DNA of 64,000 nucleotides from a virus: IMG/VR virus record IMGVR_UViG_3300046171_000267, positions 1 to 64,000 of that record; one strand, written 5' to 3'. Shown piece after piece: positions 1 to 64,000 of this stretch. A program made the position numbers and the translations under genes. The notes below the pieces were generated by a model. The model was not told where the DNA came from, did no database searches, and saw only the letters and a list, made by a program, of their open reading frames with translations. Every line of letters begins with the position of its first letter. The stretch's first letter is position 1.

Positions 1-2202
1 GACACTGACCTTAGTGGGCTGAATGGAGTGACAGGAGTGACTACTACAGTTCGCGGAAATCACACTACTTATACTATTGCCTCAACTCATTTTTTAGAGA
101 TTCAAGGAACACTTAGTATTGATCCTGCATATGAGACCTTGCAAGTGATGAAGCAAGCGATCAACGCAGGTAGTGGACACCCACTTACAGTGACAGGCAC
201 ATTGAACTTAGGTGTCAAAACTACAGCAAATGGAAAAAATAAATACTCTGTCGGAGTAGGAATTGATCTACCCAATGAGAATTTGACTGGGCAAATGTAT
301 AATACCTTTGGGATTTCGTTTGGTAGCAATTCTACATTCTTATGGAATGGTGGAATAATTCGTACTACTGCAACTTTGCGTACTGCAAATGGGGCAACAG
401 TCACAGTCAATAGTGGGATTTTCTACAACCTTGCAAAGCAGGGATCATCAAACACGAACACATCTCAGTTCAGGATTGAGTCCACTAACTCGACAAGTGA
501 CGCAAAAATAAATATTTACAATTTAACTTTCGATGGAGAGACTTTGGAGTCTAGGGTCTTCACAAAAAGCGGATGGAATGTCGGAATCTTTAAATTTAAA
601 AAAGGAGGATTCCAGAGTTATAATTCACCATTCCCACCACTGACTTTTGAGAACTTCGACACAGGCCCAAACTTACATGACTTCGACATAATTAATGTTA
701 CTAGAACTCAATCAAGTGGAGAGACAATTACCATCAAAGGGTTTTCTGATAGATTGCGAGTCGCACTTGATGCCGGCAGAAATAATTTCATGTATCTCAA
801 ATGCGTCAGACCTATAAGTTTAGTAGTCGAAGATTTAGATGGTAACGAATTAACCTATTCCTATTACGCTAAAGATTTAGATAGTGGCAACAGAGCATTA
901 GGGCCAAAAAGCCAAGATGATAGATCTGATAAGATCTACAGTGGAGTCAACCAGACTGGCAATTTGGACGAAGATGTTTTGGTCGAGGTAATTAATTACA
1001 TCAATAAAACCATTACTACTGATTCTCGTACCAACTCCAATTCAGAGGTTCCATTTTCTATAATTGCATACAACCAAACTATTACTGATTTTGCCGAAGG
1101 TTTAGTTGGACTCGATACTTTGCAAAGCACAATTAAAATGACTCCAGATCAGGTAGTATCTGAAGCATCTAAGGCTACTGTAGATGGGTATACTTTAATA
1201 GACACTCCGCAGAAATTCTACGACATAGCAAAATCTTACCTTGTTGATAATTATGCAGGAGAAGCATCACCATTAGTGTCAAGAGATGGGGACACCATTG
1301 ATGCAGGTTCTTATGATGTGGTGGTGGACGCAAGTGCAGCTTCTACATTTGCAATTAGCGGTAATACTCTAACAATTAAAGCCACTACTTTTACTGGCAA
1401 TATTCTTACAAGTGGTTCTGCCACACTTTTAAATAACGCAGAAGTAATAGGAACATTTAAGGACACTGCTGTTCTTCCTTGGGAGGTCACTAATGTAGAA
1501 GCATCTGCAACTCTACAACTTTACAATATAACCAAAAGCATAGAGGTAGAAAACTTGGTTGTAGCAGGAACAGCAGGGAACAAAGTTACATCTTCTGGGA
1601 CATATACAGGGCAGGAAGTAAGTGTGGGAGATAACATTCGTCTGCGAATTACTTGCCAAGCAGGGACATCTGCATTCCTTGCTTACGAAGCATTCGGTAT
1701 CGCAACCAGCGTGGGTATCAGTTTTAAGGCAGACCAACAAGCAGACACTGTTTACAATGACAATGGAATCGATGGAAGCACTATTACTACTCTCAGTGCA
1801 GACTATCCTAATGTTCAGATAGATATTTCTGATGGTGATGGATTCGCAGATTCCAGAGAGTTGTATGCGTTTGCGGTCTACCAGTCTACTACTACCACAG
1901 GTATTGAAAAATGGTTCAATGCAATCACTGCCATTGATGCCATGAACTACCGAATCAATACTGATAATGCTGACATAAAATTACAGAATACAGGAAGTAT
2001 TCCTCTTGTCATTACAGGAGCAAGAATTTACAGAGATGATGGAACCAGTGTATTATTTGCGCAAAGTGGCGATCAGCCAATGGTGCAAGACACTGGAGAA
2101 CTAGTACAATATATTTCACCCCAAATCGACACTGCCATGAACAACAATACCAAGTTAGATGGCGTATCCAAAAACACTAAACTTATACCAGCTTTATTAT
2201 AA
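1..2202 (+). CDS. Putative tail fibre/spike protein, 5' end missing
   Basis: The reading frame is open from the first base of the window, so the true start lies upstream; the first in-frame GTG at 28 is not a convincing start. The visible 733 or so residues are rich in Thr, Ser, Asn and Gly with short hydrophobic beta-strand-like stretches, the usual look of a fibrous adsorption protein. No catalytic motif or membrane segment is recognisable. It is followed after 45 bases by a second fibre gene with its own promoter-like site, which supports a tail-fibre role. The exact family is not recognised, so function is inferred from composition and position. Confidence 0.6.
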   Translation, partial: DTDLSGLNGVTGVTTTVRGNHTTYTIASTHFLEIQGTLSIDPAYETLQVMKQAINAGSGHPLTVTGTLNLGVKTTANGKNKYSVGVGIDLPNENLTGQMYNTFGISFGSNSTFLWNGGIIRTTATLRTANGATVTVNSGIFYNLAKQGSSNTNTSQFRIESTNSTSDAKINIYNLTFDGETLESRVFTKSGWNVGIFKFKKGGFQSYNSPFPPLTFENFDTGPNLHDFDIINVTRTQSSGETITIKGFSDRLRVALDAGRNNFMYLKCVRPISLVVEDLDGNELTYSYYAKDLDSGNRALGPKSQDDRSDKIYSGVNQTGNLDEDVLVEVINYINKTITTDSRTNSNSEVPFSIIAYNQTITDFAEGLVGLDTLQSTIKMTPDQVVSEASKATVDGYTLIDTPQKFYDIAKSYLVDNYAGEASPLVSRDGDTIDAGSYDVVVDASAASTFAISGNTLTIKATTFTGNILTSGSATLLNNAEVIGTFKDTAVLPWEVTNVEASATLQLYNITKSIEVENLVVAGTAGNKVTSSGTYTGQEVSVGDNIRLRITCQAGTSAFLAYEAFGIATSVGISFKADQQADTVYNDNGIDGSTITTLSADYPNVQIDISDGDGFADSRELYAFAVYQSTTTTGIEKWFNAITAIDAMNYRINTDNADIKLQNTGSIPLVITGARIYRDDGTSVLFAQSGDQPMVQDTGELVQYISPQIDTAMNNNTKLDGVSKNTKLIPALL

Positions 2203-2211
2203 CCTCAGAAC

Positions 2212-2242
2212 TTGACGAAATTGCTGTAACCTAATAAATTAG
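2212..2242 (+). promoter_or_regulatory. Promoter-like site with GTAACCTAA motif before the fibre gene
   Basis: TTGACG at 2212-2217 is followed after exactly 17 bases by TAAATT at 2235-2240, a sigma70-like arrangement. The second element lies inside the recurrent motif GTAACCTAATAAATTAG at 2226-2242. Only five bases separate the motif from the ATG at 2248 and no Shine-Dalgarno sequence is present between them. The same TTGACG-N17-TAAACT layout recurs at 41325. Confidence 0.6.
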
Positions 2243-2247
2243 ATATC

Positions 2248-5200
2248 ATGAGCATTACGAACCTGACCATACCTTATTCCACACCATATCAAGTTTCCGC
2301 AGACGATATTGACTTGATTAAGATACGCTCATTAGAGACATCTCCTTTAACTCACGAAGACTTAGATGACAACTTTGCCAACCTTATGAATAAGGTAAAT
2401 GCACTAGTTGATATTATTGGAGGGTCGAGTGCAGCCATCTCAGTAGATGGTAGTGGTAATGTAGGTATTGGTACTACGAATCCTACAAAACCTCTACATA
2501 TATTATCGACAGTAGTTGATCAAATTGTTTTGGAAGCAAATTCAACTACCGTCGGCCCAAATATGATATTCAAGAACACTGATGGTAATCTTGCGAGAAT
2601 AAGAACTGACGATTCAGAAAATCTTCATTTTGAAAATGGTACTGTAAACACAACGAGGATGACCATAGACTCCGACGGCAACGTAGGTATTGGTACTACG
2701 AATCCTGTTAGTAAATTGACAATTTCAGAAACCGGAAACGCTGTTAATATTGACCCAGAAGGTTCTAGCGCTACATCTTATATAGGTTTTAGAGCTAATG
2801 TCTCCGCTTTTGTTGGTTATGATTACGATAATGCTTCAGCAGTACTTCAGTCGGGGGCAGGCAAAAGCTTGCGATTGAATACAGGTAATGAAACTTTTGG
2901 AAGTGGTACAGCATTAACAATTGATCCAAACGGCAACGTCGGTATTGGTACTACGACTCCTGCTAGTAATCATAAGCTTCATATAAAACATACCGAAACT
3001 GCCAACTTTAGAATTGAAAGAAATAAGGTAGGACACACAAATTCTCAAAATGGATATTTTCAGATTACTGCAGCCGAAGGAAGTAACTTAATTTATTCTA
3101 AAGACCTTGACGGGAACGCTAAGAATTTTGTAATAGACGGCGGCAACGTAGGTATTGGTACTACGAATCCTAGTGTAAATTTGGATCTTAAGAAGGCAAG
3201 TAATGATGGTGGAGCAACCTTGCGATTGAGAAGCGCAGCAGTGCTTGACGATTATAAGACTGTAGGAAGTATTGAATATTTTTCAGATGATGCTTCAACT
3301 GATTCCACAGGATTGGTTGGTTCTATTGATGTCATTAACGCTGGCACAACATGGCGTGGTGATGGCAATAATGCAGCTATGACCTTTAATTTAATTCAAG
3401 GGCTTGCGGCAACAACATCTCCTGTAGAAGCAATGCGCATCGACTCCGACGGCAACGTTGGTATTGGTACTACGAATCCTAGTTTTAAATTACATCTCAA
3501 TAAAAGTACAGGAGGTGGCAATAGTTCTAGTTATACTGGCGGTATATTAATAGAAAATACAGATACTGCTAATACTGGTGAATGTATAATAGCTTTTAAA
3601 AATGCAGGTAATGCTGGAACTGGTGCTAATTTTTGGTGGTCTGGTCTTAATCAAGACAATTACTTTGCTATCGGATATGGTACTTCTGTTACCAATGCGG
3701 TTACAAAATTAGCTATAGATACCAGCGGCAATGTAGGTATTGGTACTACGAGTCCTGACGAGGCATTTCACATTAAAGGTGATGATAAAAGAATGTTCAT
3801 CGGAAGTGATGATTATAATTTATTTTCCTTAGGAAGGCGAAGCAGTACAGAGCTAGACACGGCTTACCTCAGCATGATGGACGAGGGTGACCAGAAAGTA
3901 GTCCTAGACACAAGTGGTGATTCATATTTTAATGGCGGCAATGTAGGTATTGGTACTACGAATCCGCAGCACAAACTTGATATTTCAACAAATGATACAA
4001 CTGGGTTGAGGTTGATAAATCCTGATTCCGCAGAAGTAAATCAAAGTAATGACCCGCCAGCAATTTTATTTCAGGCAAACGGATGGGAGTTAAGAGACGA
4101 TGGTGATGGATCCAGAGCATATTCAGCTAGAATCAGAGTAAGCTCCAACTACTCAGGTGAATCAGGTCGTGGGAACACACATCCCGTGATGAATTTCGAT
4201 CTAGAGACGAATGAAAACAATCCTGATGACAATCTAAGTACCAAGATGATGATCAATGCTGATGGCAAGGTAGGTATTGGTACTACGAGTCCTAGTGCGA
4301 AGTTGGAAATAAATTCAGGCACAAATGATGCTAATTTACGGCTGGTTTCAACTGATCCGTATGTGGATATTAAAATGTCAGATAATACCACAACTGATTA
4401 TGGAGTAAGAATCAGTAACAAAGGAGATGACCTATTACTTCAAAGAGCTGGTGGCCGAGTCGGTATTGGTACTACGAGTCCTAGTGCTACCTTAGATATA
4501 CAGGGAACAGCTAAATTAAATGGTGCTGATCTGGCTACCGTTGATCAATTAGGTGGCGGAGGAATCTGGGCAGAGAATACCAGCGGTGCATATTACAACG
4601 GCAATGTCGGTATTGGTACTACGAGTCCTGATCACCCTTTGGAAATACAAGCCTCTGGAAGTAAATATGGATGTCATATACTTGATGATCAAGGAGGTAG
4701 TTTAGGAGGTCTGTTTATTTCGGAACAAGGTGCTGCTACAGATGGTCTGGAGCTTTATCTTAAGCAACCAAACGGCAATACAAAGATCAGGCTTAGTTCT
4801 GTTGATAATAATCCTACATATTTTAACAGCGGCCGAGTAGGTATTGGTACTACGGATCCTGATAGACTTATGCATCTTGCTTCTAATGCTGCGATAATTT
4901 GCATAGAAGATACCGCAGGTGCTACAGATGACAAGCGAGCGCAAATTCAGGTTGATGATGGTAAATTTGAAATCAACAGTCGAAAAGATGACAATAGCAG
5001 CAGAACTGACAATATTTTTGTAGCCGATTTAGGCACAGGCCATGTCGGTATTGGTACTACGAGTCCAATATTCACACTAGATGTAGCTAGCGATGCTACT
5101 TTAGCTTTAGGTTCTAACAGCTCAGGAACAAGAGCAGATAATACAATCAAATCATCAAGGGTGGGAGGTGTCAGATATAATAACGCTAACCCTGTAAACA

Positions 5201-6144
5201 TGATGATGCATGTCTCTGATTCAACACAGAACAAGTTGTATTTTGGTTGGGGTACAAGTTCGATGGTTTGTCCTACAAGTATTGTTTTTGGTACAGCACC
5301 AACAAACAACATATCATCAGCAAATTCCTCTAGTTACCAAAGAATGATCATTGATGGAAATGGTGATGTACTTATCAATAAAGATTTAGAAGTGGTAGGT
5401 AATGTATCAAAGGGTTCTGGAACTTTTAAGATTGATCATCCATTACCTGAGAAATCAGAAACTCATCACTTAGTTCATTCTTTTATTGAAGGCCCACAAG
5501 CTGACAATATCTATCGAGGTAAGATTGAATTGGTAGCAGGTAAAGCTGAAGTAAATATTGATGCAGTATCTGGAATGACTGAAGGAACTTTTGTTGCACT
5601 CAATCGTGACATCCAAGTGTTTACATCTAATGAAAATGACTGGGATGCCGTGCGCGGAAAAGTGGAAGGCAATAAATTAATTATTGAATGCCAAAACACT
5701 GAGTCTACAGCAACAATCTCATGGTTGGTCATAGGTGAAAGACAGGATGAGCATATTCGTGAATCCAAAATTACTGATGACAATGGTAAGCTTATTGTCG
5801 AGCCACTTAAACCTGAGCCTGAGCCTGAGTACGAGGAGGTAGAACCTGTCGTAGAAGAGGTTACAGAAGAACCAGTAGCTGAGGAAGCACCTGAGCCTCA
5901 AGCAGTCGAGGAGCCACAACCTGAGCCACAAGAGATAGCACAAGTATCCTTGGGGCAGGTAAGTTTGGGACAAGTATCTGTAGGGCAGGTAAGTTTATCG
6001 GAGTCACCTCTTGATGAAATCAAGGAAATCCGTGCAGAGGACGGTAAGGAGTATATCAGGATAGGTGATAAGGACTACGAGGTATTAGGAGAGAATGAAG
6101 ACGGATCATTGATCTTAGATGACGATGTAACCAACAACGGGTAA
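2248..6144 (+). CDS. Long tail fibre with 12 VGIGTT repeats
   Basis: A 1298-aa fibre-like protein. From about residue 73 to 940 it carries 12 copies of a module built on (D/G)GNVGIGTT(N/S)P followed by a short strand such as KLxI, a repeat typical of phage fibres and bacterial adhesins. Spacer regions between repeats differ in length and sequence and may form receptor-binding or beta-rich domains. Near residues 1185-1240 is a Glu/Pro-rich stretch and then four QVS(L/V)G-type repeats, followed by an acidic C-terminus. No intramolecular chaperone domain of the endosialidase type was recognised. The ATG at 2248 follows the recurrent motif directly. Likely role: distal host recognition, inferred from repeat type and neighbours. 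Confidence 0.75.
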   Translation: MSITNLTIPYSTPYQVSADDIDLIKIRSLETSPLTHEDLDDNFANLMNKVNALVDIIGGSSAAISVDGSGNVGIGTTNPTKPLHILSTVVDQIVLEANSTTVGPNMIFKNTDGNLARIRTDDSENLHFENGTVNTTRMTIDSDGNVGIGTTNPVSKLTISETGNAVNIDPEGSSATSYIGFRANVSAFVGYDYDNASAVLQSGAGKSLRLNTGNETFGSGTALTIDPNGNVGIGTTTPASNHKLHIKHTETANFRIERNKVGHTNSQNGYFQITAAEGSNLIYSKDLDGNAKNFVIDGGNVGIGTTNPSVNLDLKKASNDGGATLRLRSAAVLDDYKTVGSIEYFSDDASTDSTGLVGSIDVINAGTTWRGDGNNAAMTFNLIQGLAATTSPVEAMRIDSDGNVGIGTTNPSFKLHLNKSTGGGNSSSYTGGILIENTDTANTGECIIAFKNAGNAGTGANFWWSGLNQDNYFAIGYGTSVTNAVTKLAIDTSGNVGIGTTSPDEAFHIKGDDKRMFIGSDDYNLFSLGRRSSTELDTAYLSMMDEGDQKVVLDTSGDSYFNGGNVGIGTTNPQHKLDISTNDTTGLRLINPDSAEVNQSNDPPAILFQANGWELRDDGDGSRAYSARIRVSSNYSGESGRGNTHPVMNFDLETNENNPDDNLSTKMMINADGKVGIGTTSPSAKLEINSGTNDANLRLVSTDPYVDIKMSDNTTTDYGVRISNKGDDLLLQRAGGRVGIGTTSPSATLDIQGTAKLNGADLATVDQLGGGGIWAENTSGAYYNGNVGIGTTSPDHPLEIQASGSKYGCHILDDQGGSLGGLFISEQGAATDGLELYLKQPNGNTKIRLSSVDNNPTYFNSGRVGIGTTDPDRLMHLASNAAIICIEDTAGATDDKRAQIQVDDGKFEINSRKDDNSSRTDNIFVADLGTGHVGIGTTSPIFTLDVASDATLALGSNSSGTRADNTIKSSRVGGVRYNNANPVNMMMHVSDSTQNKLYFGWGTSSMVCPTSIVFGTAPTNNISSANSSSYQRMIIDGNGDVLINKDLEVVGNVSKGSGTFKIDHPLPEKSETHHLVHSFIEGPQADNIYRGKIELVAGKAEVNIDAVSGMTEGTFVALNRDIQVFTSNENDWDAVRGKVEGNKLIIECQNTESTATISWLVIGERQDEHIRESKITDDNGKLIVEPLKPEPEPEYEEVEPVVEEVTEEPVAEEAPEPQAVEEPQPEPQEIAQVSLGQVSLGQVSVGQVSLSESPLDEIKEIRAEDGKEYIRIGDKDYEVLGENEDGSLILDDDVTNNG
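2464..5061 (+). repeat. Twelve dispersed identical copies of a 15-bp coding repeat
   Basis: The core GGTATTGGTACTACG (encoding GIGTT) occurs identically 12 times inside the fibre gene, usually flanked by GTA or GTC before and AATCCT or AGTCCT after. Copies begin near 2464, 2689, 2941, 3152, 3462, 3737, 3946, 4272, 4462, 4609, 4840 and 5047. Synonymous positions inside the core do not vary, unlike the spacers, so the conservation is at DNA level as well as protein level. Confidence 0.9.
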
Positions 6145-6145
6145 G

Positions 6146-9100
6146 ATGGCTCTTTCAGCAGAGTTTATAGAGTGGTCAAAAACAGGTACCGCCAAGGATT
6201 TACTCGGTAAAGAGATTTACGACTGGAGTGTCTATGGTGGTAGCTATCCTAGCAAGACTCTGCATGACCAGCTAATATTCATTGCCTCTAGAATGGCAGG
6301 GGGCAGCGGAACTTTAAATTCAGGTTATGGTTTACATAATATCAACACTGATATGATTCCTAATATTAAGGAAATAGAGGAATCATATATAAATAGCACA
6401 AGAAGATCAACTAGGATGTCTGATTACACAGGAGAGCAAAACCTCAGTGAATATGAGGGTAACCATTATGTAGGTACAATTAAGGATGGTAAATTTACAG
6501 TTGATACGAATATGCAAAAGCAGTACGCAGATGGACGGGTATTGCCAGAAAATGCTTATTTAGCTACAGTTGTAAATGGCAAGTTTCAGCTTGATAATAG
6601 ATTGTACACAGTAGGTGAGGAGCAAATCCTGCAGACTGTTGTAGGGGATGGAGTAGAAAAACAAAAAGTTCCCTATGAATTTGTCGCTGATGACTTAGAG
6701 TTCACAGGCAAAGTCCGTTTGGGATATACAAATAAAAGTCCAATTAATTCCAATCTAGAGGTTATTGCATTAAAGGTTAAAGACGGTGATTCAACTTTCG
6801 TAGGTTATGATATGGTGATCCAGCCTGCTGACCCAATGTCCTTGATAACTACTAATGAAAGTGGTGAGACAGTAGTGGATTATACAAAGGCAGAGGATTC
6901 AGTGCTTATAGAAAATGACGGTAAAATTTTATACGGGAAGATAAGTGATTCTGTAGGTGATCAAATACAATTATATACCCAGAAAACAGGAAAAATTTCT
7001 TTTGCAGATAATATGTTTTTATGGGATGGGGAGCCTATAGGAGAGGATTCAATAGAAGAGCTTATTTTCCACGATAAAAACGACTACATCACATTGTCAT
7101 CAATTGATATTCAGGAAGACAGATACAAGGATTACAATGTAGGAGATGTAGTCCCAAAGAATGGGTGGAATGTTGAAATTACCAATGGAGACCTCGATTA
7201 CTTTTTCGAAAGTCCGAACATCTTTGAGAACCCTGAAGATTCAGCTGCTGGTGTGTGGAGGTTTAGCCTTTTACATAAATGGCATTATCTTGCAAATGAC
7301 AGAGATGGTGACGGAAACCGCCTGATATTCAAGGAGGATACTGGTTGGCTGACTGAGGTTAAAAGAGAAAGTGACGGTGCTAATTTTTTATACAGTCATA
7401 ATGATGATTCTTGGACTTACTATGATCTAACTCCAGAAGGTACTGCTAAAGTATGGGAGGCTACTGAAGACGGTAAGTGGGAGGTCAAAGAAGCGTCAAC
7501 TTCTACAAATGATAATGCTAGTTCCGATGCTAGTAATGACGCTAGTTCCGATGCTAGTTCTGTTAATACAGAAGGCTGGTTCTCACAACAGGTCGCAGAT
7601 GGCACATATACTGTTTATGATCCTGATGGGAATATATACAGCACAGGAAATTTGACTGAAGAGGAAGCAGAATACGAAATCAATGTGGGGGCAATGAGTG
7701 GCAACCAAGAAAAAGCGACAAAGACTGTTACTCCTGTGGGAGATGGTGATAACACTGGTGAAACTGATAACACTGATGGCACTGGTGACGCTGGTGATCT
7801 TACTGAGACAACAGAAGAGATAACTGATATGCAGGGTGTTTTAGATCAGTATATTGAAGACCTTGCTAGTGGAATGAGTGAAAGCGAGGCGCAAATTAAG
7901 CGAGATGATGCGATTCTAGCTATATTGCAATCTGAAGGTGTCAATCCTGAAGATGGAGAACAAACTCCCTACAGACCTTGGAATCCTATTTCAAATACAG
8001 CAGGTCAAACAATAACAGATCAGAGTGCTGCCACAGCAACAGCAGTCTCAAATGCATTGTCTTTTGCTCAAGATAATATGTCTCTTGGCATGAAGGGATT
8101 ATCTTCTGCTTGGGATGCTACTTTAGGTAAACTTGGAGTAAATAATCCATTTAAGTGGCTACAGAAAAACACAGCAGCTTATCGAGCTCTAGAGGAAAGA
8201 ATAAACTCTGCTGTAAATGCAAATGTTCTCGCAAAGATACAAGCAAAGGAGACAAATCTAGGTAACACCTTGTATGAGCTTCAACTCGACGGCTACCCCA
8301 TAATCAATCCAGAAGGTGACATTTATGATCAAACCTTCTATATGATTCAGAAGCCTTACTTGCAGGCTCCTGATGGTTCCTATTTGATTGGCGAAGACGG
8401 TAAACCTTTAGTAAATCCAGACTATAGAGAAGACTTATCTATCTACTATACAAAGGTTGGCCCTGATGGAATTGGGGGAACATCAGATGATATAACATCA
8501 GCTTTTTCTAAGTCTAACATTTTACCATTCCAGTTTAAAAGGCAGGAAGGTGAGCTAATGGATGACATAGGTTCTAAGCTTGATGCTGTCATTGAGAACA
8601 GTGTGAAGCCTACGAAGTTTTTTGATGCACAAGGGAATGAAGTAGATGCGGGTACTGAAGGTGCTATAGGTCTTAGTCGAGATGACCAAATCTTTAATCA
8701 ACAGATGCAAGCCCTGAAGGACAAAAACCTGATTAAGGGTACAGCGGGTGCGGATGGTATTTTTGGAACAGCCGACGATACACTAGATGACGCTGGCCCA
8801 GACGGCATTCTAGGCACAGAGGATGATCCTAAGTCGATCCTTGAGCAGCTTTCTGATGACATCACAACATATGAGTATGGAGATATTAATACCGCAGGTA
8901 GTAGAGATAGGCTTCAGAGTGACTACAAAAACGAGAGAAGAAGACTTGTGGATAGAAGGAATGCTTTAGAGGAATTAGGAACTTTTGAAAATATGTCTCG
9001 TAAAGCCGATGCCTACAATGCACTCGGTCAGGCTGGGCAAAATGTGATTGATACAAGAAATAATAATTTCAAGCGTTTGGCTAAGCAAAAACTGTTTGGC

Positions 9101-9394
9101 GGTTCAATCAGTATGGATGACCTTAAAGAGTCTTCCACGCAAAGACCACAAGCTTCAGATCAGCCATTATCATTTAACTTGTTTGGTAATGATTTTCAGT
9201 TTGGATCAGGATCAAGTTTAGACCCGCTGGCAGTAGTTAACAAGCTTGGTAATTATCGTGAGGGGCAGGAGTTGGATTACGATTTAGAGGATGTTAAGCA
9301 ATCAATTATGTCAAAAATTGCTGACAATAATTCTTTTTCTAAAAACTTTAATTACAAAATTGGGGAAAAAATACCCACAGGCGCAGGAGGATAA
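6146..9394 (+). CDS. Putative virion structural protein (1082 aa)
   Basis: The start at 6146 lies one base after the stop of the fibre gene, indicating an operon. The N-terminal two thirds are polar with repeated VVNGKFQLDN/TIKDGKFTVD-like units near residues 110-160. A low-complexity Asn/Asp/Ala/Ser stretch near residue 455-475 is encoded by short direct repeats of GATGCTAGTTCC type. Further on are acidic GPDGIxGTxDD-type loops (near residues 773, 870 and 888) that resemble calcium-binding loops. The C-terminal part is helical and charged. No enzyme motif is seen. Position between the fibre genes and the giant protein suggests a tail or internal virion component; the family is not recognised. 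Confidence 0.6.
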   Translation: MALSAEFIEWSKTGTAKDLLGKEIYDWSVYGGSYPSKTLHDQLIFIASRMAGGSGTLNSGYGLHNINTDMIPNIKEIEESYINSTRRSTRMSDYTGEQNLSEYEGNHYVGTIKDGKFTVDTNMQKQYADGRVLPENAYLATVVNGKFQLDNRLYTVGEEQILQTVVGDGVEKQKVPYEFVADDLEFTGKVRLGYTNKSPINSNLEVIALKVKDGDSTFVGYDMVIQPADPMSLITTNESGETVVDYTKAEDSVLIENDGKILYGKISDSVGDQIQLYTQKTGKISFADNMFLWDGEPIGEDSIEELIFHDKNDYITLSSIDIQEDRYKDYNVGDVVPKNGWNVEITNGDLDYFFESPNIFENPEDSAAGVWRFSLLHKWHYLANDRDGDGNRLIFKEDTGWLTEVKRESDGANFLYSHNDDSWTYYDLTPEGTAKVWEATEDGKWEVKEASTSTNDNASSDASNDASSDASSVNTEGWFSQQVADGTYTVYDPDGNIYSTGNLTEEEAEYEINVGAMSGNQEKATKTVTPVGDGDNTGETDNTDGTGDAGDLTETTEEITDMQGVLDQYIEDLASGMSESEAQIKRDDAILAILQSEGVNPEDGEQTPYRPWNPISNTAGQTITDQSAATATAVSNALSFAQDNMSLGMKGLSSAWDATLGKLGVNNPFKWLQKNTAAYRALEERINSAVNANVLAKIQAKETNLGNTLYELQLDGYPIINPEGDIYDQTFYMIQKPYLQAPDGSYLIGEDGKPLVNPDYREDLSIYYTKVGPDGIGGTSDDITSAFSKSNILPFQFKRQEGELMDDIGSKLDAVIENSVKPTKFFDAQGNEVDAGTEGAIGLSRDDQIFNQQMQALKDKNLIKGTAGADGIFGTADDTLDDAGPDGILGTEDDPKSILEQLSDDITTYEYGDINTAGSRDRLQSDYKNERRRLVDRRNALEELGTFENMSRKADAYNALGQAGQNVIDTRNNNFKRLAKQKLFGGSISMDDLKESSTQRPQASDQPLSFNLFGNDFQFGSGSSLDPLAVVNKLGNYREGQELDYDLEDVKQSIMSKIADNNSFSKNFNYKIGEKIPTGAGG

Positions 9395-9395
9395 A

Positions 9396-11408
9396 ATGTT
9401 AGGAGGTAGCAGGAGAGCAGGAAAACTAAACACCTTCATGGATGATTATGATGGTGCTAATTACTTTAAAACTGACGATCAAAAAAATGACTATTTAGCA
9501 AGTAGGGGTTTTGATCCAAATTCAAATGCTGGAAAATTATACTCGGGCGGTTTTGATAAGGCTAAAAAAGCAAAGGAAGATTACATAACAGATTACGATT
9601 TTTCTAAGTTTGGCGAAGACGGCTTGGGAGATGATTTTTTTACTGGCTTTAATAAAGCAGGGGAAGATGCTTTTGCTAACTTCATAAATGATCAAAAAGG
9701 TATTTATGACTTTTCTGGAAGGAATCAATACTTCCTAGCCAATAATGAAGATGGATTTACAATGTCAGCAGGTGGTGGAAAGAATTATGAAGCTTATGTG
9801 AAAAATAATCCTGATCTGCTGCAGAGCTATAACACAGCAAAAATGGGAGGCGACACAAGAACTCTTGCTGAATTTGGAAAGGAACATTACGAAACTTTCG
9901 GCAAAGATGAGGGCAGGCAAATATCAAATAATTATGCGTTATTTCAGGATGGAGTTTATGTAGGAGAAAACGCTGATTTAAATCAACTTTACCAAGACTT
10001 CCTACCAAACTATTCCGAGTACTTTACCAATCCATACGAAAATGAAGGGTTTGGAACAATAGCTGGGTTTTATAATGATGGCATTGCAGTGCCAGAATCA
10101 GACACACCTGCATTAGATGAGTTAAATTCTGGTAACTACGGCAGGCAAGCTGGCCCAGACGGTATCATGAACACGGATGATGATATCATAAATGCACCTG
10201 ATCCTTTTCTGGTAAACAAGGCAATGTACGAAGAGGAAGGGAAGGACTTGGATAAACGAGTAGAGATGTCCACAAAGAATGCCCTAGAGTTCAAGGACGC
10301 AGTTGAACTACTTGGAACAACACAAAAGTCATCACTTGATACTGCTGCGGATACACTTGCCACAGAATCAGATGCCGCTGCTACGACATTAGCAAATGCG
10401 CAGAAGCTAAATGCTAATAATAAATATCGTGACATCACAGATGCATTGAGGGGAGACACGCTTGGTGCAATGCGAGCAGGTCGCTTTGGAACTAATAATG
10501 CTACAGACAGACTTTTAGTTGATGCGGTAGCAAGAGCTGCTTCAGATAAAGCGGGTGTGTTAGGCGACATAGACGAAGCCCTTGCAGAAGATAAGTTTGG
10601 TAATGAAATGGCCAAAATTACGACCAAGTTTAACAACGCAAATAGTCTTACTAATCTTAAGATGGAACTTGGCGAAGGGTACAATCGTGAGATTCAGACG
10701 CTAAAAGATATGGTAGCAGAAAAAGTCGGTTCGACTCCTGATGAGACCGATTATCTGATGGGACTAGTAGAAGACACAGCTGCTATTGCAGCGCTTAAAG
10801 GTGAGTTAGACTTAAAGAACGCACAGGATACTGTCACATTTATGAACCAAGTGCTTGATAAATTTTTGTCAGACCCGACATCAATAGCAAGTGCATCTAC
10901 CCAGAATCAAACTGATCTTGATAATCTTGATACTGATTTGGTTGATTTTGTTGATCGACTAAATACAAAATACGCTAATGCCCCTGAGGTGATCGAGATG
11001 ATTGAGCTTGTTAATTCTTACGACACGCTTGACACCTCGCAAAAAAGAAAATTGTTTGAAACTATTGAACTTGTGGGGGCAACACAGGCTGGACTTGGTA
11101 GTGGTTCTGATGCAGTAACCAAGACAGTATCGCCACAACTTAAAGATGCTTCTAATGCCGCAGTAGGCTATTCGCAATCACAAGGACTTGGTGACCAGTT
11201 TGATATTTCCGTTGGTTCTATTTTCTCAGGAATTGCCGCAATCAGAGACAATAAACCAGTAGCAGATGTTGCGAATGCGTTTGGTCTTAAACAGGGAAGT
11301 GAGGGCGATCAGTTGATTCGAGGTATTTCAGACTTGCTTTCCGATGATGATACTGAGGAGGAGGCCAAAGATAAAATCTGTTCAATCGATGGGATAAATT
11401 GTACATGA
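9396..11408 (+). CDS. Putative virion protein with HYxxxGxxEGR module
   Basis: A strong ribosome binding site AGGAGG at 9385-9390 selects the ATG at 9396 (670 aa) rather than upstream in-frame codons. Around residues 125-180 it has a module with NPDL...FGKEHYETFGKDEGR, a unit known from many phage and marine bacterial structural proteins. A GPDGIMNTDDD loop near residue 250 matches the calcium-binding-like loops of the preceding gene. The middle and C-terminal parts are long Ala/Asp/Leu-rich helices, probably coiled. It overlaps the next gene by ATGA, so translation is probably coupled. Likely a tail or ejection protein; inferred from context. Confidence 0.6.
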   Translation: MLGGSRRAGKLNTFMDDYDGANYFKTDDQKNDYLASRGFDPNSNAGKLYSGGFDKAKKAKEDYITDYDFSKFGEDGLGDDFFTGFNKAGEDAFANFINDQKGIYDFSGRNQYFLANNEDGFTMSAGGGKNYEAYVKNNPDLLQSYNTAKMGGDTRTLAEFGKEHYETFGKDEGRQISNNYALFQDGVYVGENADLNQLYQDFLPNYSEYFTNPYENEGFGTIAGFYNDGIAVPESDTPALDELNSGNYGRQAGPDGIMNTDDDIINAPDPFLVNKAMYEEEGKDLDKRVEMSTKNALEFKDAVELLGTTQKSSLDTAADTLATESDAAATTLANAQKLNANNKYRDITDALRGDTLGAMRAGRFGTNNATDRLLVDAVARAASDKAGVLGDIDEALAEDKFGNEMAKITTKFNNANSLTNLKMELGEGYNREIQTLKDMVAEKVGSTPDETDYLMGLVEDTAAIAALKGELDLKNAQDTVTFMNQVLDKFLSDPTSIASASTQNQTDLDNLDTDLVDFVDRLNTKYANAPEVIEMIELVNSYDTLDTSQKRKLFETIELVGATQAGLGSGSDAVTKTVSPQLKDASNAAVGYSQSQGLGDQFDISVGSIFSGIAAIRDNKPVADVANAFGLKQGSEGDQLIRGISDLLSDDDTEEEAKDKICSIDGINCT

Positions 11409-13141
11409 GAGCCAGACTACAAGGATTAGCACCAAGGGGTGAGTTTAAAAGCCCTTATGATATTAAGGCGAGAGTTACCCGTAACCAAGCTCGTGGCCCT
11501 TCGAATAATGAGCAAATCAAAGCTGACACCAGTGTTCTTGACGGTATTTTAGCTGCAGAGAGAGCAGACAAGTATGCAGCCAAGGCAGATAACAGAAGAG
11601 CCGAAATTAATATGGCTCTCAAAGAGTATGATAATAATCTTCGCAAAGACCTTGAGAGATTCAAGTTTGAAAACCTTGGCGGAGAAGAACAGCTTAAGAT
11701 TAAAAAATCTCAGCTTAAATCTAGTTTAGCACAGTTTGCTCTCTATGCATCAGATAGAGTCCGTGACTTGATGGATGATAAGTCAGAAACTAATAGACTA
11801 GTCCGAGTAAGAGAAGAAGGTGAGAAGCTGGAGGAGCGAGCAGAGCAGTATTTGGCAGAGTTAAATGAATTAGTAAACGCAGAAGTACTAAGTGCAATTA
11901 CGACTTCTGTTGATCAAGATATACAGGATTATATAGGAAGAAAACTGCCTTCTGCTCAGGATGAATTATCTCCATCGCAACAAGAGGAATTGATAAGAAT
12001 GTTTGGTTCAAGGTTTAGACCTAACATCGAAACTAAATATGAGGGTACTAAAAAAGAGGTCATGCGGATGCAGATTAAGGCTTCAGAGCTTAAAACTGAA
12101 GGACTTACTGAGCAGGCGGCAAGTCAACTTATTTTAGAATTAGACAGTCAGCTTAAGCCGTTAAGAAGGATGGCGAGTAATTTCTTTGATGAAGTTCAGG
12201 ATGACAACATGAATAGGCAAGTTCCGAAAAGTTCACCACCGCCTGCTCCTACAACATCACCGAATACTGAACCACCGCCTCTTCCAGCGAATAATCCTTT
12301 AGGAACAAACGCTCCTACTGGTAATACTGTTGAGGAAAAAGTTAACCCACTAGACGGCATAACACCAGACGAAGGAGAAGCACCAGACGAAGGAGAAAGT
12401 AAACCCGTAGTGCAAACGGTGCCTGCTAGACCCACGACTAAAAGGCGTGGTAGACAAGGAAACCTAAAGCAAACAGGTGCAGCTAAAAGACCCCCTAATA
12501 TACTTTCCCGTATCGCAGGAAGTTTCTCAGGTAACAATAAAAACCAAGATTCTATACTTCGCGACAGAATTGCTTTGCAAAAAGAAGCAGAGAAATATGG
12601 CATACCTTTTACAACTTCTGCAGAGGTTCGTAGAAAGTTGGCAGAGCTTGATTCAGCACCGCTTGAAGCCTCAGCGGGTGAGGATGTAGTCGAACAGCCC
12701 CCGACTCCACCTGCTATTGAGGAACCTTTGCAAGCAGCACCCACTCAGCCACCAAGAGCCGAACAGGCTCCAAGCCTTCCAGATGTTGATCTTTTAAGCA
12801 GAGTATCAGCTCGTGAAGATGGCCCAATGTTTTCAGTCTACGACAAGCCACCGCCAACAAAGATGCTACCAGTCTCTCAGTATGGAAATGCAGATCGTCA
12901 GGCTATGAGAAATTTTCAAGGGCAGAATGTGATTCCTGTGAATGCTGTGCAAACCTTGCCAGATGGGACTACTGCAGGTTTTAGGGCGTTAGCCATTGAT
13001 TCTAATGGTGATGGTAACCCTGATAAAATTTTGGACATTATAGATCAACCTAGATTTACGAATCCTAAAGGACAAAGAATAGACCAACAGTATAATAGCC
13101 CTGAAATGTTAAATGCATTAAGGGGGAGTTTAGGCATATGA
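11405..13141 (+). CDS. Putative internal virion protein, coiled coil and Pro-rich
   Basis: The ATG at 11405 overlaps the preceding stop (ATGA), giving a 578-aa protein. The N-terminal half (about residues 45-250) is strongly charged and helical, with heptad-like stretches that predict coiled coil. Residues 270-330 are Pro-rich, including two direct APDEGE repeats, and a second Pro-rich part follows near residues 410-460. The C-terminal 100 residues look folded and contain a SNGDGNPD acidic loop. It sits immediately before the giant protein gene. The family is not recognised; a linker or ejected internal virion protein is an inference from composition and operon position. Confidence 0.55.
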   Translation: MRARLQGLAPRGEFKSPYDIKARVTRNQARGPSNNEQIKADTSVLDGILAAERADKYAAKADNRRAEINMALKEYDNNLRKDLERFKFENLGGEEQLKIKKSQLKSSLAQFALYASDRVRDLMDDKSETNRLVRVREEGEKLEERAEQYLAELNELVNAEVLSAITTSVDQDIQDYIGRKLPSAQDELSPSQQEELIRMFGSRFRPNIETKYEGTKKEVMRMQIKASELKTEGLTEQAASQLILELDSQLKPLRRMASNFFDEVQDDNMNRQVPKSSPPPAPTTSPNTEPPPLPANNPLGTNAPTGNTVEEKVNPLDGITPDEGEAPDEGESKPVVQTVPARPTTKRRGRQGNLKQTGAAKRPPNILSRIAGSFSGNNKNQDSILRDRIALQKEAEKYGIPFTTSAEVRRKLAELDSAPLEASAGEDVVEQPPTPPAIEEPLQAAPTQPPRAEQAPSLPDVDLLSRVSAREDGPMFSVYDKPPPTKMLPVSQYGNADRQAMRNFQGQNVIPVNAVQTLPDGTTAGFRALAIDSNGDGNPDKILDIIDQPRFTNPKGQRIDQQYNSPEMLNALRGSLGI

Positions 13142-13142
13142 T

Positions 13143-16100
13143 ATGGAATACTCTAGTCGTTCTTTAAATAAGTTTAAGGAAAACCTGAGGCAACTGGGTG
13201 ATCCTGATGTTGATACAACTGACACCTATTTAGTAAGAAGGCTTACTAGGGAGATCGAAGAGAGGGGATACACCATTGATGAAATTGGTGATCCTGAGTT
13301 TGCCTCTCATGCACGAGAAGTAGCTAACCTTAAGCCAAGAGCTTACAAGGGTGCGATTGATGAGTTTGGGCGTGGCATTTCAAGTGGGCTTGAAGGAATG
13401 AAAGGCACTGCCAAGGCTGGTATCGGACTGGCTGCAGGTGCATTAGGATTTGATGAAGTAGAAGATGATTTGATGTCCTCAGCTCGTCTCAACTTTGAGA
13501 AAGCAATCAAGGAAGGCCCAAGAAGCGAGCGTGATATCACTAAGGTGAACCCTTTTGCAGAAGGAGGAAGTTGGTCATCACTTGGTCGATGGGCTGCAGG
13601 AATGGCTGGCGAAGTCGCTCCGCAAGCACTCGAACTAGTTGGCTCTATGGTTATCGGTGCAGGTGTTGGAGGTGTTGCGGCACAGGCAGCAAAGCAGGGA
13701 ATTAAGAAAAAGATAAAAGACGAGATTAAGGAGGGTGTTGATCTAGACGAGAGACTTCGTAAGGAGATGCGTAAGAAGTTTAGCAGTGGAGCAAAGTGGG
13801 GTGCTGGAGTTTCTACTGCAGGCTCTTCTATTACTCAGAATTCAGGTGAAGTCTATGCTGACCTCTATAATAGTTCCAACGGATTCACCGAGCCTGAGTA
13901 CATAATGGAGGACGGTGAGCGGGTAAAGAATCCTAATTATGTAGATGCTAAAGATGCCCGAATGATGTCAATACTCGCAGGCGGTGTATCTGGTGCTCTG
14001 GAGTCTGCTATACCGCTAACCCTAATTGGAAGACTTTCTCAAAAAATAGGAATGGGTGAAGCGAGGACTCAGGTGGGTAAGATGATAAATTCTATGCCTG
14101 CGGGAGTCGTATTTGCAGGAACTGCAGGCGTAGAGGGTGCAACAGAAGCAGGGCAGGAACTTGTTAATTGGGCAGCAGCAAAGATTGCCCGTGGTGAAGA
14201 CCTTGATCTTACTCAGCAGGACATCAATCAGCTTATCAATGCAGGAGCGATGGGTGTTATGGGAGGTACTGTCCTTGGCGGAGGTGTCGAGCTTACCCGT
14301 AAAGCTTTGAGTTCCGAAGATAGTGCTCCTGATATAGACATTTCTGATATCCCAGAGCAGGAAGATGAAGGTGTTATTGAGCCAACATATGAAAGCGATT
14401 TAAGCACGGGAGACTATGTTATTCGACCAGCTACAGGAGAAGTGGGTCGAGTCATGGAAAACCTTGGTGGTGGAAAACTGAAGGTGGTAAATGCTGATGG
14501 TGAGGTAATTTTGACTGAGGGCGGTAGCGAGGAACAGGATGCAACTCGTTGGAACCTTGACCCTGATCTTAAGCTTGATCTGGAAAAGGATGATCTTGCT
14601 AAGCTGCCTACAGTCTCATTGAAGAGAATTGAGCAGTTTGCTACAGGTGATTACGCCAAGCGAGTTGAGGAGGTATTAAAAGAGCGTGGGGAGGAGATTG
14701 CCAGAACTGAGCTTGTTGAAGAGGAAGTAAAAACTTTTTTAACTCTTCCATCTATACCTAAAGGTTTTGTCCGAATTATACATCAGACAAGCGAAAGTCT
14801 AATTGAGAAAATCAAATCAGAGGGATTGCAGTGGAAGTTTAACTTGGGAAATACAGCCCATGTAATATCTTCAATGGATCAGCTTGACAGTTATGTGGAT
14901 GACCAAGGTAATCTAAAAGATTTTACAGGCGGTGGAAGCACGATGAATGTAGCCGTGATGGATATTCCGCAAGACGTTTATGACAGAGCAGCTCGACCAA
15001 AAAGATACGCAAACCCTGACGGTACTTTTGAGGTTGAGGGAACTATTGATCCTAAGTATTTCGTCGCCAAGGTAAGCGGAAAAAATGTTCTTGCTAGTGA
15101 AACGAAAGAACCAGTAAAAATAAAAGAAAATCTAGTAGTTCGTAAAGAAGGCAAGGAGGAAGTACTGGAAGGTAAGTATGAGATAAAAGAGGATGATGAT
15201 GATATTAGTTATGAATTTACCCCTCAGCCCGATCTTACAGATTCTCGAAAGCTTGCGATTAAGGAAGCTATCGAAGAAAAACTAAAAGCAGTAGCGGAAA
15301 AAAAGAAAAAGTCATTCAAGGGTATTCACACTTGGATAGACAGCCTTACTGATAAACAGATGGTAAAGGAGCATGAGGCTCGCAAAGGCTCTGCTAAAAT
15401 AGAATTAGCCAAGAGGCTCAAGAGTAAGGGCTACATTGTTAATGATGAGCTCATACCATCTAGAAAAGATTTTGCTGATGTAGAAACCAACAGGGAAAAG
15501 TATTATCAACTTCTCGATGAAATCGAAAATGAGGATATACCCACAAGCGGAAAAGCGTACAACAATCTTAAGAAGAACGACAAGCTGCGAGGCTTCCTTA
15601 ATAAACATCATAGCAAGCATTTTGATTCAGACGGAAATCTGTTACCTAATAAAATAGATAGAGAGCTTAGCAGGGATGAATTAAAGGAAGAGCAGGAGAA
15701 AAGAAGGTTAGCAAATGAACAGTGGCTCAAGACAAACAAAGCAGAAGGAGTGTTTAAGTATGAGCGTGGGAATTGGTTAGTCACCAAAGTTTTCAGCGAG
15801 GGTACAGTTGCGATACAAAAGATCAAGGATGGGAAGCCTGTCGCAAGTGAAACAAAAGTGATTGGAGTTAGGAACTTAGGTGAACGAAATCCCGATTATA
15901 AGGTTAATAAAATTGGGGAAGTATTTATTGATTCAACTTCTAATATTAGGAGATACATTTTCGGGAACAGAGCAGGTAAGTACGATACCCTAGATAATGA
16001 GGGTGTTGTAATAGCTCAGACAACTAGAGATGAAAAACCAACACCAAGTCAAGTCAAGCGAGACCGAGAGGAACTTGATATTGATCTGGAAGCAGAGCAA

Positions 16101-19100
16101 CAAGCTGAAGAAGAAAAAAGGCTTAAGGCAATCAGGAAAATTGTAGGTAAGGATGTCAAGATTGGCCCGATTGTTAATAATAGGTTTAATGTAGATACAA
16201 AAATCGGAGGTCTTACAATCAGGAGAAGTTACAAGTGGGAGCCTGTCTCCGAGACGCTTCAGGGTAGCCGTCCACAGCCTGTAATTGCAGCGGGGTGGAC
16301 TGGCCCAATTCCATATTTTCAAACTTCAGAAGAAGTACAAAAAGACTTTCCTTCATTAAATCCCGAAGGATTTTATATTCGTGGATTTAGAGATACAGAC
16401 GGCTCTATAAGATTATTTGAAGACAGGCAGACGAAACCAATTTACACCGAGAGCAAGAAGAGCAAGACCTACACAAACAAAATTCCTTTGATTAATCCCG
16501 AAGGGGGATTTTCTTGGAAAACAGTCTACAACCAGTGGACAGGTGAGAAGAAAAGCGTAGCGAGTCCATCCAGTTCCAGTGAGCCAATACTAGATAATTA
16601 CTCCGAAGACTTTGGGGATGCTATAATTAAATATCAGCCAGCCAAGGGAGAAACAATAAAGGATGCCATTGGTGATAAATTTGATACCCAAACGAAGGAT
16701 AATCGTGGGGGTAGAACACTTGGTGTTGTATTTCAGGATAAAGAATCAGGAGAAGTATTTGTAAGGACTGCCCAAGCAGTTAAGGACGGGATTAAAGTTG
16801 ATGGGCTGATTTCACAAAAAGCATATAATCCTAGAGCCCAGAAGAGCAGGGCAAGAATTGTGGATTCTGAGTTTGATGAGAAGTACTCAGTTATCGGGTA
16901 TTTTGAAAAAGCCTCCAGAAAAAGTAAGGCTGACACTTGGATAACAGGGGCAAAGAAAAGATTCAATTTTGAAGATCAAGCCTCTTTCAAGGCTGCAAAA
17001 AATAAGATTAGCAAATTGCCTGAGGATCACCCTTTTACTCGTTATAAAGATGGAGACACAGATGAAGAAATAGTTGATGAGAACGGTGACTACAATCCGC
17101 TATTATCCGCCTATAATTCTGATTTTCATAATGATGTTCGTGTGGCAGACATTTTAGCTGCATTTGGTTTAACTGATGAAGCTAGAGATGCAGGTACGGG
17201 AGGAGCTCGATTTGCAGCACTTGTAAAATACCTTGAAGAAACGAAAAATATCCCTGTTAGAGATAACAGGAAAGTAAGTCTTACTCGTGAAGAACAACAA
17301 GCGGTTATTTCTTATGAGAACGACCTTGTGCAAGAGTCAGAGTCCGATAAGTCAGAGTCCGATTCTGAAGATTCTGAAGACTCTCAGGATTCTGTAGGCG
17401 AAGGACTTGGTGACATCCTGCGTGATTCAGGCTTAAATCCTGATGAACTTGATTTAGATATTTTGAACCAAGTTAGAATTGATAAGAAGTTTGAGGAAGA
17501 TGAAGGCATTCCCAAAGTATTCTTAAGTGTACTTGTAAGAACACAAACAAAGATTGAAGGACTTGTTGGGGCGATACAGCGACTTGAACCTACAGATTTA
17601 CTTAAAGACTTTATAAATTATACGCAAAAGGTCAGGCCCGAAAATTTGGATTGGAATGTAGATAATTTCATTCAAAATTTAGCTTCAGAGTTCACTACTG
17701 ATAATCCCAACTTAAGTAATTTAACCAAACTTCTTGAATTTAATTTACAATATGAACAACTAAGTCAGGCAGAAAGAACTGCTGATCTAGATTCAAGTAT
17801 CGAGGGTGAGATGGGTTATACCAACGAGGAAGTGATAGGAAGTAATGATCTTAGCGACTCTCGTGTGGATGAAGATAGTAAGCGAATGCCTCCTAAGCCA
17901 AAGCCTCTTATTGAGCGATTCCCACAGGAGCAAAGAGAGGGCGTTCTACAGAGAAATGCACAGACCATTGTAGGGTTCCTGCAGGGCAGTGAGCAGAATA
18001 CAGACATCAGGGCAACGCATATGCTGGAGCGGGCCCTTGGTTTAGCAACAGGAAAGGTCAAGGATGCGTTGCGACGACTACAGGGACACCCCTTATTAGA
18101 TGACATACAAGTAGTCTTTCACGATCAGCAAAGCTACATGGGCATAATGCCAGACGGTAGCCGTAAAGACACTCATGTATTCGGCTTCTTCTCAGGCGAC
18201 AGAATACACATGGGGGATATTTTCACCAGTCCACGAGATTCAGATGCCGATCCTTTAGAGAAGTTACTATTTGTATTAACGGAAGAGCTTAGTCACGCAG
18301 TTCTCTACAGAAGTATAGAAGCAGCAAGGGCAGCAAGAGACGGTAAGCAGGTTCCTAAAGGCAAGCTATCTAGAGATGAGCTAAAGAAAGTTGGAGAGAA
18401 CAGCAAGAGGATATACGACCATCTCGTTAAGCAGGCAGGAGGAAACTTTGTTGCAGGATTGCAGAACGAGCAAGAAATGTGGGCTCATGTATTATTTGAT
18501 CGTGACTTCAGGAACTGGGTAAGAAAGCAGGAAAGCCCATCATTTTTAAGAAACATCATAAGATGGTTTAGGGACACAATTAATCGCGTCTTCACAGGTA
18601 TATCCGAGCCACGCCTATTAGATGTAATGGATGAGCAGCTTCAACTGTTCATGAAGGATTCCTTTAGGCAGAGAGAAGAAGAGCAGACTGTCTTAACCTC
18701 AGAAGACTTTTTCGGGGAAGACCCTTTTGATGACCCATATGATGAGCAAAATCAGTTGCCAAATTTTGAAGAGAAAGCCTCAATAGTTTCATCGACCTAT
18801 GAGACCGTACTGGCAGGGATCAATAGGTTTGAGTCAGCATTCGCAAAAGCAATATCTAAGATTTCTCCTGAGATGCAGGATAAGGATCATGTGAAGAATG
18901 CAATAAAGGAGCACACAAAGATTCCAAAGAATATAAAAATCAAGGGACAGAAAGATGTGGCTGTGATGCCAAGAGACCTTAAGCAAGTCGTATCAGAGAA
19001 GATGTCTTTTGTAGAGACAAGAAAAGTCGTAGGGGATCAGCCTGTGCAGACGAATATTGACAGGCGTATTGGGGATTTTGGACAGCCTGCACTTAGAGAC

Positions 19101-22100
19101 CAAGCTCGTGTGTATGCTCACAATATCTTATCAGGCTATTTACAGAAAGCTCACGACGCTAAGGATGATTTAACCAAGACTATCGAAGAGAATCAAAAGA
19201 TAATCGAGGACAACAAGGAGAAGCTTTCAAAGCTCACGAGCAAGACAACCATCTTTAATCAGGTTCAGGTAAAGTCAGAGCTTGCGAGAAGAGCGGGAAC
19301 AATGCTGAAGGGCAGGAACATGAACGCTACATACCAGCGTCTTCTTGCAATTAATCCAGAAGCTGACCTGCCCACTGCAGACTATAAGATAGATGAAGAC
19401 AAATTGTTTGATACTTTAGTGGGGCTTACCGAACTAAATTACGATGTCGAGACGAAGGACTTTAGCTACTTAGTTAATAACTTAGACATCACAGCTAGTG
19501 ACATTGGATTCAACGGAAGTGATGAGTTCGCCAAGGCAATAGTAGCTAGGTTAGTTGGTTCAGATGGATACAAAGATTCCAAGGTTGCCTTCTCGTTGAG
19601 GGTAAGGGCAAGCCGTGACGCCCTCCTGACAGCACAGGAAGATGAATGGAAGAAGGTAAAGCAAGCAGCAGTCGGTGATTACACATCTGTAGATGCTGAT
19701 GGGGTATTTGCTGAGGAGATAAAGACTATTAAGGAAATCCGCAAGGAGAGCGATAAGGCGACGCAAACAATTGATAAAGCTAAGGACAATACCAAGATTG
19801 CTGATGTGCAGATCGAGACCTATGAGGAGGAGTTGTCTTCCTTGAATGAACAGCTTGGTATGCATAAGCCCGTTGAGCTGTATGAGGGTGTAGCGATCAA
19901 AACACTAGCACTTTCTCAGGATGGGGAAATCATTGAGGAGGAGGATGTATTTCAGGTTGTTTCACCAGAATCTGCGGAAGGGAAAAAGCTTCTTCGTAAA
20001 GCAGGTGAAACCCTGAAGATCATCAGGTCAGATAAATTTAAAGATAAATACGGAAGCACCCCTTCAGCCCTGCGCTACTACAAGGAGATGGCACAGAAAT
20101 TATCTGAGGCTTTCACGCCTGATATAATGAATCATGCCCACCTTGGGTTTAAGCTTTCTGCATTGCAATCATTCCAAAGAGTATTCGCAAAGGCAGGAAG
20201 ATTCGGTGTGGAGATGTCAAAGGTACTGAACGGCTTCACGCGCGACAACAAGGAATATCAGAAGAGATTTTACGCACAGGGATTAAGAACTGCGAGAGCA
20301 CACAGGAGGCTAGGCAAAGAGCTGGGCGGTATGGAGATGAGCAAGTATCTCACAACCTTTTACAAAAAAACAATTGGTTGGTTTGAGTCTCGTCCAGAAA
20401 TTCAAAACTACGAAGATGGTGCAAGGAAACTATGGAACCAGTTGAAGGATGAGAAGTTTATGGGATTGAACTACTCATCGCCTAACGGATACAAGGCATT
20501 CCTTAAAATGCTTATTGAGGTGGATATGTCTCGTAAGATGGTTAGAGGAGTTGCCAACCAATGGGGGTTATCAATTGAAGACGAGGGCTTAGTTACCAAA
20601 GATATGGTAACGGGTAATCTTAATTCCATATACAGAAGAGAGATCGAGAAGGGTGCATTGACTGTAGCAAGAAGTGCTGACATGGATGTGGTCGAGCAGG
20701 CAATGGACTTTGGTGAAAAGGGAGCACAGATTGGTGTATTCAGAACTATGCTGGAGAGCCTTGAGGACAAAGGTGAAGAAGCAGATGCGGAGACCTCTGC
20801 CATTGCCGTCTTATCTAAGAGTGGCATCAGTGCAAATGTTGAGAACTTCTTCCTGAACCCTGTCCTGACCTCTTTGGATGCAAGGACTACTGGACTATTC
20901 GTCCCTCAGGGGGAAGATAAAAAAGTTTTAGTTCCACCTGAAGTCGTAAAGGATGCTTGGGAATCATCAGAGGGAGCCAACGCAGGTGCTCGCCTAGCTA
21001 ATATGATTAGGATTATCAATCCCTCAGGAGACTTTGAAGCGACTGCTAAGGTTGTCCTTAAGCACTTGGCGGCCAAGGCATCAGCAGTGGAGAAATTATA
21101 TGATGCAACTGCTCAAGCAAACTCAGATAAGAATCTGCTCAAGATACAGTATGGTAAAAGTGTAGACAACTCCCTGCATAATCGTGAGCTCTCTATGGTA
21201 CTGCCATCAGACTTCTTCCAGTACAACTCATACAGTGAGATCGAAATGCCTATGGAGCTAAACAAGATGGCTCATGCAAAGCATCTTGGCAGGAACGGGG
21301 AAGTTCTTGAAGCTGCAAAGGAACTGCTTCAAAAGGACTATGCGGATGTAAGGGCAAAGTACGACAACCTAATGCGTTCATTAGGCATGAAAACGGTAGG
21401 GAATGATGGATTCACTGATGGTACAATACTTAAAATTCTTAAGGGAGTAAGCCGATCTAAGATTAAGAAGGTCATGTCTATGGATGACTTTAAAGACTTG
21501 GAGGTGAAGGTTAATTCTTATGTCGAAGCCATAAGAGCATGGAAGAAGTTTAACGAATTTATGTCAGGGCAGGAAAGTTGGATGCGAGACACAACTACAG
21601 GGATGGATTTCCTGAAGTTTGTAGCATTTGGTAATGTAAACAATATCCGATCAGCACTGATGAACTTGGGTTCCATACCTGATATCAACAGGAAGCTCGG
21701 TCTGTCTGGAGATGTTGTATTCCGTACAACACTAGGCTCAGCCTTCGGAACTGTACAGGAGATACTTGGTGGATACCTTGAGCGATGGGGAGCAGACTTC
21801 AGGCTTGGTAACTTCCAGCCATTTGCAATGAATGATTACCAAAGAGTAATCTCTGAAATTTTTAATGATCCCCTTGCTGATGATGCAGAGGGAGTCACAG
21901 GAATGATGGGCTACAAGGGGGAACTGAATAAGTCGCAACGAGCCATGCGTAGTATCAGGGCTTGGATTGAGAAAAACAAAGGGGGTAGGGGAAAGAAGGC
22001 TAACCGTAAGTTTACTGCTCTTTCGACTCGTAGCTTCCTGCCTTTCTTGGGTTCACCCTTCGGTACATTATCTCAGGCTATAACTAGATCGCTCGCAAAT

Positions 22101-23540
22101 AATTACGCAAAGCATCTTCATCGACGGGTACAAAATGCAGCCAAAGTATTGGATGTAATGAACATCGATCCGTTTGATACAAACATTGAGCTTACCGCTG
22201 AGCAGATGGGCTTTGCCGATACTACTCTAGATCAGTGGATTTTTGGAAAGAAACAGGGCGTAGAGTGGCTTAACACAAGGCTACTCAGTGAAGGACAATC
22301 CCTCACAAAGCTTGCTCAAGATTACAGAAGGAGAAAGCTGGATAACGAAAAGGCTAACATACTTACTGATGAAGGTGTTAAGATGGCGGTTAACCTTGTT
22401 ATGTCTGATGTGGTCTATGAGGGACTTTCAGGTAAGCCAAGGCAGACTTCTTCTGGGGTGGCAATGGCAGCGTCGCCTCTGTTAAACTGGTCACTCTCTG
22501 CCTTGTCGCACGGACAGGAAGCGATGACAGATCAGCGTGGGCAGATTGCGATGAAGCAGGCTTTTCGGTATCTACTAGTTTACGGGGGAGGCTTTGCACT
22601 TCCAATGGGAATCCTTATTACGCTGATGACAGATTGGTTTGATGAAGAGATTCTCGGCACACCTTCTTCATTGAGGAAGGTTCCACCAATCGCAGCCACT
22701 CCAGTAATAGGTACATTTGCTGCAATGGCTGACCCTAGGTTTGACTGGAATAACTACATTGAAAGAACCACTAGGGTCTCTGGTATGTTCGGGCTTGGTC
22801 AAGAGATACTTGGTGCGACACTTGGAACTGATGACACAAGATACAGGAGGGATATCACCAACCGTATCATGTTGGTTAATATGCTTGATAATGTCCGTAA
22901 GACTTCATCCACATTAGTTAAAACGGGTGAGCTGGATTATCAGAACATTATTCGCCCTGTGATGTATACAATGGGAATGGGTGGTGCTTTGCAGTTAAGC
23001 CAGTTGGCAACAAGTGCTGTCCCCGCTCTTGCAGACCCTGTGTATGTTGGTGACGATCCAGTGAATATAAATCCTTTTGCTGAAGAACAGCAGGTCAAGA
23101 AGATGATTGGTCTTAAGAACCTCCTTGTATCCCATGCTCAAGCAATTGATGTGGAACTAAAGCCCGTTGTGGGCGAATATTCACCAACGAATATAAGCCT
23201 TCAAATTAAAAAGATGCAGAGATCTGCCTACTCGAATGACACTGAAGGTTTCCTGAGTGCCTACAGGGCTGCTTTACTGGCATCCACCAAGCCTGACCCT
23301 CATGCCGATGTCGTTGCTAAGTTTAAACAGAAGACCCTGCACACTGCTGTGACTAAGCTGTCTATGTCAGATCAGGATATGGAAGCAGTTCTTTCAATAA
23401 TGGATGAGGATGATCGTAAAGCGATACGGGACGCTCAGCAGGCACATGAGTATTACCTTAACTTAATTGGTGGTACGCCAGCGAAGTCCCGTAAAACTAC
23501 AACCCAATTTTCTGAAAGCCTTAGGCTTATGTCGTTGTGA
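13143..23540 (+). CDS. Giant polyvalent-type internal virion (ejection) protein
   Basis: An uninterrupted 3465-aa reading frame, one base after the preceding stop. Near residues 160-420 are glycine-rich hydrophobic stretches (VIGAGVGGVAAQAA, GAMGVMGGTVLGGG) that could insert in membranes. Around residues 540-660 a segment starting RIIHQTSESLIEKIKSEGL resembles the N-terminus of ADP-ribosyltransferase-like domains. Around residues 1640-1780 is a zincin-like region: T-E1714-E1715-L-S-H1718-A, where the usual HExxH has Glu in place of the first His, followed by an NEQEMWAH segment. Coiled coil is likely near residue 2000. A hydrophobic segment near residues 3139-3166 (YLLVYGGGFALPMGILITLM) could cross a membrane. 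Such multi-domain proteins are known in phages and mobile elements as large polyvalent proteins. The ejection role is inferred; the size recalls N4 virion RNA polymerase but no polymerase motifs were found. Confidence 0.65.
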   Translation: MEYSSRSLNKFKENLRQLGDPDVDTTDTYLVRRLTREIEERGYTIDEIGDPEFASHAREVANLKPRAYKGAIDEFGRGISSGLEGMKGTAKAGIGLAAGALGFDEVEDDLMSSARLNFEKAIKEGPRSERDITKVNPFAEGGSWSSLGRWAAGMAGEVAPQALELVGSMVIGAGVGGVAAQAAKQGIKKKIKDEIKEGVDLDERLRKEMRKKFSSGAKWGAGVSTAGSSITQNSGEVYADLYNSSNGFTEPEYIMEDGERVKNPNYVDAKDARMMSILAGGVSGALESAIPLTLIGRLSQKIGMGEARTQVGKMINSMPAGVVFAGTAGVEGATEAGQELVNWAAAKIARGEDLDLTQQDINQLINAGAMGVMGGTVLGGGVELTRKALSSEDSAPDIDISDIPEQEDEGVIEPTYESDLSTGDYVIRPATGEVGRVMENLGGGKLKVVNADGEVILTEGGSEEQDATRWNLDPDLKLDLEKDDLAKLPTVSLKRIEQFATGDYAKRVEEVLKERGEEIARTELVEEEVKTFLTLPSIPKGFVRIIHQTSESLIEKIKSEGLQWKFNLGNTAHVISSMDQLDSYVDDQGNLKDFTGGGSTMNVAVMDIPQDVYDRAARPKRYANPDGTFEVEGTIDPKYFVAKVSGKNVLASETKEPVKIKENLVVRKEGKEEVLEGKYEIKEDDDDISYEFTPQPDLTDSRKLAIKEAIEEKLKAVAEKKKKSFKGIHTWIDSLTDKQMVKEHEARKGSAKIELAKRLKSKGYIVNDELIPSRKDFADVETNREKYYQLLDEIENEDIPTSGKAYNNLKKNDKLRGFLNKHHSKHFDSDGNLLPNKIDRELSRDELKEEQEKRRLANEQWLKTNKAEGVFKYERGNWLVTKVFSEGTVAIQKIKDGKPVASETKVIGVRNLGERNPDYKVNKIGEVFIDSTSNIRRYIFGNRAGKYDTLDNEGVVIAQTTRDEKPTPSQVKRDREELDIDLEAEQQAEEEKRLKAIRKIVGKDVKIGPIVNNRFNVDTKIGGLTIRRSYKWEPVSETLQGSRPQPVIAAGWTGPIPYFQTSEEVQKDFPSLNPEGFYIRGFRDTDGSIRLFEDRQTKPIYTESKKSKTYTNKIPLINPEGGFSWKTVYNQWTGEKKSVASPSSSSEPILDNYSEDFGDAIIKYQPAKGETIKDAIGDKFDTQTKDNRGGRTLGVVFQDKESGEVFVRTAQAVKDGIKVDGLISQKAYNPRAQKSRARIVDSEFDEKYSVIGYFEKASRKSKADTWITGAKKRFNFEDQASFKAAKNKISKLPEDHPFTRYKDGDTDEEIVDENGDYNPLLSAYNSDFHNDVRVADILAAFGLTDEARDAGTGGARFAALVKYLEETKNIPVRDNRKVSLTREEQQAVISYENDLVQESESDKSESDSEDSEDSQDSVGEGLGDILRDSGLNPDELDLDILNQVRIDKKFEEDEGIPKVFLSVLVRTQTKIEGLVGAIQRLEPTDLLKDFINYTQKVRPENLDWNVDNFIQNLASEFTTDNPNLSNLTKLLEFNLQYEQLSQAERTADLDSSIEGEMGYTNEEVIGSNDLSDSRVDEDSKRMPPKPKPLIERFPQEQREGVLQRNAQTIVGFLQGSEQNTDIRATHMLERALGLATGKVKDALRRLQGHPLLDDIQVVFHDQQSYMGIMPDGSRKDTHVFGFFSGDRIHMGDIFTSPRDSDADPLEKLLFVLTEELSHAVLYRSIEAARAARDGKQVPKGKLSRDELKKVGENSKRIYDHLVKQAGGNFVAGLQNEQEMWAHVLFDRDFRNWVRKQESPSFLRNIIRWFRDTINRVFTGISEPRLLDVMDEQLQLFMKDSFRQREEEQTVLTSEDFFGEDPFDDPYDEQNQLPNFEEKASIVSSTYETVLAGINRFESAFAKAISKISPEMQDKDHVKNAIKEHTKIPKNIKIKGQKDVAVMPRDLKQVVSEKMSFVETRKVVGDQPVQTNIDRRIGDFGQPALRDQARVYAHNILSGYLQKAHDAKDDLTKTIEENQKIIEDNKEKLSKLTSKTTIFNQVQVKSELARRAGTMLKGRNMNATYQRLLAINPEADLPTADYKIDEDKLFDTLVGLTELNYDVETKDFSYLVNNLDITASDIGFNGSDEFAKAIVARLVGSDGYKDSKVAFSLRVRASRDALLTAQEDEWKKVKQAAVGDYTSVDADGVFAEEIKTIKEIRKESDKATQTIDKAKDNTKIADVQIETYEEELSSLNEQLGMHKPVELYEGVAIKTLALSQDGEIIEEEDVFQVVSPESAEGKKLLRKAGETLKIIRSDKFKDKYGSTPSALRYYKEMAQKLSEAFTPDIMNHAHLGFKLSALQSFQRVFAKAGRFGVEMSKVLNGFTRDNKEYQKRFYAQGLRTARAHRRLGKELGGMEMSKYLTTFYKKTIGWFESRPEIQNYEDGARKLWNQLKDEKFMGLNYSSPNGYKAFLKMLIEVDMSRKMVRGVANQWGLSIEDEGLVTKDMVTGNLNSIYRREIEKGALTVARSADMDVVEQAMDFGEKGAQIGVFRTMLESLEDKGEEADAETSAIAVLSKSGISANVENFFLNPVLTSLDARTTGLFVPQGEDKKVLVPPEVVKDAWESSEGANAGARLANMIRIINPSGDFEATAKVVLKHLAAKASAVEKLYDATAQANSDKNLLKIQYGKSVDNSLHNRELSMVLPSDFFQYNSYSEIEMPMELNKMAHAKHLGRNGEVLEAAKELLQKDYADVRAKYDNLMRSLGMKTVGNDGFTDGTILKILKGVSRSKIKKVMSMDDFKDLEVKVNSYVEAIRAWKKFNEFMSGQESWMRDTTTGMDFLKFVAFGNVNNIRSALMNLGSIPDINRKLGLSGDVVFRTTLGSAFGTVQEILGGYLERWGADFRLGNFQPFAMNDYQRVISEIFNDPLADDAEGVTGMMGYKGELNKSQRAMRSIRAWIEKNKGGRGKKANRKFTALSTRSFLPFLGSPFGTLSQAITRSLANNYAKHLHRRVQNAAKVLDVMNIDPFDTNIELTAEQMGFADTTLDQWIFGKKQGVEWLNTRLLSEGQSLTKLAQDYRRRKLDNEKANILTDEGVKMAVNLVMSDVVYEGLSGKPRQTSSGVAMAASPLLNWSLSALSHGQEAMTDQRGQIAMKQAFRYLLVYGGGFALPMGILITLMTDWFDEEILGTPSSLRKVPPIAATPVIGTFAAMADPRFDWNNYIERTTRVSGMFGLGQEILGATLGTDDTRYRRDITNRIMLVNMLDNVRKTSSTLVKTGELDYQNIIRPVMYTMGMGGALQLSQLATSAVPALADPVYVGDDPVNINPFAEEQQVKKMIGLKNLLVSHAQAIDVELKPVVGEYSPTNISLQIKKMQRSAYSNDTEGFLSAYRAALLASTKPDPHADVVAKFKQKTLHTAVTKLSMSDQDMEAVLSIMDEDDRKAIRDAQQAHEYYLNLIGGTPAKSRKTTTQFSESLRLMSL

Positions 23541-23941
23541 ACAACAAACAAGCAGGTACGCTGTATGAGTCCATGTTTAAGACAGAAGCCCTCAAGAGGG
23601 GAATAGCGGTATCAGCTCCAGAAGGAGACTACCTGCCCTATGATGTGATTGTAGATAACGGCAAAAGGCTTCAGAGGATACAGGTCAAAGGAACAGGTAG
23701 TAAGCAATCAAGTGGCTATAAGGTAACGATTGGAAAAGGTAATTCACTTTCTCAAAAGAAAGCCAGAGACAAGGATTCGTTTGATGTGCTTGCCGTTGTG
23801 GTTGTAGCAAATGGTGAGCACTTTTGGTATCTTATACCTGAATCTGCAATAGGAAGTAATATAACTTTAAAGGTATTCCTTAACCCCGATAGCCGAGGGA
23901 AGTATGAGAAGTATAAGCACGGCTGGGATTTAATTTGCTAG
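23537..23941 (+). CDS. PD-(D/E)XK nuclease-like protein (resolvase-like)
   Basis: A 134-aa protein starting at a GTG that overlaps the previous stop (GTGA), so probably translationally coupled. The fold signature is visible: E11 in the first helix, D36 in YDVIVD and Q49-x-K51 in IQVKGTG, the acidic residue plus (E/Q)xK pattern of archaeal-type Holliday junction resolvases and related PD-(D/E)XK endonucleases. Length fits that family. It may cleave branched DNA during replication or packaging, or be a group I-intron-type nuclease relative; the first is preferred because it is a single compact domain. A second resolvase candidate (RusA-like) lies at 50.2 kb. Confidence 0.65.
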   Translation: MNNKQAGTLYESMFKTEALKRGIAVSAPEGDYLPYDVIVDNGKRLQRIQVKGTGSKQSSGYKVTIGKGNSLSQKKARDKDSFDVLAVVVVANGEHFWYLIPESAIGSNITLKVFLNPDSRGKYEKYKHGWDLIC

Positions 23942-23943
23942 TT

Positions 23944-23960
23944 GTAACCTAACAAATTAG
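23944..23960 (+). promoter_or_regulatory. Motif copy before the small basic gene cluster
   Basis: GTAACCTAACAAATTAG, two substitutions from the consensus, ends nine bases before the ATG at 23970 and begins two bases after the stop of the nuclease gene. No good -35 hexamer is seen 17 bases upstream of the AAATT part. Confidence 0.55.
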
Positions 23961-23969
23961 ATTATTAGA

Positions 23970-24206
23970 ATGAGAGCTAAAAGAGTATACAAGAAAGGAG
24001 CGAAGAACTCTGAGTATGATGCATACCACGGTAAGCCTGCCCAACGGAAACGCAGGTCTAGCCGAAATAAAGCTCGCAGAAAAGCAAAGTGTAAGAAGGG
24101 ACAGGAAGCTCACCATAAAGATAAGAATCCTAACAATAATAAAAGGAGTAATATCAAGTGCATTACGAAGAAGAAGAACCGCAGGATGCAGCCAAAGAGG
24201 AAGTAA
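23970..24206 (+). CDS. Small basic HNH-like protein
   Basis: A 78-aa protein, about 40 percent Lys plus Arg. The C-terminal half has EAHHKDKNPNNNKRSNIKC: H48, H49 and D51, the Asn run and N61, then N70, which is the beta-beta-alpha metal pattern of small HNH proteins widespread in marine phages. The N-terminal part (GAKNSEYDAYHGKPAQRKRRSSRNKARRK) is a basic DNA-binding arm. Catalytic activity is uncertain because it is so short. It opens the small-gene operon directly after a motif copy. Confidence 0.6.
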   Translation: MRAKRVYKKGAKNSEYDAYHGKPAQRKRRSSRNKARRKAKCKKGQEAHHKDKNPNNNKRSNIKCITKKKNRRMQPKRK

Positions 24207-24406
24207 AGCCGATGCCATATCATGAGCAGGTTGACTCCTTCACAATTGAGCTAGACAACCTGATCGTAAGGTACAGGAACGAATTTGATCTGACTTTAGA
24301 GACTATGATTGGGTGCTTGGAGGTAGCGAAGAACACTTTATCGAACCCCATGATGATTGATCTGGGGGCAGAAATGTTAGAGGAGGACGAAAATGAACAA
24401 GAGTAA
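24158..24406 (+). CDS. Small acidic conserved phage protein
   Basis: An 82-aa acidic protein from the GTG at 24158, which overlaps the HNH-like gene by 49 bases; the ATG at 24212 with AGAGGAAG upstream gives a 64-aa alternative. The core SFTIELDNLIVRYRNEFDLTLETMIGCLEVAK is amphipathic helix and resembles small hypothetical proteins of marine phages. No function is recognised. Being the only acidic member among the basic neighbours, it could bind one of them, but this is speculation. Confidence 0.55.
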   Translation: MHYEEEEPQDAAKEEVKPMPYHEQVDSFTIELDNLIVRYRNEFDLTLETMIGCLEVAKNTLSNPMMIDLGAEMLEEDENEQE

Positions 24407-24509
24407 AGCTATGTGTTGCTGTCAGAAGGCAGCTCATAAAACCCAAATGAAACTGAACCCACATCTTAAGAATGGCAAAAGGAAGAAAAAGTCCCAAAAA
24501 AAGCGCTAA
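24393..24509 (+). CDS. Lysine-rich microprotein, 38 aa
   Basis: ATG at 24393 has an ideal AGGAGG at 24381-24386. The peptide has a CCC triplet at residues 8-10, an AAHKTQ segment with a His, and a Lys-rich tail ending KRKKKSQKKR. It overlaps both neighbours in the operon. The strong ribosome site argues it is really translated. Function unknown; DNA or RNA binding is inferred only from charge. Confidence 0.5.
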   Translation: MNKSKAMCCCQKAAHKTQMKLNPHLKNGKRKKKSQKKR

Positions 24510-24651
24510 GAAAGGTGCTAAAAAAGATGCCTGTTATAGCAAGGTAAAGTCTCGCTATAAGAAATGGCCTAGTGCATATGCGTCAGGAGCCTTAGTGAAA
24601 TGTCGAAAAGTCGGTGCTAAAAACTGGGGGAACAAGTCCAAGAAGAAATGA
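24472..24651 (+). CDS. Lysine-rich DUF5872-like small protein
   Basis: A 59-aa basic protein starting MAKGRKSPKK, with the conserved-looking core CYSKVKSRYKKWPSAYASGA and then LVKCRKVGAKNWGN. This core recurs in small proteins of marine phages and large eukaryotic viruses, a resemblance recalled rather than searched. Two Cys (residues 21 and 44) could bind metal. It overlaps the next gene by ATGA. Role unknown; the abundance of such proteins in virus genomes suggests nucleic-acid or virion association. Confidence 0.6.
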   Translation: MAKGRKSPKKSAKKGAKKDACYSKVKSRYKKWPSAYASGALVKCRKVGAKNWGNKSKKK

Positions 24652-25199
24652 AGGATAAAATGCAAGATGTGAGAGTGCAGGGTGATGTAGGAGATGGCAT
24701 CCCTTACATACCTCGGACTCCAAGGAGACTTATTGATTATACTAGCTGGGATTCCACCTCGACAAGACCGATGAATTCTCCGTATGAGAGTGCTGGGAAT
24801 GATAAACTAGACGATCTCTTAACCTTAAGTAGAAAGCAAGCTGATGGTGATCCACTCTGGGAAAATATACTAGAGTTTGGGGATATGACGGGAGTTGCCT
24901 CTTGGGATGATTTGTGGAGAGCCTACAGTGAATTCAAGAGGGGTGATGGGACTAAGCTTAACATTCTGCTTGAGGGTGTAGGGGCATTACCGATAGTGGG
25001 GAAGATCAAGAAGATCATGGCGCTTAATATGATGCCAAATGTTTCTCCCGTAAAAAAGAATTTAGCTAAAGCAGCTAATGCATACGGCTCTATGAAAGTT
25101 CCTTTGGATGTTATAAATAAAGGAGACGCAGTGCAGGATGCTTGGGAGGATAATATAAAGCCATCATTAACCCCACAGAAATTATTGTATGAGCAGTGA
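24648..25199 (+). CDS. Hypothetical protein, 183 aa
   Basis: Starts at an ATGA overlap with the preceding small basic gene; a second in-frame ATG at 24660 gives a protein four residues shorter. The N-terminal part has IPYIPRTPRRLIDYTSWDS, the middle is helical (DDLLTLSRKQADGDPLWENILEFGDMTGVASWDDLWRAYSEF) and a weakly hydrophobic GVGALPIVGKIKKIMALNMM stretch lies near residue 110. No known family recognised. It overlaps the next gene by 11 bases, so it belongs to the small-gene operon. Confidence 0.6.
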   Translation: MKDKMQDVRVQGDVGDGIPYIPRTPRRLIDYTSWDSTSTRPMNSPYESAGNDKLDDLLTLSRKQADGDPLWENILEFGDMTGVASWDDLWRAYSEFKRGDGTKLNILLEGVGALPIVGKIKKIMALNMMPNVSPVKKNLAKAANAYGSMKVPLDVINKGDAVQDAWEDNIKPSLTPQKLLYEQ

Positions 25200-25410
25200 G
25201 GGCTTGAAGAAATGGTTCTCCCGTAATGGGGGGAAAGGCTGGATTGACTGCAAGACAGGTAAGCCCTGTGGAAGAAAGTCAGCCAAGAAGGGTAAGAGTA
25301 AAAGACCATACCCTGCGTGTAGACCCACTAAGGCACAATGCAATTCAGCGAAGAATAAGAAAAAAGGCCCAGCTAGAATCTCATGGAAGCAAAAATCCAA
25401 GAAGAAATAA
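25189..25410 (+). CDS. Lysine- and cysteine-rich small viral protein
   Basis: A 73-aa protein with GLKKWFSRNGGKGWIDCKTG then KPCGRK, and PYPACRPTKAQC; four Cys in two CxnC pairs suggest a small zinc-binding fold. The sequence closely resembles short proteins of cyanophages and phycodnaviruses (recalled, not searched). More than a third of the residues are Lys or Arg. It overlaps both neighbours in the + strand operon. Function unknown. Confidence 0.6.
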   Translation: MSSEGLKKWFSRNGGKGWIDCKTGKPCGRKSAKKGKSKRPYPACRPTKAQCNSAKNKKKGPARISWKQKSKKK

Positions 25411-25874
25411 GACAGTGGTCTAGAGAGGTTCTTGAAGTGCCAAGCAAAGAATTTAACGGTTTAGCTGCTTGTCCTTTTGCTAGGAAAGCTTGGGCAAAGG
25501 GTAAGGTAAGATTTAATATGATCCACAACCTTAACGAATGCGGTGAAATTAAAAGAAACTGCCCCGATGATGACTCGGTTGATGTTGTTGCATGGGTTGG
25601 ATACCAAGAAGTTCCAGTTGATAAATTTGATAACTGGATCGACGAACAGAATGATAATCATAATGGGGTATGGACTATTGGGTTCCATCCCGACCACCCT
25701 GTGGATGAGAGTCTTGAGGAATTTGAAGGCAACGGAGCACCAGACTACGGCTTGATATTGATACAATCACTCAAGCATTTATCAAAATCCTCTGAATCAA
25801 TTTTCAAGAAAGGTTATTACAATAACTACTCCCAACAAGATAAAGAACATATAAAAGAAAGGAACCTACGATGA
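25383..25874 (+). CDS. Conserved phage hypothetical with CPFARKAW motif
   Basis: A 163-aa protein with FNGLAACPFARKAWAKGKV near residues 24-42 and WTIGFHPDHPVDE near residue 95. The CPFA motif recalls DUF1415-like and marine-phage hypothetical proteins, but assignment is tentative. No membrane segment. It overlaps the previous gene by 28 bases and the next by four (ATGA), consistent with one operon. Confidence 0.6.
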   Translation: MEAKIQEEIRQWSREVLEVPSKEFNGLAACPFARKAWAKGKVRFNMIHNLNECGEIKRNCPDDDSVDVVAWVGYQEVPVDKFDNWIDEQNDNHNGVWTIGFHPDHPVDESLEEFEGNGAPDYGLILIQSLKHLSKSSESIFKKGYYNNYSQQDKEHIKERNLR

Positions 25875-25969
25875 GAGGTAGAAAAGGAATGAAGAAGAAA
25901 CCTATGGCTAAGAAGCAAAAAACCTTACCTAAGTTTCTCCAGTCTAAGATAAAAAAGAAAAAAAAGTAA
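25871..25969 (+). CDS. Lysine-rich microprotein, 32 aa
   Basis: Begins MRGRKGMKKKPMAKK and ends KSKIKKKKK-like, with about 15 Lys in 32 residues. AAAGAAAGGAACC precedes the ATG, which overlaps the previous stop (ATGA). The start of the next gene is three bases after its stop. The tight packing argues for real translation, but the low complexity means it could also be spurious. Confidence 0.4.
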   Translation: MRGRKGMKKKPMAKKQKTLPKFLQSKIKKKKK

Positions 25970-25972
25970 GTC

Positions 25973-26272
25973 ATGCCTGCAAAGAAGTCCCCAAAGTCTA
26001 AAATGAAGTGTGGTCAGGTTAAGAGATCAACCCGACCAAACAAGAAGGTGATGAAACTCTATTGTAAGAACGGCAAGAAAAAGCTCGTTCATGCAGGAGC
26101 AAAGGGATATGGCAATAACTACTCTGGTAAAGCTCGGAAGTCATTCAAAGCAAGACACAAGTGTTCAACTGCGAAATCAGGAACAGCGAGACACTTGGCT
26201 TGTACTGAGCTTTGGGGTGGTAAAGGTAAAAGAAAAACCTCTTGCCCGAAGGGAAGGAAGTGCAAGAAGTAA
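25973..26272 (+). CDS. Basic DUF5754-like small protein
   Basis: A 99-aa basic protein. It has KKLVHAGAKGYGNNYSGKAR near residues 36-55 and KARHKCSTAKSGTARHLACTELW near residues 59-81, a pattern like the small DUF5754-type virus proteins (recalled family). Seven Cys plus several His could form zinc sites. It is the last + strand gene before a convergent - strand recombinase and ends one base from it. Function unknown. Confidence 0.6.
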   Translation: MPAKKSPKSKMKCGQVKRSTRPNKKVMKLYCKNGKKKLVHAGAKGYGNNYSGKARKSFKARHKCSTAKSGTARHLACTELWGGKGKRKTSCPKGRKCKK

Positions 26273-27310
26273 CTAGTGGGCGTACCCCTTAGTTGTCTCC
26301 TTGCTACTGTGACCTACAATCTTACCGATATCTTCAAGCATTACACCTGCTCGGCTAAGTCTTGTAATAAAGCTATGCCTTAAGCAGTGGAATGTCTTGT
26401 CGTATACTCCTGCCCGTTGGCAAATTCTGCCAAAGTAAACACTCATTCTTGACCTCTTGGAAGTGTCTTCGTGGATAGCTCTCTGCTCAGGGAAGCAAAA
26501 GGTTTCATCAACAACTTCTATTTCGGAAAGTACCCTGCGAAGCTTATCTCCTCCGCATAGCTCATGGTCAATTGGAATGACTACTCTTTTGTCCTTCTTC
26601 TCTGTCCACACGGTGATTGTATTGTTCGTTAATGAATCCCACTCTAGGCAACATATATCACCAAGCCTTAGTCCTGTCCAGTAGGAGAGGGCAGTAGCTT
26701 GCCTGTAGAAATAAGGTGCTGCATTAAGGACATCGAAATATTCCCTGTAAGTAAATGGCTCTCTCTGTGAGGCTTCTTTTTGTCTATGGCTCAGCAGGCT
26801 TTTGTCTATTGATACAAGTGCCATTGGGTTGCTTGAGGTAAATCCCTTTGCCATAGCATACTTGAATAGACCATTCATGGCTGTCTGCCTGAGCTTCCTG
26901 TTTGCTAGAGTCGTTTGATCTTTGCGATTGAGAAACTCGAACAGGTCTTCCTCTTTTATTCTGGTAATTGGTTTGCCTGTAGCCTTGTAGTCTTCCCCAA
27001 ATTGTTTGAAGACTGCAATGTAAGTGGTGATGGTATTCCCTGATCGGCTTAGCTTCTTGAGATGGTTGGTGTACAGCTCGAATACCTCATCATATTTAGT
27101 AAGACTGCCATGTGTAAGTTTACTGTAAATTTCCTGAGAGAGAACACCAAGCTGGGCAGCAGTCTCCAGCTTTTCAATACCGAGCTCTTTGACCATTTCC
27201 TGTGCTCGCTTGAGGGTTTTAACCTTAAGGTTGGTGCTTCTGATTGAACCATCCTGTGCGTTATAGCGTACGCTGTAGGTTCCTGACTTATCGTTTTTAA
27301 CTATCTTCAT
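26273..27310 (-). CDS. Tyrosine recombinase (integrase family), first copy
   Basis: A 345-aa site-specific recombinase. The catalytic set is complete: R215 in TGLRLGD, K238 or K239 in the EKKDKR hairpin, H308-x-x-R311 in HCLRHSF, H334 in GHSS and the nucleophile Y343 in GYAH. An N-terminal arm-binding domain (residues 1-65) and a SAM-like core-binding domain (about 75-170) precede it. It ends two residues after the catalytic Tyr, shorter than lambda-type C-termini. No tRNA fragment or arm-type repeats were found beside it, unlike the second integrase at 53.5 kb, so it may resolve genomes, act at another site, or be a recent acquisition. Confidence 0.85.
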   Translation of the reverse strand: MKIVKNDKSGTYSVRYNAQDGSIRSTNLKVKTLKRAQEMVKELGIEKLETAAQLGVLSQEIYSKLTHGSLTKYDEVFELYTNHLKKLSRSGNTITTYIAVFKQFGEDYKATGKPITRIKEEDLFEFLNRKDQTTLANRKLRQTAMNGLFKYAMAKGFTSSNPMALVSIDKSLLSHRQKEASQREPFTYREYFDVLNAAPYFYRQATALSYWTGLRLGDICCLEWDSLTNNTITVWTEKKDKRVVIPIDHELCGGDKLRRVLSEIEVVDETFCFPEQRAIHEDTSKRSRMSVYFGRICQRAGVYDKTFHCLRHSFITRLSRAGVMLEDIGKIVGHSSKETTKGYAH

Positions 27311-27314
27311 GTAA

Positions 27315-27494
27315 CTAAAGTTTCAATGGCTCACGATCACGAGGATCAATATAGTGCATACCTTTAGGATTCTTTTTTCTATTGTTTTGCAATATAGCCA
27401 AAGTCATCAGCATGAACTTTTCATTCTTTCCACATATCACAATTGGCAATCTTTTTTGCCCATCCGCACACCACTCAAGTTTCTTCATTCCCAT
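27315..27494 (-). CDS. Small basic hypothetical protein, 59 aa
   Basis: Runs from an ATG at 27494 to a TAG at 27315, four bases before the recombinase start, so likely co-transcribed with it. The protein is mildly basic (LEWCADGQKRLPIVICGK and NNRKKNPKGMHYIDPRDREP). Its ATG lies four bases downstream of a motif copy and has no Shine-Dalgarno sequence. Too short to assign; an excisionase-like partner of the recombinase is possible but no HTH is evident. Confidence 0.5.
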   Translation of the reverse strand: MGMKKLEWCADGQKRLPIVICGKNEKFMLMTLAILQNNRKKNPKGMHYIDPRDREPLKL

Positions 27495-27498
27495 TGAT

Positions 27499-27515
27499 CT
27501 ACATTATTAGGTTAC
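27499..27515 (-). promoter_or_regulatory. Motif copy before the 59-aa gene and recombinase
   Basis: On the minus strand reads GTAACCTAATAATGTAG. Its TAA (27514-27512) is also the stop codon of the helicase gene, so the site spans the gene junction. It points toward 27494, the same relative orientation as the other copies. Confidence 0.55.
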
Positions 27516-29905
27516 ATAGTCAAACTTAATTTACTTAGCCATTCTTCCTGACAGTCATACTCAGGCACAGACTTAGCATTCCAGTGTCCAGACAGGGACT
27601 TACCTAGGTGCTCGGCAAATACTTCTGCATCTGATTCATTCACATAGCTGGTAGGCACACGCTTACCTTTGGTGCAGATCGTGGCGGCATCTTCTTTCTG
27701 AGCGAGGCGATCAAACATAAGTTCCTCGATGCTATCCTTGATGAGGATGATCGTGCATTCAACATCCCGTGGAGAGTTCAGCCTGTAGATTCTACCGAGA
27801 GCCTGATTGAATGTGCCATAACTCCACTCAAGTGAACCAATAATAAGATGCCTGCAGTTGTCAAAGCTGTGACCAACAGCACACTTGATACCCATGAGCA
27901 TAACCTTAGTTTTGCCAGTCTTGAAGCTATCTGACTGCTTGGCATGATTAGAAGTGGAGCTGTCAATCCTGCTGTAGGAAACATTCATCTCAGCTAAGGC
28001 TTTAGCAATGATATCATTCTGACCCTTGAATGCAGAAATGTGAACGACCTGCTCACCTGCCTCAATGAGTTTCTTGATCTTCTGCATGGTAGCAAGCGTC
28101 TTAGGATTCCATATGGACTCAACAATGTTATTCCACTCACGCCCCTCTGGGTCAGCACAAATCCCACGAAGGCGTTGCTGCTGAACGCCAGCACGAGCAA
28201 AGGATTCATAGGGAATATTATCTAGATCAAGATTATAGGCATACAATTCCTTCTGCTGTTCACCAAATGGAACACGCACGGTATTGATCTTACAGTTAAC
28301 AAGATCAGGATTACACTGTGCCTTGGAGATGTAAGCGATAATAGTCTTAAGTAACTTGAGTAAACGAGGAGCATTAGAAATCATAGCGGCATCTCTTGCT
28401 CTAGTGTTACTACCCTCGGCAAACTTAGTCATGTCAATCTCCTTAGAGAGGAATAATTCCTTGAAGTTTGAAATGTCATCACAAGTGAAAGGCCAACGGG
28501 CATTAGACATACCACCCTGATACCAATTAGGAACAGCCAGCCAACCCATAAGAGAGAATATATTGTGACAGATATTGGGAACAGGAGTAGCAGTAAGGCA
28601 GTACTTGTACTTAGCCTGAAGCTTGAGGATGGCACGAGTGACCAATGACTTCATGTTGCACATGACATGAGCCTCATCAATGATGATCATATCAAAAATG
28701 TTACCAACGATGGTAGCAAGATGTGGCTTGTAGATGCAGGTGATACCTTTGCGGGTGATGCCAATGCCACGATGGTAGCCTGATGGCACTCGAACTTTAG
28801 TATCATTCCGCTCGATGTAATTCTCATAATCAAACTTATCGTCAAACTTAGAACCACGCTCATCAGCAGGCCAGCTTGTGGGGAAATCCTCAAAGCCACC
28901 GTTGAAGAAAGCAGTATGATAGGAAAAGTAAACACCATCGGGCAACTCACCATACTCGTATATGATGCGATTGTAATCCTTCATACTGAACAACTGGAAC
29001 ACCTGACGATCTGGAGAGAACCGCTTGAACTCTTTCATCCACTGAGCAGCGACATCTGTACTTCTTACTGTACCCTTGGGGGCAATCAGTAAAGTTTTCC
29101 TGCAGTTCTTGATAAGATCAAGATTGATGGCGAAGAATGTCTTGCCACAACCTGTCTCCGCAGTGATGCAGGCGGAATCGGTAAGCGACACGCTGGCGAT
29201 ATATTCCTTCTGACCCTCAAAGCATTTGAAGTTGTTCATGATCTCTGCAAACTCGATTGTCTGCAGAGCTTTCTTGTACTTCTCTGGATAGGCATCCTTG
29301 AGTGACTTGATCTTAGGTTTCTCAAAGTATACCCACAAGTACTTAAGGGAGCCACGACCATCACGATTGTCGATGAATGTCTTGAAATTCTTGTGGTCAT
29401 TATGGAAGCCGATACCGAAATTAGCACCGCTAAGTTTGTAGTCATTATCGTAGACCTCGGTCTGACCAGACATTGGCAACACCCGCATCTTGGGCTTGGA
29501 GTAGTAGGAGTCAAATGTGACTGACAATCTTCTGCAATCATATGACTTACCTTTGGTGATACCAAGTTTGGTAGATGTAACCTTAGCGACAAGCTTTTGG
29601 TTATTGTCTAGGTAGCCCATCAACTCGTAGTCCGTTGGCTCAAGGATTGGATGATCAGGCTCCCGCTTCGAGTTGATAGCAGAACCGATAGCCTTGTCTG
29701 CACTGGCAGATATGACAATTCGTCCAGATACCTGCAGTGAGCTAAGTCTCTCCAGAACCATTCTGTCATAGCCGTATGACAATGTCATCGGTAGCTTGCC
29801 ATCCACATACTTAAGGATGGCATTCACATCCGAATAATCAGTCTGCTTGGCAATGCCGAATGTGCCTAGTGGCGTTAGTATTAAATGTGATTTTGCTCTA
29901 TGCAT
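27512..29905 (-). CDS. SNF2/superfamily 2 helicase
   Basis: A 797-aa ATP-dependent nucleic-acid translocase. Walker A is E250-T-G-C-G-K255-T256, motif II is D410-E-A-H413, motif III LTATP follows, and the C-terminal lobe has QALGRIYRLNS near residue 705, the motif VI arginine-finger region. The N-terminal 200 residues form an unassigned extra domain. The architecture fits the SNF2-like DEAH helicases of large phages used in recombination or replication restart. It overlaps the small gene upstream by 25 bases, indicating coupled expression. Confidence 0.85.
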   Translation of the reverse strand: MHRAKSHLILTPLGTFGIAKQTDYSDVNAILKYVDGKLPMTLSYGYDRMVLERLSSLQVSGRIVISASADKAIGSAINSKREPDHPILEPTDYELMGYLDNNQKLVAKVTSTKLGITKGKSYDCRRLSVTFDSYYSKPKMRVLPMSGQTEVYDNDYKLSGANFGIGFHNDHKNFKTFIDNRDGRGSLKYLWVYFEKPKIKSLKDAYPEKYKKALQTIEFAEIMNNFKCFEGQKEYIASVSLTDSACITAETGCGKTFFAINLDLIKNCRKTLLIAPKGTVRSTDVAAQWMKEFKRFSPDRQVFQLFSMKDYNRIIYEYGELPDGVYFSYHTAFFNGGFEDFPTSWPADERGSKFDDKFDYENYIERNDTKVRVPSGYHRGIGITRKGITCIYKPHLATIVGNIFDMIIIDEAHVMCNMKSLVTRAILKLQAKYKYCLTATPVPNICHNIFSLMGWLAVPNWYQGGMSNARWPFTCDDISNFKELFLSKEIDMTKFAEGSNTRARDAAMISNAPRLLKLLKTIIAYISKAQCNPDLVNCKINTVRVPFGEQQKELYAYNLDLDNIPYESFARAGVQQQRLRGICADPEGREWNNIVESIWNPKTLATMQKIKKLIEAGEQVVHISAFKGQNDIIAKALAEMNVSYSRIDSSTSNHAKQSDSFKTGKTKVMLMGIKCAVGHSFDNCRHLIIGSLEWSYGTFNQALGRIYRLNSPRDVECTIILIKDSIEELMFDRLAQKEDAATICTKGKRVPTSYVNESDAEVFAEHLGKSLSGHWNAKSVPEYDCQEEWLSKLSLTM

Positions 29906-30051
29906 TTTTCTTCCTTATCCTCTGTCTCTTCCTTTTGGAACAGGTTCCAGAGGCACAATTGTTTAGTATGTCCATACTCTTCCTCGAAGGGCATGGGGTT
30001 AGCTCTTATGGCATCTCTTGCCAAGTCTTCTATCTCTGGGCTTAGGTTCAT
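29881..30051 (-). CDS. Small acidic hypothetical protein, 56 aa
   Basis: ATG at 30051 is preceded by AAAGGAG with good spacing, and the gene ends inside the start of the helicase gene. It begins MNLSPEIEDLARDAIRANP and is strongly acidic (EEE, KEETEDKEEK). It overlaps the 69-aa gene upstream by 53 bases in another frame. The strong ribosome site and in-operon location support it. No family recognised. Confidence 0.5.
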   Translation of the reverse strand: MNLSPEIEDLARDAIRANPMPFEEEYGHTKQLCLWNLFQKEETEDKEEKCIEQNHI

Positions 30052-30208
30052 TCCACTCCTTTGCTTTTTCTATTGTTATCTCAGTAATCTGTCCGTCCAC
30101 CTCTACTTCAAAAGGAACAATAGTATCCTTTTGGTAGAGAAGTTCTTCAAGTTGCTGAGTCGTTAGTTTAATCGATAGACTCTCGTCCATTACATTATGA
30201 ATTATCAT
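29999..30208 (-). CDS. Small hypothetical protein, 69 aa
   Basis: Start at 30208 overlaps the stop of the DnaA-like gene (ATGA). The first 45 residues alternate hydrophobic and charged residues (LSIKLTTQQLEELLYQKDTI then VPFEVEVDGQITEITIEKAK), suggesting a small alpha/beta fold, and the tail is basic (KPRDRRLGKRCHKS). Function unknown; the tight coupling to the DnaA-like gene suggests a replication-linked role. Confidence 0.55.
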   Translation of the reverse strand: MIIHNVMDESLSIKLTTQQLEELLYQKDTIVPFEVEVDGQITEITIEKAKEWNEPKPRDRRLGKRCHKS

Positions 30209-30495
30209 TTTGATTTAAGAATTGGATATTCGTTTTCGATCCCATCAAGAATCTCACGAACCTCCCAGTCGCACTCTCGCCACTCGTTGATTCGCTTGAC
30301 CGCATAGCTTATGTTTGAATGAATCCTGTCGAACTCTTTACCGATAGCTATCTGTGTGTTCTTTTTCTTAAAGCTGTAGAACATCGCTATCTGACGAGCT
30401 AAGGCTACATTCTTTAAGCGGGATCGTGAGTTTATATCGGGAACTGTAACTCCCATATACTTTGCTACTATTTCTTTTATAGCACTGATTTTCAT
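30205..30495 (-). CDS. Stand-alone DnaA domain IV-like DNA-binding protein
   Basis: At 96 aa this matches only the C-terminal DNA-binding domain of DnaA: a helix IKEIVAKYMGVTVPDINS, the basic turn R24-S-R26, helix VALARQIAMFY (residues 30-40), then IGKEFDRIHSNISYAVKRI where D56-R-I-H59-S60-N-I stands at the place of the RDHSTV signature that contacts DnaA boxes. No AAA+ domain is present. It could bind a phage origin, or DnaA boxes of the host as competitor or recruiter. Overlaps at both ends place it in the helicase operon. Confidence 0.75.
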   Translation of the reverse strand: MKISAIKEIVAKYMGVTVPDINSRSRLKNVALARQIAMFYSFKKKNTQIAIGKEFDRIHSNISYAVKRINEWRECDWEVREILDGIENEYPILKSK

Positions 30496-31412
30496 TAGTG
30501 GTCTCTGGATTCTCTATGGTTATGGAACTGAACGACGAGTTCCTCTTCAAATTTAGGATTGTAGTCTTTGCCCATAAAGTGAGCCCATATCTCTGGGTAC
30601 TCATCGCCATGAATCTTGAATCGCTTTGGTGGTGGCACTTCATCGTTGGCTACTGCCAAATCACTGCTGTTAGTAATGCAGTCACCACATACAACCTTCT
30701 CGCTCATATTCTTGCCAATTCCCATGAGTGTGCCGTCACTAAAGCTACCAGTAGCATCACAGTCATCACAGGTAGACTCGCCTTCCTCATCTCTTTGGGG
30801 CGTTTGGACAAGAAATGAGTGTTTCCCGTATTTAGTTAAATGGGTTACAAGTGCATCATACCTAGCAATAGCCTCAGATTTATCACCAAAGCACTCACCG
30901 AGAACATACTCATTGCTGTCATCGTTTTTTACATCAACGATCCAACACTCATTCTCATCATGCTCATGGGAATCATTTCGTATGACAACCTCATGTCCAC
31001 TGATTATTCCACTGTATCGCTCAAAGCCTTCATCACTGAGTTGCATCTTGTCTCGCTCTACCTTTAGATTGTCCTCGTATACACAATCCTCTACATCATT
31101 CTGTACGCCATACCTGAGCGAGAGATAGATATTATCATCAGTAATTTGACTGATTGAACAGGTAGCAAATCCTCCGCTCTTGAGCCTGAAGTCTCGCCTA
31201 GCATCAGCTTCGACCTTATCCATAATCTGTTTCAGCTTATCAGTCTCTTCATCACTGAGACCTGTAGGCTCAGGATGGGAAAGATACTGGTAAGTCGCAT
31301 CATTCAGAAAATCATCGTGACACATATTTTGCACCATCAGTTCAGCCTCAAGAGCAGTGTCTGCAAACACTTCATGAGAAACATATACTTTTACACTTAC
31401 TTTGAACTTCAT
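30495..31412 (-). CDS. Hypothetical protein with zinc-finger-like Cys pairs
   Basis: A 305-aa acidic protein of no recognised family. Near residues 217-220 it has CDDC and near residues 240-245 VCGDC, together a four-Cys site that could bind zinc. The N-terminal region is VKVYVSHEVFADTALEAELM. The C-terminal PPPKRFKIHGDEYPEIWAHF is basic and aromatic. It overlaps the neighbouring starts and stops by about one base each, so it is in the same operon as the DnaA-like gene. Confidence 0.55.
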   Translation of the reverse strand: MKFKVSVKVYVSHEVFADTALEAELMVQNMCHDDFLNDATYQYLSHPEPTGLSDEETDKLKQIMDKVEADARRDFRLKSGGFATCSISQITDDNIYLSLRYGVQNDVEDCVYEDNLKVERDKMQLSDEGFERYSGIISGHEVVIRNDSHEHDENECWIVDVKNDDSNEYVLGECFGDKSEAIARYDALVTHLTKYGKHSFLVQTPQRDEEGESTCDDCDATGSFSDGTLMGIGKNMSEKVVCGDCITNSSDLAVANDEVPPPKRFKIHGDEYPEIWAHFMGKDYNPKFEEELVVQFHNHRESRDH

Positions 31413-31738
31413 TACTTATCTCCTTCTATATATTCTTTGTATTTATTTAGTTGTTTTTCGTTGTTGATCCATATCTCACCAATCTTGATCTTGGTGCTGA
31501 CATTTGAATAACAGCGATAGTAGTTGAGAGCCTCGTCCACACTGCTGAATGTGCCAAAGTAGCCACGCCTGCAGTTCTTGAGGTATCTCTGTTTTTGTTG
31601 ACCCGTGTATCCTTTGCGAAGGACTTCCACCCTCCATTTTTCCTTTATGCTTTCGGGTATCCTGAGCTTGCTGGTTTCATAGAAACACCGCAGGAAAGGG
31701 AACTTACGGTATAGTAGTATTTTTATTTTATTAATCAT
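31412..31738 (-). CDS. Hypothetical basic protein, 108 aa
   Basis: A basic protein with LLYRKFPFLRCFYETSKLRI at the N-terminus and RRGYFGTFSSVDEALNYYRC in the middle; the GYFGTFSSVDEA strand-helix unit recalls AP2-like DNA-binding folds, but this is only a resemblance. It overlaps the gene upstream by four bases (ATGA). No further support for a function. Confidence 0.5.
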   Translation of the reverse strand: MINKIKILLYRKFPFLRCFYETSKLRIPESIKEKWRVEVLRKGYTGQQKQRYLKNCRRGYFGTFSSVDEALNYYRCYSNVSTKIKIGEIWINNEKQLNKYKEYIEGDK

Positions 31739-32328
31739 TGTTTTAAGAACGGGAAGTGCTCTTCGACTTTCCGTTGGAATGTGATAATATTATCGAGCTT
31801 TGCCTCTATACGCTGTATCTGCTCGCCAACATCAGGGGCTTCGGTACGATTGACATTGGATGGACTGATCATGCTAATCAGTTTTACAAGCTCAGCACCC
31901 AAGTCATGCGGTGCGGGATCAGGCGGAGTGATAGGAAGAGATGGCTCACCGAACACATCCTCATCGTTACTCTCAAGCGGAAGCTCAATACCAACTGTCT
32001 CGACCACAGTGGGCTCAACAGTAGACTTAACATCCTTGAAAGGATTTTTCCTGCCACTCTCTACAGATATCTTGCCATCCTCTAGAGCGTCCAGTGTCTC
32101 GCTAAGGATTTGATCTCTACGCTGATCCAGAGCGATCTGCATATCTGCAGGGTCTTCAGGCCAACCGCCAAGTGGGGCAGACAGGAATGATCCGTCCTGA
32201 TCAGTCACCAAGTTGAGCAGAGCAGTAATCTTCGTGCCGTAGGTGTCGTTAATAAATGAGACGATCTTGCCCTTGTAGGCATCGTTATCGTTCTCGAACT
32301 TTTTAATAGCTAATAATGTTTCGTTCAT
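31735..32328 (-). CDS. Hypothetical protein with C-terminal coiled coil, 197 aa
   Basis: The N-terminal half is a charged helical region with LGGWPEDPADMQIALDQRRD, followed by an acidic Pro-rich linker near residues 100-140 (PSLPITPPDPAPHD) and a C-terminal helix IQRIEAKLDNIITFQRKVEE that looks like a short coiled coil. No family recognised. It overlaps both neighbours by four bases (ATGA), showing translational coupling. Confidence 0.55.
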   Translation of the reverse strand: MNETLLAIKKFENDNDAYKGKIVSFINDTYGTKITALLNLVTDQDGSFLSAPLGGWPEDPADMQIALDQRRDQILSETLDALEDGKISVESGRKNPFKDVKSTVEPTVVETVGIELPLESNDEDVFGEPSLPITPPDPAPHDLGAELVKLISMISPSNVNRTEAPDVGEQIQRIEAKLDNIITFQRKVEEHFPFLKQ

Positions 32329-32447
32329 TTCCTTTTCTTGAATGATTTTGATTTTTTAAATGGGCGATTGCCCTTGTGTGGATTTTTGCGAACCTTGATC
32401 TTTGACATATCCATGTCTGCCAATTTTCGCTTGTTAGTCTCTTTCAT
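32325..32447 (-). CDS. Lysine-rich microprotein, 40 aa
   Basis: Starts at an ATGA overlap with the preceding gene and ends in an ATGA overlap with the next, which strongly supports translation despite the short length. The peptide starts MKETNKRKLADMDMSKIKVR and ends in a Lys/Arg/Ser-rich tail. Its charge resembles the small basic proteins at 24-26 kb. Confidence 0.5.
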   Translation of the reverse strand: MKETNKRKLADMDMSKIKVRKNPHKGNRPFKKSKSFKKRK

Positions 32448-32797
32448 GAGTTTTCATTAATCCTTTCCAGTTGCTCCTGTAGTTCGTTCTCTACCCATCT
32501 CTCCCTGCCTTCCTTTAGGATTTCATCCAATCGGAAAGTGCCGCTACGCAATAGGCCGCCCAATGTGCCGTATTCATCAAAGGAGATTTCTTTGACTTCA
32601 AATACTGAAACAATTCTCATATCAGACCACAGGCCGTCTGAATCAATGCTGGTGCAACTATACTGCCAGCAGAGAAATAAGTTTTCCCAATTGTCATCCC
32701 ATTTGTCACGAGGAGTTGTTGTGGCAACAGGGATATAATCGTAATACTCAAAGTCCCCGTCCCTACACTTTTCTGTAATTAAGTAGTATTTCTTCAT
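32444..32797 (-). CDS. Hypothetical protein, 117 aa
   Basis: Acidic, aromatic-rich protein (KCRDGDFEYYDYIPVATTTP, WDDNWENLFLCWQY) with a helical C-terminus (ILKEGRERWVENELQEQLER). No membrane segment and no known family. It lies 38 bases downstream of the DUF932-like gene and overlaps the microprotein gene after it. Confidence 0.55.
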   Translation of the reverse strand: MKKYYLITEKCRDGDFEYYDYIPVATTTPRDKWDDNWENLFLCWQYSCTSIDSDGLWSDMRIVSVFEVKEISFDEYGTLGGLLRSGTFRLDEILKEGRERWVENELQEQLERINENS

Positions 32798-32835
32798 ATA
32801 AATATGGAGGACTTACACCTTGCGGATGCCTCCTG

Positions 32836-33702
32836 TTAGATAGCGTAGGCGAGGTTCTCAGCTTCCTGCTCAACAGGAGGAAACTCGTCGTTGAAACCAG
32901 AATGCTTCTCAAGCAAACTAAGGACACCCTGAGTGCGAGCGACACGGTCATCGAACTCCCACTTCTTGGCGATCTCTGTGAAGGCATTCTGAAATGCCCA
33001 GAAGTCATCACGCTCAAACTCCTCATGACAAGGCTTGCGGTACTCGTCACGCCACAGACCAACAGCAGATGAAGACTTGTGCAATGCACCCCTGTCAGTC
33101 TTGGAGTCCTTGGTGAGCTCGTACTCTTCCAAGTAATCAATCGCCTCACCGTAAATCTGGCGACGAACCTCAGGCTTGAGCTTAGTCTCCTTGAAGAACT
33201 GGACACGATTGTGAGTACGCTCGAAGTCGTACTTCAGTTTACCCACAGCATCTGATACCCGTTTGGGTAGCTCGTCGAGGATACCCTGTGTATGTTTGTG
33301 ACCAATGACATGATCATTGGAAAAGCACATATTATCACAGATAAACACCCGTGTACCAACTGACAGCAGAGCCCGTGATGCACATGAGTTGCTGTTACGA
33401 AGCCCAATGGTTGGCGTGTACTCAGTAGCGTCCGACTTGACATCGATCACTCCAAAGAACTTGTCAATCTTGAGGGTATCACCCTTCGGGCCATTGGGGC
33501 CACCTTCGACTTGCTGTAGGGCAAACTCAGTGTCCTGCACTTTGTAGCCGTGCTTGGTAAGCTGTGAGACAGCCAGATCAATCAGATCAGAGTGACGAAA
33601 TGGCTGGTGCGTTTTTGTGTGTGGATTAGCCAAGGGTAAGCCCTTCAGGAGATCGTAACTCACGATCTTGCTATCCGAGGATTCGCGGCATATTCTGCTC
33701 AT
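32836..33702 (-). CDS. DUF932-family phage/plasmid protein
   Basis: A 288-aa protein matching the DUF932 pattern: HSDLIDLAVSQLTKHGYKV near residue 37, GLRNSNSCASRALLSVGTRV near residue 99, then FICDNMCFSND and a conserved-type HTQGIL near residue 138. DUF932 proteins are common on phages and plasmids and their biochemical role is not settled. It starts five bases after the stop of the 232-aa gene, in the same - strand operon headed by the motif at 34409. Confidence 0.7.
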   Translation of the reverse strand: MSRICRESSDSKIVSYDLLKGLPLANPHTKTHQPFRHSDLIDLAVSQLTKHGYKVQDTEFALQQVEGGPNGPKGDTLKIDKFFGVIDVKSDATEYTPTIGLRNSNSCASRALLSVGTRVFICDNMCFSNDHVIGHKHTQGILDELPKRVSDAVGKLKYDFERTHNRVQFFKETKLKPEVRRQIYGEAIDYLEEYELTKDSKTDRGALHKSSSAVGLWRDEYRKPCHEEFERDDFWAFQNAFTEIAKKWEFDDRVARTQGVLSLLEKHSGFNDEFPPVEQEAENLAYAI

Positions 33703-33707
33703 TTGAT

Positions 33708-34406
33708 TTAGTTATTGGTGGCAGTCATTCTTTTGATATTTGCCTCGATGTGCACCTTGTCTGCCTTAAGGCTTGCACTGAGACCTATGTTATTGATGAA
33801 TTGATCACGCTCTGCAGGGGGCAGTGTGTGAATCAGTTTGAGCCATTCAGCTCCGCCATATTTTGGCTTGCGGGGAGTCTCCGCAGTGATTGCTTCTCCT
33901 CCATCCCATCCGATATCATCAGGGATAGAGTCGGCTAAAAGTTCTAGGGTCAGCCTGTCATTCTCGTTCTCACCATTGCTTGCCCGATTGATCAGCTTGA
34001 GTAACTTCTCGGCATTCTTGGCAATGCCTGCTTGCTTGATTATTTCCCAGAACAGCTTGGGGTTGGTAGCCTGTACAGGGAAGGCATTGCCAGTATCGAT
34101 ACCGATATCGGACATCGTGTCCTCTTTGTCTTTACTCGGAACCTTTGGAGACGATGTATCAAACTTAACATCACCAAACTGAAACCCTGAAGGAACGATG
34201 CGACCCTCTTCAAGCTTATCAAGCTCTTCAAAGACAGCATTCGAAGCTTCTATTCGTACCTCACTTAGGAGATAGTCAGCTTGTTGCTGTAGCATTTTAG
34301 CACGAAAGAATTTTTCCTCCGTACCCTCTGGTACATTCAGATGTGTACGCTGTTTAGAATTAGACTTTTTCTTAGTCTCTTTGACTGGTATATTTAGATC
34401 ACTCAT
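33708..34406 (-). CDS. Hypothetical protein, 232 aa, operon leader
   Basis: The ATG at 34406 is two bases from a perfect motif copy and has no Shine-Dalgarno sequence. The N-terminal 30 residues are basic and polar (KETKKKSNSKQRTHLNVPEG), followed by a helical region QADYLLSEVRIEASNAVFEELDKL. The middle is acidic, and the C-terminal EWLKLIHTLPPAERDQFI part looks folded. Ala-rich helices and charge suggest a regulator or adaptor, but the family is not recognised. Confidence 0.55.
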   Translation of the reverse strand: MSDLNIPVKETKKKSNSKQRTHLNVPEGTEEKFFRAKMLQQQADYLLSEVRIEASNAVFEELDKLEEGRIVPSGFQFGDVKFDTSSPKVPSKDKEDTMSDIGIDTGNAFPVQATNPKLFWEIIKQAGIAKNAEKLLKLINRASNGENENDRLTLELLADSIPDDIGWDGGEAITAETPRKPKYGGAEWLKLIHTLPPAERDQFINNIGLSASLKADKVHIEANIKRMTATNN

Positions 34407-34408
34407 AT

Positions 34409-34425
34409 CTAGTTTATTAGGTTAC
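34409..34425 (-). promoter_or_regulatory. Perfect consensus motif copy
   Basis: On the minus strand reads GTAACCTAATAAACTAG, identical to the consensus. Three bases of its far end are next to the stop region of the Gp88-like gene, and the downstream ATG at 34406 follows two bases after it. Confidence 0.6.
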
Positions 34426-35202
34426 TTAAGCAGCCCGTAAATTTTGACTGCGGTTGAAATTATCTTCATTAACAATGAAGTGCTCCTTGCCTCCCTTGGC
34501 ATCACCCTTAGCCTTGAGTGCAATGATGTCACCATTACGGGTAAGGTTCATAAGATCGGAGTTATCGCCATCATAGATCGGGCGACCAAGGAACCACTCA
34601 GGGAAGTCCATATCAAAGACAACGGACATAGGCAGGTCAGTCTTCATAGCTCGCTCAACAGATGGCTGGTATGCAGGAGCACCTGACCAAGAGAACATGA
34701 GCCTGTAGTTGTCAGGAGTCTTGAGTAGGCGACCACTGAGCTTGGTGTAGTCGTAGAAGAATATATCAGGGAACTCCTGAGGTATCTCATACTTCTCCCA
34801 TACGATGTCACTGATGACATTGAGTCGCATGACAGGCAGTACGCCTGTTGAGTTGCAAAGCTTTTGAAACTTGGATAACTCATCCCTGAGCTTGGACAGG
34901 AAAGCATCGGGGTCATTGCGTAGCCAGTCACGCTTACCCTCACGGGCAGCCTGAACAGGCTTCATCTTGCCACGCCCTGCAGACATCAGGCAGGATCGTT
35001 GGCAGTCAGCAGACTTAGATGCAGGACAAGCCCAGTCGCTTGGAGCGAGTGAGAGACCGCCAACACGAAAGGCAGTGACATGAGATTGCATGACAGAGCC
35101 AAGCCATGTGTACAGCAGGTCATCTGTCTTGTTGTTAGTTTTGCGAAGCTTGGTGTTACCACCGTTAGCTCCGCCAGTATCGAGTAGTTTATTGATCTTC
35201 AT
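34426..35202 (-). CDS. Gp88-like phage protein
   Basis: A 258-aa protein with the Gp88-type signature: GLSLAPSDWACPASKSADCQ near residue 49, RSCLMSAGRGK near residue 69, and MRLNVISDIVWEKYEIPQEF near residue 125. The Cys residues in ACP, DCQ and SCL probably coordinate metal. Gp88 proteins occur in many phages; their activity is not established. The start overlaps the 112-aa gene by 14 bases. It ends one base beyond the motif at 34409-34425. Confidence 0.7.
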   Translation of the reverse strand: MKINKLLDTGGANGGNTKLRKTNNKTDDLLYTWLGSVMQSHVTAFRVGGLSLAPSDWACPASKSADCQRSCLMSAGRGKMKPVQAAREGKRDWLRNDPDAFLSKLRDELSKFQKLCNSTGVLPVMRLNVISDIVWEKYEIPQEFPDIFFYDYTKLSGRLLKTPDNYRLMFSWSGAPAYQPSVERAMKTDLPMSVVFDMDFPEWFLGRPIYDGDNSDLMNLTRNGDIIALKAKGDAKGGKEHFIVNEDNFNRSQNLRAA

Positions 35203-35527
35203 TGTGATTATTATGTATTTTTATTAGGTCATTAGCCTGTTTGTCTGTGGCGATGACTGATATAGATTTGTTTTTTGAGTCCCATATGACCAGTGGGCCA
35301 CATGGGATGGCTACCCCTGAGACTGATTCCCTAATAATGGCAATGCTTGCCCTGTGTTGCATCATGAATGCCTCGGATACCTCCATAGGCATCCTTTGCA
35401 TACAGTAGTGAGCGAAAGCTTCAGCCGACAGTGACTGCTTTTCTGTTGAGAGCATGAGTGTGGTCACTATCTCCAGCATTTCATCACAGGGTGTGATTGT
35501 TATGGGTATTTTTATTTCCATCTGCAT
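35189..35527 (-). CDS. Hypothetical protein, 112 aa
   Basis: A mixed alpha/beta-looking protein with Met-rich helices (MLEIVTTLMLSTEKQSLSAE, HYCMQRMPMEVSEAF) and a beta-rich tail (GPLVIWDSKNKSISVIATD). It overlaps the ligase gene by 16 bases and the Gp88-like gene by 14. No family recognised. Confidence 0.5.
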   Translation of the reverse strand: MQMEIKIPITITPCDEMLEIVTTLMLSTEKQSLSAEAFAHYCMQRMPMEVSEAFMMQHRASIAIIRESVSGVAIPCGPLVIWDSKNKSISVIATDKQANDLIKIHNNHNEDQ

Positions 35528-36216
35528 TTAATCATTTTCATGCAGTTCCCCCTCGTGAACCGCATATCTTTGTGTTTGAGGACAAACCCCTCAAGGTCAG
35601 GCCAATCAAGATGCCTGTGCTTTTTATTCTTTGAATGATGCCTCCATATCTCCTCCATATCAGGACAGCCCGATTCGTTTGCCAGCTCAGCGTCGTCAAA
35701 CTCGTTGTACATGACTTCGTTTGCACAAATAAAGTCTGAGCACAGTGGACGGGAGATATTAGGAGCTAGGGTAGGGTCTAGCATGATTGCGTAGTCCATC
35801 CACATATGGGTTATTTTCCTTCTTTCCCCGTGTGGCGTATCTCCGCAGTACAGGGCGTTGTAGTAGACAATATCAAAAGGGTAGAATACTCCTTTATATA
35901 GCTCGCCATGCACGACTGACTTTGTCCACCGCCACTTGAATTGTTCCTTGATATCGGGATTCGCAATCGCATCAGCCAGTTGTGATAGGATGTTAGTCGG
36001 AGCCCCCTCATGACTTGTACCTTTTACATGAGGAGTCAGATCAGTCATCTCCTCACCGTGTCTGTTGTAGAACTTACCGTATTCCATGATACAGTATGTC
36101 CCGTTAACCTTGGGAGAAACATAGTAGTCACCTATGTTATTCACCAAAGACCCTACAACAGCAGGAGATATAGAATGAGCAGGACGCATAGCCCCTAAGT
36201 GATGAGAAGGATTCAT
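35512..36216 (-). CDS. Compact ATP-dependent ligase / nucleotidyltransferase
   Basis: The ATG at 36216, in an ATGA overlap with the upstream gene and preceded by AAGGAG, gives 234 aa; a longer start at 36291 lacks such signals. The covalent nucleotidyltransferase motifs are in order: motif I K36-V-N-G39, motif III H-G104-E105-L-Y, motif IIIa F114-D-I-V-Y, motif IV E209-G-F-V-L-K and motif V K227-M-I-K230. It ends right after motif V, so it lacks the OB domain of ordinary DNA ligases. It could seal RNA or DNA nicks; RNA ligase is as likely as DNA ligase. Confidence 0.7.
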   Translation of the reverse strand: MNPSHHLGAMRPAHSISPAVVGSLVNNIGDYYVSPKVNGTYCIMEYGKFYNRHGEEMTDLTPHVKGTSHEGAPTNILSQLADAIANPDIKEQFKWRWTKSVVHGELYKGVFYPFDIVYYNALYCGDTPHGERRKITHMWMDYAIMLDPTLAPNISRPLCSDFICANEVMYNEFDDAELANESGCPDMEEIWRHHSKNKKHRHLDWPDLEGFVLKHKDMRFTRGNCMKMIKCRWK

Positions 36217-36479
36217 CCGATCATCTCCTTGTATGCAGGACGAATGACTGACTCTAAGAGCAAGCCACCACCGAATGATCTCGGCTGGCATTTATTCAGG
36301 AAATCCTCAAAAGTCCAGTCCTCTCCCTTATCCTTAAGAAACAGCCAAAGCTTTTTCATTTTACTCATGTCACCCAATGGAAGCCTGAGTGAGGCTTGAT
36401 TTATATATAGCTCCATAGAGCCATCATCATGATTAGTTTCGGTCATCGTAGTGACCCCTAGTTTATGTATCTTGTGCAT
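36213..36479 (-). CDS. Hypothetical protein, 88 aa
   Basis: Polar small protein (MELYINQASLRLPLGDMSKM, WLFLKDKGEDWTFEDFLNKC). Two starts are plausible: 36479, overlapping the upstream gene with AGGAAA before it, or 36446 with AGGGG before it. It overlaps the ligase start by four bases. No family recognised. Confidence 0.5.
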   Translation of the reverse strand: MHKIHKLGVTTMTETNHDDGSMELYINQASLRLPLGDMSKMKKLWLFLKDKGEDWTFEDFLNKCQPRSFGGGLLLESVIRPAYKEMIG

Positions 36480-36651
36480 TTTCTATTTCCTTGTATCCTG
36501 CCTCTTGAAGTAAGCCGACAAACTGCAGGTAATGTTCGAGACAAGAGAATTGAATTTCCTTATCTACCGTTTTGCTGACTTGGTAATGAATGTAGTACAA
36601 AGGCTGCGCTACATCCTGAATTAATTTTTGAGTATAAGTTTTAGGTTTCAT
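36463..36651 (-). CDS. Hypothetical protein, 62 aa
   Basis: Starts in an ATGA overlap with the preceding 314-aa gene. Helical and aromatic (YTQKLIQDVAQPLYYIHYQV, CLEHYLQFVGLLQEAGYKEI). No family recognised; real translation is supported by coupling at both ends. Confidence 0.5.
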   Translation of the reverse strand: MKPKTYTQKLIQDVAQPLYYIHYQVSKTVDKEIQFSCLEHYLQFVGLLQEAGYKEIENAQDT

Positions 36652-37592
36652 CTGTTTGGTTTCCTTACCTTGTAGATAACCTGAGGATATCTACCTGTTT
36701 TATCAGGGATGGGCGGAATAAGTATCTGCTGTCCCTGCATATTTGTGTAGTAGTCCGACCTAAGTGTACGGACATGGCCTATTCTGCCATTCTCTAGAGA
36801 GCGTGGGATGCTGGCATTGCCTTGCTTCTTTGCATATTCCCTGACCACCCTTGGCAAATAAACAACTCTCATCAGTCCTCCCTTATCGGGTACACTGAAT
36901 CCCTTGGACTTGAGCTTACGCTTGGTTCGCTCGTCCTTCTTGTTGATTTGTTGAGGGCGAAAATATGAGATAGAGCTGTAGGCGAACACAGCCAAGAGCA
37001 TCTTAAGTGAGCTCATGATTGTGTTACCAACAACCATAGGATCACCTAGCTCCCTAACGATATCGGAATCTTTCCACGCATGGGCAGTCTCCATGATACC
37101 ATCGTTCAATTGATCAAAGGAGTATTCCAATGGGATATTCCCGTAGCATTTACCCTTAGATGTCTTGATGGCATACATAAGAACCTCGCCCCCGTCGAAG
37201 ATGGGTACTTCCCGCTTATGCCAGTATCTGTTTAGCCAAAAGTACATAGACTCGCAGTACTGACCATCCCACTGATCCGTGAATGCTCCTGCTTCGAGCA
37301 TCTTGCGTAAGTGATCGATAATCTCATGAGTGCTACCCCTTGAGACAGAGATGTCATACACCTCGTCTGCCTCATACTGCACTCTTAGCGTCTTGGCAGG
37401 CCATTTGACCTCACCAAAGGTGCTGTCCACCTTACAGGCATTGATAGCCTGCATAGCTGACTTCTCTACAAACATAGTAGAGTGATTAGTCATCAGCCTA
37501 GCATCCAATGCCAGACTGACAGCCTCAGGCAGAATTTTTTCCATATTCCAAAGCCCCTTGGCTGATTGCATTATTTGTTCTGTTCTTGTCAT
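36648..37592 (-). CDS. Hypothetical protein, 314 aa
   Basis: The ATG at 37592 abuts a motif copy and starts MTRTEQIMQS; the longer frame to 37640 would read through that motif and is rejected. The middle region carries YWHKREVPIFDGGEVLMYAI and AVFAYSSISYFRPQQI, followed by a basic RTKRKLKSKGF. The C-terminal HVRTLRSDYYTNMQGQ, IPPIPDKTGRYPQV is Arg/Tyr-rich. It shows no convincing match to a known family, although the overall length and basic C-terminus recall AcrVA2-like phage proteins only weakly. Confidence 0.5.
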   Translation of the reverse strand: MTRTEQIMQSAKGLWNMEKILPEAVSLALDARLMTNHSTMFVEKSAMQAINACKVDSTFGEVKWPAKTLRVQYEADEVYDISVSRGSTHEIIDHLRKMLEAGAFTDQWDGQYCESMYFWLNRYWHKREVPIFDGGEVLMYAIKTSKGKCYGNIPLEYSFDQLNDGIMETAHAWKDSDIVRELGDPMVVGNTIMSSLKMLLAVFAYSSISYFRPQQINKKDERTKRKLKSKGFSVPDKGGLMRVVYLPRVVREYAKKQGNASIPRSLENGRIGHVRTLRSDYYTNMQGQQILIPPIPDKTGRYPQVIYKVRKPNR

Positions 37593-37609
37593 ATAGTTTA
37601 CTAGGTTAC
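37593..37609 (-). promoter_or_regulatory. Motif copy abutting the 314-aa gene
   Basis: On the minus strand reads GTAACCTAGTAAACTAT, two changes from consensus. It lies between the zinc-ribbon gene (stop at 37606, overlapping the motif by four bases) and the ATG at 37592. There is no Shine-Dalgarno sequence for that ATG. Confidence 0.55.
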
Positions 37610-37902
37610 TTATCTTCCTTGTAGAGCAACAGCCCCTCAAAGTCCTCTACTGACCGCTCATGAAAGAAGTCAGGGAAGTCGCAAGCTTCCGAGGTGAATC
37701 CGCAGTGCGGACACTCGATGTTGTCGCAATCATCCGTGCTATGGAGCATGACATGACCGCACTGACCGCAGGTCACGATGTTAATACCAGTTTTCTCGAT
37801 GACCCGCTGAGCCATCTCGCACTGCTGATCCCATCGTTGTTTCACGACTAAAGCTCTCTCTCTTCGGTCATTCATAATATTGTTATCGCACATTATATTC
37901 AT
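37606..37902 (-). CDS. Zinc-ribbon protein, 98 aa
   Basis: The N-terminal half is charged and helical (NDRRERALVVKQRWDQQCEM). Residues 45-70 hold CGQCGHV, and CPHCGF, a CxxC...CxxC zinc ribbon. Zinc ribbons of this size act as DNA-, RNA- or protein-binding modules. The gene lies two bases downstream of the 91-aa gene in a compact - strand run. Specific role unknown. Confidence 0.6.
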   Translation of the reverse strand: MNIMCDNNIMNDRRERALVVKQRWDQQCEMAQRVIEKTGINIVTCGQCGHVMLHSTDDCDNIECPHCGFTSEACDFPDFFHERSVEDFEGLLLYKEDK

Positions 37903-37904
37903 AA

Positions 37905-38180
37905 TTATATCCCGTTGAATGAGGTTGATACCTGAGGCAAGAATCCATTCCTGCCATTCTCATGAAGGTATGCTCTCAAGTACAGAGATACATCCTCATA
38001 TGCCTCCCTGCATCCTGCCTTGGTACGCTTGTACTTCTTGTCAGTGATCATTGAGGCTTGCTTGAGAACTTCAGTCATGGTGAGGCTTGAGTGCTTCATG
38101 CCCACAGACATCATTCTCAGGTGGCCCTTGATAAACATAGCCTTCACGGCCCTTCGCTTGGGGTTTAATATTATACTCAT
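37905..38180 (-). CDS. Hypothetical basic protein, 91 aa
   Basis: Basic and Met-rich (NPKRRAVKAMFIKGHLRMMS, VLKQASMITDKKYKRTKAGC). It overlaps the preceding gene by four bases (ATGA-type). No family or domain is recognised. Confidence 0.5.
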   Translation of the reverse strand: MSIILNPKRRAVKAMFIKGHLRMMSVGMKHSSLTMTEVLKQASMITDKKYKRTKAGCREAYEDVSLYLRAYLHENGRNGFLPQVSTSFNGI

Positions 38181-38476
38181 ATTTGATCCTCCATTAGTTT
38201 TGACCCTATGGTCTCGGATATTCTTATGATCGACTGTATACCCTTTTGAATTACCTCTCTGCCCGTAGACAGGTTCTCTTGATCATTCATGGGACGAATG
38301 TAGTGATTACGCCCGTGAAAGCTCTCAAAGGGGAAAGCTTCCATAGCGTCCTGTAGTTTGATTGCAAAGTTAGTCCACTCATTGATGAGAGATTCCCTTG
38401 AATTGCCGTTCATGTGAACTGCAGGCATAACAGCCTGCGCCACAAACTTTTCATGTGCTGTAAGTTCCTTACTCAT
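38177..38476 (-). CDS. Hypothetical protein, 99 aa
   Basis: A helical protein (ELTAHEKFVAQAVMPAVHMN, EWTNFAIKLQDAMEAFPFES) with a C-terminal REVIQKGIQSIIRISETIGS helix. Its ATG overlaps the end of the 32-aa membrane peptide gene by eight bases. No family recognised. Confidence 0.5.
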   Translation of the reverse strand: MSKELTAHEKFVAQAVMPAVHMNGNSRESLINEWTNFAIKLQDAMEAFPFESFHGRNHYIRPMNDQENLSTGREVIQKGIQSIIRISETIGSKLMEDQI

Positions 38477-38567
38477 CTCTCAGCATCATGTACAGGGCGA
38501 ACCCTGAGGTTAATAACACACATGACGCAAACAGCCATGTGAACCCATAAACAATTATTGTTTCCAT
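38469..38567 (-). CDS. Membrane microprotein, 32 aa
   Basis: METIIVYGFT followed by WLFASCVLLTSGFALYMML and a charged RDE end: one hydrophobic helix spans most of it (residues about 4-27). AAGGGGAAGG precedes the ATG. It could be a tiny holin or membrane anchor, but nothing in the sequence proves lysis function. The strong ribosome site and coupling to the next gene support translation. Confidence 0.5.
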   Translation of the reverse strand: METIIVYGFTWLFASCVLLTSGFALYMMLRDE

Positions 38568-38579
38568 ATCCTTCCCCTT

Positions 38580-38596
38580 CTAGTTATTTAGGTTAC
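38580..38596 (-). promoter_or_regulatory. Motif copy overlapping a gene end
   Basis: On the minus strand reads GTAACCTAAATAACTAG. The GTA ACC TAA part encodes the last two residues and stop of the 71-aa gene upstream, so the site is embedded in a coding end. It precedes the 32-aa membrane peptide by 12 bases. Confidence 0.5.
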
Positions 38597-38803
38597 ATCG
38601 TACACAAAGTCGATAGCTTTGTTCGTTCTGATCAGCTCATCGAGCTTCCTAATAGCTACATCACGATTGGCTTTGGCGTAGTCGCCATCGTCAGCCTCGG
38701 CAATGTCCTGAGCCATCTCCCCAATTTTATTGAGGAGATCAATTTTATGACTAAATAGGCAATCCTTTACCATTGCCTGTCCTTCTTTTTTATCTTCTGG
38801 CAT
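38588..38803 (-). CDS. Hypothetical protein, 71 aa
   Basis: Charged, helical protein (MPEDKKEGQAMVKDCLFSHK, AQDIAEADDGDYAKANRDVA). It is the first gene after the structured non-coding region and may depend on a promoter inside that region. No family recognised. Confidence 0.5.
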   Translation of the reverse strand: MPEDKKEGQAMVKDCLFSHKIDLLNKIGEMAQDIAEADDGDYAKANRDVAIRKLDELIRTNKAIDFVYDVT

Positions 38804-38854
38804 AATATTTTATTTTGTTGTGTTAGTGTTGGTTAAATTGTCCGTCGTTGTGTC

Positions 38855-39392
38855 CCGTCAGCCCCCTTCCCGCTGACAAGCGTAGTACTACTCCCGTATA
38901 ACCTCAGTGTACCTGAGGTAGTACTCCCGTATATAACACAACAACAATGATGAGATAAAATCTGCCTGCTTTTTGTCGAGAAGCAGGTGAAACTCGTCTT
39001 TCTGTTTGTTTGTTTGTTTGTTACCCAAAGGGTAGGGTGGTTCCTGCGAACATAAGGAACCCAAGCAAGTACGCTATGCTCCCCTTGGGATAAAGTGACG
39101 GCTCTTTGGGATGGCAGGCCTCACCCTCGTCACGGGATTGTTCGCACAGCCATCATTCTGCTTCTTTTAAAGACGAAGTCGCCTCCAGAGAGCCGAACTA
39201 TTTAGAGCTAGTTATACTCTAGGGATACTGCAGGTACACTCCTACCGAGTGTCGTAGAGGTATCCTTGTTTGCCTAGCCTCCATATGGAGCCACAAAGCG
39301 TACCTGCAGAAAGTGAAAATTGATCGGGGAGCGGTGCACCAAACAGTAGAGGCAGTCAGTGCTACGATATCGTGATAGGAAAGAGGTTCCAT
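38855..39392. ncRNA. Candidate large structured RNA (strand unknown)
   Basis: About 540 bases without a gene but packed with exact complementary pairs: GTCAGC 38857/GCTGAC 38872; AGTACTAC 38884/GTAGTACT 38918 enclosing CCTCAG/CTGAGG; CCTGCTT 38965/AAGCAGG 38981; TACCC 39022/GGGTA 39030; GGTTCC 39039/GGAACC 39056; CCCAAG 39060/CTTGGG 39084; GTGACG 39095/CGTCAC 39128; GATGGC 39110/GCCATC 39149; TAGAG 39203/CTCTA 39217; GGATAC 39223/GTATCC 39260; ACACTC 39236/GAGTGT 39247; CTGCAGGTAC 39228/GTACCTGCAG 39300; CTCCATATGGAG 39279. Two sets interleave as pseudoknots (39095-39154 and 39223-39309). Size, density and phage setting are like the GOLLD/ROOL class of ornate RNAs, but no family is claimed. 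Flanking genes are on the minus strand. Confidence 0.5.
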
Positions 39393-39394
39393 AA

Positions 39395-39733
39395 TTAGAA
39401 CCTTCCTGTTTCATAGTTATAACCTTTAACTTTTCCAATTACCTTGCCCGTCAAGTTTGACTTTCTCAAAATTGATTTAGGGCATGAATCAATTACCGTT
39501 TCAAGAGAAGCCTTATAAGGATTCAACTTGATATCATTTGAGCCGATTACATCAAGAGGGCTTGCAATCGATTGAGCTTTTTTCTTGATTGGCAATCTTT
39601 TATATTTTGCCCTTGCTTGCTCAATCTTTTCCAATCGTTCAATCTCTTTTATTGTGCTTATAGAATCATTCATTTCACTTGATGTGTTTGAATGCCAAAA
39701 TTTATTTTCCTTTTTTATTTCTCTTTTATTCAT
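39395..39733 (-). CDS. Hypothetical basic protein of cassette, 112 aa
   Basis: Last gene of a three-gene - strand cassette that ends at the structured RNA candidate. Basic, with KREIKKENKFWHSNTSSEMN and QARAKYKRLPIKKKAQSIAS. The stop lies in the hairpin AGGTTC/GAACCT at 39384-39403. It starts one base after the stop of the 163-aa gene. Base use differs from the rest of the window. No family recognised. Confidence 0.55.
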   Translation of the reverse strand: MNKREIKKENKFWHSNTSSEMNDSISTIKEIERLEKIEQARAKYKRLPIKKKAQSIASPLDVIGSNDIKLNPYKASLETVIDSCPKSILRKSNLTGKVIGKVKGYNYETGRF

Positions 39734-39734
39734 T

Positions 39735-40226
39735 TTAATTTTTTCCCTTATTCATTAAGGATTCATTCAAATCAACCCATATTCTTTCCGCTTGCTCTAA
39801 AGCCCGTTTGGCTTTTCTTCTTACTCTTGCCGATTGCCCGTTTACGGAAAGATCATATTTTTCATTTACCCAATCAAAGTCTATATTTACCCAACGCTTA
39901 TTTGAGCCGTCAAATTTTCTTGCCCGTCTCAATCCAAACCTTACAGAATCAATAATTGAGCCGTCTTTTTTCGTTTCAATTACAAGCTCTCGTAAAGTCA
40001 ATTTTGCCCTAAAGCTTTTCCTTTGAATGAAAGAGCCGTGAAATAATTTCAACGCGGGCATGTATGAAAGCCTTTGATATCTTGTTTTCCAATTACCATT
40101 TTCCTCTTGGTAATCATGAGAAGTTTGACGGGAAAGTAAAAAGCCTTGATTTTTTCTACCGTCAATATGCGATTGAGCCCGTAAATATCTAAAGCCCGTT
40201 CGTTCAACATTCTTTTTATAATTCAC
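39735..40226 (-). CDS. Hypothetical basic protein of cassette, 163 aa
   Basis: Arg/Lys-rich protein with aromatic residues (ERTGFRYLRAQSHIDGRKNQ, NWKTRYQRLSYMPALKLFHG) and a C-terminal helix VRRKAKRALEQAERIWVDLN. Charge and aromatic content would suit RNA or DNA binding. It lies 23 bases from the 217-aa gene. It has the frequent GGGCAAG/CTTGCCC words of the cassette. No known family recognised. Confidence 0.55.
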   Translation of the reverse strand: MNYKKNVERTGFRYLRAQSHIDGRKNQGFLLSRQTSHDYQEENGNWKTRYQRLSYMPALKLFHGSFIQRKSFRAKLTLRELVIETKKDGSIIDSVRFGLRRARKFDGSNKRWVNIDFDWVNEKYDLSVNGQSARVRRKAKRALEQAERIWVDLNESLMNKGKN

Positions 40227-40249
40227 TTTTTACTTTCCCGTCTTAAGTT

Positions 40250-40903
40250 TTACTTGATTGGCAAGCTCTTTTGTTTTGCTTGATTGAGCTTGTCGTTTTC
40301 TTTGTATTTTATGCCCTTTGAATCAAGAAAAGCCTTAAGTTTTGCTTGCCCTTGTAAGCCCTTTGCAATGGCTTTTTGTGCAACCTTTGATCTCTTGACG
40401 GCTTGGTTATCAGTAAGCAAAGCCCTTGAAACAATTTGAAAGCAAGGTTTTTCCTCGTGTATTACCCCGTCAATTTTCGTTTCCAATATTTTAACGCCTT
40501 TAAGGGCAAGAGTTTTTCCTAAATCTTTGCCCATTTCCTTATCACTTGCCCGTTCGTTCAAGCCCTCTTTTCTTGCAAGGGTAATCTCATTCAATTGGTC
40601 TTTAGTCAAGGGCTTGACATTTCGACGAACGGAAAACTTGCCCTTGCTTTCCGTTAAAATTTCCCCGTCCGAAATAATCCCAACATTACCGAGCCCTTCC
40701 CGTTCTGCTATTATCAAAGCTTGAAAGGTAATCGCATTAATTTTGGGCAAGCTCTTTTCAATTCTCTTTTCAAGAGCTCTTTTATTTTTCATGAATTGAG
40801 GAAAGGTAATCTTTCCGCTTTCCATCAAGGTTTTGGTTTGACCAAGTTTGGTAAGTGAACACGCGAGCGTATCACTCAATTTGTATTGAGGTGTTATTTT
40901 CAT
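40250..40903 (-). CDS. Hypothetical basic protein of cassette, 217 aa
   Basis: First gene of the leftward cassette. A basic helical protein with FPQFMKNKRALEKRIEKSLP near residue 35, LIIAEREGLGNVGIISDGEI near residue 65, KEMGKDLGKTLALKGVKILE near 118 and QGQAKLKAFLDSKGIKYKEN near 192. No catalytic motif identified. Its promoter probably lies in the 40904-41363 control region. Codon and word usage differ from neighbours, suggesting separate origin. Confidence 0.55.
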   Translation of the reverse strand: MKITPQYKLSDTLACSLTKLGQTKTLMESGKITFPQFMKNKRALEKRIEKSLPKINAITFQALIIAEREGLGNVGIISDGEILTESKGKFSVRRNVKPLTKDQLNEITLARKEGLNERASDKEMGKDLGKTLALKGVKILETKIDGVIHEEKPCFQIVSRALLTDNQAVKRSKVAQKAIAKGLQGQAKLKAFLDSKGIKYKENDKLNQAKQKSLPIK

Positions 40904-41057
40904 TGTATTGTTTTGTTATTATTTAGTAAGTACTTTTCAGTACATTGATTAATTGCGAGCCCTTGCTTTTTGCTAATGGCTCTTGAAAGTTTTTACTAGT
41001 CTCTAGGCTTTGCCCTTTCTTGGTTGGGATGGTTGCAATCTCTCAAATCATGAGATG

Positions 41058-41088
41058 CAAAAAGATCAAGAGCCGTTGGGCTTTGATC
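41058..41088 (-). terminator. Intrinsic terminator/attenuator for leftward RNA
   Basis: Arms GATCAA-x-AGCC (41064-41074) and GGCTTTGATC (41079-41088) form a ten-pair stem with a GTTG loop. Read on the minus strand the stem is followed by TTTTT (41063-41059). Because no leftward gene lies just upstream, it may end a short leader RNA or attenuate the cassette transcript. Confidence 0.5.
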
Positions 41089-41167
41089 GAGTTGAATATA
41101 TGTAAATGAAGATTTGATACATAGGATGAATTTTAATTGTTGCGTACCAATGCTTTACGAAACAAGT

Positions 41168-41191
41168 GTAACCTAACTAAGATTAGGTAAC
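41168..41191. promoter_or_regulatory. Palindromic motif copy in the control region
   Basis: GTAACCTAA and TTAGGTAAC face each other across six bases (CTAAGA), a near-perfect inverted repeat of the motif half-site. It lies two bases before the G-runs and could bind a dimeric repressor or activator. Confidence 0.55.
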
Positions 41192-41192
41192 A

Positions 41193-41218
41193 GGGGGGCG
41201 AAGGGGGGGGAGGGGGGG
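41193..41218 (+). other. G-run cluster, possible G-quadruplex
   Basis: Runs of six, eight and seven G separated by CGAA and A. Such a sequence can fold into a G-quadruplex on the + strand or an R-loop when transcribed. Homopolymers of this kind are also error-prone in sequencing. Confidence 0.5.
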
Positions 41219-41324
41219 TCATTATTCTGTATTATATGTACCTTTTCTCAACTTTCTGGCATCCAAAACACTTCTAGAACGCCTATTCCAGCCCCATACA
41301 CCCCCCTAAAAAGGCTTTGGGGAG

Positions 41325-41360
41325 TTGACGCAGGGGTAAACACCTAGTAAACTAGGTAAC
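41325..41360 (+). promoter_or_regulatory. Promoter with palindromic motif before the 1076-aa gene
   Basis: TTGACG (41325-41330), 17 bases, TAAACT (41348-41353). The second element is inside CCTAGTAAACTAGGTAAC (41343-41360), where ACCTAGT and ACTAGGT form a perfect inverted repeat around AA. The ATG at 41364 is three bases away, again without a Shine-Dalgarno sequence. The overlap of promoter and palindrome fits repression by a dimer, or a promoter type in which the motif is the core. Confidence 0.6.
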
Positions 41361-41363
41361 ATT

Positions 41364-44300
41364 ATGTCACGAGATCGATTTTATATTCCCGTAGTTAGCG
41401 ATGTAATCCGTCTTTTTACTGGCGGTGGTGGTAGCAGCACACCTAGCACCCCAGACATACCAACAACTACTGTTAACAGGGCAGATTATTTAAATACTTT
41501 AGACCCAATTGTCATTACTGACACAAATAGCAGTCCACTTACTACTAATTTAGTAAATGTTCCGATAGTAACGGGTGGTAACTTGGCTCCACTGGACACG
41601 AATCAGCAGATTATGCTGATTACTGACCCGATGAGGAATGCTCAGATAAATGCATCGATTATAGGTGAAATTAATCGAGCCAATAGTCTTGAGGATTCAG
41701 TTGCTGGAATAGATAGTCACCCACTTATTCAGCAATTGAGGGATGGCGAGATTACAGCAGAGGACATTACTGGGGAAAGTGCAGAAGCGGGGAATCAAAT
41801 TGAGGCTACTCCGCTAAGTGCTAGTTTTCAGTATGAAATTAATGGCAATCCTGTCTCTAAGGAGACCTATGATGCTTATATTAATCCTGATGGGTCATCT
41901 AAGGTTCCTGAGGGCTTTCTTGATGGAATGTTTCCGACCAATGAGGGTACTGGTATTGAATTTGGCACTGAGAATAATACTACTCAACCGACTGTACCAG
42001 TAGTCACTGACACAAATCAGACAGTTTTTTATGATATTAATCAGACTAACCCTGATTTTGACAACAATGTAACATCTCCGTTCACTTCAAATTTAAATCC
42101 AGCCGATTACGACTTGGATATGAGTAGGGACTCAGTGTTAGATGATTACACTGGTAGTGATTACAACTTTACGATGCCTATGCCTGATTTTACTGACATC
42201 AGTGTTAGGGATCAGATGATTGAGGCAATTAGGAGTTTTGAAGATGATAATTCATCGAAACCAAAGGAGCCTATTATTTCTAATAAGGTAAAGAATGCAG
42301 TCAAGGGATTGGTTCCTATAATAAGAGAAGCAGCTAGTGGTGATATTATAGGAGCGCTCAAGGAGGGGAAGAAGTTAATTAAGGGGGAGCAAGACAAGGA
42401 GAAGAAAGCCAAAGACTCGGATACTCCGACTAAGACAGCAGAGGAGATACAGGCGGAAAAGGATGAGGCTGATTATCAGAAGGCATTAGATATACTTGGC
42501 AGACCTGATCGTGCGGAAGCGCTGGCACAATCGCTGGCCAATGCAGGAATTATGGTTGATCCTCGAACAGTCCTTGAGGGTGATGTGCTTTTTTCTGAGG
42601 ATGAATTTTTTACTCTTCATAAGATAATACAGGAGGAGAAGAGGAAAAACGGGGAGTTCATGCAGAGCTGGGAAGACTTTTATAAGTCATGGAGTGAGGT
42701 TGGCAAGATTGAGGAGTATGTACATACGGATGTTAGTTTTGATACCACAGGAAATCTGGAAGAGATAATTGATCCGATTAGGCAAAAGGTAATGATGGCA
42801 AAAATGATGGGCAAGAATTTGCTCGTTGTTTCGGATGAGGAGTATGATCGAATGTTGTCTGAGAATCCTGATTATGCACAAACTGCATACTTATCAGAAA
42901 CTGACTTTATGCAGTATGCTGGGGCAGATCAGTATTTTGGGGAAGGAGCCACTTCAGAAGGTACGGAGCCTGAGAAAGAGGGCTACATGAGAAGTTATGA
43001 TGTCCTTAAGGCTATACGGGATGGTACATATGTTCATCCTGATCTTGAGTACGGGCCAGAATCAAAGGAAGACCCATTTTATAGTATTTCTATTCCAAAT
43101 GCCGATACTAGTGGGCCAAGTGATGTAAGTAACATTTTGTTACCAGCTACTGCTGTAAATACGGCTCAAGATATAAAGCCCAGTGACCGAATTGATCAGT
43201 ACTGGGAAAGTAGGGGGATGACTGAGGATGACTTTGGGAATCCTTTGTATGTAGAGGTAGACGGTCAAAAGGTAAGAAACCCTAACTTTGCTGCACCAAT
43301 AAATGCCAATGATCTGGCACACCTGTATGATTTTAATGTCAATGATCCTGAGCATATCCAGACATTGTTCGATCCGCAGTCTATGAACTTTGCGGATGAA
43401 AGTATATTTCCTCAGGGAACAAATCCTACCCCGCTAAATGTATATAAGCCTAATGAGGATGCATCTAGTGGGATGGTGGATCGCTATGGTGCAGATATGA
43501 GGTTTAAGGACACAAATAGAGAGCGTTTTGATAGATATTATCGCTCACTACCTGTGTCATCTTACTCTTCTTACGGAGAGCCTGCGGGGGCACGGAAAGC
43601 AGGAAACTTCATGTCTCCATTAATGGATAGGCTGGGTGATCCTTTTTCAATCGTAGGGGATAGTGTGGGTTATGCTCTTGATACTGCAGCTAAGCCCTTT
43701 AATGCTTTGGGTGAGAAGCTTGGTGGGGCAGGGTTTATTCCGAATCTTATGGGAGCAGGTTTATCGGGAGCAGGTAACTTTGTTTCCAGTCTTGGGCAAA
43801 GAACAGATGATTTTATCGGAAACACAATCCCCGACTTTTTCTTTCAGGATGTACCGCAAACATTCAGAGGTGCATATCAGACGTATCAGGGTGATCCTGC
43901 AGGTAGAGTAAACCTTAGGCAAGGTGCTACGGGTATGCTTGATGGATTAGGGCAAACAGTAATGGTTCCAATAGGTGCAGGAATGGATGGAGTACGATCA
44001 GTAGTACAGCCTTTTAGCAGACCTGAATCAGATAATCCATTGGATAATATGCGGTTCCCAACAGTGCCTCAACAAGGAGTTTCGCCACTCACTGAAATCA
44101 TGAGAGACAAGTATTTCCCGCAAGATGGAGGTTCTTCTTCTAGTAGTTCGTATATACCTACAGGTGATTGGGTAGTAGAGGACGGCATGATGCGTAACCC
44201 TAGTGCATACAATAGTCAAGATGGTGCAAATAGTAGCTCTGGTAGAAGAGGTGCTAAATTTGGAGGAGTATCAGATCGTCTTTCAGATAAATATTCTAAG

Positions 44301-44594
44301 AACGGAATTAATCTTAATTCTCCAGACGGCAGGGCAGCCTTTGAGTCTGCTTACGGGAAGGAAGCCTTGGATGATGCTCTTAGGGAAGTTGGATTAGGGC
44401 ATCTTGCAGGAACAGGAGTAGCATTAGAAGGAGAAGAGCCTGACTTATTTAAAGTTGTAGATAAAGAAAGCAACCTAAGGACACCTTATGGAGGTAAGAC
44501 AATGCCATCTCCTGTAGATAAGCTTGGAGAAACCATTGCCGCAGCAGTAAAGGACGATGATGAAGAAGATGGAGCCTTTGATAAGGCACTTTAA
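41364..44594 (+). CDS. Putative virion protein, 1076 aa
   Basis: Large acidic protein starting MSRDRFYIPVVSDVIRLFTG GGGSS-type linker; the first 280 residues are Thr/Asn/Asp-rich and probably extended. Residues about 310-380 are charged helices. From about residue 755 to 875 there are amphipathic stretches with Gly (DSVGYALDTAAKPFNALGEK, GAGLSGAGNFVSSLGQRTDD) like membrane-interacting parts of ejection proteins. The C-terminus is acidic. No known family recognised. It heads a + strand island between leftward early genes and has its own promoter, so its timing may differ from the other structural genes. Confidence 0.55.
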   Translation: MSRDRFYIPVVSDVIRLFTGGGGSSTPSTPDIPTTTVNRADYLNTLDPIVITDTNSSPLTTNLVNVPIVTGGNLAPLDTNQQIMLITDPMRNAQINASIIGEINRANSLEDSVAGIDSHPLIQQLRDGEITAEDITGESAEAGNQIEATPLSASFQYEINGNPVSKETYDAYINPDGSSKVPEGFLDGMFPTNEGTGIEFGTENNTTQPTVPVVTDTNQTVFYDINQTNPDFDNNVTSPFTSNLNPADYDLDMSRDSVLDDYTGSDYNFTMPMPDFTDISVRDQMIEAIRSFEDDNSSKPKEPIISNKVKNAVKGLVPIIREAASGDIIGALKEGKKLIKGEQDKEKKAKDSDTPTKTAEEIQAEKDEADYQKALDILGRPDRAEALAQSLANAGIMVDPRTVLEGDVLFSEDEFFTLHKIIQEEKRKNGEFMQSWEDFYKSWSEVGKIEEYVHTDVSFDTTGNLEEIIDPIRQKVMMAKMMGKNLLVVSDEEYDRMLSENPDYAQTAYLSETDFMQYAGADQYFGEGATSEGTEPEKEGYMRSYDVLKAIRDGTYVHPDLEYGPESKEDPFYSISIPNADTSGPSDVSNILLPATAVNTAQDIKPSDRIDQYWESRGMTEDDFGNPLYVEVDGQKVRNPNFAAPINANDLAHLYDFNVNDPEHIQTLFDPQSMNFADESIFPQGTNPTPLNVYKPNEDASSGMVDRYGADMRFKDTNRERFDRYYRSLPVSSYSSYGEPAGARKAGNFMSPLMDRLGDPFSIVGDSVGYALDTAAKPFNALGEKLGGAGFIPNLMGAGLSGAGNFVSSLGQRTDDFIGNTIPDFFFQDVPQTFRGAYQTYQGDPAGRVNLRQGATGMLDGLGQTVMVPIGAGMDGVRSVVQPFSRPESDNPLDNMRFPTVPQQGVSPLTEIMRDKYFPQDGGSSSSSSYIPTGDWVVEDGMMRNPSAYNSQDGANSSSGRRGAKFGGVSDRLSDKYSKNGINLNSPDGRAAFESAYGKEALDDALREVGLGHLAGTGVALEGEEPDLFKVVDKESNLRTPYGGKTMPSPVDKLGETIAAAVKDDDEEDGAFDKAL

Positions 44595-44901
44595 AAGGTT
44601 CAGGAAAGTTCTAAAGCTAGAAGAAGTATCCCTGCTGGCTTTAGTTCGTGCTTTTTTTGTTACCGCACCGTTTTGGTTGTTGGCAAATAAGCCTGAGATA
44701 AGAGAATGGAAAAGAAGATACAAGGTCTGCCTTAAGTGTCCGATTTTTGACAAGGAGTTAAGAAGGTGTCGCCCCTTTAACGGATCGAGCCGTGGGTGCG
44801 GATGCTATGTTCCTTTTAGTAATATATTCTACGATGAGTGCTGGAGTAGAAAAGAATACGGTGGCGATTACGGTTGGTCATCAAGTGATCAAGAATGGTG
44901 A
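44557..44901 (+). CDS. Cys-rich zinc-binding-like protein, 114 aa
   Basis: Begins inside the end of the 1076-aa gene. An N-terminal basic helix is followed by a hydrophobic stretch (SLLALVRAFFVTAPFWLLAN), then CLKCPIF, RRCRPF, GCGCYVPF and DECW: six or more Cys that suggest a double zinc site. Similar small proteins with CxxCP...CGCY occur in marine phages (recalled). The hydrophobic part could be a membrane anchor. Function unknown. Confidence 0.55.
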   Translation: MMKKMEPLIRHFKRFRKVLKLEEVSLLALVRAFFVTAPFWLLANKPEIREWKRRYKVCLKCPIFDKELRRCRPFNGSSRGCGCYVPFSNIFYDECWSRKEYGGDYGWSSSDQEW

Positions 44902-45194
44902 AGGGAATTGCTCCACCAGATTATAAAAAAGAGTTTATTTCCGTAAATATAGGCATAGGTTACGAAATTCGCTTTTATCATGAAGCGTTAGGAACTAGCC
45001 CAATCGGAAATCGATTAAGTAAGGGAAACTTGCCGCAGTTAGACCGCCACGCTGGCACTCAGGAAGAAGCTGATTTACTGTGTAGTAAATGGAACGATTG
45101 GCTAAAAAACGACCCACAGTCCATATACACATCTATGACTCGCCCAAAACGCAAATCATTGCGAAAACGAGATGCGAGAGCATGGATTGGTTAA
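44895..45194 (+). CDS. Hypothetical protein, 99 aa
   Basis: Starts seven bases before the preceding stop. Begins VKGIAPPDYKKEFISVNIGI and ends basic (MTRPKRKSLRKRDARAWIG). A beta-rich first half with a helical region HAGTQEEADLLCSKWNDWLK. No family recognised. Confidence 0.5.
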   Translation: MVKGIAPPDYKKEFISVNIGIGYEIRFYHEALGTSPIGNRLSKGNLPQLDRHAGTQEEADLLCSKWNDWLKNDPQSIYTSMTRPKRKSLRKRDARAWIG

Positions 45195-45292
45195 AGTTTT
45201 TTGAATACTACGAAATAGGTGATGAATATGTCATCCAAGCAATGCCAGAAATAATCGTATTCTGGGACTTTCAATTTATTGAAGAATTATGA
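45182..45292 (+). CDS. Small acidic protein, 36 aa
   Basis: MDWLKFFEYYEIGDEYVIQA followed by MPEIIVFWDFQFIEEL. It ends in an ATGA overlap with the HNH gene, which favours translation, but the start is uncertain (an in-frame start at 45089 would overlap most of the previous gene). Hydrophobic and acidic; role unknown. Confidence 0.35.
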   Translation: MDWLKFFEYYEIGDEYVIQAMPEIIVFWDFQFIEEL

Positions 45293-45603
45293 AAAGAAAC
45301 ACCCCTCTTCGAAGGAAGACCCCCTTAAAGCGAGTCTCGAAAACTCGACAAAAAGCCTTGAAGACATACTCAAAACTGCGCCAGAGCTTCCTACAGGAAT
45401 TGCCATTATGCGAGGTTTGTCCAACCGTAAAAATGGATCAAAGAAACCAAAGCACAGATGTACATCACAAAAAAGGAAGAGGAAAGCATTATCTAGATGT
45501 AGATAGTTGGCTATCTGTTTGCCGACAATGCCATGATCGGATTCATGTGAATCCGTCTTGGGCGAGAGAAAAGGGCTATTTACTAGAACCAGATCGTAAA
45601 TAA
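45289..45603 (+). CDS. HNH endonuclease-like protein
   Basis: A 104-aa protein. C41-x-x-C44 and C78-x-x-C81 form the structural zinc site; D57-V-H59-H60 and H82, H86 give the HNH metal site; the end has NPSWAREKGYLLEPD, typical of small phage HNH proteins. Many of these assist terminase-mediated cos cleavage, but it is far from the terminase genes here. It overlaps the small gene before it (ATGA). DNA nicking or cleavage is the likely activity. Confidence 0.8.
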   Translation: MKRNTPLRRKTPLKRVSKTRQKALKTYSKLRQSFLQELPLCEVCPTVKMDQRNQSTDVHHKKGRGKHYLDVDSWLSVCRQCHDRIHVNPSWAREKGYLLEPDRK

Positions 45604-45672
45604 GGAAAGCCCCGCAATGATAACTATGAATACAAATATGAATTCATTAGAGCTCATTGTCATTGCTTTCCT
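45602..45672. terminator. Inverted repeat between convergent genes
   Basis: AAGGAAAGC at 45602-45610 is complementary to GCTTTCCTT at 45664-45672, with inner GCAATGA/TCATTGC segments also complementary, and it covers the end of the HNH gene and the 3' end of the leftward 62-aa gene. The loop is long, so termination is only a possibility. Confidence 0.3.
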
Positions 45673-45835
45673 TTAGAACGCATTCTTCCTCGATATCCTT
45701 TTTCAGTCTTTCTTCGCGCTCTTTTACATTTACTGCGATTTCTTGTAATAAACCTTTGAATTTTAGTAATCTCGCAATACGATCCTGAGGAGTTTCAGGC
45801 TCCACTGTATCGTGCCACATGGTTGCTATATTCAT
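45647..45835 (-). CDS. Hypothetical protein, 62 aa
   Basis: Acidic-basic helical protein (TPQDRIARLLKFKGLLQEIA, KEREERLKKDIEEECVLKES), probably coiled coil. It is the last gene of the leftward early operon and faces the HNH gene. A motif copy lies 48 bases upstream of its ATG. No family recognised. Confidence 0.5.
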   Translation of the reverse strand: MNIATMWHDTVEPETPQDRIARLLKFKGLLQEIAVNVKEREERLKKDIEEECVLKESNDNEL

Positions 45836-45883
45836 TGTCTAAGCTTTGATAACCAAAGTATACCTCGAAAAAAAAAATTTTTC

Positions 45884-45928
45884 AAGTTATTTAGGTTACA
45901 ACATGAACATTGATTTATTTAGGTTATC
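45884..45928 (-). promoter_or_regulatory. Two tandem motif copies
   Basis: On the minus strand GATAACCTAAATAAATC (45928-45912) and GTAACCTAAATAACTT (45899-45884) are 12 bases apart in the same orientation. The first is inside the 3' end of the 159-aa gene and the second includes its stop codon (TAA, 45898-45896). The only other site with two nearby copies is the 41.2-41.4 kb control region. Confidence 0.5.
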
Positions 45929-46375
45929 ATTAGGTACGAAATAAGCAGGCGCTCCATAGTTCCCGTAATCTTTTTCCCACTCTTCTTTCTTGGCATCCTC
46001 TGAACTTATCCATCCGTTGTAAATAAAGCCATCAAGGTTACCACTCATGCTTACACAGATCATGTCATTATCATCAGGACGAACTTTGAGCTTTCCAGTA
46101 TTGCTGAATCTTACCTCAATATTGTCTCCCACATCTGCCACATGAAAGGTATTCTTTGTGTGGCTGAAATATACACCCATCAATTTACAGAACGCCATTT
46201 CTGCACATGATGACATTTGATGATTTAATAATAATTGCCCTGCGTATTTCTCTGGAAACCTTGATTTACGCTTGTTTACAACGGAATCTGCATGACGCAT
46301 AAGTCCCGTTGTGCAACCCACAATTATCTCTTGCTCAGTTAAGCAGATTGTTCTTTCTTCCGTGCTAATTCCCAT
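45896..46375 (-). CDS. Conserved mobile-element protein, nuclease-fold candidate
   Basis: A 159-aa protein with KYAGQLLLNHQMSSCAEMAF near residue 43, then DVGDNIEVRFSNTGKLKVRP (D81, E86, R88) and a GWISSEDAKKEEWEKD ending. This layout of an N-terminal E/A helix, D-x-G-x-x-(I)EVR strand and GW helix is that of PD-(D/E)XK-fold hypothetical proteins often found in phages, though the catalytic Lys is replaced by Arg here. Nuclease activity is unproven. It overlaps the 95-aa gene by 37 bases. Confidence 0.55.
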   Translation of the reverse strand: MGISTEERTICLTEQEIIVGCTTGLMRHADSVVNKRKSRFPEKYAGQLLLNHQMSSCAEMAFCKLMGVYFSHTKNTFHVADVGDNIEVRFSNTGKLKVRPDDNDMICVSMSGNLDGFIYNGWISSEDAKKEEWEKDYGNYGAPAYFVPNDNLNKSMFML

Positions 46376-46626
46376 GCCGACCCTTGGTATCCGTCACCTT
46401 GCCAGACAAACACAGGAGTATATTCTCCTGTATAAGCTGATCCTATATTGTGATCGAAGTTTTCTATAGACTCCTCTAGAGACCAATTACTTTTAATCAT
46501 CTGCTTCTCGATTATTTTTTCGATTGAATATACCGCTCGTCCCTTTCGGAAATCCTTTCCAATTATGCAATCGTCAAAACCATCAACAATAATTACACCC
46601 TCATCAAAATCAAAGTCTTCCAACAT
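46339..46626 (-). CDS. Conserved small phage protein, 95 aa
   Basis: Matches a common phage small-protein pattern: AVYSIEKIIEKQMIKSNWSLEES then IENFDHNIGSAYTGEYTPVF. The start ATG abuts the motif at 46627-46643 with no Shine-Dalgarno sequence. Role unknown; the conservation across phages suggests a regulator of early functions. Confidence 0.6.
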   Translation of the reverse strand: MLEDFDFDEGVIIVDGFDDCIIGKDFRKGRAVYSIEKIIEKQMIKSNWSLEESIENFDHNIGSAYTGEYTPVFVWQGDGYQGSAWELARKKEQSA

Positions 46627-46643
46627 CTAATAAATTAGGTTAC
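46627..46643 (-). promoter_or_regulatory. Motif copy abutting the 95-aa gene
   Basis: On the minus strand reads GTAACCTAATTTATTAG and is immediately followed by ATG. Zero spacing leaves no room for a 5' leader if the motif is the -10 element. Confidence 0.55.
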
Positions 46644-46659
46644 AAATTAATAAAAAAAA

Positions 46660-46881
46660 TTATCCTCTTATCCATAATGGTAAAAACTTCCAGTCATTAT
46701 CGTCGCACCCAAAAGGGCATGGCCCATGTGAGCCATCCTCTGGAGGGCATGACACTCCCTTGATATGCTCTTTCTGTAAATCACAAGTGGCACAACCGCT
46801 TATTACCCAGCTCATAAACATAACTAAGATAAGCATCAAAATTAGAAATCCCCAATCTAGAATACTACTGTAGTCTCTCAT
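46660..46881 (-). CDS. Small lipoprotein-like membrane protein, 73 aa
   Basis: Residues 11-28 are hydrophobic (GFLILMLILVMFMSWVIS) and end at I27-S28-G29-C30, a lipobox, so Cys30 could be lipidated. The mature part is short and Cys-rich (CATC, CPPED, GPCPFGCDD). It could be an outer-membrane spanin-type lysis lipoprotein, but no inner-membrane partner is identifiable. It overlaps the dNMP kinase stop (ATGA). Confidence 0.5.
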   Translation of the reverse strand: MRDYSSILDWGFLILMLILVMFMSWVISGCATCDLQKEHIKGVSCPPEDGSHGPCPFGCDDNDWKFLPLWIRG

Positions 46882-47405
46882 ATTACTATTTGTTTACTTA
46901 TCAATTCATCAGGAAGACCTGCCTCGCTAATATGTTGATCATTATTCCCCACACCATTTCTTATTACACGCCAGACTTCTCCTTTTAATCTTCTGATCAT
47001 TCTGCATTCATTTTCAAACCTAACATCATCTATAATGATGCGTCCCGACAATTGCTGCCGTTTCGCCTCGTCTTGATGTTCGACTATTTCAATTTCAGCA
47101 AAATTAATCCAAATATCAGAATACATGGCTCTGCCCCATTCAGTCCCCAAAGACTGCAAACATTTCCTGCCTGTCACACCTTCAGGAAATCCGATAATCT
47201 GATCTTCCTTATCTTCATAGATGTAACGCTTCGGTATAATAACCTCTAGCATTTTCTTTATCGGGGTCGCAAAGCTGATAATCTCTCCACCAAGAGCATT
47301 GGCGAGAGTAGACTTACCTACTCCTTTGTGACCTGTTAGTCCGATGATCGGAGGGAATTTAAATTCTTCTCCTGAAATCGCTTGGCTAATTTTATATGTC
47401 TGCAT
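46878..47405 (-). CDS. Deoxynucleoside monophosphate kinase-like protein
   Basis: A 175-aa P-loop kinase. The P-loop is G25-H-K-G28-V-G30-K31-S32-T33, and LQSLGTEWGRAMYSDIWINF near residue 84 is the family's dNMP-binding type motif as in T4 gp1-like enzymes. It would phosphorylate dNMPs to feed phage DNA synthesis. It lies in the leftward early operon, and its start overlaps the SWIM-finger gene by 70 bases; the folded domain begins near residue 18 (FPPIIGLTG), so a later start is possible. Confidence 0.75.
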   Translation of the reverse strand: MQTYKISQAISGEEFKFPPIIGLTGHKGVGKSTLANALGGEIISFATPIKKMLEVIIPKRYIYEDKEDQIIGFPEGVTGRKCLQSLGTEWGRAMYSDIWINFAEIEIVEHQDEAKRQQLSGRIIIDDVRFENECRMIRRLKGEVWRVIRNGVGNNDQHISEAGLPDELISKQIVI

Positions 47406-47617
47406 TTTTTAAAAGGTTTTTTTCCTGCCTTAAGCTTTGGCAGAACCATGTATTCATAATACTCGCACGAACATTCTCCGTAGCCATCATACTCCTCTAG
47501 GTCTACCATGTGAACGTTCATGGGGTTTCTTAGACTTTGAACCAAATAACGCTTCGCCTCCAGCCATCTTATCCCCATTCCGTTCTCTTGGTAATCCTGT
47601 TCCGATTCGTTTGCCAT
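47336..47617 (-). CDS. SWIM-type zinc finger protein, 93 aa
   Basis: The ATG at 47617 gives MANESEQDYQENG; the longer frame to 47668 looks less natural and lies in another gene. C49-x-C51 and C72-x-H74 (CSC...KKCRHI) fit the SWIM pattern CxC-xn-CxH. SWIM fingers bind DNA or proteins, often in recombination factors. It overlaps the gene upstream by 131 bases and the kinase gene by 70, an unusually dense overlap. Confidence 0.55.
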   Translation of the reverse strand: MANESEQDYQENGMGIRWLEAKRYLVQSLRNPMNVHMVDLEEYDGYGECSCEYYEYMVLPKLKAGKKPFKKCRHIKLAKRFQEKNLNSLRSSD

Positions 47618-47720
47618 ATTTATCAAACCCCCGAATCTGGTCTTGGCTCCAAAAGTAATCGTTCGCAATTTGCATTTCTTCTGGTGTTGGAAATCTTGAT
47701 AACAAGAGTTTCCATTCCAT
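47487..47720 (-). CDS. Hypothetical protein, 77 aa, overlapping
   Basis: Starts MEWKLLLSRFPTPEEMQIAN right at the stop of the coiled-coil gene (TAATG overlap). The first 42 residues look natural; the remainder (PRERNGDKMAGGEALFGSKS) overlaps the SWIM gene in another frame and may be extra. Either the overlap is real or the frame contains an artefact. Confidence 0.4.
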   Translation of the reverse strand: MEWKLLLSRFPTPEEMQIANDYFWSQDQIRGFDKYGKRIGTGLPRERNGDKMAGGEALFGSKSKKPHERSHGRPRGV

Positions 47721-48013
47721 TATTTGGTGTTCTTGTCGTATTCCACCATTTTCTCAACAACTCGGTCAGCAAGCTTTTCAGTAAAGTCACCGCTTTGTTG
47801 TTCCAGAAGCTTGGTGCGTAAATCAAGTTTTTCGACTACACTCCCAATATTGTTAAGTACCTGACCCATTCCGTTCACAGCTTGAATTGATGCAGCTTGT
47901 TTCTCAATGTTAGCCACACGCTCTTCAATTGTAAGCTCTTGCTCAGGTTCTGCGTTCTCGTTGATGGATTCGATATTATCTTCTCCGTTAGTTTCTTCTT
48001 TTTCTTTTGCCAT
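47720..48013 (-). CDS. Hypothetical coiled-coil protein, 97 aa
   Basis: The start at 48013 overlaps the SSB stop (TAATG), starting MAKEKEETNGEDNIESINEN. An acidic N-terminus is followed by a long helix (ELTIEERVANIEKQAASIQA, LDLRTKLLEQQSGDFTEKLA) that predicts coiled coil. It follows SSB directly, so a role in replication or recombination protein assembly is possible. Family not recognised. Confidence 0.55.
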   Translation of the reverse strand: MAKEKEETNGEDNIESINENAEPEQELTIEERVANIEKQAASIQAVNGMGQVLNNIGSVVEKLDLRTKLLEQQSGDFTEKLADRVVEKMVEYDKNTK

Positions 48014-48351
48014 TATAAAGATTCCTCCTTTTTTCTGCCCCCTGCTGGCCAAGTAGCAGTGAATGGTATCAATCGATACTTTTCTTTTCTTCTTTTATTA
48101 CCTTGTTCATCTTCCCATGCGTACTGGCTAACTTCCGCTTCAAGGTAAATTCCGTCACCTTTCTTGAAGTTATTAAGCACGAAGTCTCCTGCTTTTTCCC
48201 ACGCATCAATATCAAAGAATACAGCGGTATCTTTACCCTCTTTGTCCCTAATATTGTGAGCTACTGAGAACTGTGTTAAGTTCTCGACTTTTTCATGTTT
48301 AGCAGGGTCTCTAGTGAGATGACCCATTAGTGTTAGTTTTGCTATTGTCAT
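48013..48351 (-). CDS. ssb: Single-stranded DNA-binding protein
   Basis: A 112-aa OB-fold SSB: MTIAKLTLMGHLTRDPAKHE at the start, FSVAHNIRDKEGKDTAVFFD near residue 28 and EAEVSQYAWEDEQGNKRRKE near residue 71. It lacks the long acidic-tail region of bacterial SSB and ends in KKEESL. It coats single-stranded DNA during replication and recombination. It lies between the helicase gene and a coiled-coil gene in the leftward early operon. Confidence 0.75.
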   Translation of the reverse strand: MTIAKLTLMGHLTRDPAKHEKVENLTQFSVAHNIRDKEGKDTAVFFDIDAWEKAGDFVLNNFKKGDGIYLEAEVSQYAWEDEQGNKRRKEKYRLIPFTATWPAGGRKKEESL

Positions 48352-48367
48352 ATCTTTTAGTGTTAGT

Positions 48368-49675
48368 TTAGTGAAGTGTTGCTTCGGGTTTAAATCTTGA
48401 TGTTGCCCCGAAGAAAGTGAGTGGAATATTTTTGCCTACTTTGCCGTTTCTTTGCTTTGCTACCTTCAGCTTCCTTTCGTCAATTTCCTCACTTTTCTTC
48501 CAGACGAATAAAACGATATCAGTATCCTGCTCGATTGCTCCTGACTCTTTAAGGTCAGAAAGCTTTGGTTCTCTGCCGATCTCATCTGCATCTCTTTTGA
48601 GTTGTGCTAAAATGACCACTGGAATCTTCAGCTCTTTAGCAAGGATTTTAAACATACGAGAAGCATAAGAAACCCGCTCATAGTTTGATTGGCGCTCCTG
48701 TCCTTTTTCCGAACTTATGATTTGAACATAATCTATAATGATCATATCCAAGCCTTTCTTTGCCAACTTTCTTGCCCTTGCTCTTATTTGAGAGACAGTC
48801 AATCCTGCCTCGTCATCAAGCCATAAAAACTCATCACGCTGTGTGCGGTTCAGCCACTCATTTGCTTCATTCCATCTGTCTCTCTCTGAAGCTGAAGCTG
48901 TTCCGTCTTCAATAGGAAAAATGGGACAGTCTGCTTTATGGCTCTGCATACGATGCATTACCTCTTCCGCTTCCATCTCCATATTGACAAAGTAGACCTT
49001 CTTTTCTTCCTCCATCGCAGCAATTGCCATTTGCACAGCGAAAGCGGTTTTTCCTAATCCTGTTCTTGCAGCGACGCAGATAAGCTGGCTCGGTTTCCAA
49101 CCGCCTTTTGTATACATATCTAAAGCACGAAGTCCTGTTCTTATTCCAAAGTCTTTTCCATCTGACTCTTGGCGTAATAAAATTCTAGCTTGTGCCGACT
49201 TTAGAACTTCTGTCCCTGCTCTTAGGGTCTTCAAGTCTTGTTGCTGAAGTCTAGTTATATCACGATCCATTTCGGATAAAATTTCATCTGAAAAAACACC
49301 TTCAGTTGTTTTATCAATACAAGTCAGTAGCGAAGTGCGAATCTGTCTTATCCTGTAATTTTCAGTAAGAGTCTTATAATAACTTAAATATCCTGCACTT
49401 GTATCAACGGACTCAAACACCTCCATTAGCTTGTCATACGGTGCATCGATATGATTATCGGTTGTCACAGCAACATCAATTAGGTCATCTGTCTGATTCC
49501 TAACACATGATTCCCAAATCTGTTGATGTAGCTCTATTGCAAACCATTCTGCCGTTACACCTTCTGATATGGCATGAATTAGTCTTTCTGAATCCTTGGC
49601 GCAGCAAGCCAAGAAGCCCCTCTCCACATCAGAGGATTTGGTTGTTTTGTCTATACTCATCCAAGTAGTATTCAT
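48368..49675 (-). CDS. dnaB: Replicative DNA helicase (DnaB family)
   Basis: A 435-aa protein. The N-terminal domain (residues 1-150) resembles the DnaB dimerisation domain. The C-terminal RecA-like domain has Walker A A203-R-T-G-L-G-K209-T210, NMEMEAEEVMHRM, the Walker B region MIIIDYVQI, and LSDLKESGAIEQDTDIVLF, all characteristic of the family. It unwinds DNA at the phage replication fork. Its start overlaps the loader-candidate gene by 47 bases; an in-frame ATG at 49660 is an alternative. Confidence 0.85.
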   Translation of the reverse strand: MNTTWMSIDKTTKSSDVERGFLACCAKDSERLIHAISEGVTAEWFAIELHQQIWESCVRNQTDDLIDVAVTTDNHIDAPYDKLMEVFESVDTSAGYLSYYKTLTENYRIRQIRTSLLTCIDKTTEGVFSDEILSEMDRDITRLQQQDLKTLRAGTEVLKSAQARILLRQESDGKDFGIRTGLRALDMYTKGGWKPSQLICVAARTGLGKTAFAVQMAIAAMEEEKKVYFVNMEMEAEEVMHRMQSHKADCPIFPIEDGTASASERDRWNEANEWLNRTQRDEFLWLDDEAGLTVSQIRARARKLAKKGLDMIIIDYVQIISSEKGQERQSNYERVSYASRMFKILAKELKIPVVILAQLKRDADEIGREPKLSDLKESGAIEQDTDIVLFVWKKSEEIDERKLKVAKQRNGKVGKNIPLTFFGATSRFKPEATLH

Positions 49676-50177
49676 CTATTTCCTCCACACTTTTAGCATT
49701 TTTATATTTCTCAAAAGCCTGCTCCCGTGCCACATGGAACCAATCCAATACATCATTCAGAACTAACTCAGGGGCATCTAGCTCCTTCGGCACAGGTCTC
49801 CATGATGGATCGTTTTTTAACCATGTTGTTAAAGCGAAACCCCACTCCTTGATCGCATTACCATTCGACTGTCTCCAATGAGACTGAGAATAGTAATCAA
49901 AGAACTCCTTCGCTTTTGGCTCAACGGGTTCAGCAACTTTTCCTTTAAAATATTCGATAACCTCTTTGAGGTTCTTTGGGCGACTGCCCCTTCCTAATGT
50001 ATTTAACTTCTTCTTAGTAGCCTTTACTGCTTTTTTAACCTGAGGTTGTATCTCAGGCTTATAATCTGAGAGTGCTGCCAAGAGAACATTCTGAATGCTC
50101 GTTAGTCCAGTTCTCTCCCTAAGCATCTCAAGACGCTCCATTATGAAGTCGTTAGGTTTTAAAACAATCTGACTCAT
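49629..50177 (-). CDS. Putative helicase loader / replisome organiser
   Basis: A 182-aa protein with an N-terminal ribbon-helix-helix-like segment (IVLKPNDFIMERLEMLRERT) and a C-terminal domain centred on EFFDYYSQSHWRQSNGNAIK then EWGFALTTWLKND, a pattern seen in DnaT-like and phage replisome-organiser proteins. It sits directly upstream of the DnaB gene in the operon, where loaders usually lie. The loading role is an inference from motif and position. Confidence 0.55.
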   Translation of the reverse strand: MSQIVLKPNDFIMERLEMLRERTGLTSIQNVLLAALSDYKPEIQPQVKKAVKATKKKLNTLGRGSRPKNLKEVIEYFKGKVAEPVEPKAKEFFDYYSQSHWRQSNGNAIKEWGFALTTWLKNDPSWRPVPKELDAPELVLNDVLDWFHVAREQAFEKYKNAKSVEEIDEYYLDEYRQNNQIL

Positions 50178-50623
50178 AAATCCATAAGAGTTCTTGGTTC
50201 TAGTTCCTTGGGCTTATCAAGGGTTACCCTTATTCCAGAAACTTCGCATCTGAGCTTTTGAAAGAACAATTCAACAATCTGCCCGTCATCATTATAAAAG
50301 CCTAGCTTGCCAAGGCAGTCCTGAAACATTTTGACAAGGTTATCACAGTCAGGCTTGCGGTCATGATAAGTTCTGCCCCACGCTCTGATGGCTTTCTTCT
50401 CTGTCTTCAAAAAGGGTAGCATATAAATAACCTTTAAAGACAAAGCACCCTCTAGAGGTTTTACTGGTTGGAAGGGTAGGAGTAGTGACATGAAATCCTG
50501 CTCCTGCTGTTTACCTTTGGCAGTTTTATATGAAAAGGGCGTTCCATCCTTTTTTATCCCCACCCGTCTTGCAGACTGAGCAGTACTTCGTGGGGGATTA
50601 CATTTTACAAAAAAATCAAGCAT
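50174..50623 (-). CDS. rusA: Holliday junction resolvase (RusA family)
   Basis: A 149-aa enzyme. Catalytic-type acidic residues are D92 and D94 in KPDCDNLVK, with K98, D102 and D112-D113 in NDDGQIV. This is the RusA arrangement. The enzyme cuts four-way junctions arising in recombination and replication. It overlaps the loader gene by four bases and the nuclease gene by eight, forming part of a recombination module. Confidence 0.8.
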   Translation of the reverse strand: MLDFFVKCNPPRSTAQSARRVGIKKDGTPFSYKTAKGKQQEQDFMSLLLPFQPVKPLEGALSLKVIYMLPFLKTEKKAIRAWGRTYHDRKPDCDNLVKMFQDCLGKLGFYNDDGQIVELFFQKLRCEVSGIRVTLDKPKELEPRTLMDL

Positions 50624-51692
50624 CTCTAATTAGCGACATTGCTTTTGGTTTTATCCGAGTATGTGCCTCGATTCTTTGACGCAAATCCTGCTTCGCTTTT
50701 GCTACAGATTCACCCGTCGTTTTCGCCCATACCTTAACGAGTTCCGATTCCTTGAGCGAACAACAGCTAAGAAACTCATTAACCGAAAGATTAGCCCCGA
50801 ACATTTTTTCAGCAACTTTCGGGACATCAAAAGAAGTAATATGACCGCTCGCACGAAGCTTAAAATTAGGTACATCAATGTTCTTTTGCAGACGCTCCTT
50901 GCAGAGCTTCTTAACTTCCTTGACGAATTGCTCCAGAGTAGAAGCCATAGACATTTTTTCACTAAGTTCCTCATTACTTACATTTTCCATATTTTCTATT
51001 ATTGCGTTTTTTGCCCATGCATGAGCTTCAGGGCAGTGAGCCAAAGCCCTACACCATTTGCAGTGAGTCCCTGCTTTTCTCTCAGCACCCTTCTCTTGAA
51101 CCTCCCGTGAAAGCTGAATTAGCCGTGACCGCAATGACTGTATATTTTCCACATCAATTACTGCGGTTGTAAGCTTATCTAGCATCGGCTGTACAAGACC
51201 TAAATTTATTGTTTTTAACTTGGGATATTCCTGTGCAAGAAGCACTGCATACACCTGTAGTTGCCTATTTTTGTCTGCGGAGGCATAGAACCCTTGGAAG
51301 AATTTATAATCTATAATTGATGCATTTTCTTCAGTTGCATCGATTTCATAAAAGTCGATCTCACCACTAAAGAATGCATTGTCGCCATCCTTACACCAAA
51401 TTCTTTGCTCATGAAAAGTTTTTGTTGGCCCCGCCAACCCGAAATCTTTCCTGCAAATTTCCTGAAGCTCTCTAGCTCTAAATACGAGATAGTTTAATTC
51501 ATCAGGAACTTCATCTATCGGAGTGTTTTCGCTCATATGAAGATGAGCCTGAGTTCCAAGGTCAGCCTCTTCGGACTCCCGATCTGCAAAGCTTTGTTCT
51601 GCAAGGAACCTGCCCTTGCACTCAAAGAGTTCACCCATCGAGGAGCCCGAAGGAAGCCTTACTCCTTTATATGACCTTTTATCAGCCGTCAC
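50616..51692 (-). CDS. Cas4/RecB-like PD-(D/E)XK exonuclease with Cys cluster
   Basis: A 358-aa nuclease. GTQAH50 supplies the first His, then SGE111-I-D113, II-D128-Y-K130 and QLQ146-V-Y148 form the RecB nuclease motifs. C25 in the N-terminus plus C211-x-x-C214 and C220 give the four-Cys layout of Cas4/AddB-type iron-sulphur nucleases. It would resect DNA ends for the adjacent annealing protein. It overlaps the RusA and the annealing-protein genes by a few bases. Confidence 0.75.
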   Translation of the reverse strand: MTADKRSYKGVRLPSGSSMGELFECKGRFLAEQSFADRESEEADLGTQAHLHMSENTPIDEVPDELNYLVFRARELQEICRKDFGLAGPTKTFHEQRIWCKDGDNAFFSGEIDFYEIDATEENASIIDYKFFQGFYASADKNRQLQVYAVLLAQEYPKLKTINLGLVQPMLDKLTTAVIDVENIQSLRSRLIQLSREVQEKGAERKAGTHCKWCRALAHCPEAHAWAKNAIIENMENVSNEELSEKMSMASTLEQFVKEVKKLCKERLQKNIDVPNFKLRASGHITSFDVPKVAEKMFGANLSVNEFLSCCSLKESELVKVWAKTTGESVAKAKQDLRQRIEAHTRIKPKAMSLIRDA

Positions 51693-52272
51693 TTTCCCAG
51701 TCCAAATCCGCCTGTTTTATACCATCACCCTTTTTAATACTGATTTCTGCCGCCACAGCGTTCTTCCAGTATTCTGTCGTGCAAAACTTCTGCACAACTT
51801 TTAGCTCATCCAAATTTAATTCTTCTAAATGCCTTCCAGATAACTCACCAATCTTTGAGCTATTAGGTAACGGGTCATATTTAGATTTTTTTGGTAAGTT
51901 GTTAGGTTTTTTTTCTAATTCTTCTTGTCGTTCGATTGCTTGTTCAACTTCCTCATAGGTGGCAATCGAATCATCAACTCCAATTCCTAGAAAACCCAAG
52001 CATCGTCCGACAGCACTTGTCTCGCAATTTTCTATAAAGCTTGTGGCGTTCACTCCGCTTTTACCCTTAATTTCTTCAGCGTGACCAGTTGCTCTTACCA
52101 GACCTTCTGAGTCTAAAACTTTTGCAACCATGACCACCCTGTCCCCACTCATGTCGATAATACTTGTTTCTATCGACATATCCTTAAAGTTAGGATGACT
52201 CCTGAATGCCCTGACTCGCTCGTTCACGGCAACATAATCTTTAGACTTAATTTTCTGTGTCTTGAGCTTCAT
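51682..52272 (-). CDS. Putative single-strand annealing recombination protein
   Basis: A 196-aa protein with YVAVNERVRAFRSHPNFKDM near residue 13, MVAKVLDSEGLVRATGHAEE near 52 and ATSFIENCETSAVGRCLGFL near 77. The TSFIENCETSAVGRxLGFLGI pattern marks a group of phage recombination proteins that pair with exonucleases (Rad52/ERF-like annealing is suggested, not proven). The C-terminal 80 residues are charged and variable. Start overlaps the HTH gene by 26 bases. Confidence 0.6.
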   Translation of the reverse strand: MKLKTQKIKSKDYVAVNERVRAFRSHPNFKDMSIETSIIDMSGDRVVMVAKVLDSEGLVRATGHAEEIKGKSGVNATSFIENCETSAVGRCLGFLGIGVDDSIATYEEVEQAIERQEELEKKPNNLPKKSKYDPLPNSSKIGELSGRHLEELNLDELKVVQKFCTTEYWKNAVAAEISIKKGDGIKQADLDWESDG

Positions 52273-52525
52273 CGTTTACCTCCGAATTCATTTGATGTCT
52301 CCACCCGACTGGTCTTTTGGGAGAAACTAAAATTGGCTCTTGCAAAGAATTAACTTCTTTGAGGGAAACCAAATGGCGTTTTCTGTGAGGGTACTTCCAA
52401 GACCTTAGTCGGTCTCTTGCAATCAGGTCATGAACGCTTTTGTTCGACGCATAACCTAGTAGCTTCCTCGCCTCTGTAATTGTAATTAAATCATCATCCA
52501 CACTCATGCAAACGATGTTTATCAT
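52247..52525 (-). CDS. Excisionase-like/HTH DNA-binding protein
   Basis: A 92-aa protein (or 86 aa from the in-frame ATG at 52507, MSVDDDLITITEARKLLGY). A helix-turn-helix TITEARKLLGYASNKSVHDL is followed by IARDRLRSWKYPHRKRHLVS, a winged-helix style pattern of excisionases and MerR-like proteins. The C-terminus is Pro-rich and acidic. It opens the leftward early operon beside the divergent promoter region, where a recombination directionality factor or early regulator would be expected. Confidence 0.55.
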   Translation of the reverse strand: MINIVCMSVDDDLITITEARKLLGYASNKSVHDLIARDRLRSWKYPHRKRHLVSLKEVNSLQEPILVSPKRPVGWRHQMNSEVNDEAQDTEN

Positions 52526-52660
52526 AAAATAATTTAAAGAAAAGAAAAAAATTAAAAAAAATTAAAATATTTTATTTATTTTACTATTTTACGTAAATTT
52601 ATATATTTTGTTGACTTTGTATATAAAACTGTAGTTCATATATTTTCTTGTCCATTAAAT
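52526..52660. promoter_or_regulatory. AT-rich divergent promoter region
   Basis: 135 bases of A- and T-runs between the leftward early operon and the rightward regulator gene. TTGACT at 52611-52616 and a TATATAAA element at 52620 suggest promoters; A-tracts may bend the DNA. No copy of the recurrent motif occurs here. The GC content is visibly lower than in flanking genes. Confidence 0.5.
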
Positions 52661-52888
52661 ATGAGTGTAAAAAAGTACCAAATAGTAGGAGTTAAGCTAG
52701 ATACAGCTTTGCTCCAGCAGTTTCAGAAAGTCGCAGCTTTACTAGAAATGAATCAATCAGACTTAGCGTCAAAAATGATTCGCGACTGGATGGAAATGCT
52801 TGAAGAGAAATCAACCCCGCAAATACCGAGTTTCCTTGCAATGGCTCGTTTTGCAAAAGAATACAAAGGAGAAAAACTGAAAAAATGA
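52661..52888 (+). CDS. Putative ribbon-helix-helix regulator, 75 aa
   Basis: The N-terminal strand KKYQIVGVKLD is followed by a helix TALLQQFQKVAALLEMNQSD and a second LASKMIRDWMEMLEE, consistent with a ribbon-helix-helix fold. A repressor role is suggested by its place divergent from the early operon and next to the integrase. The ATG at 52661 has no clear ribosome site. It overlaps the membrane protein gene by four bases. Confidence 0.55.
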   Translation: MSVKKYQIVGVKLDTALLQQFQKVAALLEMNQSDLASKMIRDWMEMLEEKSTPQIPSFLAMARFAKEYKGEKLKK

Positions 52889-53358
52889 CTAACAATATTG
52901 TTGTCGAATTTAACGAGGAAAAACAACAGCTAGATTTTCCTTATCCAATCAAATCAATTGAGTTAGACGGGGAAAAGTTATCTGATGTCCACGACTTGAC
53001 TTCAAAGGTTATCAGCATGACTAAGACGATAAGAGTCTTAGCATACACAGCTACAGTATTAGCAATAATGGCAGTTGGAACTGTATTCTTTATTGCACAA
53101 TGGCTAGTCAGCCACGAAGCAAGTATTGAGCAGTTACTCCTGACAGGCAATGAAGATTATAATCAAATGCGGGTAGATTCACTTGCATGGAATGCCCACA
53201 AAAGAGAGCGAGCATATGTTCACCTCAAAGAGTTCCACGGACTGCATTGGGATGAGAAAGTGCAGGATTGGGTTAAGCCCCCTCCGCCACCACCACCATT
53301 GAAACCCAATCCGATAGGAGGTGCCAATCACTTTGATCTGAAGTGGGCTGGTCGCTGA
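52885..53358 (+). CDS. Membrane protein, 157 aa, lysogeny region
   Basis: One transmembrane segment at residues about 51-75 (VLAYTATVLAIMAVGTVFFI). The N-terminal 50 residues are polar and probably cytoplasmic; the C-terminal 80 residues are polar with a PPPPPPPL Pro-run near residue 130. Position in the lysogeny region and single-span topology would suit a superinfection-exclusion or anchor protein, but no family is recognised. It follows the RHH gene with a four-base overlap. Confidence 0.5.
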   Translation: MTNNIVVEFNEEKQQLDFPYPIKSIELDGEKLSDVHDLTSKVISMTKTIRVLAYTATVLAIMAVGTVFFIAQWLVSHEASIEQLLLTGNEDYNQMRVDSLAWNAHKRERAYVHLKEFHGLHWDEKVQDWVKPPPPPPPLKPNPIGGANHFDLKWAGR

Positions 53359-53411
53359 GGGTTAACCATGCGACAAAGAATCGTAATCGATAATAACATA
53401 TATATTATTAT

Positions 53412-53431
53412 ATTATTCCGTAAGGAATAAT
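53412..53431. terminator. Hairpin between convergent genes
   Basis: ATTATTCC and GGAATAAT form an eight-pair stem around GTAA. It lies between the membrane protein gene and the leftward integrase stop and could terminate both. It is followed by TGTTGCGCGCGCG rather than a T-run on the + strand. Confidence 0.4.
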
Positions 53432-53462
53432 GTTGCGCGCGCGTAAGGGAGTAAACCCACAG

Positions 53463-54419
53463 TTATACTGGAGTTATACTAAAGTATTCCTTAGCTTCTG
53501 ACTCACTAACATTGGATTCACAGTAATTATGATGAAAAGTTCTATGGTTAGTGTGACCTGTAAATCGCATACATTTTTCCTGCCCCAAAACCCAAAAGCC
53601 GTAGGAACAAAAACTGTGCCTCATGGCATCATGCCCCAAGGCTCCACAATGTCTGTCTCTAGCAAGTCTAAATGAATTGTAGGTGCATGGTTTTACCTTG
53701 AAATTCTGAAGCCAGACTTTGAGATTGCAAGGTAATCCACTCAAGGTTCTTGTTCTTCTTCCTTTAGCAGAAGAGCCTGAAATAATTATTTTATCATCGC
53801 TAAAGGTTAATTCACGACACGCCTCGTAAGGGCGAAGTCCCGCAAAAAGCTGTAGGCAGACTCGTAATTTGTGTTGGGATGGGATGCGGTTTAAAATTTC
53901 TTGAGTTTTTTCAACGGAAAGAATTGGTATTTCTTTTTCATCCACAAATATTTTTCCAAGCTTAATTCCGTGAAATTTATCCTGTGGACACCATCCTTTT
54001 TCCCCGCACCAGTTGAGAAAGCTGGCAACATCATTTCGATACCCCGATCTCGTGTGAGTATTGTTTTCTTTTTCAGCAAACGATTTAACATCATGGCGCT
54101 CAATTTTCTCAACAAGCGTGTTTCCAATAAATTGATTGAACTGATTTAGACGCTGTCCATATGTTTTAATCGTCGCACGACGCATATTTCTTTTTTCGCA
54201 GTCTTGTAAATATTCTTCTATAGCTGGGGTTATACCGCAGTGATTACCTGAATATTTTGGGGTGAGCAATCCATTGGAAAAAGTATTTAGCTCTTCATCA
54301 ATATGCTCCTGAGCTTTTTTCTTTGTTGTAAAGAATTTGCGATAAATTCTGGTGTTTTGTGAGCGCAAAGTGACGCAAAATCTTCTTTTTGTCTTATCGT
54401 GGGTAATTTTATGTTTCAT
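53463..54419 (-). CDS. int: Tyrosine recombinase (phage integrase), second copy
   Basis: A 318-aa integrase. Visible catalytic set: R196 in FAGLRPYEA, K219 in SSAKGRRTR, D264-x-x-R267 in HDAMRHSFCSYGF (the HxxR His is Asp, as in some subfamilies), H289 in TGHTNH and nucleophile Y299 in HHNYCES. The N-terminal arm-binding region is about residues 1-60 and the core-binding domain about 65-160. Its start lies five bases from the first arm-type repeat and 150 bases from the tRNA-derived core site, so it is the integrase for that attP. Confidence 0.85.
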   Translation of the reverse strand: MKHKITHDKTKRRFCVTLRSQNTRIYRKFFTTKKKAQEHIDEELNTFSNGLLTPKYSGNHCGITPAIEEYLQDCEKRNMRRATIKTYGQRLNQFNQFIGNTLVEKIERHDVKSFAEKENNTHTRSGYRNDVASFLNWCGEKGWCPQDKFHGIKLGKIFVDEKEIPILSVEKTQEILNRIPSQHKLRVCLQLFAGLRPYEACRELTFSDDKIIISGSSAKGRRTRTLSGLPCNLKVWLQNFKVKPCTYNSFRLARDRHCGALGHDAMRHSFCSYGFWVLGQEKCMRFTGHTNHRTFHHNYCESNVSESEAKEYFSITPV

Positions 54420-54423
54420 CAGC

Positions 54424-54671
54424 GGTGGCGTTTATGGTGGCGTTTTTGGGGCGTTTTTATGATTATGAACGCCACTTTTGATGTAAAGCCATTTATTAAA
54501 AAGTATAATATTTACTTTATTTATAATGACTAAGCCCCTGATTGGTAGGGCTTTATGTTGCTAAAAAAATGGTGGGAGATACTGGATTCGAACCAGTGGC
54601 CTCATGCGTGTCATGCATGTAATTAATAGCTTAAACATTGGGATTGAGTGATACTGGTGGCGTTTGGTGGC
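54424..54671. other. attP region with arm-type repeats
   Basis: GGTGGCGTTT occurs at 54424-54433, 54436-54445 and 54656-54665, a relative GGGGCGTTTTT at 54447, an inverted copy AACGCCAC at 54468-54475 and a partial GGTGGC at 54666. The tRNA-derived core at 54570-54619 lies between these two groups, the layout of a lambda-type attachment site with arm-binding sites on both sides. The integrase gene adjoins it. Confidence 0.65.
54570..54619 (-). other. tRNA-Val(GAC) 3' half forming the att core
   Basis: On the minus strand the sequence folds as the 3' half of a tRNA: anticodon stem CATGC/GCATG with loop ATGACAC (anticodon GAC, Val; U33 present), variable AGGCC, T arm ACTGG-TTCGAAT-CCAGT, acceptor strand ATCTCCC, discriminator A and CCA. 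Upstream there is no matching 5' half (GGGAGAT is absent). It therefore fits a phage copy that restores the host gene after integration. Confidence 0.75.
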
Positions 54672-54720
54672 TTTTTTCTTGCATAACCAAAGTGTTGGTT
54701 TCATAGTCAAAGAGGTGGAA

Positions 54721-54951
54721 ATGACAGGGGAACAAATACAAAAATACATTAAGCCATACTTGGAGGAAATGTTTGAGGGATACATTGTTGTTGGATTTAA
54801 GGCAGGTAAATCTACGCCAGTTATGATTGGACACGCTCCGCATAAACTGAAGAAACCAATTGAGTGTGCCAAGATCAAGTCAATAGCCAAGATGGCTATG
54901 AAAATATTAGAGACTAATGAGGAAGATACGCAAAGGTTGGGAGATATTTGA
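54721..54951 (+). CDS. Hypothetical protein, 76 aa
   Basis: Start at 54721 follows AGAGGTGG at 54711-54718. It has an EQIQKYIKPYLEEMFEGYIV start and a C-terminal helical SIAKMAMKILETNEEDTQRL. No family recognised. It is the first gene of the rightward packaging operon, beside attP. Confidence 0.5.
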   Translation: MTGEQIQKYIKPYLEEMFEGYIVVGFKAGKSTPVMIGHAPHKLKKPIECAKIKSIAKMAMKILETNEEDTQRLGDI

Positions 54952-55300
54952 TTTCTTTCCTCCAATATTTGTAAGGATTCTTGCAAGGGAGAAAGTTGGT
55001 AAATCAGCAGTGCGGGTTCTTACTGATGAGGAAATCTCAATTAGGGGCGAGCTAGGTCTGGATTTAGTTAAAGAGGTGTCTGTCTTGCACAACTGGGATA
55101 ATGTAACACTTGGTGTTGCAAGAAAGTTTTGTAAGGGATGTAACTTGGATGTTTTTGATTGGCGTGTCAGAAATTCGGCATATGCGTTAGCGAGCGGTGG
55201 AAGTTTTGCTTATTTAAAATGTAGTCCAGATTGGAAGACAAAGTATCTTCCTCTACTTAGAGAATATATCGATGCCGAGAAGAAGAAAATACACAACTGA
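54917..55300 (+). CDS. Hypothetical protein, 127 aa
   Basis: Overlaps the preceding gene by 35 bases. Mixed composition (RKIRKGWEIFDFFPPIFVRI near the N-terminus; WDNVTLGVARKFCKGCNLDV in the middle). The CKGC pair could bind metal. Function unknown; the location just before the terminase genes suggests a packaging-linked role. Confidence 0.5.
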   Translation: MRKIRKGWEIFDFFPPIFVRILAREKVGKSAVRVLTDEEISIRGELGLDLVKEVSVLHNWDNVTLGVARKFCKGCNLDVFDWRVRNSAYALASGGSFAYLKCSPDWKTKYLPLLREYIDAEKKKIHN

Positions 55301-55934
55301 TGAAGTATCTGCTTTGCTCACGGAGCACGATGGTAACTACGCAAAGGTAGCCAAGGTTCTTGGCGAGACAGTCGATAAAATACGCAGGCGTGTTTATAGA
55401 GACCCAAAGTTAAAATCTATTTGGGTGGCAGCAGGTGAGCAGGGGCATCAGCCAAACGAGGCTGAGCTGTTAACTCGAAGCAGTCCTATTGAAGCTACAG
55501 ACGGAGAAATGCTTTCTGCCTTACAAAAGAACGGTAAGGAAGCATTCATGAATGATATTGCGGAAATGCTCAATGACCCAAAAAATATTGGCAAACTCGA
55601 TATATTTCGGGACTTTGATGATTCTGTTGGTCAGTTGATGGGTGAAGCTTTGAAGCTGACGCAAAAAATAGCTATTAGGCAAAATATGTCTTTATTTGAA
55701 GTTGCAGAAAAACTTCGGGATGACATTCAGGGAGGTAGTTTAGATGCAGAGGAGGAGATTTTACGCACAAGATTATTCATGCAGGCTACTGAGCAGCAGG
55801 GTAAGTTCTTTGACAGAATACTGCATGGCTTGGATTTGATGCTGAAAATGACTGAGCGTGAAAAGGGGGAGAAAAAGAAAAAAGCAGGCTTTCGCCCATT
55901 AAAAGAAAAAGATGCCGAAGATACGAAAGATTGA
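55272..55934 (+). CDS. Terminase small subunit candidate
   Basis: A 220-aa protein. The N-terminus (residues 8-45) has a helix-turn-helix, DEVSALLTEHDGNYAKVAKV then LGETVDKIRRRVYRDPKLKS, as in small terminase DNA-binding domains. The middle is helical and the C-terminus is charged and could form an oligomer interface. It overlaps the large subunit start by 23 bases, which is the usual genetic neighbourhood for this role. Confidence 0.65.
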   Translation: MPRRRKYTTDEVSALLTEHDGNYAKVAKVLGETVDKIRRRVYRDPKLKSIWVAAGEQGHQPNEAELLTRSSPIEATDGEMLSALQKNGKEAFMNDIAEMLNDPKNIGKLDIFRDFDDSVGQLMGEALKLTQKIAIRQNMSLFEVAEKLRDDIQGGSLDAEEEILRTRLFMQATEQQGKFFDRILHGLDLMLKMTEREKGEKKKKAGFRPLKEKDAEDTKD

Positions 55935-57447
55935 TGCAGATTCTATTCTCGAAAAGCTGGACGATACAAAACAGCAAAATGAGAAGGAATTAGAAACATG
56001 GCATCCTAGCTTATCAGGCAGTCAGCTAGAAATTTTTGACTCTACTGCAAAATACATACTTGCTTACGGGGAGAGAGCGTCTGGAAAAACATTTGTGCTT
56101 GGTGGGCATAAGTTAGTTCGTCATGCGTATGAGAATTTTAATGCTCTATGTTTAATTGTAGTAGGTGTTAAAGCTCAAGCTACACAAGGGGGAGTTTGGC
56201 ATAAGTTGCAGACCGAAATACTTCCTGAGTGGGAAGATGGCATCGGAATTAAGTACACAGACGAAAAGCTTGATCTACAAAAACAACCTTACTTGGATAT
56301 AGAGAATAGATTTGGTGGTTGGTCTCGTGTTTCTCTTTTGTCAGCTCCATATGGAAATATTTTAGTAGATCGAATAAAAGGCTATGAGCCTAGTTATGTC
56401 TTCGTAGACGAATTGACAAATCTTGACACATCAAGTTACTTCGATGCCCTTGTTCAACAATTAGGCAGAAGGCAAGGGATTGATGGAATTCAGCAGTACG
56501 CTGCTGCCTGTAATCCCGCAGGCCCAAGTCACTGGGTGTACAAGAGATTTTTTCAAATGCCACTAAAAAATGGTGATTGGAATCCTGATTATCATGTGGT
56601 TCATGTGAAAATACAGGAAAACGAAAAGAATCTTCCTAAAGGATATTATGATCGTGTAATGGAAGGTGTAGCTGGCGATCCCATCGAAGCTAAGCGGATG
56701 TTAGAAGGAGAATGGATTGACCGCCCTGCAGGAGACGCAATATTCGCACCGTACTACAATAAAAGTTTACATGAGATACCCATAGATACGCGGATTGTTC
56801 CAACAAACGAATTCCCAGTAGTGATTGGATACGATTTAGGTTCGGTAAATAATGCCTGTATTTTCATGCAATGTTTAGTAGGAGCTGAGAAAAGTGTGTG
56901 GACTGTTTTCGATGAGCTAGTTTTTATCGATAAAAAAATACCGTATACAAGTATTATTCCCATGCTATATCAAAAAATGAAAAAGTGGGAAGATAAAGTT
57001 GGTGGATTAAAATGGTATCACATTTCAGATAATTCAGCATTTAACCAATATAGAGCCAAAACTGGTTCTTACGATGTACGAGATTTTGAGGAGATATCGA
57101 AAGCGAAGTGTGAAATGTTTGATTTGGAGCCGATCCGACTAAAAGCAGCTCCAAAGTTTTCTGGAAGTGTGCAGAGTAGGGTAAGGTTATTGATGGCAAA
57201 GCTTATGCAGGAGGAAATTGTATTTAGTGCAAGAAATGCGACAGATTCACTTAAAGCAGTTAGAAATCTAGTTTCTCAGAAAGGAAAAGATGGAAAATAC
57301 GATCCCTCATTAGAGCTTAAACCTCAGCGATCTGTTTATCTTCATGCCTTTGATGCAATGACTTATGCTTTGATTTATTTTGATTCCAGATTAGGTACGC
57401 CAACCCCAACAACACAAAAGGCTACTATTTTGGAAATTAATGCTTGA
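55912..57447 (+). CDS. terL: Terminase large subunit
   Basis: A 511-aa packaging motor. Walker A is G53-E-R-A-S-G-K59-T60, Walker B is YVFVD166-E167, and coupling motif LTNLDTS follows. The nuclease domain has IGYDLGSVNNACIFM near residue 302, ISDNSAFNQY near residue 365 and HAFDAMTYALIYF near residue 475, which supply the RNase H-fold acidic residues. It cuts and packages DNA through the portal. The gene order terS-terL-portal-scaffold-capsid is that of tailed phages. Confidence 0.9.
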   Translation: MPKIRKIDADSILEKLDDTKQQNEKELETWHPSLSGSQLEIFDSTAKYILAYGERASGKTFVLGGHKLVRHAYENFNALCLIVVGVKAQATQGGVWHKLQTEILPEWEDGIGIKYTDEKLDLQKQPYLDIENRFGGWSRVSLLSAPYGNILVDRIKGYEPSYVFVDELTNLDTSSYFDALVQQLGRRQGIDGIQQYAAACNPAGPSHWVYKRFFQMPLKNGDWNPDYHVVHVKIQENEKNLPKGYYDRVMEGVAGDPIEAKRMLEGEWIDRPAGDAIFAPYYNKSLHEIPIDTRIVPTNEFPVVIGYDLGSVNNACIFMQCLVGAEKSVWTVFDELVFIDKKIPYTSIIPMLYQKMKKWEDKVGGLKWYHISDNSAFNQYRAKTGSYDVRDFEEISKAKCEMFDLEPIRLKAAPKFSGSVQSRVRLLMAKLMQEEIVFSARNATDSLKAVRNLVSQKGKDGKYDPSLELKPQRSVYLHAFDAMTYALIYFDSRLGTPTPTTQKATILEINA

Positions 57448-57463
57448 TTTTTGATTCCCAAAA

Positions 57464-57474
57464 AACTAGGTTAC
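57464..57474 (+). promoter_or_regulatory. Inverted half-motif before the acidic gene
   Basis: AACTAGGTTAC, the reverse complement of the GTAACCTAGTT half-site, ends four bases before the ATG at 57479. This copy is oriented opposite to the others relative to its gene, which argues that the site is read as a palindrome half by a DNA-binding protein. Confidence 0.45.
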
Positions 57475-57478
57475 AATC

Positions 57479-57739
57479 ATGCAAGATTTACTACAGCTTG
57501 GTATGGATGAAGACTTAAGGGATGTATTGGATGGTCTTTCAGCAGGTTCTAAAGTGAAAATGATGATTGAGGTCACAGTTTCAGAAATAGATGAAGATCG
57601 TTTCGCGGGAACAGTAGATCGAATCCACGAAGATGTTGAAGTCATGGCGGAAGGGGAGGAGTACGAACCTGAAGAAGAAGTCGAAGAAGATTCAGAAGAA
57701 GAGCCCGAAGAAGAGTACGAAGAGGAAGACGAGGAGTAG
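57479..57739 (+). CDS. Very acidic protein, 86 aa
   Basis: The first 55 residues look folded (MQDLLQLGMDEDLRDVLDGL, KVKMMIEVTVSEIDEDRFAG), and the last 30 are almost all Glu and Asp. Such DNA-mimic-like tails can bind basic proteins. It overlaps the HTH gene for 107 bases. Location between terminase and portal is typical of small assembly factors. Not assigned to a family. Confidence 0.55.
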   Translation: MQDLLQLGMDEDLRDVLDGLSAGSKVKMMIEVTVSEIDEDRFAGTVDRIHEDVEVMAEGEEYEPEEEVEEDSEEEPEEEYEEEDEE

Positions 57740-58067
57740 TGCGACTTCAGCAAGTACATTAATTGATCTTCATTACGGGAGAATCAATCTTGTTAAGAGG
57801 TGGAACAGGGAAAGAATAGAGCGATTACTGGGTTTTTTAAGACTTTCTCAGGCGGAGTTGGCAAGCTTAGTTGCGGTTCCTCACAATACCTTTGGGACGC
57901 AAGTTACTCGTGGCAAATTCTCCCCCCCTGTATGCCTTCTCCTTACAATTCTGGAGGGAAGGTTTTTAAGGGGAATAGCCCCAGATGTAATAACAAACGT
58001 TTTTGATTTTTATGGTCGATCTGAAAGTACTGGAAGAAAAAGGCACGACGCAAAAGAGGCTTCGTGA
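57633..58067 (+). CDS. HTH-domain protein, start uncertain
   Basis: The C-terminal 80 residues hold a helix-turn-helix (LRLSQAELASLVAVPHNTFG, then TRGKFSPPVCLLLTILEGRF) of XRE-like type. The only in-frame ATG (57633) lies inside the acidic gene, so the first 36 residues (KGRSTNLKKKSKKIQKKSPK) are the basic counter-frame of its Glu run. Either the start is there, or the protein is made by a frameshift from the acidic gene. It overlaps the portal gene by 56 bases. Confidence 0.45.
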   Translation: MLKSWRKGRSTNLKKKSKKIQKKSPKKSTKRKTRSSATSASTLIDLHYGRINLVKRWNRERIERLLGFLRLSQAELASLVAVPHNTFGTQVTRGKFSPPVCLLLTILEGRFLRGIAPDVITNVFDFYGRSESTGRKRHDAKEAS

Positions 58068-60294
58068 AGTCTTTACTGCAAAGTCTGGAGATGACTTAGT
58101 GATTAGAGAAAGACTGCAGGATTTAATACAATCAAGGATTCATGAGGGTATTTATCATTCTTGCAGCAATCATTCACTTTATCTTGCTGTTGATTTAGCT
58201 TGGGATTCACTGCCCATAAATAAATTTACTATACCGTTATTACAGTACGCACAGGGTAAAATCGATATTAAGTCCTGTGCTTCTAAAATGGAAAACATAG
58301 ACCCACAACTTAAAGAGAAGTTTGTGGAGTATGATGACGAAGATAATGTTAAGGACATTTCGCTAACTCGTCTCTATGAAGTGAGTGTTAGTTTAATCCG
58401 CTCCTACATAACTCGTCGGGTTGCAGCACAGGTAAGTAGGTTCTCGAACTTATTTCCATATTTTAAATATAGTCCAAGAGGGACTGATATGTCTTCTAAG
58501 ATTCGCTCGGAGGTTTTAAGCCAACGAGTAGAAATAATGACTGAGCAATTTAATTACAGGCATATTTTCTCTCAGTCGATTCGTAGTATGTTTATGTACG
58601 GATTCACTGTTCTTTTCCCTAAGGAAGCATGGACTAGAGAAGTACATTGGCGAAAGGGTGAGGATGGCGAGATGGAGTCATTTGTAGAAAAAGAAGGTGT
58701 TTCTTTTGTGGAGCCACATCCTACACGAGTTATTTATGATAACTCTAAGCCTTTGTCTGGAATAAATTCAAATCTTGGGCCTTCATGGGTCGGATATTGG
58801 GATATTGTCAGATATTCATCCGTTAAGAACAATCCAGAGTTTTGGAATGTAAACGAAGTCACTTACACCAATTCTCTACAGGGAATAGTAAATGCATATC
58901 GTGATTTCTTTGACTTCTACTATGATCCAAAGATTTTAGCGTTCCCGTCTAAAAAGGATGATTGGCCTTTTCAAAATGAAAGAGTAGCTCATACAGGGAT
59001 TTATGCAGGCGAAGATGAAGATAAGGGAATGTTTCTCTCTAACATCTTTTTAAAGCTTAATCCGAAAGCAGAAGGGCTTGGGGATTATCCATTCGATTGC
59101 TGGCTTAAAGTGGTGGTGGCTTCTGACGAAACTGTTTTGTATGCAGAGTGGCTCCCTTCTTTACCTGCTATTTACGGTGGAATTAACCAAAATGATGACC
59201 GTATGGCTAATTGCTCTATGGCACATGATTTAATGCCATATCAGGATCAAATGAATAATATTATTTATGCGATGCTTCATCACATGAAGATCAGTATGTT
59301 TAAGATTATTTCTGTAGATCAAGATGCATTAGATGATGATGTAAAGGAGTATTTAATGGACGCCTTGGCAGAAGATACTTTTTACGAAAAGCCTAAAGCT
59401 TTATTTTACTCAGGTGCAAAAATAGCAGACTTAGGAATAGATGCTAAAAATATCCTGACTGTAGTAGATGTTAGCAAGGAATTATCGCAGGGAATAAATC
59501 AATCTCTACAAAGTTTATTTCAGTTACTTAATTTGGTTGAGCGGCTCATGATTCTTTCTCCGCAGGAATTAGGTCAAGCAGCCCAGAGAGAGATTTCAGC
59601 TACTGAGGTTACAGAAATAGCTAACTCTACGAATACAATTTACTCATTTATTTCTGAGGGTATTGATGAGATGAGGGCAGCGGTTAAAAAAGTACTTTAT
59701 GAGCATCTAATTTCTTGCTCCACAACTGAGTTTAATGTGCCTGTGAAGCAAAGATTTACTGCTAAATCCATTCGTGGGGCAGGCTTAGATATAGACGATA
59801 CTGGAGATCAGGATGAGATGCCTTCAGGCAGAAACATTATTGGTAACCCAGAAAACCTTGTGCATGAGTTTATATTCTCAAGCAGAGATGGAGCTGAGAG
59901 GCAGAGAGATACACAGGCTGCTCAGACGCTGGGGCAATTATTTCAGCAAGTAATGTCTATTCCTGATATGGCAGGAGCTTTAGGCAAAGAGAGAATATTC
60001 AATATTCTTAATGAGCTATTTAGATTATCAGGAGTGGGTCACGATCTTGGCTTAGAGGTAGACGAGGCAGACACACAGACAGAAATGGAAATGGGCCAGC
60101 AGGCATTTATTGATGACATGAGGAAGAAATTTCCGCAGATCGAAAAAGTGCTACAGCAGCTTATGATGCAATCACAAGCACAAATGCAACAACCCCCGCA
60201 AGGCGGAGGTGCTCGCCCACCAATGGCCCCTACACCTCGTATGCCTCAGCCACCCCCTTCAATGCAAACTCCGCCCCCAGCACCCCCAGCATAG
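58012..60294 (+). CDS. Portal protein
   Basis: A 760-aa protein from the ATG at 58012 (a TTG at 58003 is three residues upstream). Size, location downstream of terL and composition fit a podovirus-type head-tail connector: a basic N-terminus, a central RSMFMYGFTVLFPKEAW helix-strand area near residue 195, a long helical stem near residue 420-560, and a Gln/Met/Pro-rich C-terminus (PQGGGARPPMAPTPRMPQPP). No Shine-Dalgarno sequence is visible; translation is probably coupled to the overlapping HTH gene. Confidence 0.75.
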   Translation: MVDLKVLEEKGTTQKRLREVFTAKSGDDLVIRERLQDLIQSRIHEGIYHSCSNHSLYLAVDLAWDSLPINKFTIPLLQYAQGKIDIKSCASKMENIDPQLKEKFVEYDDEDNVKDISLTRLYEVSVSLIRSYITRRVAAQVSRFSNLFPYFKYSPRGTDMSSKIRSEVLSQRVEIMTEQFNYRHIFSQSIRSMFMYGFTVLFPKEAWTREVHWRKGEDGEMESFVEKEGVSFVEPHPTRVIYDNSKPLSGINSNLGPSWVGYWDIVRYSSVKNNPEFWNVNEVTYTNSLQGIVNAYRDFFDFYYDPKILAFPSKKDDWPFQNERVAHTGIYAGEDEDKGMFLSNIFLKLNPKAEGLGDYPFDCWLKVVVASDETVLYAEWLPSLPAIYGGINQNDDRMANCSMAHDLMPYQDQMNNIIYAMLHHMKISMFKIISVDQDALDDDVKEYLMDALAEDTFYEKPKALFYSGAKIADLGIDAKNILTVVDVSKELSQGINQSLQSLFQLLNLVERLMILSPQELGQAAQREISATEVTEIANSTNTIYSFISEGIDEMRAAVKKVLYEHLISCSTTEFNVPVKQRFTAKSIRGAGLDIDDTGDQDEMPSGRNIIGNPENLVHEFIFSSRDGAERQRDTQAAQTLGQLFQQVMSIPDMAGALGKERIFNILNELFRLSGVGHDLGLEVDEADTQTEMEMGQQAFIDDMRKKFPQIEKVLQQLMMQSQAQMQQPPQGGGARPPMAPTPRMPQPPPSMQTPPPAPPA

Positions 60295-60297
60295 ATT

Positions 60298-61608
60298 ATG
60301 GAAGAAGAAAAAACTGAAAACACTGAAGTTACTAACGAGCAGGAGCAACAACCTCAAGAGGGAGAATCCAATAAAATATTTGATGCTCTTTACAGTGCTG
60401 TAGAGGGAGAGCCTGAGGAGGAGGAGGAGGAGCGTCAGGAGTATAAGCCACCTGCCTCAATCCAGAGTGCTTTACACGAAATCGAGCAAGAGTCAGAGGA
60501 GCCTGTTGCAACTGAAGAGACTGAGGAAACAGAGCAAGCAGAAGCCCCAAAAGAAAAACCCAAACCTAAGCAGAAAGTAAAGCGAAAGGTAGTCGATCCA
60601 AAGTTTGATGTTGCACCTCGGCCCACAGTACGGCCTCGTCCTACTCAGGTTAAATCAGAAGACCCATTTGTCTCAGATTTGCTTCCAGAGGAAAAAGAGA
60701 GATATGAACTAGCTAAATGGGCATCTCAGAATATGCCTGATCAAAAAGGCTTGGATAAGCAGTATTTAGACTACTTTAAAAAGCAAAAAGCGTTCATTGA
60801 TAAAAATCAGGATTACGGTGATGATTTTGCGCAATCATCAGAGTGGAAGCAATTTCAGGAAAAGAATCGCCCCAAGGTCAATGTGCGTGAAATAGAACGA
60901 AAAAAGATCGTCAACGAAGCCACTGAAGAAGCAAAGAAGGCATATCAACCTAAGATTGCGGAGCAAGAGCGTGAACTTTTTAAGATTCGTCAAGAGCCTG
61001 TAGTTCAGCAAAAAATACAAGAGGCAAAAAAAGTCTTTAACCAAGTCGTACCTGAAGAAGTAAAAAATAACTTTGATGAGTACGCCAAAAATAACCCTAT
61101 GGAGTCTGGTATAATAGGGGGGACAGTTAAAAATGCTTTCACGATGGTGGAGGAGTTTTTGAATGTTATGAATGGCTTAAAGCAGGTTGATAATAATGAT
61201 CCTGTGCAAAAAGCCGTAAATGATTTCATTAAAGCTGAGCAAGATAGGTTTATAAATAGTGGTAAGACTAGACGGAACGGAAAGACATTTGTAAGAATGG
61301 AGCGTTTTCGTAATGTCCCTGCTGCACAAAAAGAAAAATACTACACTTTTACAGAAGAGGATGTTGTCAATTTGCTTAGTCTTAGAGCGAAGGAACAGAT
61401 TGATAAAAAGATCAAGCAATCGCACGATAATCTGCGTAAAGCGGGATATGTGCGGCAAGGAGAGCAACCTGTACAGGAGCCTGTACAACCTATTCCATCT
61501 GCGCCACCTTCTGTTCCTACACCTGCACCACGAGCTGGAACTAGCGTCCCTGCGGGTCAATCACAGTCTGATCAAAAAAATACAATACTTTCACTGCTTG
61601 ACCTTTGA
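60298..61608 (+). CDS. Scaffolding protein candidate
   Basis: A 436-aa acidic, Glu/Pro/Lys-rich protein with EEEKTENTEVTNEQEQQPQE at the N-terminus and a long charged helical middle (YLDYFKKQKAFIDKNQDYGD, EIERKKIVNEATEEAKKAYQ). The C-terminus is Pro-rich (PVQPIPSAPPSVPTPAPRAG). Position directly between portal and capsid genes matches the scaffold of most tailed phages. Start ATG at 60298 lies three bases after the portal stop; no ribosome site is evident. Confidence 0.7.
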   Translation: MEEEKTENTEVTNEQEQQPQEGESNKIFDALYSAVEGEPEEEEEERQEYKPPASIQSALHEIEQESEEPVATEETEETEQAEAPKEKPKPKQKVKRKVVDPKFDVAPRPTVRPRPTQVKSEDPFVSDLLPEEKERYELAKWASQNMPDQKGLDKQYLDYFKKQKAFIDKNQDYGDDFAQSSEWKQFQEKNRPKVNVREIERKKIVNEATEEAKKAYQPKIAEQERELFKIRQEPVVQQKIQEAKKVFNQVVPEEVKNNFDEYAKNNPMESGIIGGTVKNAFTMVEEFLNVMNGLKQVDNNDPVQKAVNDFIKAEQDRFINSGKTRRNGKTFVRMERFRNVPAAQKEKYYTFTEEDVVNLLSLRAKEQIDKKIKQSHDNLRKAGYVRQGEQPVQEPVQPIPSAPPSVPTPAPRAGTSVPAGQSQSDQKNTILSLLDL

Positions 61609-61609
61609 T

Positions 61610-61630
61610 AGTCAAAAGTAGCTTTTGGCT
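61610..61630 (+). terminator. Weak hairpin after the scaffold gene
   Basis: AGTCAAAAG and CTTTTGGCT pair over nine positions (one G-U) with a three-base loop, directly after the stop at 61606-61608. No T-run follows, so termination is doubtful; mRNA end protection is another possibility. The remaining 130 bases up to the capsid start hold the motif at 61725. Confidence 0.3.
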
Positions 61631-61724
61631 ATACATTAAGAAGGCATAAATTCCGATACTTGCCCTATATTAATTTTTTTTGAGGTTGTTTTGAATATTT
61701 GAGGTTTAAAACGGTATTATGGTT

Positions 61725-61742
61725 GTAACCTAATAAACTAGG
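61725..61742 (+). promoter_or_regulatory. Perfect motif copy before the capsid gene
   Basis: GTAACCTAATAAACTAGG lies 20 bases before the ATG at 61763. No clear -35 hexamer is 17 bases upstream of TAAACT (61734-61739). A capsid gene needs strong expression, so this site being a consensus copy suggests the motif is positive for transcription. Confidence 0.55.
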
Positions 61743-61762
61743 AAACCTTAATTCAAATAATC

Positions 61763-62380
61763 ATGGCAAACGAAATATCAAATTCAGGACAATTTAATAC
61801 AACTGGGTATCAGAACACCGCAATGGCTCAGCCAACTGCATCTTCTGCCAGTTCATTAGTAACGGGATCAGGCGGTAGCGGATACGAAGCATTACCTCGC
61901 TTGGTAAAAGTAGACAGTTCAAATGGCTGTACTCTTACAAAAGCTCACATCAAGGGAATGACCCCTGCTGAGTTTGAAGCGCTTGGAAATAAAGAAACTG
62001 ATTTAGCAAGAGTTATTGCATCTGCTGCAGAAGCAAAAGCTTTAGGGGTTGAAGAGCGTGGACTTACCACACTCCTTACAAGCTCGGTGCAAAACATTAA
62101 GCCATTGATTAATAAGCAAAACATTGCCGAACAATCAATTATCCTGCCTTACATTCAGCGTAGACAGCGTTCTGTTATCAACGCTAATTACTTTGCGATT
62201 GAAGCAGGGGTTGCAGCAGATTCGACTAATCTGAATACTTATCCATATGATCCTTCCTATTTGCCACCTGTAAATTCTGCTACATCGGGCGATTGGATGA
62301 TTACAATTAACCTTGGTGGTTCTGATTGGGCATCCCCAGTCGAGAATATCGAGCGTTACTTCCTCCCGGTGGTTATGTAA
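61763..62380 (+). CDS. Major capsid protein, N-terminal part (frame 1 of 3)
   Basis: MANEISNSGQFNTTGYQNTA start, then an Ala/Glu-rich helical region (KETDLARVIASAAEAKALGV) and PYIQRRQRSVINANYFAIEA. The frame continues naturally to IERYFLP near 62360 and then ends in VVM-stop, while the protein sequence resumes in the -1 frame. The gene follows the scaffold candidate and a consensus motif copy; both support capsid identity. The whole capsid reading would cover about 630 residues over 61763-63658. Confidence 0.7.
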   Translation: MANEISNSGQFNTTGYQNTAMAQPTASSASSLVTGSGGSGYEALPRLVKVDSSNGCTLTKAHIKGMTPAEFEALGNKETDLARVIASAAEAKALGVEERGLTTLLTSSVQNIKPLINKQNIAEQSIILPYIQRRQRSVINANYFAIEAGVAADSTNLNTYPYDPSYLPPVNSATSGDWMITINLGGSDWASPVENIERYFLPVVM

Positions 62381-62979
62381 TTATCAATCACTGGAATGCT
62401 ACTGGAACAGCTACTCGTGAAGTACAGTACATTATTTGTGGAGCAGGAAATGCCGACGCAGGTTCAGTATCTAAGGCTAAAGTTGTTCTTCGTCCTGTAG
62501 GATCAATCGTTCCTGCTGACGGAAACTTCAACAGCTTACCAAGTGCTGAAAAAGAAAAGTATCAAGTAACAACTGGTATTCTTCAAACCATTGCCAATAA
62601 CATCAATGACTATGAGCACTGGTGCAGAAATCAGCCAACTGACCTTAGCGTTCGTTTGCTTGTTAACTGGTTGCAAACAACTCGTGAGTCTCGTGAGGTT
62701 AATGATAACTACAAGAAAACTCTTGAGTCGATCATGTCTGGTAAAGTTAATCCTTACCTCTCCTCAATGGTTTATCAGCCACTTGCAGAGCAGAATAAGC
62801 TCGCAGCAAAAGTGTCTCAAGACCAATGGAATCGTGCGGTATGGTACAACCAGCCTCTTAGCGCTGCTCAGAAGCCTGAGACTTATATGCAACTTCCTGC
62901 AGTTACTGACCCAGAGGACACCAACTGCACATTGGAGTACAAATGTAACGCTCTTGGTATTAAAGGCTCTTCTTCGTGA
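62326..62979 (+). CDS. Major capsid protein, middle part (frame 2 of 3)
   Basis: From about 62357 the natural capsid sequence is in this frame (PGGYVIINHWNATGTATREV ... YEHWCRNQPTDLSVRLLVNW ... VKNPEDTNCTLEYKC-like). The preceding 30 bases are out of frame with the real protein. The transition is at the bases CTCCCGG near 62354-62360: one extra C would join the two frames. It ends at a TGA at 62977-62979 and the protein resumes in the next frame. Confidence 0.6.
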   Translation: MGIPSREYRALLPPGGYVIINHWNATGTATREVQYIICGAGNADAGSVSKAKVVLRPVGSIVPADGNFNSLPSAEKEKYQVTTGILQTIANNINDYEHWCRNQPTDLSVRLLVNWLQTTRESREVNDNYKKTLESIMSGKVNPYLSSMVYQPLAEQNKLAAKVSQDQWNRAVWYNQPLSAAQKPETYMQLPAVTDPEDTNCTLEYKCNALGIKGSSS

Positions 62980-63658
62980 GGGTAATCGTGTTAAGGATAA
63001 TTCTGGAGGAGCATTGAATCTTGATGACTTGTTCTCCGACTTGTATTTCCTTAAGAGAAACCGTGAGCAAGATGGCGACACAATTTCTGTTATTGATGTC
63101 ATGACTGACCGTTTAACTTCCGTAAAGATTTTTGAAGCTTTCAATAGCTACTACAAACTTCGCTACGGTTGGGAAACTCAGCGTAACGCTAACATTAACC
63201 AAACCATCGAGCACAACGGAATCGTTCTCTTCAACTACAATGTCTATGACATTCCTGATGTAGGCGTTCAGTTGGCAGTATTCCATGACCCAATGTTTGA
63301 CGATTTGTTGAATGTTGGTAGCGGAAATAAATACCTTCTTGATGGAAGTCGTTCTGGAGATGCAGTGTTCGATGGCAATGATGCCACTTACTATGCTAAC
63401 TCACAGCGTATGCTCTGGCTCGTTGACTGGTCTGATGTGAAGATCGGTGTTGCTGGAACAAACAGCGTGACAAGAACGCAACCACATCCAGAGGTTGACA
63501 GACTTTACTCATGCAGAATGGATTCTGTAAAGAGAACTTTCAATCTTCGTTCCACCAAGTGGACAACGATGATGGATCGTCCTCACAGGCATCTAATTAT
63601 TGAGAATATCAGTGATGCAGTTGAGTTCACCTTAGGGGGAACTAAGCACACATTCTGA
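62954..63658 (+). CDS. Major capsid protein, C-terminal part (frame 3 of 3)
   Basis: The natural sequence continues in the original frame as LLREGNRVKDNSGGALNLDD ... YKLRYGWETQRNANINQTIE ... YSCRMDSVKRTFNLRSTKWT and stops at 63658. The junction is in TCTTCTTCG near 62968-62976, where removal of one T restores the frame. The frame is open upstream but there is no real start in it here. A stable hairpin terminator follows the stop. Confidence 0.6.
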   Translation: MVLKALLREGNRVKDNSGGALNLDDLFSDLYFLKRNREQDGDTISVIDVMTDRLTSVKIFEAFNSYYKLRYGWETQRNANINQTIEHNGIVLFNYNVYDIPDVGVQLAVFHDPMFDDLLNVGSGNKYLLDGSRSGDAVFDGNDATYYANSQRMLWLVDWSDVKIGVAGTNSVTRTQPHPEVDRLYSCRMDSVKRTFNLRSTKWTTMMDRPHRHLIIENISDAVEFTLGGTKHTF

Positions 63659-63695
63659 TTTAAGTAACAAGCCTTCCACATCCACTCATATGCTA

Positions 63696-63734
63696 ACGGG
63701 AGGCACTGCGTATGCGGAGCCTCCCGTTTCTTTT
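63696..63734 (+). terminator. Intrinsic terminator after the capsid gene
   Basis: ACGGGAGGC (63696-63704) pairs perfectly with GCCTCCCGT (63719-63727), giving a nine-pair GC-rich stem, and TTCTTTT follows. A second small hairpin GCG/CGC-type lies in the loop. This is the clearest rho-independent terminator in the window and fits the end of the capsid transcript. Confidence 0.75.
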
Positions 63735-63738
63735 AATC

Positions 63739-64000
63739 ATGAAATTATTATTTGATAACATAAATGTTCCCTACAATGGTTTTGACTCTTATCAGCCTGT
63801 TTTAGTTGGCTCATCTTGGGTTGGTATTGCAAGTGTAGAGGATAAATTTGCTAAAACTCTTCTTAAGGAAAATGGAGTAACAGAACTAAGCGAAGAGGAT
63901 TTTGACTGGTACAAAAAAAAAGTACTGGAGGAGGCGGTGACATTTCGCAAGTTCAGTACTCTAAAACAACAAGCGGATCGAAGTCCTCTTGCGGATTATG
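63739..64000 (+). CDS. Putative virion gene, 3' end beyond window
   Basis: Starts at ATG 63739 (MKLLFDNINVPYNGFDSYQP) just after the terminator stem and stays open to the window end, giving 87 visible residues, among them VGIASVEDKFAKTLLKENGV and a basic helix TFRKFSTLKQQADRSPLADY. Downstream of the capsid, a head-tail joining or tail protein is expected. Function cannot be assigned from this fragment. Confidence 0.5.
   Translation, partial: MKLLFDNINVPYNGFDSYQPVLVGSSWVGIASVEDKFAKTLLKENGVTELSEEDFDWYKKKVLEEAVTFRKFSTLKQQADRSPLADY

Follow-up and report, generated by a model that had tools for sequence, protein, structure and literature searches.

Why should three small genes for basic proteins lie directly beside a structured noncoding region in a phage genome, and do the proteins and the RNA belong together? 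The original prediction was that they do, as an RNA-protein module of possibly defensive, regulatory or mobile character. The locus lies in a 64,000-nucleotide stretch of DNA (the window) taken from a virus record of 67,697 bases (a 67.7-kb phage contig), which encodes a terminase, portal-position and integrase genes, a DnaB-type helicase and an SNF2-like helicase. The cassette genes come first among the leftward genes, and a rightward late gene (41364-44594) diverges on the other side. The cassette and its downstream flank contain the following features.

40250..40903, minus strand: gene A, 217 aa, pI 9.9, an ORFan that opens the lead early unit
39735..40226, minus strand: gene B, 163 aa, GTG start, pI 10.5, an Arg/Lys-rich ORFan
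39395..39733, minus strand: gene C, 112 aa, pI 9.8, a basic ORFan
39384..39403, minus strand: weakly terminator-like 8-bp stem-loop at the cassette's 3' end, AGGTTCTAATTATGGAACCT
38804..39346, minus strand: structured noncoding region, outside the exchanged unit and 99% conserved in a sister phage

The open reading frames and their coordinates were as predicted, with three basic genes running in one direction and ending at the RNA region, where the noncoding stretch 38804-39394 adjoins them. The statement that the proteins belong to no recognised family was also borne out, as Pfam, PADLOC, NCBIfam and PDB sequences yielded nothing credible. Direct homologue searches of IMG/VR with the 217- and 163-aa proteins and searches of GenBank phages with all three proteins gave nothing credible, and PHROGs returned a sub-marginal match for the 112-aa protein (E=0.0013) to phrog_6987, whose function is not assigned. 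A possible role in defence, as a known anti-phage or toxin-antitoxin system, found no backing in the defence-system models of PADLOC, which matched none of the window proteins and gave one weak ZorC match (E=0.009) for gene A of the relative G035. Family searches likewise found no counter-defence or host-takeover homologue of the cassette proteins. AlphaFold modelling, suggested as a check on the prediction, was run for the 163- and 217-aa proteins, but the models were unusable (mean pLDDT 45.5 and 48.2, respectively); a predicted helical N-terminal hairpin (residues 11-56) was the sole part of the 217-aa protein modelled with some confidence. A terminase profile run against MAGs matched four contigs. 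One belongs to a Verrucomicrobia bin and the other three to a single 'archaeon' bin; all are probably binned viral contigs, and do not pin down the host.

Scanning with the neighbouring proteins retrieved IMGVR_UViG_3300048026_001411, a contig from a sister phage, together with a fragment from a second sister. The sister is ~99.4% identical to the window on both sides of the cassette, and differs from it in one block.

39347..41128, minus strand: exchanged segment, entirely replaced in the sister (L002 about 6230-8173)

The exchanged segment takes in all three genes and their 5' leader, and its edges are sharp, with 0 differences between the two phages over 41129-42622 and 2 over 38394-39346. 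The sister carries a replacement of about 1.9 kb, not an empty insertion site, and this encodes two other proteins of 271 and 262 aa; gene C is missing from the sister cassette and from the relative G030. The 271-aa gene A of the sister has a C-terminal SAP nucleic-acid-binding domain (Pfam, E=1.4e-5), and Pfam detected no SAP domain in the 217-aa protein of the window. The suggestion that the three genes probably entered together agrees with these findings, in that they form one foreign-looking unit that is replaced as a block. An independent sister contig, 3300048555_000331 (L004), begins at window position 41203, so that it is cut off beside the variable cassette, which is what failure of assembly at varying alleles would produce. 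The sister also has about 250 bp extra at window 35510-35523, beside an early gene, which suggests another small site of exchange or insertion. Tight SNP clusters between the otherwise near-identical sisters (window 42878-42926 and 37383-37428) are compatible with short gene-conversion tracts.

Upstream of gene A, a control region and leader contain three elements.

41167..41192, minus strand: operator-like palindrome TGTTACCTAATCTTAGTTAGGTTACA, with a C-tract before it, conserved ahead of the lead genes family-wide
41064..41088, minus strand: cassette-specific leader hairpin, with a hairpin of unrelated sequence at the same place in the sister
41033..41063, minus strand: 31-bp leader island TTTTTGCATCTCATGATTTGAGAGATTGCAA, a hairpin that the sisters share unchanged amid diverged sequence

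The palindrome (consensus TGTNACCTAATN5TTAGGTNACA) is identical or near-identical whatever the cassette allele. A scan of IMG/VR with the palindrome alone gave 19 loci, all with an adjacent C-tract, and every locus with enough downstream sequence starts with a gene A, joined at some loci by an Arg/Lys-rich gene B; A and B pairs new to this analysis are among them. The C-tract and palindrome serve as a sequence-only marker for the exchangeable lead early cassette across the phage family. A scan for sigma-70 promoters performed no better than chance. A second palindrome, ACCTAGTAAACTAGGT (window 41342-41357), lies shortly before the start of the late gene and resembles the one ahead of the lead cassette, and a common regulator of the early and late units is possible.

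A terminase scan yielded 56 relatives, and in every one with a readable locus the control region leads straight into the phage's own lead gene A, which points away from the late genes. In several relatives, an Arg/Lys-rich gene B comes next after gene A. The 163-aa protein is 31-38% identical to the product of the 159-aa second lead gene of the distant relative G030, which occupies the same place (E=4e-8 in a small database). The 262-aa protein of the sister matches gene B of G031 (E=2e-7) and of G025 (E=3e-4), again in a small database, and is 43% identical to B of G027, while the 271-aa protein of the sister is 36-42% identical to its match in G027. When the 163-aa protein was compared with the other B types, only 2 of 300 shuffles scored as high using a hand-chosen core, and an unselected profile gave no signal; kinship of this B type with the type-II B genes is at best suggestive. 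The B-gene profile retrieved nothing from bacterial and archaeal genomes. A common fold for the A genes was considered and rejected, as no significant profile links extended beyond sub-groups. The type-II cassette of G027 (a SAP gene A and a gene B, L099:45-801 and 996-1565) contains apparent frameshifts, seemingly through assembly error or decay.

The distribution of alleles among these relatives bears directly on exchange. Over 5 kb of late flank, G012 and G035 are 98.3% identical and L179 and G008 99.9%, with about 90% identity between the pairs. The lead genes cross the flank pairs, with G012 matching L179 (88%) and G035 matching G008 (84%), and cross-allele comparisons of the lead genes gave no match in three of four cases and just 29 bases in the fourth. 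Two lineages thus each hold both unrelated alleles. Such a four-gamete pattern cannot arise without recombination at the locus, and it demonstrates allele exchange in natural populations. With the window and its sister included, cassette exchange is seen in three independent lineages, the evidence consisting of three sister or lineage pairs.

The locus is best explained as a set of fast-diverging, exchangeable genes A and B, here with C, which by position would form the first transcription unit of the early genes. Comparison of the sequences establishes the lead position, the conserved upstream element, the replacement of alleles, the allele families that span lineages and the type-specific nucleotide signature described below. 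For the function of this lead early cassette, a part in host takeover or counter-defence is moderately probable. The unit would be transcribed first, by the host polymerase, a timing suggested by its position and the conserved element, and its small basic proteins may bind nucleic acid or host complexes. The products would work in the first minutes of infection, blunting host defence or redirecting host machinery, and the arms race between host and phage would favour the swapping of alleles, possibly by homologous recombination via the conserved leader and downstream sequence.

Lytic phages carry hypervariable host-takeover or counter-defence genes that are expressed first, such as gene 0.3 and its neighbours in the early region of T7. 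Like these, the cassette is first in the early unit by position, consists of small basic ORFans, and differs between close relatives, where it is swapped as a block. Unlike the T7-type genes, the cassette proteins have no homology to characterised inhibitors and their activity is putative, long allele types are common to deep lineages, and there is a strong cassette-specific nucleotide signature, for which a host-takeover role does not account. Little on hypervariable early loci came up in the open-access papers searched. In the collection searched, the phage family is without cultured relatives, and the C-tract and palindrome marker supplies a list of ORFans as candidate agents of host takeover or counter-defence.

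The main rival, which we regard as unlikely, is an immunity or superinfection-exclusion module, where the swapped genes decide which related phages co-infect. Immunity regions typically show clean swaps of alleles between near-identical phages, and the locus resembles lambdoid immunity mosaicism in having wholly different alleles at one position in near-identical phages with flanks in common. The basic proteins and the SAP domain of one allele fit this explanation, as do the tyrosine integrase genes, given which the phage may be temperate. In lambdoid phages, however, the operators change with the repressor, whereas the upstream palindrome is constant here while the genes change, and neither Pfam nor PHROGs found a helix-turn-helix or repressor family in the cassette. 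The phage has two tyrosine-integrase-like genes, at window 26273-27310 and 53463-54419, the latter matching integrases chiefly in their N-terminal and central portions.

Joint action of the three proteins with the structured RNA beside them, whether in defence, regulation or a mobile ribonucleoprotein, now appears quite unlikely. The genes do adjoin the RNA in the same direction, and in one clade (G012/G035/G016/G007/L172) a long structured region follows gene A and is partly allele-linked. Against this, the sister retains an RNA that is 99% identical over 39027-39346 and has all three proteins replaced by a wholly different cassette; as the RNA is constant while the cassette changes, the two are separable in the window, an outcome of the kind that the original prediction itself named as counting against it. 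In G030, G025 and G031, other early genes follow directly after A and B, with no long noncoding region between. The noncoding stretch (38804-39394) folds with z=-2.7 on the transcript strand and -3.7 on the opposite strand, it matched no Rfam family at the gathering score or a relaxed threshold (GOLLD, ROOL and other large RNAs included), and no defence family was found for the proteins. The downstream structured RNA is best explained as an element separate from the cassette. Within its RNA region, the sister has a 78-nt insert (L002:8494-8571, corresponding to window 39022-39027) that is absent from the window and ends in a GGGGG..CCCCC hairpin.

The preferred reading, an exchangeable lead early cassette, leaves the composition of these genes to be considered. 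The GGGCAAG/CTTGCCC and CCCGT words to which the original prediction drew attention are truly enriched relative to the rest of the window, from which the expected counts were taken: GCCC/GGGC occurs 25 times in the cassette against 6.3 expected, AAGGGC 11 against 0.7, GGGCAA 12 against 0.8, ACGGGC 7 against 0.3 and CCCGTC 6 against 0.4. As a specific motif, they did not hold up. Sense-strand GGGC is spread over all three reading frames (3/7/7) and is therefore not a protein effect. Repeated 6-mers exceeded synonymous-codon shuffles with z=8.2, 6.6 and 4.9 in the three genes, compared with -0.7 to 3.9 for 21 genes elsewhere in the phage, but the internal word excess dropped to z=1.1-2.0 against dinucleotide-preserving shuffles, indicating that the 'vocabulary' comes mostly from an unusual dinucleotide make-up. 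The composition is itself exceptional, as a composition analysis proposed with the prediction confirmed: 0 of 109 same-length phage windows were as deviant in dinucleotide and tetranucleotide distance, and the lead cassette is the most deviant segment also in the sister, G012 and G027. Codon usage is aberrant too, with CAA making up 100% of Gln codons versus 47%, and GAA at 76% versus 49%; compared with the remainder of its own phage, each of the 12 lead cassettes favours CAA over CAG. The cassette was also considered as a structured RNA in its own right (z=-3.3 in the window and -5.2 in the sister), a candidate rejected as control genes reach -4.5.

The signature tracks the type of cassette, the distance between the sister and G027 cassettes being 0.069, while each lies 0.20-0.22 from its own genome. 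The cassette proteins of these two phages are 36-46% identical, with synonymous sites saturated, and identical residues are encoded by identical codons in 50 of 85 cases, where codon usage alone predicts 45.7. With no excess above usage, the shared signature is not left over from recent common descent. It may reflect either active maintenance or cassettes that mostly live in another genomic setting, and the puzzle is that a phage-foreign signature has been kept long enough to saturate synonymous sites. A reading in which a cassette product or a cognate host factor recognises a private dialect of leader and genes, independent of reading frame, as an actively maintained self-recognition code of exchangeable early cassettes, seems very improbable.

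The aberrant codon usage and composition could also mark recent foreign cargo, brought by a mobile element or by mere chance into a site that tolerates insertions, and lacking a locus-specific role. We consider this very unlikely: it is largely refuted by the recurrence of A and B families at one locus across the phage family, the sister site holds a replacement, two type-II cassettes keep the same signature at saturated synonymous sites, and no transposase or endonuclease, such as a mobile intron, homing element or transposon would encode, was detected in the cassette, where Pfam and PHROGs gave no nuclease match above the cut-off. A replication-origin module, with basic initiators binding words inside their own genes, would suit the divergent promoter position, the basic proteins and a word enrichment that reaches into the leader, yet is highly improbable in view of words that are mostly dinucleotide bias, no iteron-like repeat, no initiator homology in the cassette proteins and a conserved replicative helicase gene located outside the cassette.

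Large RNAs of phages offer a comparison for the noncoding DNA at these loci. ICP1 produces an ORF-less transcript of ~0.8-1 kb that has been compared with GOLLD and ROOL, and one prophage GOLLD is reported to have been dispensable for phage production (PMC7567579). The window region is similar in being a large structured ORF-less region of a phage genome, near the cassette, and differs in having no Rfam match, no tRNA genes nearby and a location behind the lead early genes. In the G012/G035/G016/G007/L172 clade, 0.9-1.3 kb of noncoding DNA follows the lead gene A (L083:846-2090, L112:10290-11480, L089 about 4060-5305 on the minus strand, and L172 about 4650-5600). This region has no Rfam match; it is structured, with conserved cores and an intrinsic terminator at its end. 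The common core is GGTGTTCAAGTG..GGGCGAACGATAA and the 3' core TGTTCA..TCGCAACGCAACC, and a pairing that is GUUC/GAAC in G012 and G035 is GUCC/GGAC in G016, a compensatory change. In the gene-proximal part, G012 has blocks in common with G016 and not with its own sister G035; the first part of the noncoding DNA thus varies with the gene allele, and a functional link is possible in that clade. The clade region is a candidate for a new large phage RNA family.
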